From Verrucomicrobiaceae bacterium (GTDB lineage: Bacteria > Verrucomicrobiota > Verrucomicrobiia > Verrucomicrobiales > Akkermansiaceae): a stretch of 32,508 nucleotides of DNA. Each line of letters starts with the position of its first letter. The stretch's first letter is position 1. A program made the translations under genes and the position numbers. The stretch spans positions 1-32,508 of the forward strand of contig JAPOLH010000010.1 of the NCBI GenBank assembly GCA_029977225.1, written 5' to 3'. Positions 1-32,508 of this stretch are shown piece after piece. The notes beneath the pieces were generated by a model that saw nothing but the letters and a program-made list of their open reading frames with translations, had not been told where the DNA came from and did no database searches.

Positions 1-1005
1 GAGCACCACGGTTTTGCAGCCGGTGCGGAAGCCGGGGTCGATTGCCAGCAGGCGTTTGCCGCCGAGCGGCGAGGCCAGCAGGAGCTCGCGCAGGTTTTCG
101 GCAAAGACTCCGATTGCGGTTTCGTCGGCGCGCTTTTTGGCAATGAGCCGCGCTTCGGTTTCCATCGATGGCATCAGCAGGCGCTTGCATCCATCTTCGA
201 CAGCGAGGCTCACCTGGTTGCCGGCCTCACCCTTTGATTTCACCCAATCGGGCAGCGCGAGCGATGTCACGCGTTCGAGCGGCACTTCCACACGCATCAG
301 CAAAAAGCCGTCCTTTTCGCCGCGGCGGATGGCGAGCATGCGGTGCGATGGGATCGATTTGAAAGGCTCGCTCCACTCGAAGTAATCGCGGAATTTCTGT
401 GCTTCGGGCTCCTCACTTTTGCCATACATGATCTTGGAAGAAACCGTCGCTTCTTCCTCATAGAGTTTGCGAACCTTGCCGCGCAGCGTTGCATCGTCGG
501 CCACGCGTTCGGCGATGATGTCCCTTGCGCCGGCAAGTGCGTCGCTGGCGTTGGCCACTTGTTTTTCCGCATCGACAAATTTTGCCGCTTCGTTGGCAGG
601 ACCCTCGGACTGATGATCGAGCAACCAATCGGCCAATGGCGTGAGTCCGCGTTCGATGGCGATGGTTGCACGCGTCTGGCGCTTCGGGCGGAATGGCGCG
701 AAGATATCTTCGAGTGTGGCGAGCGTGGCTGCGGCCTCGACTTTTTTCTTCAGCTCGGGTGTGAGCAGGTTGCGCTCCTCTAGGGACTTGAGAATCGCGC
801 TGCGCCGCGTGTCGAGCTCGGCAAGCTGCAGCATGCGATCCCGAATGGTTGTGATCTGCACCTCATCAAGCGAGCCCGTCTGTTCCTTGCGGTACCGTGA
901 GATGAAGGGAACCGTCGCGCCTTCGGCGAGCAATTTGGCGGTGGAGCTGACGGATGAAAGTGAAATGCCGCTCTCGCGGGCGATGGTTTCGAGATGATGG
1001 GTCAT
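1..1005 (-). CDS. tex: Tex-family RNA-binding transcription accessory protein (partial, C-terminus outside window)
   Basis: Tex binds nucleic acid through a C-terminal S1 domain and affects transcription and RNA turnover; its exact role outside a few species is unsettled. The frame opens with ATG at 1005 and stays open to base 1, giving 335 residues of a family usually around 750. The N-terminus (MTHHLETIARESGISLSSV) and the following helical region, with LLAEGATVPFISRYRKEQTG around residues 24-43, match the Tex HTH-like domain. The last visible residues, LLAIDPGFRTGCKTVVL (about 319-335), are the start of the YqgF/RNase H-like domain, whose DPGxRTGCK signature is diagnostic. The helix-hairpin-helix and S1 domains would lie beyond the left edge. 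No Shine-Dalgarno sequence is visible before the ATG. The gene is divergent from the vapBC pair. Confidence 0.93.
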   Translation of the reverse strand, partial: MTHHLETIARESGISLSSVSSTAKLLAEGATVPFISRYRKEQTGSLDEVQITTIRDRMLQLAELDTRRSAILKSLEERNLLTPELKKKVEAAATLATLEDIFAPFRPKRQTRATIAIERGLTPLADWLLDHQSEGPANEAAKFVDAEKQVANASDALAGARDIIAERVADDATLRGKVRKLYEEEATVSSKIMYGKSEEPEAQKFRDYFEWSEPFKSIPSHRMLAIRRGEKDGFLLMRVEVPLERVTSLALPDWVKSKGEAGNQVSLAVEDGCKRLLMPSMETEARLIAKKRADETAIGVFAENLRELLLASPLGGKRLLAIDPGFRTGCKTVVL

Positions 1006-1284
1006 GAGAAATGAAAGTCTTTTTGCGAACCAAATTCGCGAGGCACCAATCAAAGCAGATTCCCACCGCTGGGCAAGAGGCGAGGGTGGCTATGGGCGCA
1101 TGAGAAATTGGTGACTGGGAGTGCTTGAAGAAGACGCATCTTCAAGGAGCGTGGGAATCTTGCCCACCTTTTCAATCCCAGTTAGGGCGATGCAGCCCGC
1201 AGCGCCGAATCCTGATAAGGCCGTGGGTCGTCGGATTTCAAAATCCAGTTGTGCTTTTGATCAAAATGCCATACCTAGTATGGC
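1006..1284. other. Intergenic region with small hairpins and a repeat remnant
   Basis: This 279-base gap separates the divergent tex and vapB genes. It holds an 8-bp perfect hairpin (CTTGAAGA 1124-1131 with TCTTCAAG 1139-1146), a 5-bp hairpin (GTGGG 1151-1155 with CCCAC 1163-1167), a degenerate copy of the 9735-9813 element at 1181-1212, and the vapB operator at its right end. A 61-codon open frame across 1125-1310 has no recognisable protein and overlaps these hairpins, so I do not call it a gene. Confidence 0.6.
1181..1212 (-). repeat. Degenerate partial copy of the hairpin-rich element at 9735-9813
   Basis: Read on the plus strand, these 32 bases match the minus strand of 9782-9813 at 28 of 32 positions, including the blocks TAGGGCGATGC and GCCCGCAGCGCC. 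The match begins exactly at the terminal inverted repeat of the other copy (GTTAGGGCG here, GGTAGGGCG there) and stops abruptly after 32 bases, so this looks like one end of an older, decayed insertion. The orientation is opposite to the 9735 copy. Confidence 0.75.
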
Positions 1285-1286
1285 AT
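1266..1286 (+). promoter_or_regulatory. 21-bp palindrome over the vapB start codon, probable VapBC operator
   Basis: Arms ATGCCATAC (1266-1274) and GTATGGCAT (1278-1286) are perfect inverted repeats around a 3-base centre. The right arm runs into the ATG at 1285. VapBC complexes generally repress their own promoter by binding such inverted repeats through the antitoxin. Assigning this site to VapB is inference from its position. Confidence 0.7.
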
Positions 1287-1539
1287 GAAAATGACGATGC
1301 ATATCGATGAAGATCTGCTTGATCGCGTGATTAAAGCGCACGGATTTTCCAGCAAGACGGAGGCGGTGGAGATGGCCTTGCGCGAGATGGACCGAAGGTC
1401 GCGCTTTATGACCGTGGTGAAAAAGGGCATGGGGCTAACGCCTGTGCAGCTCGCTCAATCCGTCGAGCCGGAATATGATTTGCTGACCATGCGCGTGGCG
1501 GAAACCCCAAAGAAATATGGCAAACCCAAGCGCCGATAG
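1285..1539 (+). CDS. vapB: VapB-type antitoxin
   Basis: This is the antitoxin of a type II toxin-antitoxin pair: its N-terminus should bind DNA and its C-terminus should wrap and inactivate the VapC nuclease encoded next. It has 84 residues. The first half (MHIDEDLLDRVIKAHGF, then SKTEAVEMALREMDRR) has the short-strand, helix, helix pattern of the VapB antitoxin family, with the typical T-x-EAVxxALRE segment. The C-terminus is basic (KKYGKPKRR). ATG at 1285 is taken as start; an in-frame ATG at 1291 is an equally possible alternative. The gene overlaps vapC by 23 bases, implying translational coupling. The palindrome on its start codon suggests autoregulation by the VapBC complex. Confidence 0.88.
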   Translation: MKMTMHIDEDLLDRVIKAHGFSSKTEAVEMALREMDRRSRFMTVVKKGMGLTPVQLAQSVEPEYDLLTMRVAETPKKYGKPKRR

Positions 1540-1942
1540 GTTCTGCGTCCTCGTCGACAGCAATGTGTACATCGGGCTCTTGCGGCGGCGGGTCGACCCC
1601 GTGAAATGTCTCGGTCAATGGATTGGAAACAACGACCTTGCTACCTGCGGCATGGTGCGTTTGGAGGTTGAGCGTGGTATTCGCGTACCAAAAGTGCGCC
1701 GACTGATGGGCGGCTTTTTCGATGTGATGCGCAATGTGCCAACAAGCGAAAAAGTTTGGTCAGCGGCAGCGGACCTTGCATGGAAGCTCGACCGAGAGGG
1801 CATCGCACTGCCCGCGCAGGATCTATTGATCGCAAGCTGCGCACTGAACATCGGTGCGGCAGTGCTCAGCGATGATGCTCATTTTCTTCATATCCCCAAA
1901 CTGACCGTGCTGCGCCCGAGGGACCAGTTTGAGGTGTGGTAG
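1517..1942 (+). CDS. vapC: VapC-family PIN-domain toxin (ribonuclease)
   Basis: PIN-domain toxins are Mg-dependent endoribonucleases, often cutting tRNA or rRNA; the target here cannot be read from sequence. The 141-residue length is normal. The acidic active-site residues are visible in order: D14 in VLVDSNVYIG, E50 in VRLEVERG, D102 in LPAQDLLIAS, and D119/D120 in VLSDDAHF. All four positions are intact, so the enzyme should be active and need its antitoxin. Its start lies inside the end of vapB. The stop is followed by a 6-bp hairpin (ATGACT 1956-1961, AGTCAT 1965-1970) without a T-run, so I do not call it a terminator. The next feature is a tRNA on the opposite strand. Confidence 0.9.
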   Translation: MANPSADRFCVLVDSNVYIGLLRRRVDPVKCLGQWIGNNDLATCGMVRLEVERGIRVPKVRRLMGGFFDVMRNVPTSEKVWSAAADLAWKLDREGIALPAQDLLIASCALNIGAAVLSDDAHFLHIPKLTVLRPRDQFEVW

Positions 1943-2061
1943 GGAGTGCTTAATTATGACTTCGAGTCATCGCTCAGTGCGGATAATCAAACAGAACCAA
2001 AAACTAAAAATCGTCCCATTCCCCAAACACTGGTGTAGACCTGTAGATCCCCCCAAAAAAA

Positions 2062-2136
2062 TGGTGCGCGCTGCAGGGTTCGAACCTGCGACCCCATCCG
2101 TGTGAAGGATGTGCTCTACCACTGAGCTAAGCGCGC
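2062..2136 (-). tRNA. tRNA-Val, anticodon CAC
   Basis: Read on the minus strand, all cloverleaf parts are present: acceptor stem GCGCGCT paired with AGCGCGC, D arm GCTC-AGTGGTA-GAGC, anticodon stem CATCC/GGATG around loop TTCACAC (anticodon CAC, reading GTG), T arm GCAGG-TTCGAAC-CCTGC, and an encoded CCA end. The length is 75 bases. Seven T residues follow the CCA directly (2061 down to 2055), which probably end transcription. The dnaG reading frame begins close to its 5' end on the other strand. Confidence 0.97.
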
Positions 2137-2289
2137 GGGGGATGGGTGGGCGGCTTTGGCCGCTACCGGGCGGGGAGAGTGGCATTTTGGGGGCTGGTGT
2201 TGGCAAGCACTTCGGCGGCTGGGGTGGATTTTCGTTTTGCGGGGTTGTCCGCTGGCGGGTGGGCGTTATGGTGGGTTTCGTTTCCCGCC

Positions 2290-4212
2290 GTGGCTCAAAT
2301 TCCCAAGGAAAGTATCGAACAGGTTCTCAGCTCCACGGACATCGTCGGGCTGATCAGTTCGTATATTCAGGTCAAGCGTGCGGGTTCGAGTTTCAAGGCG
2401 AACTGTCCGTTTCACCACGAGAAGACGCCGTCGTTTTTCATCAATCCGGCGCGGCAGAGTTTTCATTGTTTTGGCTGCGGCAAGGGTGGGGATGCGATTG
2501 CGTTTGTGCGCGAGTACGAGAATCTGCCCTTCACCGATGCGGTGCGAAAACTCGCGCAGCAGGCGGGGATCCAGGTGCGCGAGGAAGAGGCCGATCCCGA
2601 GGCGGATCGCAGTCGGCGCAGTCGCGGGCGATTGCTGGATTTGCATCGCGAGGCGGCGGCATTTTTTCACGAGCGCTTGATGAAGGATCCGGCGGCTGAG
2701 CACGCGCGGGCATACATCAAGTCGCGTGGCTTTGGTCGCGAAATGGCGGTGAATTGGTCGGTCGGCTGGATGCCGGAAAACGCGCGGGTGTTTCTCGATT
2801 GGGCAAAGTCGCGGAAGTTCACCGGGCGCGAGCTTGTGGATTCGGGGATTTGTTATCTGCGCGAGGAGGGCAATCCCGCATCGGGCATTCGTGTGCGTTT
2901 TCGCGATCGCCTCATGTTTGCGATCCGCAACGAGATTGGCGATGTCATTGCCTTTAGCGGGCGTCAGCTTCGCGAGGACCCGAACAGCGGCAAGTATGTC
3001 AACTCGCCCGAAACGGTGATCTTCCGAAAATCGAGGGTCTTGTTTGCGCTCGATCGTGCGAAGAAACCGATCCTTCGCGAGAAATCGGCGCTGTTGTGTG
3101 AAGGTCAGCTCGATGTGATTTCGTGTCACGAGGGTGGGATTGATCATGCCATCGCGCCCTTGGGCACGGCCTTTACGCGCGATCATGCGCGGCTCTTGCG
3201 GCGTTACACGACGAGTGTGTTGATTTGTTATGATGCCGATCGTGCGGGTTTGGCCGCATCGGAGCGGGTGTTTCGCGAGTTGGCTCCCGAGGGTCTTGCG
3301 GTGCGAGTCGTGCGGATGCCTGCCGGTGAGGATCCGGACACTTATTTGAAAAAGTACGGCGTCGAAGCTTTTCGCGGATTGCTGGCCGAAGCCGCGGAAT
3401 TTTTTGACTTCAAGCTCGGCAAGGCGCGTGAAGATGGATTGCTCGATCAAGCGGCGGGTCGCGCCGCGGCGCTGACCGATTGCGCGGGGATGCTGGCCTT
3501 GATGAGCGATTTCGCTGCGCGCGAGAATCAGATCAACATCGTGGCAGGATACTTGCAGGCATCGTCGACCGTGTTGCGACAGGCCATTGCAAAAATCATG
3601 GCCAAGTCGAAGCCGGCGCGCGGTTATCAGGAACCGGCCGCGACGAATGATGAGGTCATCGCGCCAGTCGAGCCGACGCCGCTGCATCGGATCGTGGCGT
3701 TTTTGTGTCAGCTCGCGCTGACTTCCGCGCCGGCGCAGCATTTGCTTGGAGAGCAATTTGAAACCATCCACGAAGCGACGCGCTGGGTTGAGGGTGTGCC
3801 ATTGCTTGAAGCAATTTTGGCGGCCGCGCCGGATCCGGCATCGAGTGCGGCGGTGAATGCATTTTTGAGTGGCCTGCCCGAGGCAGATCGCATCGCCTTG
3901 AGCGCCGAGGTCACGACGGGTGGTGCGACGGACGATGGCATGCAGGCGGCGGAAGTTTCGCTGGCACAGCTTTCGGGTTTGGTCTTGCAGCGGCGAGATG
4001 CGGCGATCAAGTCCGCGCTCAAGGAGCCGGGGCTATCCGCCGAACGCATGATCGCGCTGCTCGAGGAGGCCAAGGAGATCGCCGCACTGCTGGCGGGCAT
4101 CGATCAGCGATCGGAGTTTGATGACGAGTTGCCGAAATCCACCTTCAAACCCAAGGTGCCTGAGTGGAAAAAGCGCTTTGGCGATAAGGACGGGACGAGG
4201 GTGAGGAGTTAG
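2290..4212 (+). CDS. dnaG: DNA primase DnaG
   Basis: DnaG makes the RNA primers for lagging-strand synthesis and works with the replicative helicase. With the GTG start at 2290 the protein has 640 residues and begins MAQIPKESIEQVLSSTDIV, the usual N-terminus. The frame is open back to an ATG at 2146, but those 48 extra residues are unlike any primase and start ten bases from the tRNA, so I rejected that start. The CHC2 zinc-binding domain has C39, H42, C60 and C63. The catalytic core follows, with the TOPRIM acidic residues E271 (CEGQLDV) and D315/D317 (YDADRAG). The C-terminal part, from about residue 440, is the poorly conserved helicase-binding region. No Shine-Dalgarno sequence is visible. 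A bidirectional terminator follows at 4378-4414. Confidence 0.96.
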   Translation: MAQIPKESIEQVLSSTDIVGLISSYIQVKRAGSSFKANCPFHHEKTPSFFINPARQSFHCFGCGKGGDAIAFVREYENLPFTDAVRKLAQQAGIQVREEEADPEADRSRRSRGRLLDLHREAAAFFHERLMKDPAAEHARAYIKSRGFGREMAVNWSVGWMPENARVFLDWAKSRKFTGRELVDSGICYLREEGNPASGIRVRFRDRLMFAIRNEIGDVIAFSGRQLREDPNSGKYVNSPETVIFRKSRVLFALDRAKKPILREKSALLCEGQLDVISCHEGGIDHAIAPLGTAFTRDHARLLRRYTTSVLICYDADRAGLAASERVFRELAPEGLAVRVVRMPAGEDPDTYLKKYGVEAFRGLLAEAAEFFDFKLGKAREDGLLDQAAGRAAALTDCAGMLALMSDFAARENQINIVAGYLQASSTVLRQAIAKIMAKSKPARGYQEPAATNDEVIAPVEPTPLHRIVAFLCQLALTSAPAQHLLGEQFETIHEATRWVEGVPLLEAILAAAPDPASSAAVNAFLSGLPEADRIALSAEVTTGGATDDGMQAAEVSLAQLSGLVLQRRDAAIKSALKEPGLSAERMIALLEEAKEIAALLAGIDQRSEFDDELPKSTFKPKVPEWKKRFGDKDGTRVRS

Positions 4213-4377
4213 GGGAGCGAACATCGAAAATTGAATTGGAAGAAAATGAACAGGCGGCTTCCTATCTTGAATCTCGATTGCCTTCACTTCGTTGCGGCCA
4301 TGCCAATTTGGCTTCGCTTCTACTTCGGGTCGCTGAAGCTACCGTTGCATTCTTGAAGTCTTGCATCTTTGCCCAAC

Positions 4378-4414
4378 AAAAAACCCGCCGTCGGGTGGGC
4401 CGAGGGCGGGTTTT
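4378..4414. terminator. Bidirectional intrinsic terminator between dnaG and the TIGR04073-like gene
   Basis: ACCCGCC (4383-4389) pairs with GGCGGGT (4405-4411), with A-run and T-run flanks extending the stem to AAAACCCGCC/GGCGGGTTTT. The A-tract on one side and T-tract on the other allow it to serve dnaG on the plus strand and the convergent gene on the minus strand. It lies at the right end of a 222-base gap whose remaining sequence shows nothing recognisable. Confidence 0.85.
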
Positions 4415-4434
4415 GAGATGGGCTTGTGACCGGC

Positions 4435-4866
4435 TCAGTACTTTTGAGATCTGGAGTGGTCGAAGTAGGTTTCGAAGCCGAGTTCGGGGGGGAATTCCGA
4501 GAGGCCGTCGTGCACGTTCATTTCGATGCGATTGTCTTCACCGCAGCGCTCATAGGGGGGCTTGAAGGTGCCGCGATAGGTTGGGCAGGTGAAGGTGAAG
4601 AGTTCGTAGAATCCGTAACCGAGGCGGCGGAGTGCACGGTGTGAGCCGTCGACGGCGCCGTAGGTGTAACCGGCTTTGCGTCCGTAAGCCTCGTTCTTGC
4701 GAACGACTTGCTCGGGGATTTCCATGAAGCCGTAGAGGATATTGCTGAGGGCGCGGCCGAGCTTGCGGGTCGAGGTGTAGGTCGATCCCGGAGGAGCTTG
4801 GATGTCGGCGCAGACCATTCCGCTGAGGGCAGCAAGAGCACCGACAATGATGAAGAGTTTTTTCAT
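4435..4866 (-). CDS. Small secreted protein of the exosortase-associated TIGR04073 type
   Basis: A 143-residue protein with a clear signal peptide: MKK, then a hydrophobic stretch LFIIVGALAALSGMV, with cleavage probably after CA near residue 20. The mature part contains KLGRALSNILYGFMEIPEQV and, further on, LGYGFYELFTFTCPTYRGTF. These resemble the small periplasmic or outer-membrane-linked family TIGR04073, described from exosortase-bearing Verrucomicrobia and Lentisphaerae. Its function is unknown. I recall this family by its motifs and have not searched it. Two cysteines (in FTCPTY and ERCGED) could form a disulfide. It converges on dnaG and lies downstream of serA on the same strand, with a gap of about 80 bases and no terminator that I can see. 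Confidence 0.75.
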   Translation of the reverse strand: MKKLFIIVGALAALSGMVCADIQAPPGSTYTSTRKLGRALSNILYGFMEIPEQVVRKNEAYGRKAGYTYGAVDGSHRALRRLGYGFYELFTFTCPTYRGTFKPPYERCGEDNRIEMNVHDGLSEFPPELGFETYFDHSRSQKY

Positions 4867-4945
4867 GCGGGAATTATTCTAAATGAACGCGGATCGGCTC
4901 GCAACTTGAAACTTTGGCGAAATCAGCCGTTGGACGAGCGGATTT

Positions 4946-6541
4946 TTACAGTTCAAAGCTGAGTACGCGAATGATGCCGGGGGTGCCGCGCAGGGTTTCG
5001 AGCAGGCTGGCGGGTGGCTCGGTATCGACCTCGATGACGGTGACGGCCCGGCCGGTTTCCGCCGAGCGGCTCAGGGCCATGTTGGCGATGTTGACTGAGG
5101 CACTGCCGAGGCTGGTGCCGATCAACCCGACGATGCCTGGGCGGTCGTCGTTTTCGACGAAGAGCAAACGGCCCTTTGGATTGGTTTCCACATTGTGGCC
5201 TGCGATGTGAACGATGCGGGCGGACTTGCCGTAGAAGGTACCCGCGACGGTGCAGACTTCGTTGCCCTTGATGGCCGAGACTTCGATCAGTTCGGTGCAG
5301 TTGGTGGCCAGAGCAACAGTCGACTCGGTGATTTGAAGGCCGAGGGCTTTGGCGACGGCGGGTGCATTGACGAGGTTGACCTGTGCGTCGTTGTGCGCGG
5401 CGGAGAGGTAGCCGGTGAGGGTCATGCGCGTGATCAGCTCGGTGTCGAGTTCCGAAACGGCGCCGAGATAGGAAACGCGGATCGTGTCGCACTGAGCGGG
5501 AGCGATTTTGGAAACGAGTCTGCCGAGCGAGTTGGCGAGGTCGAGGTAGGGTCCAACGCTTTCGAGCGTGCGGCTGTCGAGATTGGGCATGTTGACCGCG
5601 TTGCGGATCTCGCCGGTGACGAGGAAGTCTTTTACCTGATGGGCAACTTCGATGCCGACATTTTCCTGAGCCTCGGCGGTCGAGGCACCGAGGTGTGGGG
5701 TGAAGACGCATTTTTTCGTGCCAAGCAGGGCGAAGTCGGCGGGTGGGGGTTCGACCTCGAATACATCGAGCGCGATGCCTGCAAGGTGACCGGAGTCGAG
5801 GTGGGCCTTGGCCGCGGCTTCATCGACAAGTCCGCCGCGGGCGCAGTTGATGACCAAGGCACCGCGGTTCATGCGGGCGAGGCTTTGCGCGTTGAGAATG
5901 TGATTCGTCTCGGGCGTGAGCGGGATGTGGAGAGTGACGACATCCGCGCCGCTGAGTGCTTCTTCGGCGCTCTGTGCGAGATCGACCTTGAGCGATTGTG
6001 CGCGGGCGGCGGTGAGGAAGGGATCGTAGGCGGCTACAGTCATGCCGAAGGCTTGCGCGCGTTTGGCGAACTCGGTGCCAATGCGGCCCATGCCAAGAAT
6101 GGCGAGGCGCTTGCCGTTGAGTTCGACACCTTCGAAGGACTTGCGATCCCACTTGCCGGCGATGATCGAGGCGTGGGCCTGCGGAATGTTGCGGGCCAGC
6201 GAAAGCATCAGTGTGAAAGCATGCTCAGCGGTCGAAATCGTGTTGCCGCTGGGGGTGTTCATCACCACCACGCCGTGATCGGTGGCGGCGGCGCGGTCGA
6301 TGTTGTCAACGCCCACGCCGGCGCGGCCGATGACCTTGAGGTTGGTGGCGGCGGCGAAAACTTCGGGGGTCACCTTCGTTTGCGAGCGAACCACGAGTCC
6401 GTGGTAGTCGCCGATGATCTTGATCAACTCCTCCGGCTTGAGGCCGGTGTTGACATCGACGGAAATGCCCGGGGCGTTGCGAAGGGCGTCCACGCCCTTT
6501 TCCGAGATCGGGTCCGAAACCAGCACGCGATAGGTTGCCAT
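4946..6541 (-). CDS. serA: D-3-phosphoglycerate dehydrogenase
   Basis: SerA oxidises 3-phosphoglycerate to 3-phosphohydroxypyruvate with NAD, the first step of serine synthesis. ATG at 6541 gives 531 residues starting MATYRVLVSDPISEKGVDAL, the standard start for the long form of the enzyme; the 11 extra upstream codons in frame are not conserved. The Rossmann dinucleotide motif is LGMGRIGTEFAKR. The substrate and catalytic segments NCARGGLVDEAA and PHLGASTAEAQENVG follow. Next comes the intervening ASB domain typical of 520-530 residue enzymes, and then a C-terminal ACT domain (RLLFVENDDRPGIVGLIGTS to the end), which in relatives mediates serine feedback. Serine inhibition here is inferred from the domain only. 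It lies downstream of gnd behind a terminator, so it probably has its own promoter in 6542-6590. Confidence 0.97.
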   Translation of the reverse strand: MATYRVLVSDPISEKGVDALRNAPGISVDVNTGLKPEELIKIIGDYHGLVVRSQTKVTPEVFAAATNLKVIGRAGVGVDNIDRAAATDHGVVVMNTPSGNTISTAEHAFTLMLSLARNIPQAHASIIAGKWDRKSFEGVELNGKRLAILGMGRIGTEFAKRAQAFGMTVAAYDPFLTAARAQSLKVDLAQSAEEALSGADVVTLHIPLTPETNHILNAQSLARMNRGALVINCARGGLVDEAAAKAHLDSGHLAGIALDVFEVEPPPADFALLGTKKCVFTPHLGASTAEAQENVGIEVAHQVKDFLVTGEIRNAVNMPNLDSRTLESVGPYLDLANSLGRLVSKIAPAQCDTIRVSYLGAVSELDTELITRMTLTGYLSAAHNDAQVNLVNAPAVAKALGLQITESTVALATNCTELIEVSAIKGNEVCTVAGTFYGKSARIVHIAGHNVETNPKGRLLFVENDDRPGIVGLIGTSLGSASVNIANMALSRSAETGRAVTVIEVDTEPPASLLETLRGTPGIIRVLSFEL

Positions 6542-6590
6542 AGGCGGGCGGAAGTAAACCACCACCCGCCGCATGGCAAGGGTTTGCGAG

Positions 6591-6618
6591 AAAAAATCGA
6601 GCCTAACAGGGTCGATTT
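6591..6618 (-). terminator. Intrinsic terminator of gnd
   Basis: On the minus strand, AAATCGA and TCGATTT form a 7-bp stem, continued inside by one mismatch and a 3-bp CCT/AGG helix around a 3-base loop. The T-run follows at once, giving TCGATTTTTT. The plus-strand arms are 6594-6600 and 6612-6618. It lies about 60 bases after the gnd stop and upstream of serA. A second short hairpin (CCTCC/GGAGG, about 6620-6640) lies between it and gnd. Confidence 0.75.
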
Positions 6619-6676
6619 AGCCTCCCGATCATGGAGGGCAGGTGCGTCACGGCCTTGCGGCGCGGAGCTGAGCGGT

Positions 6677-8095
6677 TCAACCGATGACTTCAGGCCAATC
6701 GGTATGGAACATCTCGCCGCGTGGCTTGTCGGTGCGTTCGTAGGTATGGGCGCCGAAAAAGTCGCGCTGGGCCTGCAGTAGGTTGGCGGGCAGCACGGAA
6801 CTACGATAACTATCGTAGTAACCAAGCGAGGCGCTGAATGCGGGCACCGGAATGCCGGCAAGGGTGGCCATCGAGACCACTTCGCGCCAGTTTTGCTGCG
6901 AGCTGTTGAGGACTTCCTTGAAGAACGGCGCAAGCATCAGGTTGTCGAGCGCGGGGTTTTCGCGGTAGGCATCGGTGATGCGGTTGAGGAAGCGGGCGCG
7001 GATGATGCAGCCGCCGCGCCAGATGGCGGCGATCTTCGAGAGGTCGAGATTCCAGTTCTTTTCCTTGCTCATCGTAGTGATGAGGTCGAGGCCTTGGGCG
7101 TAGGAAATGATCTTCGATGCGTAGAGCGCGTCGTGGACTTTTTTCACGAGTGCAGCTTTTTCCGCGGAGATTTCCGCTTTCGGTCCTTGCAGCTCTTTGC
7201 TGGCGGCGACGCGGCGGTCCTTCATCGAGGAGAGGATGCGGGCTTCGACTGCCGCGTTGATGGTTGAGATGACAACGGTGTTTTCGACCGCGTTCATGAT
7301 CGTCCATTTGCCGGTGCCTTTTTGGCCGGCGGTGTCGAGAATCACATCGACAAGCGGCTTGCCGGTTTCCGCATCGACCTGCTTGAAAATTTCGGCAGTG
7401 ATCTGGATCAGGTAGCTCTCGAGGTCGCCCGCGTACCAATCGCTGAAGACGCTGCCAAGTTCGGCGGCGCTGAAGCCTGCGGCCTTGAAGATGTTGTAGG
7501 CTTCGCAAATCAACTGCATGTCGCCGTACTCGATGCCGTTGTGGATCATCTTCACATAGTGACCCGCACCGCCGGGGCCGATGTGGGTGACGCAGGGCTC
7601 GCCATCGACTTTGGCGGAGATGCTTTCGAAGATCGGCTTCATTACATCCCAGGTCGAGGCCGGGCCGCCGGGCATGATCGATGGGCCTTTGCGCGCGCCT
7701 TCTTCACCACCGGATACACCGGCACCGATGAAGCGAAAGCCGAGGTCGCCGAGCCATTGGTCGCGGCGCTCGGTGTCAGTGTAAAGTGAGTTGCCGCCAT
7801 CGATGATGATGTCGCCCTTGTCGAGCAGCGGGATGAGCTGCTCGATGACCGCATCGACGGGTCCGCCGGCCTTGACCATGATCATGATCTTGCGCGGTGC
7901 GGCAAGCGACTGGACGAAGTCCTCGAGGCTCTTTGCGCCCACAAGTTTTTTGCCCGGATGGGCAGCGACAAATTCGTCGGTGACCGAGGTCGTGCGGTTG
8001 TACACCGAGACTTGGAAGCCGCGGGATTCCACATTGAGCACAAGATTTTGGCCCATGACGGCCAGTCCAATCAGTCCGAAGTCGCTTTGATTCAT
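6677..8095 (-). CDS. gnd: 6-phosphogluconate dehydrogenase, decarboxylating
   Basis: Gnd converts 6-phosphogluconate to ribulose 5-phosphate and CO2 with NADP, in the oxidative pentose phosphate pathway. The ATG at 8095 gives 472 residues, the normal size, starting MNQSDFGLIGLAVMGQNL, which is the family's cofactor-binding start. The 21 in-frame codons upstream carry no family similarity and overlap the pgsA side. The substrate and catalytic motif HIGPGGAGHYVKMIHNGIEY is intact, including the catalytic lysine. TAGQKGTGKWT and the C-terminal QAQRDFFGAHTYER are also typical. The gene is divergent from pgsA with about 100 bases between the two starts, and ends in an intrinsic terminator. No Shine-Dalgarno sequence is seen. 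Confidence 0.97.
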   Translation of the reverse strand: MNQSDFGLIGLAVMGQNLVLNVESRGFQVSVYNRTTSVTDEFVAAHPGKKLVGAKSLEDFVQSLAAPRKIMIMVKAGGPVDAVIEQLIPLLDKGDIIIDGGNSLYTDTERRDQWLGDLGFRFIGAGVSGGEEGARKGPSIMPGGPASTWDVMKPIFESISAKVDGEPCVTHIGPGGAGHYVKMIHNGIEYGDMQLICEAYNIFKAAGFSAAELGSVFSDWYAGDLESYLIQITAEIFKQVDAETGKPLVDVILDTAGQKGTGKWTIMNAVENTVVISTINAAVEARILSSMKDRRVAASKELQGPKAEISAEKAALVKKVHDALYASKIISYAQGLDLITTMSKEKNWNLDLSKIAAIWRGGCIIRARFLNRITDAYRENPALDNLMLAPFFKEVLNSSQQNWREVVSMATLAGIPVPAFSASLGYYDSYRSSVLPANLLQAQRDFFGAHTYERTDKPRGEMFHTDWPEVIG

Positions 8096-8199
8096 GTCAA
8101 TGATTGCCGGGGTTTGTGGTCGGCTGGGCTGTCTAACGAGCATTGAGTGTTGATGCAACCCCTTGTTGCATGCGGGATCAAATTGCGCATAATCCTGCA

Positions 8200-8784
8200 G
8201 TGAACCTGCCCAACGCCATTTCCCTTTCGCGGCTTGTACTGACGGCGGTGTTCATTGGCGCCACCTTGTTGGATGCAGCCTTTGGCCCATGGCTCGCGTT
8301 GGCGGCCTTCGTGGCGGCGGCGATCACTGATTTTGTAGACGGCTGGCTTGCCCGCAAACTCGGCCTGGTCACGGCGATGGGCAAATTGCTGGATCCCTTG
8401 GCCGACAAGGTTTTGGTGTGCGCTGCATTTGTATACCTCAGCGAGCAAGGGCTATGCCCGGTTTGGGTGACGGTGCTGATCATTACGCGCGAATTTCTTG
8501 TGACAGGTCTGCGGCAGATTGCGGTCGAGGCGGGGCAGGTCATCGCCGCCGATGGCTGGGGAAAATGGAAGACCACGATGCAGCTGACCTTTTGCATCAC
8601 CTGTCTCGTTTGGTTGGCGCTAAGCCGAAGTGAATCGCAGGGCGCGGTGGCCGAATTTTTCCGCATGCTGTCGCATCCGTATGGTTGGATTCGTGAGCCA
8701 TCGATGTGGTTGGCACTGGGTCTGACGCTTCTGTCGGGATGGAATTACCTTCGTGCGAGCGCAAGTCTGTTGCGCGCGAAATGA
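8200..8784 (+). CDS. pgsA: CDP-diacylglycerol-glycerol-3-phosphate 3-phosphatidyltransferase
   Basis: PgsA is an inner-membrane enzyme that makes phosphatidylglycerophosphate from CDP-diacylglycerol and glycerol 3-phosphate, the committed step to phosphatidylglycerol. I chose the GTG at 8200 because it gives MNLPNAISLSRL, the near-universal PgsA start, and a 194-residue protein; ATG at 8170 or 8143 would add 10-19 unconserved residues. The CDP-alcohol phosphotransferase signature DG-x2-AR-x8-G-x3-D-x3-D is complete in VDGWLARKLG followed by MGKLLDPLADK. Several hydrophobic membrane helices follow. Other CDP-alcohol transferases share the signature, but the N-terminus favours PgsA. The M28-like gene starts 37 bases after its stop on the same strand and is probably cotranscribed. 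Confidence 0.92.
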   Translation: MNLPNAISLSRLVLTAVFIGATLLDAAFGPWLALAAFVAAAITDFVDGWLARKLGLVTAMGKLLDPLADKVLVCAAFVYLSEQGLCPVWVTVLIITREFLVTGLRQIAVEAGQVIAADGWGKWKTTMQLTFCITCLVWLALSRSESQGAVAEFFRMLSHPYGWIREPSMWLALGLTLLSGWNYLRASASLLRAK

Positions 8785-8821
8785 ATGGAGCGCGAGCGGT
8801 TTGGATCAAATTTTTCATGAG

Positions 8822-9739
8822 ATGATAACGCGTCGGATTCCGCTCACGATTGCCTTGATCGCCGTGCTGGCGGTTGCCTGGTGGTGGCAAACGCGTGGAT
8901 CGCTGGACTTGGGCGAGGCCGCTTACGAACAAACTCGGACGATCCTCGCCAAGGGTCCGCGGCCACCGCAGTCGAAGGCACTCGACGAGGTGCGTGCGCA
9001 TGTTGCGGCGCAGTTGCAGGCCAGCGGATGGGTGACTCGACGCGAGGCCTTCGAGCGGCAAACGCCGAAAGGTTTGATTCGATTTGAAAACCTGCGCGCG
9101 CGATTTGCGGTGGGCGGGGCGGATCCATGGGAGCGCCGGATTGATGGACTGTTGTGCGCGCACATCGATTCGAAACTGTACGAGGACAAAGTCTTCCTTG
9201 GTGCCGACGATGCGGCTTCGGCCTGTGCGGCGATCGTGGTGCTGGCGGAATTTCTGGCGAAGAAAAAACCGGAGCAAGCGGCGGCGCTGGAGTTGGTGTT
9301 CTTCGATGGCGAGGAGGCGCTTGAGGAAAACATCACGCCGCAGGACGGGCTTTATGGCAGTCGTCACTATGCAAATTTCTGGCGCGCGCGTGATGACAAG
9401 CCGAAGTGGGGGATCCTGCTCGACATGGTCGGTCACAAGGATTTGTCGATCCGCCTGCCCAGCGACACGCCGGATGATTTGAAGGGATTGGTTTTTGCAG
9501 CCGCAACGCACGAAGGTGTTGAGGGCCATTTCGGCATGGCCGCTATGCCGATCGTTGACGATCACGTGCCGCTCAATTTTGCAGGCATTCCGACCGTCGA
9601 CCTCATCGGTGATTTCACCCGCAGCGGATGGTGGCACACGGCGGGAGATAACCTGAATCTCATTTCACCCGAATCGCTTGATATTTCGATCCGCGTGACA
9701 TTGCGCATGATTGATATGCGTCTTGGAAATCAACGGTAG
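8822..9739 (+). CDS. Membrane-anchored M28-family zinc enzyme, glutaminyl-cyclase-like
   Basis: A 305-residue protein with one N-terminal membrane segment (about residues 6-22, after MITRR), so its catalytic domain should face the periplasm. The M28 metal and active-site residues are visible: H114 and D116 (CAHIDSK), D129/D130 (GADDAAS), E164/E165 (FFDGEEAL), D201 (LLDMVGHKD) and H272 (WWHTAGDN). The HxDSK, DDH (PIVDDHVPL, 246-248) and WHT motifs fit glutaminyl-peptide cyclotransferases better than plain aminopeptidases. The product may therefore cyclise N-terminal glutamine rather than hydrolyse peptides; sequence alone does not settle this. ATG at 8822 is chosen because it sits right before the signal anchor. 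Its TAG stop lies within the terminal repeat of the element at 9735-9813. Confidence 0.85.
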   Translation: MITRRIPLTIALIAVLAVAWWWQTRGSLDLGEAAYEQTRTILAKGPRPPQSKALDEVRAHVAAQLQASGWVTRREAFERQTPKGLIRFENLRARFAVGGADPWERRIDGLLCAHIDSKLYEDKVFLGADDAASACAAIVVLAEFLAKKKPEQAAALELVFFDGEEALEENITPQDGLYGSRHYANFWRARDDKPKWGILLDMVGHKDLSIRLPSDTPDDLKGLVFAAATHEGVEGHFGMAAMPIVDDHVPLNFAGIPTVDLIGDFTRSGWWHTAGDNLNLISPESLDISIRVTLRMIDMRLGNQR

Positions 9740-9813
9740 GGCGGACCGGCCTCGGTCCGCCGAAGAATGCCCCTGCGGGGTGGAGTGGGCGCTGCGGGCC
9801 GCATCGCCCTACC
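9735..9813. repeat. 79-bp hairpin-rich element with 9-bp terminal inverted repeats (MITE/REP-like)
   Basis: The ends are GGTAGGGCG (9735-9743) and CGCCCTACC (9805-9813), perfect inverted repeats. Inside lie a strong 9-bp hairpin (GGCGGACCG 9740-9748 with CGGTCCGCC 9753-9761) and short hairpins around CCCCTGCGGGG and GCGGGCCGC. The stop codons of both flanking convergent genes are the TAG within each terminal repeat. A partial copy lies at 1181-1212, which supports a dispersed family. There is no long T-run, so it is not a classical terminator, although the strong stem may still slow or end transcription from both sides. Confidence 0.8.
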
Positions 9814-11140
9814 TTTGCGAGGCCTTCCAGCATTCAAGGAAGCCGGATGCGAAATCTTCGGGGCGGGCCTTGATCCATGCTTCGAGCACGGGAATAGGAA
9901 ACCACATGGCGGATTCGATTTCCGCGGCGGGAAAGCGGATGTTGCCTTGGTGTTCGTAGCGGTAGAGGCGGATGTGTTCCCAGCCGGTGGCGGCGGAGGG
10001 TTTGAGGCGTGCGATTTCGGTGGGTGGGCATTTTGCCTCGATGCCCATTTCTTCGGCGAGCTCGCGAATGGCCGCTGTTTCGTAGGCTTCGCCGGCATCG
10101 AGATGGCCCGAGACGCTCGAGTCCCACACGCCCGGATGAGCGTCCTTGAGCATCGAGCGTTGCTGCAGCAGGACATCGCCGCGCTTGTTGAAAACCAAGA
10201 CATGCACCGCACGGTGCAGCAATCCTTGCGCGTGCACTTCGCCCCGGGTGGCTTGGCCGGTGACCTCATCATGTTCATCGACGACATCAAAAATTTCACC
10301 CGACTTCTGCGGTAGGTCTTTGAGCGGATGGGTGTCGCAGGCGCGGGTGAGCGCGATCCACTTGGCGAGATCGAGTTCTTCCGCGCGAGCGGTGGTGGGG
10401 ACGCCAAGCTCCTGTGAAATTTTTTCCCAGTCGGTGCCTTCGGGCAGTTGTTTTTTCAACTGCTTGCGGCGTTGGGCGAACCCGCGACGCAGCAATTCAT
10501 CGAAGAGTCGTCGATCGAATGCGGGAAGACCTTCCATCCGTGGGCGCATGATCGCCACCGTCGAGTCAATCGCAGGACGTGGGTGAAATGCTTCGGGTGG
10601 CACGGTGCGTTGCGGCTCGACGATCCAGTCGACCTGAGTGCGAAGCGAAAGCATGCCATAGTCCTTCGATCCGGGAGTCGCCGCGAGGCGGTCGATCACT
10701 TCCTTTTGCAGCATGATCACCGCGCGATGAAAGGGGTGGGGTCGGCTGAGCAAATTTTTGAGGATCGCGCCACCGCAGGAATACGGGAGGTTGCCGAGAA
10801 ACTTGAGCGGGCGATGGGGAAAAAGTTGCCGTACATCGAAGCGCGCGCCATCGGCATGGTGGACCTCGACTGAGGCATCACCGGCAAAGCGGTCTTTGAG
10901 AAAAGCGGCGAGGCGGGCATCAAACTCGATGAGAATCACGCGCTTTGCGACACCGACGATATGTTCGGTGAGCGCACCCGTACCTGGGCCGACTTCGACG
11001 ACGGTATCGTTTTCCGCAATCTCGAGCTGCGACACAATCCATCGCGCCATGTTCGGATCGATGAGGAAATTCTGTCCCATCTGTTTGCTGGGCAGCACAT
11101 TGAAGCGATCGAGTGCCTCCTTGATTTCCTTGCCGGTCAT
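9809..11140 (-). CDS. ksgA: Fusion of 16S rRNA dimethyladenosine transferase KsgA with a Nudix hydrolase
   Basis: One uninterrupted 443-residue frame. Residues 1-265 are KsgA/RsmA, which dimethylates two adjacent adenines near the 3' end of 16S rRNA using S-adenosylmethionine. Visible are PSKQMGQNFLID (17-28), the SAM-binding EVGPGTGALTEH (49-60) and the catalytic GNLPYS (116-121). Residues 280-443 are a Nudix domain starting GEIFDVVDEHDEVTGQATRG, like the YfcD/isopentenyl-diphosphate-isomerase-like branch. The complete Nudix box G-x5-E-x7-RE-L-x-EE-x-G-I spans 345-367, so pyrophosphohydrolase activity is expected on an unknown substrate. The start is supported by an AGGA nine bases before the ATG, one of the few ribosome-binding sites here. 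The final TAG is supplied by the repeat element. It lies downstream of the alkaline phosphatase gene, with a 58-base gap. Confidence 0.93.
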   Translation of the reverse strand: MTGKEIKEALDRFNVLPSKQMGQNFLIDPNMARWIVSQLEIAENDTVVEVGPGTGALTEHIVGVAKRVILIEFDARLAAFLKDRFAGDASVEVHHADGARFDVRQLFPHRPLKFLGNLPYSCGGAILKNLLSRPHPFHRAVIMLQKEVIDRLAATPGSKDYGMLSLRTQVDWIVEPQRTVPPEAFHPRPAIDSTVAIMRPRMEGLPAFDRRLFDELLRRGFAQRRKQLKKQLPEGTDWEKISQELGVPTTARAEELDLAKWIALTRACDTHPLKDLPQKSGEIFDVVDEHDEVTGQATRGEVHAQGLLHRAVHVLVFNKRGDVLLQQRSMLKDAHPGVWDSSVSGHLDAGEAYETAAIRELAEEMGIEAKCPPTEIARLKPSAATGWEHIRLYRYEHQGNIRFPAAEIESAMWFPIPVLEAWIKARPEDFASGFLECWKASQR

Positions 11141-11198
11141 GTGTGCATTTCCTGAGGCATGGGCGGGTGATTTGCAACATCATCCCACAAGCGATGCA

Positions 11199-12662
11199 TC
11201 ATCCGAGCAGCTCCATCAAGTGCCCGAAGACATCGGAGTTGCGAATGATGCCGGAAAAACGCGACGCCTGTGGGCCGATCGCCGAGAGCAGGGTGGGGTC
11301 GGAGGTGTGCGTGGTCCCTGTCCAGCCGATGCCGGTATGGTTGCCGGCAAACTGCCCGAGCAGTCCTTCGGGTTTCTCGAGTTGTTGATTCCACTCGACG
11401 ACATTCTCTTTGTGCAGAATCGCAATGAGCGCCTCGGCTTCGGATTTTTTGAGGTCGAATCCAAGGTGCTCGGCGACCAGCGAACCGATGGTTTCAGCAT
11501 CGCCGTTGGGCTTGGCATTCCATTCGCCAAAGACGCGTTCGTGCGATGCCTTGAAGCGCGCGATGTTTTTGAAATGCTGGTTGGATTCCTTGTAGCCATC
11601 GCCCATGCCATTGAGGCCGGGATTGGAATTTCCATGGTCGCTGGTAACCACCACGAGAATGTCGTCGTGCTTGGCGGTCATAGTGAGCACGGCGGCGACA
11701 GCATCGTCGAAAGCGAGTTGATCGCCGAGCAAGGCACCAATGTCATTGAGGTGGGCGGCGTGGTCGATGCGCGCGCCTTCAACTTGAAGCAGGAAGGGCT
11801 TGTCGTCGGTGAGAAAACGGCTGAGCGCAGCTTGGGTCATTTCTGCCAGGTTTGGCACCGATGCGGCAATCGCTGCATCGTGATCGCGATCGATGGAAAA
11901 GGGCAGGTGGCCTTTGGAAAATGTGCCGAGAAGTTTCGGGCTTTTTGATGCGAGTAATGCGTAGCGATCGGAAACCACTTGGTAGCCGGATTTTTTGAAA
12001 TCGCCTGCGAGGTCCCGTCGGTCGCTGCGTTGTTTGGGATCAAAGTAGCCCGAGCCTCCGCCGAGGATGATGTCGACGCGGTCAAGATACTGTGGCGCGA
12101 TGAGTTGCTCGTCTCCTCGTGATGCGATCGACGCGGCGAAGCCTGCGGGTGTGGCATGGGTGACCGTGGCAGTAGTGACCAAACCGATCGCCGCATTTTT
12201 TTTGCGCAAGAGCGCGGCGATGGGAGTGATTTCCTTGCCGTTCGGATTCACATTGATCGAGCCGTTGTTGACGCGTTGTCCGCCACCCCATGCGGATGAG
12301 GCTGCCGCCGAGTCTGTGACGAGTGAATTGGCCGACGCGGTGTCCATGAGGCCGCGCGCGGCGGATGGGTTGTTGAGCAATTGCCACCATTGCGTCGTGC
12401 GTTGACGCGTCAGTTGCGAGTAGGCCTCAGCGAGACTGAGGACGCCGGGGCTCATGCCATCGGAAACCATGAAGACTACGCCTCGGACGCTTTTCCTGAC
12501 CGCGCCTCGGACGCTTTTCCTGACCGATTTTTTCTCGGCTGCGGTGGCGTGTGTGCCGGCAAGAAACGACCCCGCGCCGACAAGTCCAGCCGATTTGAGC
12601 CAGCCTCTGCGGTTGATCACTGCGTTGATTTCTTCTGCTTGCATAGCCAACCCATAAGCCAT
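11199..12662 (-). CDS. Alkaline phosphatase, Tat-exported
   Basis: A phosphomonoesterase of the PhoA superfamily, 487 residues. The N-terminus has a twin-arginine signal, NRRGWLKSAGLVGAGSFLAG (17-36), so it should leave the cytoplasm folded with its metals. Catalytic features are intact: D68 (VSDGMS), nucleophile S118 in VTDSAAASSAWG, TH in TVTHATPAG, EGARIDHAAH, TSDHGNSN, and H in GTTHTSDP, which together make a two-zinc plus magnesium site. Directly after the signal lies an 8-residue duplication (SVRKSVRG, AVRKSVRG) encoded by an exact 24-bp tandem repeat at 12479-12526. ATG at 12662 is used; ATG at 12644 gives a shorter signal and is nearly as likely. No Pho-box is recognised upstream, where another gene ends 30 bases away, so cotranscription is likely. 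Confidence 0.93.
   Translation of the reverse strand: MAYGLAMQAEEINAVINRRGWLKSAGLVGAGSFLAGTHATAAEKKSVRKSVRGAVRKSVRGVVFMVSDGMSPGVLSLAEAYSQLTRQRTTQWWQLLNNPSAARGLMDTASANSLVTDSAAASSAWGGGQRVNNGSINVNPNGKEITPIAALLRKKNAAIGLVTTATVTHATPAGFAASIASRGDEQLIAPQYLDRVDIILGGGSGYFDPKQRSDRRDLAGDFKKSGYQVVSDRYALLASKSPKLLGTFSKGHLPFSIDRDHDAAIAASVPNLAEMTQAALSRFLTDDKPFLLQVEGARIDHAAHLNDIGALLGDQLAFDDAVAAVLTMTAKHDDILVVVTSDHGNSNPGLNGMGDGYKESNQHFKNIARFKASHERVFGEWNAKPNGDAETIGSLVAEHLGFDLKKSEAEALIAILHKENVVEWNQQLEKPEGLLGQFAGNHTGIGWTGTTHTSDPTLLSAIGPQASRFSGIIRNSDVFGHLMELLG
12479..12526. repeat. Exact 24-bp tandem duplication within the alkaline phosphatase gene
   Basis: Two identical 24-base units (12479-12502 and 12503-12526) containing CCTCGGACGCTTTTCCTGAC lie head to tail. 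Being a multiple of three, the repeat keeps the frame and adds eight residues just after the Tat signal. Replication slippage could change the copy number without breaking the gene. Confidence 0.95.
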
Positions 12663-12692
12663 CGCGGGGTGTGGTTCAAGCGTTATGAATTT

Positions 12693-13262
12693 TCAGCGTT
12701 TTTGCAGCATGCGAAGCACATGCGGCAGGGCCTGTTGCCAAGCATGTGCGCTGGCGCAGCGGACGATTGCCTCGTTGTCTTCTAATGATGGAAATACGCG
12801 TTGATCACGGATGCGCTTTGAGCTTCTGGCGATTGCACTGAGCTCGGGTGGAAGCGCAAGAATTCCCAACACGGCGGAGAGCGCGACTGCGGCGATGAAA
12901 ATCGCAATCGCTCCGAGCACGGGTATTTTTCCGGCGATCACTGCAAGTACCGCCACCACGCCGCCGAGTGGCGGCACGGCCATGCCAAAGCGGCGTGAAT
13001 GCTCGCGTGAATTGGCAGATTTCGGATCGAGTTCCCTCCACTCGTTCAGAGCCTTACGGCGAAGCTGATTTCCAAATTCCGCCGCTGTTTCTTCCGCACG
13101 ATGAACGAGAGTTTCATCACCCGGTGCGGGCGTCCAGAGCTTGAGGTCGCAGCGGCACATTCGCTTGCCATATGAGGTGAGCACGCGGGCGCCAAACCAC
13201 CAATTGGCAATCAATGCCAGTATGAGCGGAAGAAGCGAAAAGAACAGCAAGAGGCGGAACAT
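12693..13262 (-). CDS. Hypothetical membrane protein
   Basis: I do not recognise this 189-residue protein with confidence. It starts with a hydrophobic helix (MFRLLLFFSLLPLILALIA), followed by a charged segment of about 75 residues with two cysteines (RMCRCDL), then a long hydrophobic block (about residues 95-140, two helices), and a basic C-terminus. The segment ALPPELSAIARSSKRI just after the second membrane block loosely resembles the equivalent place in YugP-type membrane zinc peptidases (LPVEFxASxRA), but there is no HExxH site, so any such relation would be to a non-catalytic protein. It starts 30 bases after the hrpB stop and ends 30 bases before the alkaline phosphatase start, consistent with one operon. 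Confidence 0.7.
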   Translation of the reverse strand: MFRLLLFFSLLPLILALIANWWFGARVLTSYGKRMCRCDLKLWTPAPGDETLVHRAEETAAEFGNQLRRKALNEWRELDPKSANSREHSRRFGMAVPPLGGVVAVLAVIAGKIPVLGAIAIFIAAVALSAVLGILALPPELSAIARSSKRIRDQRVFPSLEDNEAIVRCASAHAWQQALPHVLRMLQKR

Positions 13263-13292
13263 GGCTTTATTGTTTTGGCGCTCGGCAGCGAA

Positions 13293-15872
13293 TCATTTCA
13301 CGGGTTTGTAATCTCGCGGGTTGTCGGGCCACGGATGCCTCGGGTAGCGTCCGGCGACTTCTTTTTTCATCTGCGCGTAGCCGCTTGACCAGAAACCTTT
13401 CAGGTCCTTGGTCATTTGCCATGGTTTTTGTCCCGGCGTGAGGATGTGCACGAGCAGCGGCAGACGTCCGTTGAGAATGGTGGGGGTTTCCCAAACACCA
13501 AAAAGGTGTGAGACGCGAACTACAATGAAAGGATCGCGGTCGGCCTCATAGGTGATTTTTACCGATTGCCCATTGGCGAGCGTGATGCGCTCCGGGCAAT
13601 ACAAGTCGAGTGCCGCACGTTGGCTGTGATTGAGCCATTCGCGCAGCACCGGCCAGACAGGCGCGTCCTTCACATCCTTGTAGGCAAGCATGCCATGGCA
13701 GATTTGCGCGATCGCATCGGCTCGGTCGTCATCCGACCATCCAGGCATGCCGAGCTCCGGCATGTGCTGACCGAGCAGTTGCAATCGCGCGGTCCATTGC
13801 TCGACCTGGTGATCCCAATTTTTGAGCGTGAGCTCATCTTCCAGCACATGCTTTGCAAGGAGGGCCGCGGCCAGATCGGTGTTCACGCCATGATCACTTT
13901 CCTTGGATTCGAGTACGAGATCGCGAAAGCGGGTTTCCTCGCGCGAAATGACACGGCGGCGTAAGTCGTCCCATGCGACACCTTTGCTGCTGGAAATTTC
14001 ATCGGGAAAAAGCTCTGCAAGCCAGGCTGGGTCGATCGCCGTCGCTCGGCGCAGGTGAACAATGACTTCGCGAGCTTCGACTTCGGTGATTTCTGCAGCG
14101 ACGAATGCCGCGGCATTTTTCGTGCAGGACTCCTCGTCGAGTTTTCCGCGTCGATTGCCGATGAGGCGGCAGGCGAGTGTGCCTTGATTGAAGCGTATCG
14201 CGAGTTGGTCACTGAAGCTTGCCAGCATCGCTTTGCCGATCGATTCGTGGTGCGCTGTGAAATCAATGGCATGAAATTTCCATCCGTGACTCTCGGCGAT
14301 CGCGCGCAGGCGGTCGAAGCCTTGCGCGGTCTCTCTCGCGCCACGCGCGAGGATGCCGACTTGCCCGCAGCGCTGCGGATCGAAGTTCATTGCGGCGGCC
14401 GATTCGAATGCGCGCCATTCGCCTGCGAAGTCGGAGTGGTCATCGGCGAAGATGAAATCCTTGCGACCGACACCACCGCGCTTGTTGGTGAAAACGCCTT
14501 CGCCCTGCACGGCGGCGGCGATGAAGGCAGTCTCGGCGACGCATCCATGCTCGTGGCCGGCAAGGATGAGTCGTGAAAAGCGCGGCTCGAGTGGCAAGGC
14601 GGCCATTTTTTCCCCTTCGCCCGTTAACGTGCCTATTTCATCAAGCGCACCGAGGTCGTGAAGCAAGTGCTCGGCACGAACGAGTGACTCTTCGGTGGGT
14701 GCGTCGAACCAGCGGAAATTTCGAATTTCATGCACGCCCGCGGCTTTGAGCATGAGTACGGCTTCTGCGAGATCAACGCGTCGAACTTCGGGCGATTCGA
14801 ACTCCGCGCGGCGTGCGTGATCGGCCTCGCTCCACAGGCGGAATGCGCGACCAGGAGCAGTGCGCCCGGCACGACCTGCGCGTTGCTCGGCAGCGGCGCG
14901 TGAGATTTTTTTCACAAGCAGTGTATTGATACCACGACGCGGTTCAAACGAGGCGATGCGTGCCTGTCCTGAATCGATCACTGTTCTCACGCCTTCGATG
15001 GTAAGCGATGTTTCCGCGACATTCGTGGCGACAATGATTTTTGGTTTGTCACCGGGGCGGATCGCCGCTTCTTGCGCGGCTGGCGACAGGGTGCTGTAAA
15101 GTGGAAAGACATCCCATCCGCGCGTGGTCGATCCCTGCTCTAGCAGCTCGATGGTTTTGCGAATTTCGTGAGTGCCCGGCAAAAACATCAGGATGTTTCC
15201 CACATCGCTCATCGACATGGCTTCGCGACACACGCTGACCATCTTTTCCCAGATGGGAATCTCACGCGGCGGACCACCACGTCGGTCATGGGTCGAAGCT
15301 TTTTCCGGACGATAAAAAACCTCGACCGGATAGGTGCGGCCACCGGCTTCGAGCGTGACAGCGGGCGCGAGAAAATCGGCCAAGTCAGCAGTTTCAAGCG
15401 TGGCCGACATCACCACCACTCGCAAATCCGGGCGCGGACCATCCTGCAGATTGAGACAGCGTGCGAGCGCGACATCGACCGCGAGACGGCGCTCATGGAA
15501 TTCATCGAATATCACCGCGCCAATGCCATCAAGCTGCGGATCATCCTGGATCCAGCGCTGGAACACGCCGTCGGTGAGGTAGAGAATTTTCGTTTCATTT
15601 CCATACTTCGAATCGAAGCGCACCGCATGACCAACCTCGCGCCCAACACTCGTGCCACGTTGTTTTGCCACCCATCCGGCAAGCAGTCGCGCTGCCATGC
15701 GTCGAGGCTCAATGACGAGAATCATGCCCTCTACACCCGCATCAAGCAGCATGCCGGGCACTTCCGTCGACTTGCCGGAACCGGTCGGAGCTTTCAGCAG
15801 CACCCGCGCGCGATCGCTGAAAGTAACAGCGGCACGCAAGGCGTTGGCAATTTCAAAAACAGGCAAAGACAC
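13293..15872 (-). CDS. hrpB: ATP-dependent helicase HrpB
   Basis: HrpB is a DEAH-type superfamily 2 helicase whose cellular role is poorly defined. With GTG at 15872 it has 859 residues and starts MSLPVFEIANALRAAV, matching the family start. The frame is open 74 codons further up to an ATG at 16094, but that extension lies inside the 3' end of the transposase gene and is low-complexity. Motifs: Walker A APTGSGKST (28-36), DEFH box (123-126, the HrpB variant of DEAH), VATNVAETSLTIEGV and QRAGRAGRTAPG. The C-terminal HrpB-specific domain ends with KDLKGFWSSGYAQMKKE and GRYPRHPWPDNP, which is diagnostic. It lies 82 bases downstream of the transposase gene and 30 bases upstream of the small membrane protein gene. 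Confidence 0.95.
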   Translation of the reverse strand: MSLPVFEIANALRAAVTFSDRARVLLKAPTGSGKSTEVPGMLLDAGVEGMILVIEPRRMAARLLAGWVAKQRGTSVGREVGHAVRFDSKYGNETKILYLTDGVFQRWIQDDPQLDGIGAVIFDEFHERRLAVDVALARCLNLQDGPRPDLRVVVMSATLETADLADFLAPAVTLEAGGRTYPVEVFYRPEKASTHDRRGGPPREIPIWEKMVSVCREAMSMSDVGNILMFLPGTHEIRKTIELLEQGSTTRGWDVFPLYSTLSPAAQEAAIRPGDKPKIIVATNVAETSLTIEGVRTVIDSGQARIASFEPRRGINTLLVKKISRAAAEQRAGRAGRTAPGRAFRLWSEADHARRAEFESPEVRRVDLAEAVLMLKAAGVHEIRNFRWFDAPTEESLVRAEHLLHDLGALDEIGTLTGEGEKMAALPLEPRFSRLILAGHEHGCVAETAFIAAAVQGEGVFTNKRGGVGRKDFIFADDHSDFAGEWRAFESAAAMNFDPQRCGQVGILARGARETAQGFDRLRAIAESHGWKFHAIDFTAHHESIGKAMLASFSDQLAIRFNQGTLACRLIGNRRGKLDEESCTKNAAAFVAAEITEVEAREVIVHLRRATAIDPAWLAELFPDEISSSKGVAWDDLRRRVISREETRFRDLVLESKESDHGVNTDLAAALLAKHVLEDELTLKNWDHQVEQWTARLQLLGQHMPELGMPGWSDDDRADAIAQICHGMLAYKDVKDAPVWPVLREWLNHSQRAALDLYCPERITLANGQSVKITYEADRDPFIVVRVSHLFGVWETPTILNGRLPLLVHILTPGQKPWQMTKDLKGFWSSGYAQMKKEVAGRYPRHPWPDNPRDYKPVK

Positions 15873-15954
15873 GCACGAGGATGTGAATGGAAATGCGGCA
15901 TCGGGAAAGCGCAAAGAGGGAGCAATGTTCTGATGATCGCAGTTCGCTGCGGGT

Positions 15955-17049
15955 TCAGCCAATGCCCTTTCGCAGGTCGCGCATGCTCCAGAGGAGAGGG
16001 CCTGCGGCAGAGGCGTCGCCGCGCATCTTGCGGGCGCCGGAGTTTCGTCTCGGGCCGAAGCGCGAGCGGGAATTGGCGAAGGCTTCGTCGACAAAGATGC
16101 GACTGCCGATCACCGCGCCGTCGGTGAAGTAGCGAATGCGATGCTGTAGCATGCGGGCGAAAGGGATTTCGCCATCGCGTTGCTCTTTGGCCACTTGATC
16201 TTTGGCAATACCCTTGCGCGTTGTCTTGCGCACCAAAGAACCATCGCGATCAATGCTCTCGGAAGTTTTTTCCACCGCATGTGCCATCAGCATTTTGCGG
16301 TAAGCGCGTGAAACTTCGCCCGACCACAACGCGGCATCGGCCAACATGCCCTTGTGCGCGCCCCACGCGCGAACCAGTCCCGCCCGCGCGGTTTTTCCAT
16401 TTCCTCTCGCCCCGCCACCGATCGCTTCGCCATAGCTACTCCAGCGGTACTCGGCAGGATCGGTGACGATGCCGGCGCGCACGGGGTTGAGGTCGATGTA
16501 GGCTGCCATGGTGCGGGCCGCGACACCGTCTTCGACGATGACGCTCTTGAAGCGATCCTCCCAAAGGCGGCCGCCGCGCTCGTGGACGCGGTTGTGCCAC
16601 TGGGTGTAGCGCTGCAGCAGGCCTTTCATGAACTCGCCCAAGTCGTGCATGCGATAGGTGAAGCGCTCATGGATCTGTGCCACGACGATCGATTCCTCGG
16701 CGAGGCCGGCTTTCACGAGCTGGCGCGCATCGGCGAGTTCCTTGGCCACGGTGGCGACAAAGGCCGGGTTGTAGAGAGCAGAGAGGCGCTGGAGGAGTTC
16801 GGCATCGGTCAGACCGTCTTGTGGCATGGGCGGGACCTCGAGTAGGAGATGGAAGTGATTGGCCATCAGACAGTAAGAGGTGACCCTGCAGCCGGAAAAC
16901 TTTTCGTAGATGCGCATCAGGGCGCGGAATTTCTCCTTTTCCCGAGGCCCAAGGACATGGCGCCGATCGACGACGCGTGAAAAGCAGTGGTAAAAGACGG
17001 GTTTGGACTGCGAATTTCGCCATTCCGCCAACCAACGAGCCTGTCGCAT
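15955..17049 (-). CDS. REP-associated tyrosine transposase (RAYT), Y1/IS200-like
   Basis: A single-strand transposase of the HUH superfamily. RAYTs are typically single-copy chromosomal genes linked to the spread of short palindromic repeats. ATG at 17049 gives 364 residues; the frame extends to a TTG at 17070. The HUH metal-binding pair is H65 and H67 in CLMANHFHLLLEVPP, and the catalytic tyrosine is Y148 in MKGLLQRYTQWHN. WEDRFKSVIVED and YIDLNPVRAGIV, typical of this family, follow. Beyond residue 250 the protein is basic and unconserved, perhaps for DNA binding. All catalytic residues are present, so it may be active. A palindrome at 17094-17116 lies just upstream. No matching right-hand hairpin was found at its 3' end, so I do not call a complete insertion sequence. 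Confidence 0.88.
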   Translation of the reverse strand: MRQARWLAEWRNSQSKPVFYHCFSRVVDRRHVLGPREKEKFRALMRIYEKFSGCRVTSYCLMANHFHLLLEVPPMPQDGLTDAELLQRLSALYNPAFVATVAKELADARQLVKAGLAEESIVVAQIHERFTYRMHDLGEFMKGLLQRYTQWHNRVHERGGRLWEDRFKSVIVEDGVAARTMAAYIDLNPVRAGIVTDPAEYRWSSYGEAIGGGARGNGKTARAGLVRAWGAHKGMLADAALWSGEVSRAYRKMLMAHAVEKTSESIDRDGSLVRKTTRKGIAKDQVAKEQRDGEIPFARMLQHRIRYFTDGAVIGSRIFVDEAFANSRSRFGPRRNSGARKMRGDASAAGPLLWSMRDLRKGIG

Positions 17050-17093
17050 GAGAGAAGTGTAGCTGGCCAAAGCCCGGTGGCAAGAGGAATTCG

Positions 17094-17116
17094 TATAAAA
17101 GGACTGTCCCTTTATA
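17094..17116. repeat. Imperfect palindrome upstream of the RAYT gene
   Basis: TATAAAAGGA (17094-17103) and TCCCTTTATA (17107-17116) are inverted repeats with one mismatch (tolerable as G-T) around CTG. Similar GGAC-TGTCC palindromes are often found next to Y1 transposases, and this could be the recognised hairpin or a control site of the transposase. The link is inferred from position, 45 bases before the start codon. Confidence 0.5.
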
Positions 17117-17142
17117 ATTCTTTATCAATGAAATTTAAAATG

Positions 17143-17162
17143 CCATTTTCGGATGAAAATGG
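17143..17162 (-). terminator. Probable terminator of the glycosyltransferase-HAD gene
   Basis: CCATTTTC (17143-17150) and GAAAATGG (17155-17162) form a perfect 8-bp stem with a 4-base loop, 10 bases after the stop codon of the minus-strand gene. On that strand it is followed by CATTTTAAATTT, a broken T-run. The stem is AT-rich, so termination may be partial, with readthrough into the transposase gene. Confidence 0.45.
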
Positions 17163-17172
17163 GGTCTTGGCT

Positions 17173-19377
17173 CTATGATTGATGCCAGCCAACTAACTTA
17201 TAGCTCGCATAATCATTGTAAGCATTAGCGTTGAAAGCATTGGCCGCGGCTGAGGCGTGAGTGGTAAAAAAAGCGGTTTGGAATCCTTGTTGGTTGGCGG
17301 GGATGATGTCGTGATTGGGATCGTTGCCGATGTAGAGAGCGTTTTTGGGGGCGATGCCGCGAGCTTTGAGGCGTTTTGTGAGTTGTGAGAAAAGTGCGGG
17401 TGAAGGTTTGGCGATGCGATGCCGGTAGGAGAGAATAGTGAGATCTGGCTCGAAGAGGTTTGCGAGATGGCCGAGCGATGGAAGGGTGTTGATTTGCGCG
17501 TTGGAGAGAATGCCAAGGAGGACGCCAGAATCGTGGAGCTCGTTGAGAAAATGCTCCAGACCAGGCATGATGCGGGATGGGTGCCAGAATGTTTCCAGGC
17601 TGATGATGAGATCTTTGAGATCGCAATCTTCGGGGGCCTTGAGGATTTCTCGCCACAATTCGCAGAGGTCGACTTCGGGAAATTCTTCTGCCGAGTGTTG
17701 ATGGTAGTGCCGAATGGCGGCATGCAAGGCGTGACTTGGCGATTCAGGTGGCTTGTAGCCAAAGGATTTGATGATTTGGCGTAACCCAGAGTCAGCATCG
17801 GGGTCGGGTTTTACGCCGCCCGCCGGAGCATCGAGCATCGTGCCGTAGACATCGAAAATAGCAGCACGAAATGGCGAGGTGTCGATAGATCGAAGGCGTG
17901 GTGCGGCAGGAGATTTGAGGAAATGAAACATCGACGCGGAGAGGTGCTCTTTGAGAATTCGGTTGTGCATCAACGCCCCCACCGCGGAGGGTGCTTGATC
18001 GAGGATCATGTTCAGAATTCCGACAAGCGCCTCTCCATGCGCGGCAGAGGAATGACTTTTGAAAAACTGCCGTTTTTTTAACTGGTGATGCTGAATCAAT
18101 ACATCATCAAGCCATGTCTTGAGCGGTAATCTTTTGCCATTAATCAGCACCTTTGGTGCGGAGTGATGGCTAGGGGCGAGCAGTTTTCGTATCACTCCTT
18201 CCTGAAGAACTTCGGGAAGATTTCCAAAATCCAGATAACCATCATGTTCGATTGATGTGATTGCGGATTTGATCGCATCGACATCTGGTTCGCAATTCCA
18301 TGCCTGCCACAGTCGTGTGATTGAACTTTCGAGATGTCGCTTGAGTGATTCGCAAGAAATCCATTCAGCAGGGATCAAGATTTTTTCGTATAGCTTGGTG
18401 TGTTCGACACCGTGCTCCGCCAGATCGTTTGAAATGTATGGCAACTTACGGCCTATGAGTGGCTTTCCGTATGCAAGCGATTCGAGAAAAACGAGACCGA
18501 AGCCTTCGGAGATCGAGCAGGTGATGAAGTGGGTTGCATGTGAGACCCACGATTCGAATGATGCGTCGGAACTTGTTGTAGGCGCAATGCGATCGACGAC
18601 AGCGAATTCGATAGGCAGATGGTTTGCGCTGCAGAAATTTTCCCATCGGCCGTAGATTGCAAGCGATTGTGGATTTTCGGGTGCGAGTGTGATTGCCGCG
18701 CGTGTGCCTTTGGGCGCGAGTTGGGTTAGCAAGATCAGTTCGCCGATGTTTTTGCGGCGGATGCCGCGTGCAGGGCAGAGCAACAAGGGCGCGGTATTTG
18801 GTGTTTCCGATGTGATGCGGGGAATTGTGTCTGCGTCAAAAACCGGATTCGGTAATAAGTGCGCGTTGGTGGTGGAGAGTCCGGCTTTGATGAAATGGTT
18901 GCGGTCGCGTGAGTTGATGAACGCGTAATGGATCTGTGGTGCCAGCGGGTAAAGATTGGGGCAGTCGGCGATATTTGCGCGGTTTTCCGGTCGGCCGTCT
19001 TCCGCGAGATCGTGGATTTGCAGTAGGAGTCGCTCGCGTTGCGAAGCGAGCATTGAAACGATTAGCGGGACCGCACGATTTTTGCCGAGCGAGTGGTTGT
19101 GAAAATGCCAGACATTGGGCGGCACGCCAAGCGCATCAGTCGCGGTGGCGCGGAGTGCCTGAAGAATTTTTTCGGCATCCGTTTTATCGAGCGGTGCATT
19201 GCTGTAAGCGAGTCCATCGACCACGCGTATTGGCAGTGTGTCGTCCAATTCATGCGGGCACTTACCGACAAGAATGACATGCGCGATGCCTCGCTGAGTG
19301 AGTTCGCGTGATGCTCGTTCAATGACGCGTGCGACGCCTGAAGAATCGAGGTGGTAGTGAATGATGGCGACCTTCAT
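17173..19377 (-). CDS. Fusion protein: GT4-like glycosyltransferase plus HAD-superfamily hydrolase
   Basis: A 734-residue two-domain protein. ATG at 19377 gives MKVAIIHYHLDSSGVARVIERA, a classic GT-B glycosyltransferase N-terminus; the 35 codons upstream in frame are unconserved. In the second Rossmann half, LLLCPARGIRRKNI and SISEGFGLVFLESLAYGKPLIGR are the donor-nucleotide-sugar site, with the E-x7-E motif as EGFGLVFLE. A linker of about 100 residues leads to a HAD domain from about residue 505: AIFDVYGTML (nucleophile D509), ILSNAQ, the KPSPALF lysine and GNDPNHDI. All four HAD motifs are present, so phosphatase activity is plausible. The acceptor sugar and the phosphate substrate are unknown. 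The gene looks lower in GC than its neighbours, one line being about 37%, which may point to acquisition. It follows the sialate esterase gene by 144 bases. Confidence 0.85.
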   Translation of the reverse strand: MKVAIIHYHLDSSGVARVIERASRELTQRGIAHVILVGKCPHELDDTLPIRVVDGLAYSNAPLDKTDAEKILQALRATATDALGVPPNVWHFHNHSLGKNRAVPLIVSMLASQRERLLLQIHDLAEDGRPENRANIADCPNLYPLAPQIHYAFINSRDRNHFIKAGLSTTNAHLLPNPVFDADTIPRITSETPNTAPLLLCPARGIRRKNIGELILLTQLAPKGTRAAITLAPENPQSLAIYGRWENFCSANHLPIEFAVVDRIAPTTSSDASFESWVSHATHFITCSISEGFGLVFLESLAYGKPLIGRKLPYISNDLAEHGVEHTKLYEKILIPAEWISCESLKRHLESSITRLWQAWNCEPDVDAIKSAITSIEHDGYLDFGNLPEVLQEGVIRKLLAPSHHSAPKVLINGKRLPLKTWLDDVLIQHHQLKKRQFFKSHSSAAHGEALVGILNMILDQAPSAVGALMHNRILKEHLSASMFHFLKSPAAPRLRSIDTSPFRAAIFDVYGTMLDAPAGGVKPDPDADSGLRQIIKSFGYKPPESPSHALHAAIRHYHQHSAEEFPEVDLCELWREILKAPEDCDLKDLIISLETFWHPSRIMPGLEHFLNELHDSGVLLGILSNAQINTLPSLGHLANLFEPDLTILSYRHRIAKPSPALFSQLTKRLKARGIAPKNALYIGNDPNHDIIPANQQGFQTAFFTTHASAAANAFNANAYNDYASYKLVGWHQS

Positions 19378-19521
19378 CGGGGGAGGGAGGTCGATTGTGC
19401 TTTGCTCAAGATCGACCCTCTTCTTGAACTGGGCCTGACAAAAAATTCGGGTTTGGTTTTGATTAGGGATCTGAAAAACCAATGTGCGGATGAGACTTAT
19501 CTGGCCTCCGGAGTTGGCTCG

Positions 19522-21153
19522 TTATTTGACGGGCTTAGGAGCTGTAATTCCGGGGAAATCGTCCGTGCGGAATGGAGTGAGAGGAAGTCCATTGGCCGTG
19601 TACATGTTGCAAACTGGGTTGTCGGCCCATGCGTAACGGACAGCAATGGGATCATTGATTTGGTCGTTCGAAACCTCGAGTCGCCCATCGGTGAGGATGG
19701 TGGCTCTAGCTGGCATGAATTTGCGGTCGGGTCCAGCAATGGTGAAGCCGATTGGTTCGGAAACATCGAAGGGGCGCCACGCCTTGTCGCTGTTGGCCAC
19801 ATGGTCAATCGTGAGCAGGATTTTGTTTCCCTGTTTTTCCATGCTTTTATAAAGCGGGCTACGGTAAGCGATTCCCTGTTGGTGGTAAGTTTCGGCAAGT
19901 GCCCAGCGAGCGAGTCGTTTGGCCACCCCCTGTTTGTTTTTGGGATGGATGTCCTGGCTTTCCCCGAGATTGATGATGACGGCCTCACCGGTATTTGGCA
20001 CGGACTTCATCGTCATGGTTTGGGCTTCGCGGAGTTCGGCCCAGTCACTCTCGGAGGGCGAAGCTTTCTCGGCTTTGAAGTCGGCAAGCTGCACCCAATA
20101 AAATGGGAAATCGCCCTGAGCCCACTCGTCGCGCCATGACTTGATCAAAAGCGGAAAAAGTTCGCGGTACTGATAGGCGCGTGCGCTGTTTGATTCGCCT
20201 TGGTACCAGATGACACCTTTGATTCCATAGCCGATTGTGGGATTTAGCACGCCGCAGTGAATGTTGCCGGGGCGGGCATTTTCCGTCATGGTGTTCTTTG
20301 GGCTTTTAGGTTTTGGAGGGATTGGGGAGCCTGAGTTTTTTGCCGCTTGAGTGGCCGCCTCCCACTCGGCCAATTCCTTTTTGTGTGCGGCTTCGCCATT
20401 TTTGCTGTCGGCTTCTCTTTTGAGCCACTCTTCGTGGATCGTATTGAGTGTGGGATGTTCGGCGATCTTGTCGCGCCTTACCCATGCCTCTGCGGCACTG
20501 CCACCCCAAGCGTTGTTGATGAGGCCGACGGGCACACCGAGGGTTTGATGGATCTGACGGCCAAAGAAATAGCCAACCGCTGAGAAATTGCCGACGGTAT
20601 CGGGCGAGCAAACCGCCCATTTCCCCTCAAAGTTCCATTGGGGTTCTTGCGTGCCGACATTCGGCACATTCATCAGGCGGATTTGGGGAAATCGTGCGGA
20701 TGCTTTTTCGAGGTCGGAGTCGTTTGATTTGTTGATCTCCCACCTCATGTTCGATTGTCCGGAGCAGATCCACACCTCACCGATGAGCACATCGTTGAAG
20801 GTGATGGTGTTTTTGCCATTCACGATCAGCGTGTGAGGCCCCCCGTATTCATGAACGGGTTCGAGAAAAACCTGCCAGGCGCCGTCCGACGCAGCGGTGG
20901 TCGAGTGGCTTTGACCGCCAAGCGTGACAGTGATCGCTTCACCGGGATCGGCCTTGCCCCAGACTTTGTTTTTGATGCCTTGCTGAAGCACCATGTGATC
21001 GCCGAACATGTTGTTGAGCGACACATCAGCCATCGCGGGATGGCATGCCAGGCATGTTGCCATCATGAGAAAACGAATGCAGGTAAGGGACGATAGCCTG
21101 AATTGCCCGAAAGTTGCCGACACGCGCTGAAGGCCCAACCGCTTTCCGTTCAT
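19522..21153 (-). CDS. Secreted sialate O-acetylesterase family protein
   Basis: These SGNH-type esterases remove O-acetyl groups from sialic acids or other polysaccharides, and are common in glycan-degrading Verrucomicrobia. ATG at 21153 is chosen because AGAGGTGA lies about 11 bases upstream, one of the few Shine-Dalgarno-like sites here; GTG at 21165 is also in frame. The product has 543 residues. A signal sequence probably ends near HPAMADVS (residues 38-45), although its hydrophobic part (CIRFLMMATCLAC) is short and preceded by a long basic stretch. The nucleophile is S134 in ICSGQSNMRWE, followed by INNAWGGSAAEAW, VIWYQGESNSA and the Asp/His pair in QDIHPKNK. The real substrate cannot be told. 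It starts 24 bases after the SNF2 helicase stop. Confidence 0.9.
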   Translation of the reverse strand: MNGKRLGLQRVSATFGQFRLSSLTCIRFLMMATCLACHPAMADVSLNNMFGDHMVLQQGIKNKVWGKADPGEAITVTLGGQSHSTTAASDGAWQVFLEPVHEYGGPHTLIVNGKNTITFNDVLIGEVWICSGQSNMRWEINKSNDSDLEKASARFPQIRLMNVPNVGTQEPQWNFEGKWAVCSPDTVGNFSAVGYFFGRQIHQTLGVPVGLINNAWGGSAAEAWVRRDKIAEHPTLNTIHEEWLKREADSKNGEAAHKKELAEWEAATQAAKNSGSPIPPKPKSPKNTMTENARPGNIHCGVLNPTIGYGIKGVIWYQGESNSARAYQYRELFPLLIKSWRDEWAQGDFPFYWVQLADFKAEKASPSESDWAELREAQTMTMKSVPNTGEAVIINLGESQDIHPKNKQGVAKRLARWALAETYHQQGIAYRSPLYKSMEKQGNKILLTIDHVANSDKAWRPFDVSEPIGFTIAGPDRKFMPARATILTDGRLEVSNDQINDPIAVRYAWADNPVCNMYTANGLPLTPFRTDDFPGITAPKPVK

Positions 21154-21177
21154 CTGATTTCTCACCTCTGCTGGTTG

Positions 21178-24100
21178 TCAGATCTTTTTCTCCTCGTCGT
21201 CCTCGTCGATGTTGTGCGTGAGGATGAACTGCAGGTCGTCGATGCCGAGGTTGGAGGCGAAGCCTTCGTCGCCAAGGACATTGGTGACCAGTTGTGTCTT
21301 CTGGTGTTGGAGGATGCGGATCTTTTCCTCGACGGTGTCGCGGGTGAGCAAACGGTAGGCGATGACCTTGTTTTTCTGGCCGATCCGGTGGGTTCGGTCG
21401 ATGGCCTGGTTTTCCACGGCCGGGTTCCACCATGGATCGTAAAGGATCACGTAAGAGGCCGAGGTCAGGTTGAGACCGGCGCCACCTGCTTTGAGCGAGA
21501 GCATGAAAACCGAAGGTTCTTTGGTCGTCTGGAAGCGTTCGATTTCACCTTTGCGGTCCTTGGTTTGGCCGGTGAGGTAATTGTAGGGGCGGTTTTCCAA
21601 TTCGAGACGAGCCTTGATGAGGTCGAGCATCGAAACGAACTGCGAGAAGACCAGTACCTTGTGGCCTTCCTCGTGGAGCTGATCGAGCAGGTAGAACAGC
21701 GATTCCATCTTGGCCGATTCCTCCTTGAGGTATTTCGGATCGATGAGGCCCGGATGGCAGCAGATTTGGCGCAGGCGCATGAGGCCTTGGAGGATGGCGA
21801 AGGAATTTTTCTTCACCGCCTCGTCCGAATCGAGTCCGAGCAGCGCCTTTTGGATGCGTTTCAGCTCAGCCTTGTAGAGTTCGAGTTGAATGCCTTCCAT
21901 CTTTGAGTAGACCTCCTCTTCGGTACGTGGCGGCAGGTCTTGGGCGACTTGCAGTTTGGTGCGGCGGAGAAGGAAGGGGCGAAGTCGCGATGCGAGACGG
22001 GACTGGCTGAGCGGGTCTTTGCGTTTGTCGAAGCGTTTTTTGAAATAAGCGCGTGAGCCGAGTACACCGGGCATCGCGAAAGCCATGAGTGACCACATGT
22101 CGAGCAGGCGGTTTTCGATGGGCGTACCGGTGAGCACGAGGCGGTTTTGCGAATCGAGTTCGCGTGCGCACTTTGCAGCCTTGGAGTCGGGGTTTTTGAT
22201 TTGCTGGCCTTCGTCGAGGATGATCGTGAGCCACTTCACGCCGTTGAGTTCTTCGCCACAGACGCGAAGTTGTGCGTAGTTTAGAACGAGAATGTCGATG
22301 TTGTTCTGAATGTGGTCGACATTGATGTCGTCACGGTTCTTGAGAATTTTGACGACTAGGTTGGGCGCAAATTTGTTTGCTTCGCTGGCCCAGACATCGA
22401 GCACCGATTTCGGGCAGACCACGAGTGCCGGTTTCTTGGGAGCGTTGTTTTTCTTTTGCTCCTCGAAGAGCCAGAGCAGGTAGGTGAGCGACTGAATGGT
22501 TTTACCGAGGCCCATGTCATCGGCGAGAATGCCGCCGAAATTGTTGACGGCGAGGTAGGCGAGGAATTTGAAGCCATCGATCTGGTACGGGCGCAGCGTT
22601 GCGTTGAGCGTGCTGGGCACATCGGGGTTCACCTCGATCTGAATGTCGCCGGCGCGGTTCTTGATGCGCTCCCATGCCTTCGGGTCGAAAACTTCGGCCG
22701 CCTTTGGATCGGCGAGCTGAAGGGCGTGCATGCGGTGAGTCTCGCCGGAAAGGTCGAAGGGGTCGAGGCCGAGGCGGGTGACGGCCTCGCGTTGGTCGGC
22801 ATCGAGTTTGATTTCGAGGCGCATCCATGAGCCGTCTTCCATGCGGACATAGCCACCGCGTGCCGCGACTAGTTGGCGGATTTGCGCCTTCGAGAGATTG
22901 ACGCCTTGGACGTCGATCACGATGCGAAGGTCGAACCAGTCGATGTCTTGGCCGACGACTTCGAAGCGGACAGCGGCCGTGACCGGATCGGCGAGGATCG
23001 ACTTCAGGCGCAGGTCGATGTCGAGTTCGATATCCTCGGGCATCGCCTTGATCCATTCCGCAAATTTTTCGGGGAACTGCTTGGTGATGCGCGATTTGAA
23101 CGAAAGAAGTTTTTCGTCATAGGACAGGCCCATGTCGTCGAGGATCGGCGGGACCGGGTAGAGTGCCTCGCGGGCGAAGCGGAGCAATTGTTTGCCTTTG
23201 ACCGGTTGTTGTTCGGCGAGTTCCCAGCCGTCCTTGGTGAGGCGTTCGGTGCGGCGGCCTTTGGTTTCGATCGCAGTGACATCGATGACCAGGTGCTCGG
23301 TTTCCGCAGCGGTGAGACCGGCGATGAGTTTCATCTCGAACTTCGGTTTGAGTTCGAGATCGACGACACGTTTCTTGAGTGACTCGGGCAGTGAGGCGCC
23401 GATCTTGCGAAGGAACTCCACGCCTTCGAGCGAATCGATCACTCGGCGCGGGATGAGATAGCGCGGCATCACATCGGTTTCCTCGAGCCAGCGTGGCGGT
23501 CCGGGGAATACCGTTTCATCGGATTGGTAGAGTTCCTTGCGTCCGGGCAGGAGGCGTACCGAGTGCGAAACATTTTCGCCGGCGGCGGTGACGAGTTGGA
23601 GTGCGAAACTTTTTGCATCATACGGATCGTCCTCGCAGACCCAGCGGAGCGCGTCGGCGACGACTTTGAAGTCCTTGTCGTCGAGGTTGACGATGTAGCC
23701 TTTGAGTGCGGGCTGGCGGAAAACCCGGTTCATGAAGCGGCATGATTCTTCCTGATCGAAATCGAGGGTCGTATCGCCGTGTTTGCGGTAGAATGCGAGG
23801 TAGTGCTCCCAGAGTGTTTGGCTCGAGGCATCCATGAGGAGGGCGCCTTCGTGGTGAAGGTTCACATAATGCTCGATTTCATTTTTCTCGCGCAGCTGGA
23901 TCCATACGGATGACTTCGATTCCTTCACTTCCATGCGCGCCTCGTTGATGGTAGCGACGAGGCGGAAGCTGACGGTGATCGGTTCTTCTTGCGGCGGGCG
24001 TTCGTTGACCTGCTCGATGCGCTCGTACCATGCGGCGACCTCGCGTTCTTGCTCCCAGTCGGCCATTTTGCGTTGCACGTGGCCGAGGTCGGTGATGACG

Positions 24101-24681
24101 CTCATGAACTCCGGGTAGGGGAGTTTGCGTTTGTAGAAGGCGTAGGCGATGTAGTTCCAGAACTCGAGGATGTCGCCTGGCGGCATCGGCCAAAGTTCGA
24201 GCGGCTCGTAGGAAGTGATTTCCCAACGCGGGCTGATGCGGACCATGTCGTGGTCGTGGAGTTCGCCCTCGATCACATAGCGGCGGTAGCGTTTTTCGAT
24301 TTTTGTGACGAAGTCCGCCTCCTTGTCGTCGAGTTCGCGGCCGAGTTTCTCCTCAATGATGTCGAGGACCGGCGTGTCGTCGAATTCGTTGGGCGACTCG
24401 GGCAGGTCTTCGCCGCGGTGCATGCGCTCCATCATCGTCGCGTATTGGCAGGCACCGGAGACGATTTCGTCCTCGGCGGTGCAAGATCCGAACCAGCGGT
24501 TGCCTTGGAGGCGGAGGCTGGTACGGAAAGTGCCGGATTCGTCTTCGACGCGGCCTTGGATGAAGAGGTGATTGCCGAAAATCTGTGTTACAGCACCGTC
24601 TTTTTGCAGCAATTCGCCGCGTTTTCTCGATTCTTCGGGGAAGCTGTTGAGAAAGTTGAGTGTGGCGCGGTCTGGATTCAT
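21178..24681 (-). CDS. SNF2/SWI2-family DEAD-like helicase with degenerate SWIM region
   Basis: A 1167-residue ATP-dependent DNA translocase of the bacterial SNF2 group, likely acting in nucleoid or transcription remodelling. The N-terminal 100 residues resemble a SWIM domain (RWFGSCTAEDEIVSGACQYA) but lack the full CxC-CxH zinc set. A long middle region, about 270-650, corresponds to the helicase-associated part of these proteins. The ATPase core has ILADDMGLGKTIQSL (K727), motif II as LDEGQQIKNP (D823; most relatives have DEAQ), and LTGTPIENRLLDMWSL. The C-terminal helicase half has LVFSQFVSMLDLI, LSLKAGGAGLNLTSA and DPWWNPAVENQAIDRTHRIG. The core is complete, so it should hydrolyse ATP. 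No nuclease or defence partner gene lies beside it. Confidence 0.93.
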   Translation of the reverse strand: MNPDRATLNFLNSFPEESRKRGELLQKDGAVTQIFGNHLFIQGRVEDESGTFRTSLRLQGNRWFGSCTAEDEIVSGACQYATMMERMHRGEDLPESPNEFDDTPVLDIIEEKLGRELDDKEADFVTKIEKRYRRYVIEGELHDHDMVRISPRWEITSYEPLELWPMPPGDILEFWNYIAYAFYKRKLPYPEFMSVITDLGHVQRKMADWEQEREVAAWYERIEQVNERPPQEEPITVSFRLVATINEARMEVKESKSSVWIQLREKNEIEHYVNLHHEGALLMDASSQTLWEHYLAFYRKHGDTTLDFDQEESCRFMNRVFRQPALKGYIVNLDDKDFKVVADALRWVCEDDPYDAKSFALQLVTAAGENVSHSVRLLPGRKELYQSDETVFPGPPRWLEETDVMPRYLIPRRVIDSLEGVEFLRKIGASLPESLKKRVVDLELKPKFEMKLIAGLTAAETEHLVIDVTAIETKGRRTERLTKDGWELAEQQPVKGKQLLRFAREALYPVPPILDDMGLSYDEKLLSFKSRITKQFPEKFAEWIKAMPEDIELDIDLRLKSILADPVTAAVRFEVVGQDIDWFDLRIVIDVQGVNLSKAQIRQLVAARGGYVRMEDGSWMRLEIKLDADQREAVTRLGLDPFDLSGETHRMHALQLADPKAAEVFDPKAWERIKNRAGDIQIEVNPDVPSTLNATLRPYQIDGFKFLAYLAVNNFGGILADDMGLGKTIQSLTYLLWLFEEQKKNNAPKKPALVVCPKSVLDVWASEANKFAPNLVVKILKNRDDINVDHIQNNIDILVLNYAQLRVCGEELNGVKWLTIILDEGQQIKNPDSKAAKCARELDSQNRLVLTGTPIENRLLDMWSLMAFAMPGVLGSRAYFKKRFDKRKDPLSQSRLASRLRPFLLRRTKLQVAQDLPPRTEEEVYSKMEGIQLELYKAELKRIQKALLGLDSDEAVKKNSFAILQGLMRLRQICCHPGLIDPKYLKEESAKMESLFYLLDQLHEEGHKVLVFSQFVSMLDLIKARLELENRPYNYLTGQTKDRKGEIERFQTTKEPSVFMLSLKAGGAGLNLTSASYVILYDPWWNPAVENQAIDRTHRIGQKNKVIAYRLLTRDTVEEKIRILQHQKTQLVTNVLGDEGFASNLGIDDLQFILTHNIDEDDEEKKI

Positions 24682-24840
24682 TGTCGGCTGGGTGATGAGG
24701 TCGTTTTCGGCTGAGCAGGGTAATTTTGTGCGGCACTTCGGGTGCGCAGCTCACGGGGGAGGTATTCTAAGCCGTGATTTTTTGATGAATCAATCAAAAC
24801 ATCAGGGATTCCGCCGCTTGACTTGCGGGAACTGATCGCC

Positions 24841-25377
24841 TCAGGCGCCCTTACCTCTCGATGGACGCGGCCCAGTCAGTGCGTTGACGGTGATGCCGAG
24901 GCCGGCGATCATGAAAAGTGCGGGAAACCAGATCGAATAACCAGGCGCAAGCGAGTCTGGCTTAAGGACTGCAATCTCCGGGTTTTGCGGATTGACCAGG
25001 CACTCGGTGTTCATTCCCACGGAAAATTCCGCGAGGCGTTCTTCGGCGAGCTTGCGTTTATTGGTCCACGGGTTGCCGCGCAGGGTGGTTTTTTCGCCTA
25101 GGAGGCCTTGGCCTTGCCATTCGTAGCCGAAGCTGACGCGGTGGCGGTATTCCATGGGGGAATTTGGATCGTGCCGGCGTTCATCGAGCTCAGACGCGAG
25201 GATCACGCAAGGGACCTTGGGCCAATCGCGCATTTCCTTGGCCCGAGTGAAGCTACGCGCCATGAGGAATACAAAGAGCCCGCCGATGATGGCGAGCGAG
25301 AGCCCGATGAAGGCCATAAACCAACGGCCGCCACGGTTTTGGCGAATGAGCGCTGAATCGGGCGGGGCGGTCGACAT
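24841..25377 (-). CDS. DUF3592-like membrane protein
   Basis: A 178-residue protein with two membrane helices, about residues 19-40 (FMAFIGLSLAIIGGLFVFLM) and 147-168 (YSIWFPALFMIAGLGITVNAL). Between them is an extracytoplasmic domain of about 100 residues with WPKVPCVILASELDE, YRHRVSFGYEW and VNPQNPEIAVL. This layout (helix, WP-x-V-x-G/C-x-I motif, strand-rich domain, CLVNPxNP motif, helix) is that of the DUF3592 family, whose function is unknown. It begins 9 bases after the argH stop and is very likely cotranscribed with it, although no functional link to arginine synthesis is apparent. ATG at 25377 is the first available start; no Shine-Dalgarno is present. Confidence 0.82.
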   Translation of the reverse strand: MSTAPPDSALIRQNRGGRWFMAFIGLSLAIIGGLFVFLMARSFTRAKEMRDWPKVPCVILASELDERRHDPNSPMEYRHRVSFGYEWQGQGLLGEKTTLRGNPWTNKRKLAEERLAEFSVGMNTECLVNPQNPEIAVLKPDSLAPGYSIWFPALFMIAGLGITVNALTGPRPSRGKGA

Positions 25378-25386
25378 GCCGTGTGC

Positions 25387-26742
25387 TCAGGCGAGCTGTT
25401 TCTGCCAGCGGGAAATTTCCGCGCGAACATTGGCGACCGAGGGGGCGCCGGGGTTGGTGCGTGCGGTTAGGGCGCGTTCGACCGAGAAAACCTCTGCTGC
25501 GTCGGGTCCATAGGCTGGGTCGATTGCGGCGAGGTCGAGCGCATCGAGCGGGGTTTTCGTGCGAATCGACTCGGCGACGGCTTTGCCGACGAGCTCGTGG
25601 GCTTGGCGGAAAGGGACGCCTTTGCGAACCAGATAATCGGCTAAGTCGGTCGCCAGCAGCATCGGATCGGAAGCAGCGGCACAGCATTTTTCCTCGTTCA
25701 TTTCGAGGGCTGCAACCATCTCGGCATTGACCGCGAGGACGAGCTTGAGGGTATCGACCGAATCAAAGAGCGGCGGCTTGTCCTCCTGCAGGTCGCGGTT
25801 GTAGGTGAGCGGCAGGCCTTTGAGATTGGTGAGGAGGTTGAGCAGGTTGCCGATCAGGCGTCCGGTCTTGCCGCGGGTGAGCTCGCAGACATCGGGATTT
25901 TTTTTCTGCGGCATCAGCGACGAGCCGGTCGTGTGGGCGTCGGAGAGTTGGACGAAGGAAAATTCCGCCGTGCACCACAGAATCAGGTCTTCGCTGAGGC
26001 GCGAAAGGTGCGCGCCGCAGAGCGAGATCGTGAAAAGCAGCTCGGCGATGTAATCGCGGTCGGCGATGGCATCCATCGAGTTGCTCGTGACGCCGTCAAA
26101 GCCGAGCTCGGCGGCGATCGCTTGGCGATCGAGGTTGATCGTCGATCCGGCCAGTGCGCCAGAGCCGAGCGGGCAGATGTTGAGGCGTTTGAGGCAGTCG
26201 GCGAGGCGGGATTTGTCGCGCTCGAGCATTTCGACGTAGGCGAGGAAGTGGTGGCCGGCGGTGACCGGTTGACCGCGTTGGAGGTGCGTGTAGCCCGGCA
26301 TCATCGAAGCGGCGAATTTCTCCGCGCGATCGAGCAGGGCGTATTGCAGCTTGGTGGCGGCGGTCATGATTTCGCCGATCTGGGTACGGCAGTAAAGACG
26401 GGTGTCGGTGGCGACTTGGTCGTTGCGCGAACGAGCCGCGTGGAGTTTGGCGCCGGTCGGGCCGATGCGGCGGGTGAGCTCCGCCTCGATGTTCATGTGG
26501 ATGTCTTCGAGCGAAGTCTTGAACTCGAATTTTCCGTCGAGGATTTCTTTTTCGATTTCTCTCAGGCCACTCTCGATTTTTTGGAACTCATCGGCAGTGA
26601 GGAGTCCGGCATTTTGCTGCGCGCGTGCATGGGCGATCGAGCCGGCGATGTCGTGCGGGAATAACCGCCAATCATACGAAACCGATTCACCAAATTGTTG
26701 GACGAGCGAGGAGGTGTCTTGCGTGAAGCGGCCGTGCCACAT
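25387..26742 (-). CDS. argH: Argininosuccinate lyase
   Basis: ArgH splits argininosuccinate into arginine and fumarate, the last step of arginine synthesis. ATG at 26742 gives MWHGRFTQDTSSLVQQFGES, the typical start, and 451 residues. The frame is open 42 codons further upstream, but that sequence is basic and unrelated to the family. Signature motifs are present: AARSRNDQVATDTRL, the catalytic-histidine segment MPGYTHLQRGQPV and the fumarase/aspartase signature GSSLMPQKKNPD with the catalytic serine loop at S274/S275. The lysine pair is encoded in a run of eight T on the plus strand (25899-25906 region). No other arg gene lies in the window. It lies 129 bases downstream of the secreted repeat-protein gene. 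Confidence 0.96.
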   Translation of the reverse strand: MWHGRFTQDTSSLVQQFGESVSYDWRLFPHDIAGSIAHARAQQNAGLLTADEFQKIESGLREIEKEILDGKFEFKTSLEDIHMNIEAELTRRIGPTGAKLHAARSRNDQVATDTRLYCRTQIGEIMTAATKLQYALLDRAEKFAASMMPGYTHLQRGQPVTAGHHFLAYVEMLERDKSRLADCLKRLNICPLGSGALAGSTINLDRQAIAAELGFDGVTSNSMDAIADRDYIAELLFTISLCGAHLSRLSEDLILWCTAEFSFVQLSDAHTTGSSLMPQKKNPDVCELTRGKTGRLIGNLLNLLTNLKGLPLTYNRDLQEDKPPLFDSVDTLKLVLAVNAEMVAALEMNEEKCCAAASDPMLLATDLADYLVRKGVPFRQAHELVGKAVAESIRTKTPLDALDLAAIDPAYGPDAAEVFSVERALTARTNPGAPSVANVRAEISRWQKQLA

Positions 26743-26871
26743 GGTGCTGCTGGGAAATAGGTTGGCGGAAAATTGCCGGGCGTGCAATCCGGCGCGCTCA
26801 TTGGAGCGCAGCGGGCATCGCATGCAAACGACAAAGTGCGGCTGTCGGGGAATTTGACCCCTGGCCAAAGC

Positions 26872-27738
26872 CTACTTCGAGGCTGCCGGATAGTTTACTT
26901 TTTCCCAATCGGTCACGATTTTGAAAATCGCCCGCTGCTGATCCACCATCGGGCCGATGCCGTCGAATGCCCACAAATCGCCTGAAAACATGATGCGATG
27001 GAAGCCTCTGATTTCCTCTGGCGGGTGCTTGGGGTATGGGTTAGGGAATCTGGAAAAATACGCATGCAGATCGTAGACGGGTGTCATTTTGCCCGTCGAC
27101 TCTTCACTACCTGTCTCAAAGCAAAAAATGACCGGCTCGCCTGGCATCCATGAGTAGCGTGTGATGAACCCGTTGGGGTATTGGGCGACAATCCGGCACT
27201 CGTCTTCCAGCTCAGCTACGAAAGGCTTGAACTCTTCAGGCCTGTTTGCCGGGTAGCTCCACACACCATTGACGCTGATGCCGTCACTGGTTTTGAGATT
27301 CCATGTGCCCCTAGGTTCGGAAGTCGAGAGCACGGCTACTTTCAGTTCGCAGTCTTCATCAAACCTGAATAGGTCGCGAAGCATGCCGAAAACGAAATCA
27401 GTGATGTAGCCCGTGTGCTCTTCGTCGATAAATGCACCAGAGCCACCATCATTGGTGAAATCAATCGGATCGATGATGCCGTCGCAGTCGAAGTCCTCAT
27501 CCAACAGGTTGTCGAGGTCATCCCCATCCATGTCCACGTCTTCGTCATTGGAAATGCCGTCGCCATCGATGTCGCGATCGATGCTGTTTGCGATGCTGTC
27601 GTTATCGGTATCGAGAATGCTGACCATGCCCTGTTGTTCGGGACCGGTGCTTTCGATTGTTTGCGCATCCATGGACACCCCAAACGCGAGAGCGGCAATC
27701 GGCATCCATGCAAAGGCGGCGCGGTGGGGGAGGGTCAT
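26872..27738 (-). CDS. Secreted protein with thrombospondin type-3-like calcium repeats
   Basis: A 288-residue protein. ATG at 27738 gives a signal peptide, MTLPHRAAFAWMPIAALAFG, with cleavage probably near MDAQ (residues 23-26). Residues 42-92 are an Asp-rich array of DxDxDG-type units (DTDNDS, DRDIDGDGISN, DMDGDDLD, DFDCDGIID), as in thrombospondin type 3 repeats that bind calcium. The remaining 190 residues contain no domain I can name; they are rich in aromatic residues and strand-like. No PEP-CTERM or other sorting signal is seen at the C-terminus (EKVNYPAASK). The protein is likely periplasmic or surface-exposed; its function is unknown. It is divergent from recA and shares the 219-base upstream region with it. 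Confidence 0.82.
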   Translation of the reverse strand: MTLPHRAAFAWMPIAALAFGVSMDAQTIESTGPEQQGMVSILDTDNDSIANSIDRDIDGDGISNDEDVDMDGDDLDNLLDEDFDCDGIIDPIDFTNDGGSGAFIDEEHTGYITDFVFGMLRDLFRFDEDCELKVAVLSTSEPRGTWNLKTSDGISVNGVWSYPANRPEEFKPFVAELEDECRIVAQYPNGFITRYSWMPGEPVIFCFETGSEESTGKMTPVYDLHAYFSRFPNPYPKHPPEEIRGFHRIMFSGDLWAFDGIGPMVDQQRAIFKIVTDWEKVNYPAASK

Positions 27739-27826
27739 CGGATTGGGTGTGAAACGTGATGTGAACGATACAGAAAAATCGCGTCGTAGCGACAACCAAA
27801 CACAAAATCCGCCCACGCACGATTTT

Positions 27827-27845
27827 TTTCGGTAAGTTTCGGTAA
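27827..27845 (+). promoter_or_regulatory. Direct repeat TTTCGGTAA x2 in the recA upstream region
   Basis: Two identical 9-mers (27827-27835 and 27837-27845) are spaced 10 bases start to start, about one helical turn, in the divergent region between the secreted repeat protein and recA. The spacing would put two protein subunits on one face of the DNA. No regulator is identified. Confidence 0.35.
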
Positions 27846-27879
27846 AAAATGGAATTGGTTTAAAAAACGGTCACTTTTT

Positions 27880-27893
27880 TGTTCGAGCGAACA
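27880..27893 (+). promoter_or_regulatory. Candidate LexA operator (SOS box) of recA
   Basis: TGTTCG and CGAACA are perfect inverted arms around AG, giving the format GTTC-N4-GAAC, like the Gram-positive-type LexA site and unlike CTGT-N8-ACAG. Its centre is 71 bases before the recA start. A weak promoter candidate (TTGCGT 27903-27908, 17-base spacer, TAGTGT 27926-27931) would lie immediately downstream. LexA itself is not in the window, so the assignment rests on motif and position. Confidence 0.6.
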
Positions 27894-27957
27894 TCTTTTT
27901 TCTTGCGTGGGCTGAAATTAGCTCCTAGTGTCCAAACATCACTCAACCCCCAACATC

Positions 27958-29001
27958 ATGGCCGCCAAACAAACCGCAGAAGAATCCGCCCAAGAAAAGC
28001 TCCAAGACGCCCGCAAGCGCAATCTCGACCTTGCGATCTCCCACATCCAAAAGGAATTTGGCGAAGCTGCCATCATGCGCCTCGGTGACGAGAGCCGCAG
28101 CGATGTGGATGTGATCCCGACCGGCAACCTGCTCATCGACCGCGCGCTCGGCGTGGGTGGCTTTCCCCGCGGGCGGATCGTCGAAGTCTTCGGTCCGGAG
28201 TCCTCTGGTAAAACCACACTTACCCTCACAGCCATTGCCCAAGCTCAAAAGCGCGGTGGCCTTGCAGCGTTCATTGATGTCGAGCACGCGCTCGATCCCC
28301 AGTACGCCCGCAAACTCGGCGTGAACCTCGATGACCTGCTCGTTTCCCAGCCTTCTTCCGGTGAAGAGGCACTTCAGATTTGCGAGGCACTTGTGCGCTC
28401 GAATGCGATCGATGTGGTCGTGCTCGACTCGGTCGCCGCGTTGGTCACCAAGCAAGAGCTCGATGGGGAAATTGGTGACTCGACTGTTGGAGCCCAAGCG
28501 CGCCTGATGAGCGCCGCGATGCGCAAACTTACGGCGTTGATTTCCAAAGCCAACACGGTCTGCATTTTCACCAACCAGATTCGCGAAAAAATCGGCGTGA
28601 TGTTTGGCAACCCTGAAACCACTCCTGGTGGTCGCGCACTCAAGTTCTTCGCCTCAGTCCGTGTCGACATTCGCCGCATTGGTCAGATCAAGGCAACTGA
28701 CGGCACCGTCACCGGCAACCGCACCAAGATCAAGGTCGTCAAAAACAAGGTCGCGCCGCCCTTCACTGAAGCGGAATTCGACATCATGTACAACGAGGGC
28801 ATTTCCTCCACTGGCTCGCTGCTCGACCTCGCACTCGAACTCGAGATCGTCCAGAAGCGCGGCTCATGGTTCTCCCACAACGGCAACCAAATGGCTCAAG
28901 GCCGCGATGCTGCCAAGGAGCTTCTCAAGGGAGATCCCGCGCTCTACGAGGAAATCGCCACCAAGGTCAACGAGGCCTTGGAGTCCAAAAAGAAGAAGTA
29001 A
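27958..29001 (+). CDS. recA: Recombinase RecA
   Basis: RecA forms filaments on single-stranded DNA, drives homologous pairing and triggers LexA self-cleavage. ATG at 27958 gives 347 residues starting [21 protein letters not shown]; a GTG at 27928 would add ten residues but is less likely. The core starts [20 protein letters not shown]. Walker A is GPESSGKTT (79-87); Walker B is in [11 protein letters not shown]; the L2-proximal [22 protein letters not shown] and [14 protein letters not shown] are standard. The tail ends in KKKK rather than the acidic tail of the E. coli protein. It is the only plus-strand gene in the right half of the window. No Shine-Dalgarno sequence precedes the start. The stop is followed by a weak hairpin with no T-run. 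Confidence 0.98.
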
Positions 29002-29248
29002 TTCAGAAAGATATCGGCAATTCGAGACTGGGTATCGGAATTGAAAATCCGATATCCAACTATCGAAATTCAATATCGAACATCCCGGTGATGCGATGTT
29101 ACGTGTGGCTTGTTTTGCCTCGCGTGTAAGACGGATGAAAACGCGAGTGCCTGGTGAACGCAGATGCCTCGTACTGATTACGTGTTGCAAAAAAACTCGT
29201 CAGCAAGATGCGGCTTGTGATTCGCGGTCAATGATGAAGGCTCGCGGA
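29002..29248. other. Convergent intergenic region with TATCG-rich hairpin
   Basis: This 247-base gap lies between the convergent ends of recA and the secreted-protein gene. Its left part is AT-rich with five variants of TATCG within 70 bases. TATCGGA (29033-29039) pairs with TCCGATA (29048-29054). CTCGCGT (29119-29125) can pair with ACGCGAG (29141-29147) over a 15-base loop. Neither hairpin has a T-run, so no intrinsic terminator can be named. No credible gene is seen. Confidence 0.55.
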
Positions 29249-30097
29249 TCAGCGCACCTCGATGGCGATTTGTGCCTTATGGTCTTTGTCTTTGGTCGGG
29301 TCGGTTGTCCACATCAGGACGAATCCTTTGTGCAAGGGTTCGCTGGCCGAGTTGGACATTTTGAACGAAGAGTTGGGCGCGGCGGAGATCGTCACTTTTT
29401 TTCCGGCATACGCATCGGAATCAATCTCCACGCTCGTGATGCCGGGGCCATTGATTTCGTCGCTCGAGGCATCAACATTCTTTGCGAAGTTTGCCTTCAC
29501 CTTCTCGCCATCGGTCCACTTGATGGATACTTTATCGTCTTTAAGTGTCTCTTTGAACTCTTCCTCCTGTTTGGGGCCTCTGAGGTTTAGTTCCTGATAA
29601 AGGCTGGGGATTTTGATGCGCACGGCAAAGCGCAGCGGATTTTTGATGGTGGGCCCTGGGTTGATGACTTTGCCGCTGTAAAAAATCGTGCCTTGGCGAA
29701 TTTCGGTCGTCATTTCAAATGAAATTCCCCCGTTCGCTTGTCCGCGAATGGTGGTTTTTTCGAGTTCGGCAGTGGCGGGGTCGTTTGACTCAAATGAGCT
29801 GTTGATGACAGCACGCGATTTGTAACTGCCATCTGGCAAAACCTCTTCGATGATGGGTTCGATGACGATTGCCGAAGTCTCGTTAACTTTTTTCTTTCTG
29901 CCTCCTTCCGGCAGCAGTTCGAAACGCCCCCGGCATTCGATATGGAATCTGTACTTGCTGTTTTCAGACATGGCAAAGCGGCCCATCGCTTCCTTGTTTG
30001 TGAGCGATGGAAGCTCTGCCGTGGCGGTTTGCACATTGGCGATCGCGCAAAATATGAAAGTGGCGACAGGGGCAACTTGAATCAAGTTCATGATCAT
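29249..30097 (-). CDS. Hypothetical secreted protein
   Basis: I do not recognise this 282-residue protein. Its start shows a signal peptide (IMNLIQVAPVATFIFCAIANVQTATAELPS, cut here by comment: hydrophobic core VAPVATFIFCAIA, cleavage likely after TATA). The mature part of about 255 residues has alternating polar and hydrophobic residues typical of beta-rich periplasmic proteins, few cysteines and no repeats or metal motifs that I can see. ATG at 30097 and ATG at 30091 are both possible starts; neither has a Shine-Dalgarno sequence. It lies 67 bases after the M42 peptidase stop on the same strand and converges on recA. No functional hint comes from its neighbours. Confidence 0.7.
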   Translation of the reverse strand: MIMNLIQVAPVATFIFCAIANVQTATAELPSLTNKEAMGRFAMSENSKYRFHIECRGRFELLPEGGRKKKVNETSAIVIEPIIEEVLPDGSYKSRAVINSSFESNDPATAELEKTTIRGQANGGISFEMTTEIRQGTIFYSGKVINPGPTIKNPLRFAVRIKIPSLYQELNLRGPKQEEEFKETLKDDKVSIKWTDGEKVKANFAKNVDASSDEINGPGITSVEIDSDAYAGKKVTISAAPNSSFKMSNSASEPLHKGFVLMWTTDPTKDKDHKAQIAIEVR

Positions 30098-30164
30098 CAA
30101 ACAACCATGCCATCACCACGATGACCAGTGAAAAAGCCATGCGCAAAGACGCAATGCTCTTCGG

Positions 30165-31244
30165 TCAAAGGTATGTCGTGAGGCCGTCGACCGTGTGTTG
30201 GTCGAGTCTTCCGACCAGCGCGGTGACGAGTGCGATCAGGTGAAGGTGATCGTTGATGTCGATGATCGCATTGTGTGAGTGGATGTAGCGTGCGGGCACT
30301 CCCAGAACAATGCTGGGAATACCACTGTTTGCCTGATGGAAGGATCCGGCATCCGTGCCGCCGCTGCGGCGGACGGTGACTTGGTGCGGAATGCCTTCGG
30401 CGCGAGCGGTGTCGATGGCAAGACGGGCGAGGCGCGGGTTGGTGATGGCGGTCGGGTCGAAAAGGCGGATCTGCACGCCTCCACCGAGACGCCCTTGGCA
30501 ATCGGCGCGATTAAATCCTGGACCATCGTCAGCGGGTGGTCCTTCAAGGATAATGGCCACATCGGGCTTGGCAAAGACTGCGGCGGCTTTCGCTCCACGC
30601 AGGCCGACCTCTTCCTGCACGGTGCCGCAGAGCACGAGGTGGTTGGGGTGATCCGTTGCGGCGAGGATTTGGCCTGCCTGAATCACAGCCGCCATGCCAA
30701 CGCGGTTATCGAAGGCCTTGGCCATGAAATGATCCTCGCGTGAAAGCGCGGTGAATGCCGAGCACGGGGCGATCGGGTCGCCGAGCGAAATGCCAAACTC
30801 GTCGATTGCCTGCAAGCGGGACTCAGCGCCAACATCGATGAACAATTGTTCTATGGTCTGGACTTGGCGACGTTGCGCCTCGGGCAGAAAATGAGGAGGC
30901 CGTGATGCGACCACACCGAGAATTTTTTCTCCTGAGCGGGTTAAGATTTCGACTCGTTGGCCGAGCAGATTGTGCTCCCACCATCCGCCAAGGGCGACGA
31001 ATTGAACAAAGCCATCTTGTGTGATGTTTTGCACCAGAAAGCCAATTTCATCCATGTGGCCGGCGATCAGCACGCGCGGTCCTTCGCCGGCGAGATCGCA
31101 AAACACGGAACCCATGCGATCGGTGTAGAGATCGCCGCTGTCACCGAGCTCATCGACAAAGATCGCGCGTACTTCGTCTTCGTGACCTGGCACTGAATGC
31201 GCCTCGGTGAGCTCGCGCAGCAATGAAACAGCTTTTGTTTTCAT
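30165..31244 (-). CDS. M42-family metalloaminopeptidase
   Basis: M42 enzymes are self-compartmentalising, dinuclear-metal aminopeptidases of the cytoplasm, related to glutamyl aminopeptidase and once called endoglucanase M or FrvX. ATG at 31244 gives 359 residues (MKTKAVSLLRELTEAHSVPGHEDEV), the normal size and start; 14 more codons upstream in frame are not conserved. Visible site residues are H and D in IAGHMDEIGFLVQ, D in AKAFDNRVGMAAV, the catalytic EE in VQEEVGLRGA, the DD in LEGPPADDGPG, and H in YIHSHNAIIDINDH. SGGTDAGSFHQANSGIPS is the conserved C-terminal segment. Substrate preference cannot be read from sequence. It lies 87 bases downstream of the siroheme-decarboxylase-like gene on the same strand. 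Confidence 0.92.
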   Translation of the reverse strand: MKTKAVSLLRELTEAHSVPGHEDEVRAIFVDELGDSGDLYTDRMGSVFCDLAGEGPRVLIAGHMDEIGFLVQNITQDGFVQFVALGGWWEHNLLGQRVEILTRSGEKILGVVASRPPHFLPEAQRRQVQTIEQLFIDVGAESRLQAIDEFGISLGDPIAPCSAFTALSREDHFMAKAFDNRVGMAAVIQAGQILAATDHPNHLVLCGTVQEEVGLRGAKAAAVFAKPDVAIILEGPPADDGPGFNRADCQGRLGGGVQIRLFDPTAITNPRLARLAIDTARAEGIPHQVTVRRSGGTDAGSFHQANSGIPSIVLGVPARYIHSHNAIIDINDHLHLIALVTALVGRLDQHTVDGLTTYL

Positions 31245-31331
31245 GGCACCAGAATGGAGCCGATGGCCTTGCTTTCCAAGTGCCAAGTTTGCGTGAGATC
31301 GGCGAGGTTAGGGCGCTGGCTAGATAATCCT

Positions 31332-32441
31332 TCAAGCCTCCGCGTGTTTCGCGTGCCATTCGGCATAGACCTTCGGCGAAATTTCCGAGGGCTTGATTTC
31401 CGAACGTCCGCCCCAGAACACATTCGTGTAGGAGACTGGGATGCCGACAGCGGCAAGGTGACGATCGATGGCAGCCTTGTGTTCGAGCACGCGGTCTTTT
31501 TCCGTGCCGTGCACGACGCCCATGATGTTGACATTGCCGAACTGGGGCCCGCCTTCGCGCCAGTAGCAATGGGTCATGCAAAAATGGCGACCGACTTCCG
31601 CGCCACCCTCGATTTCGCGGCCTTTCGGCACGGCCCAATGAAAGAGGCCGTTGAAGCGGGTGACACGCTGGCCAGTGGCAGAGGGTTTGACATGTTCGAG
31701 AAAGGTCGAAAAGCGGCCGATGACTTTTTTCGAGTTCAGAGTTTCGGCAACTTCGCAGAAACGCTCGAGTGAGACGCCGGCAATTTGTGCGCGCTTGTCC
31801 CAAGGATTGGCGGTGATTTCGTCTGCGGTGAGTTCTTCCTTCAGCGCGAGCAGGACAGACCATTCCTCCGGGCTGAGATCGACTGTGGCGGTGGTCATCA
31901 TCTTCGCTGGTTCGTCGGACTTGTCGCCAGGCTCGAGGGTTTTGCGACGCGTGTGACCAACGCCGAGCGCAAAGACTCCGTTGGCGGGCATGAGCAAATA
32001 TTCCGTCGCGCCAGTGAGCCGCAACAGTGTGGTCGCGTGGTGGTCGAGTGATTGGCCGACAGGAACCTTGAGCGTCGTCCAGAGCCGATAGCCAGAGCCG
32101 GAGACTTCGGTGTCGGTCGAGCGGATCACGACATGACCCGAAAACGGGTCCTCTTTGGCCATGAAGTCGAAGGCGTCGTTGAGTTTTTCTTCCGGCACTC
32201 TCCATGCCACAAGCGCGCCGTGCGCGAGCTTCGTCGAGAGTAGGGTTTGACGCACGCGGCGGATCACGCCGGCGTTGAGCATCGCACTGATGCGTACCAA
32301 CACGGTTTCGAGCGGCACACCGGATTTCTCAGCGATCACATGAAATGGCTGACGCTGAAATCCGGCGACGAGGTCTTCAGAAATCGCGAGAATGGCGGCG
32401 TTGATCGGATCGTTGTGTTCGACAGGAATGGTGGAGCTCAT
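31332..32441 (-). CDS. Tandem Lrp/AsnC-fold protein, siroheme decarboxylase-like (AhbA/AhbB type)
   Basis: A 369-residue protein of two similar halves, each a winged helix plus an AsnC-type ligand domain. Half one has FHVIAEKSGVPLETVLVRIS (33-52), then GVIRRVRQTLLSTKL and LVAWRVPEE. Half two has a winged helix near 190-240, then IGRFSTFLEH, GLFHWAVPKG and THCYWREGGPQFGNVNIMG (290-308), with H291 and C292. The GxIRRF-x-KLG, AWxVPEE and SHCYxR patterns are those of siroheme decarboxylases (AhbA/AhbB, NirD/L/G/H), which decarboxylate siroheme on the way to heme or heme d1. The equivalent HxY site of half one looks degraded. It may be annotated elsewhere as an AsnC regulator, which remains possible. 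ATG at 32441 is chosen over upstream in-frame codons that lack similarity. No other heme gene is in the window. Confidence 0.72.
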   Translation of the reverse strand: MSSTIPVEHNDPINAAILAISEDLVAGFQRQPFHVIAEKSGVPLETVLVRISAMLNAGVIRRVRQTLLSTKLAHGALVAWRVPEEKLNDAFDFMAKEDPFSGHVVIRSTDTEVSGSGYRLWTTLKVPVGQSLDHHATTLLRLTGATEYLLMPANGVFALGVGHTRRKTLEPGDKSDEPAKMMTTATVDLSPEEWSVLLALKEELTADEITANPWDKRAQIAGVSLERFCEVAETLNSKKVIGRFSTFLEHVKPSATGQRVTRFNGLFHWAVPKGREIEGGAEVGRHFCMTHCYWREGGPQFGNVNIMGVVHGTEKDRVLEHKAAIDRHLAAVGIPVSYTNVFWGGRSEIKPSEISPKVYAEWHAKHAEA

Positions 32442-32508
32442 GGGTGAATATTGATCATTTAAAATGCATGCGTTTGCTGGGGCTATTGTGCGCGGCATTT
32501 GGCCAAAT
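32442..32508. other. Upstream region at the right window edge
   Basis: Sixty-seven bases precede the siroheme-decarboxylase-like gene. The sequence just before its start is AT-rich (AATGATCAATATT on the coding strand) and could hold its promoter. I see no Shine-Dalgarno sequence, terminator or further gene before the window ends. Confidence 0.4.

Follow-up and report, generated by a model that had tools for sequence, protein, structure and literature searches.

The M28-KsgA junction

The window, by which we mean the whole stretch of 32,508 nucleotides analysed here, comes from a verrucomicrobial MAG that is Akkermansiaceae-like. It contains an M28 peptidase gene and a KsgA-Nudix fusion gene that converge on each other (Pfam matches PF04389, PF00398 and PF00293). 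Both genes end within a 79-bp element that is a pair of inverted REP sequences. The features are given below, with the basis of each in brackets.

1180-1212, + strand: lone, degenerate REP arm of the element's family, GTTAGGGCGATGCAGCCCGCAGCGCC on the + strand, matching arm B (sequence search)
8753-9739, + strand: M28 peptidase gene, ending in the codons CAA CGG TAG (Q, R, stop), protein end LGNQR-stop (ORF, Pfam)
9735-9813, no strand: head-to-head REP pair (REPIN/BIME unit), 79 bp (alignment with seven other full pairs of 75-82 bp from two close genomes)
9736-9739, + strand: GTAG tag of REP arm A, of which TAG 9737-9739 is the M28 stop (sequence, ORF)
9740-9761, + strand: REP arm A, a perfect 9-bp stem GGCGGACCG / CGGTCCGCC with a GCCT loop, abutting the stop codon (sequence, single-arm folding)
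9770-9780, no strand: spacer hairpin CCCC-TGC-GGGG between arms A and B (sequence, spacer alignment)
9788-9808, - strand: REP arm B, bulged, with GGCG/CGCC and TGCG/CGCA stems interrupted by an A.G mismatch (sequence comparison of copies)
9809-9812, - strand: GTAG tag of REP arm B, of which TAG 9811-9809 is the KsgA-Nudix stop (sequence, ORF)
9809-11140, - strand: KsgA-Nudix fusion gene, ending in the codons CAA AGG TAG (Q, R, stop), protein end KASQR-stop (ORF, Pfam)

The left end of the element reads GGTAGGGCG (9735-9743) and the right end CGCCCTACC (9805-9813), and outside these two ends the 8-mer GTAGGGCG has no exact match anywhere in the window. The outward inverted match covers 12 of 13 bases (CAACGGTAGGGCG / CAAAGGTAGGGCG). 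An earlier note on this DNA had described a 79-bp element with perfect 9-bp ends whose TAGs stop both genes; its coordinates are exact and both TAGs are in frame. The structured interior that it also described is borne out by the arm and spacer hairpins and by folding of the element that beats shuffles on both strands (z -3.0 and -3.4). In both arms GTAG stands directly 5' of a palindrome of 20-40 nt, which is the arrangement of GTAG REPs and REPINs. The degenerate arm at 1180-1212 sits close to the left edge of the window.

Genes that lack the hairpins end at other stops, and the same TAG without hairpins, which the earlier note had named as evidence against its reading, did not turn up among the orthologues. 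M28 orthologues without the REP end in LGN, LGK or LEK followed by TAA, TGA or TAG, so that the M28 protein of the window appears to have QR added past the LGN and LGK ends of its relatives. The tails of KsgA orthologues without the element vary after ECWK, and to judge from these orthologues a naturally variable tail is lost or swapped here. The KsgA-Nudix fusion itself can be aligned almost from end to end in nearly all the genomes of the order that were searched, and is therefore old in this group.

Copies of the element in three close genomes

Related copies were sought in the genome of the window (G000), in its sister MAG (G065) and in a third close genome (G030). The count of GTAGGGCG alone was discarded as a measure of the family, as the reversed control was commoner than the motif; the longer pattern GGTAGGGCGRHSCGG was therefore used, with one mismatch allowed and the reversed pattern as control. 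Arm-like sites numbered 16 in G000, 74 in G065 and 43 in G030, where the control gave 7, 9 and 6. By a loose rule, a hairpin can still be recognised in 8, 60 and 35 of the retrieved sites. Full pairs of 75-82 bp with GTAG outside amount to eight, of which G000 has one (that of the window), G065 five and G030 two. The search for further copies proposed in the earlier note thus did not come back empty, and because related copies exist in its own genome and in close relatives, the 79-bp structure is not a product of chance. A pattern search for the two 9-bp ends placed 0-30 bp apart gave no match, the true spacing being larger. A site in locus L185 at 1726 was dismissed as a chance pattern match that is no REP.

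Multiple dispersed copies and inverted doublets with a conserved spacer, here the eight pairs, are again what is found in GTAG REP/REPIN families. Single arms occur by the dozen across the three genomes, and in G065 and G030 the majority of arms are unpaired. The GTAG motif is present in nearly all copies, including those far from genes. Arm B reads GGCG-A-TGCG-GCC-CGCA-G-CGCC, and across the copies one of its stem pairs is TA in 45, CG in 20, TG in 7 and CA in 1, a T-A/C-G covariation. After many of the single arms comes a different dispersed repeat, of the type TTTACCGCAAAGCCGCTAAGGTCGCAAAGGAACGC, and together they make up intergenic mosaics (L157:2230-2330, L151:2240-2330 and others).

The RAYT gene and the junction of the sister genome

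The two genes of the junction are 96% (KsgA) and 92% (M28) identical between the sister MAG and the window. The junction of the sister is larger: a RAYT gene stands there with three REPINs on one side and a fourth on the other, and both outer TAGs serve as the stops of M28 and KsgA. A cognate RAYT flanked by the same REPs is thus found at this very locus. The gene (L047:949-1411) is interrupted by what looks like a one-base frameshift at a TTTTTTT tract, which is either real decay or an assembly error, and its current activity is therefore doubtful. Its halves match the profile NF047646, "REP-associated tyrosine transposase", with 32.0 and 27.6 bits, each below the cut-off of 80. Intact congener RAYTs, which have GTAG repeats on their flanks, reach 86.9 bits at most, with four of seven attaining the cut-off; by profile, then, the protein associated with these repeats is a RAYT. 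At the RAYT, contig C127 of the sister MAG matches JAGWXY010000057.1, from a Verrucomicrobia MAG, with 100% identity, and further contigs with RAYT genes are mostly labelled Akkermansiaceae or Verrucomicrobia. No RAYT was found in the assembly of G000, which is 89% complete in 167 contigs.

The REPIN of the window resembles the first REPIN of the sister array in its left loop and the last one in its spacer. Judged from these likenesses, collapse of an array by recombination in G000 would fit, and growth of the array in G065 would fit too. The copy in the window is probably a remnant of, or a precursor to, the larger REPIN-RAYT array of the sister.

Of 12 intact close RAYT genes of the genus (L086-L096), 9 use the TAG of their downstream REP as stop codon, which is possibly a new detail. 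These genes typically end in YQR-stop, encoded by CAA or CAG, then CGG or AGG, then TAG. M28 and KsgA end with the same nine bases as typical rayt genes. CAA precedes NGGTAG in 8 of 103 arms, at about six loci, where one or two would be expected, a pattern that was noticed post hoc. One might imagine that the REP end of this genus is longer than GTAG and that REPINs carry, or are cut beside, the last rayt codons, pasting a portable "Q-R-stop" onto host genes; we consider this unlikely.

Stop codons supplied to neighbouring genes

In the three genomes a REP TAG is the exact end point of six orthologous genes, namely those for M28, KsgA-Nudix, HlyD, a GT2 glycosyltransferase, an NAD epimerase and a PIN protein. 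A seventh, a VanZ-like gene of G065 (L164:1025-2236), is translated through a REP arm in another frame and acquires a short REP-encoded tail, GRAMRPAAPSL. Six in frame out of seven corresponds to P = 0.007 under an expectation of 1/3, with few loci that were recognised post hoc.

The clearest before/after case is hlyD. Its orthologue in G000 has no REP and ends in DGSAVSEQ-TGA, whereas those in G065 and G030 end in DGSAVSSLLR-TAG or STLLR-TAG inside a single REP arm; after this stop comes a repeat mosaic of about 200 bp, and then homology resumes. Presence and absence of the repeat thus differ between close genomes at hlyD, as does the array at the M28-KsgA junction between G000 and G065. The hlyD comparison shows that gain of a REP altered the last residues and the stop codon. 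No clean insertion with target duplication was found, and the hlyD site shows replacement as well as insertion. The earlier note had expected insertion to trim both neighbours cleanly. This holds only in part: at hlyD EQ-stop became SLLR-stop, M28 is apparently longer by QR, and KsgA lost or swapped its variable tail. The epimerase and glycosyltransferase genes keep a TAG stop although, in at least one genome, the REP body there has degenerated, a pattern consistent with selection on the stop after loss of the mobile part.

Most REP copies lie downstream of a gene's own stop or away from gene ends, many arms being about 6-102 nt past such a stop. Given this distribution and the one out-of-frame read-through, the supply of stops is a frequent by-product without dedicated design. 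The proposal of ready-made outward stops is supported for both genes of the junction. ORFs of 120-300 aa that end at a REP TAG (L154, L159, L178, L179, L180, L210, L217 at 3095, and L227) are probably spurious and were set aside because their codon-position GC is unlike that of genes, their translations look antisense, or they have no Pfam match (two scanned).

Origin of the element and alternative explanations

We therefore favour, with a probability of roughly 0.87, the reading that the element is a REPIN, made of two inverted GTAG REP hairpins with a short structured spacer, that it belongs to a family spread in trans, now or recently, by a RAYT of the genus, and that its TAG ends genes when in frame. 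RAYTs studied elsewhere recognise single-stranded REPs and need GTAG, which helps to choose the cleavage site (PMC8266576). By analogy, a RAYT of the genus may cleave and mobilise the element of the window as a single strand. Because the transposase would keep GTAG at the outer edge of the inverted arms, the TAG would face translation from outside. A gene near whose 3' end an arm lands in frame would stop there, usually with R as its last residue and with little harm, and the insertion would survive; out-of-frame insertions would mostly be lost. Between convergent genes both ends of a REPIN could act as stops, as at 9735-9813. The TAG closes the GTAG that RAYTs require, so the supply of stops is most simply seen as a side effect that is tolerated and, in the vicinity of gene ends, probably filtered by selection.

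The strong folding on both strands and the location between convergent genes would also suit a bidirectional terminator or 3'-end processing element under selection, whose REP-like look would be secondary, and most members of REP families are found 3' of genes (PMC3733652). The earlier note had suggested that the element might also block transcription both ways, for which it has no T-tract terminator. We hold this to be improbable, however, since the 79-bp element contains no site with an intrinsic terminator (stem-loop followed by a T-run), an Rfam search of it gave no family near threshold, the convergent M28-KsgA pair has no hairpin element in 3/3 readable congeners (L049, L064, L068), and copies occur at many unrelated loci. 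The genes might instead have stopped at these TAGs beforehand, with the repeat growing or inserting between existing stops. Some orthologues do end within 1-2 residues of the same place, such as M28 with LGN-stop and the epimerase with FFKNL-stop against FFANR-stop. Yet the TGA, TAA and TAG stops of the orthologues stand in differing contexts, none of those read has GGTAGGGCG there without the repeat, and the TAG is part of GTAG in nearly all copies, even far from genes, all of which makes a prior origin of the stops very improbable.

The earlier note had left the choice between a MITE-like and a REP-like element. Its small size, terminal inverted repeats and many copies would be expected of a classical MITE whose 9-bp terminal repeats are recognised by a DDE transposase, but the flanks AAATCAAC and TTTGCGAG share no direct repeat that could be a target-site duplication, the arms are themselves hairpins and often single, and the associated transposase is a Y1/HUH RAYT rather than a DDE enzyme. 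A DDE-type MITE is thus scarcely credible, while the REP-like alternative is upheld by the GTAG arms, the copies and the RAYT.

With the element read as a REPIN, its stems start right after the stop codon, so they could plausibly influence termination or mRNA stability. REPs very near stop codons in E. coli have been reported to stall ribosomes.

Relation to known systems

The principle of stop supply has been known since 2013, when the ends of GTAG REPs were described as often giving TAG stops to neighbouring ORFs (Di Nocera et al. 2013, PMC3733652), and the element is a well-documented further example. The same study reported abundant GTAG repeats in Opitutus terrae, another member of the Verrucomicrobia. 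The element shares with those families the GTAG tag, the hairpin arms, the HH dimers with structured spacers and the position near gene 3' ends; it differs in that one dimer stops two convergent conserved genes, the O. terrae families being compared by description only. With REPINs (Bertels and Rainey 2011, PMC3116915) it has in common an inverted REP doublet folding as a hairpin, a unit of about 71-110 bp and the link to a RAYT, whereas here the pair is a heterodimer of one perfect and one bulged arm, and singles outnumber pairs in these genomes. As in REPtrons or TnpA-REP systems (Nunvar 2010, PMC2817692; Corneloup 2021, PMC8266576), rayt lies between cognate REPs in both orientations and its product has HLH (HUH) and YIxxNPVRA motifs and a match to NF047646. 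Unlike in those systems, the downstream REP in this genus supplies many rayt genes with their own stop codon, the TAG.

The repeats offer a clean natural case of a transposase recognition motif that also serves as a stop codon, so that protein ends are reshaped while the genes stay unbroken. A before/after comparison is available at hlyD, and REPtrons are documented in the Akkermansiaceae.
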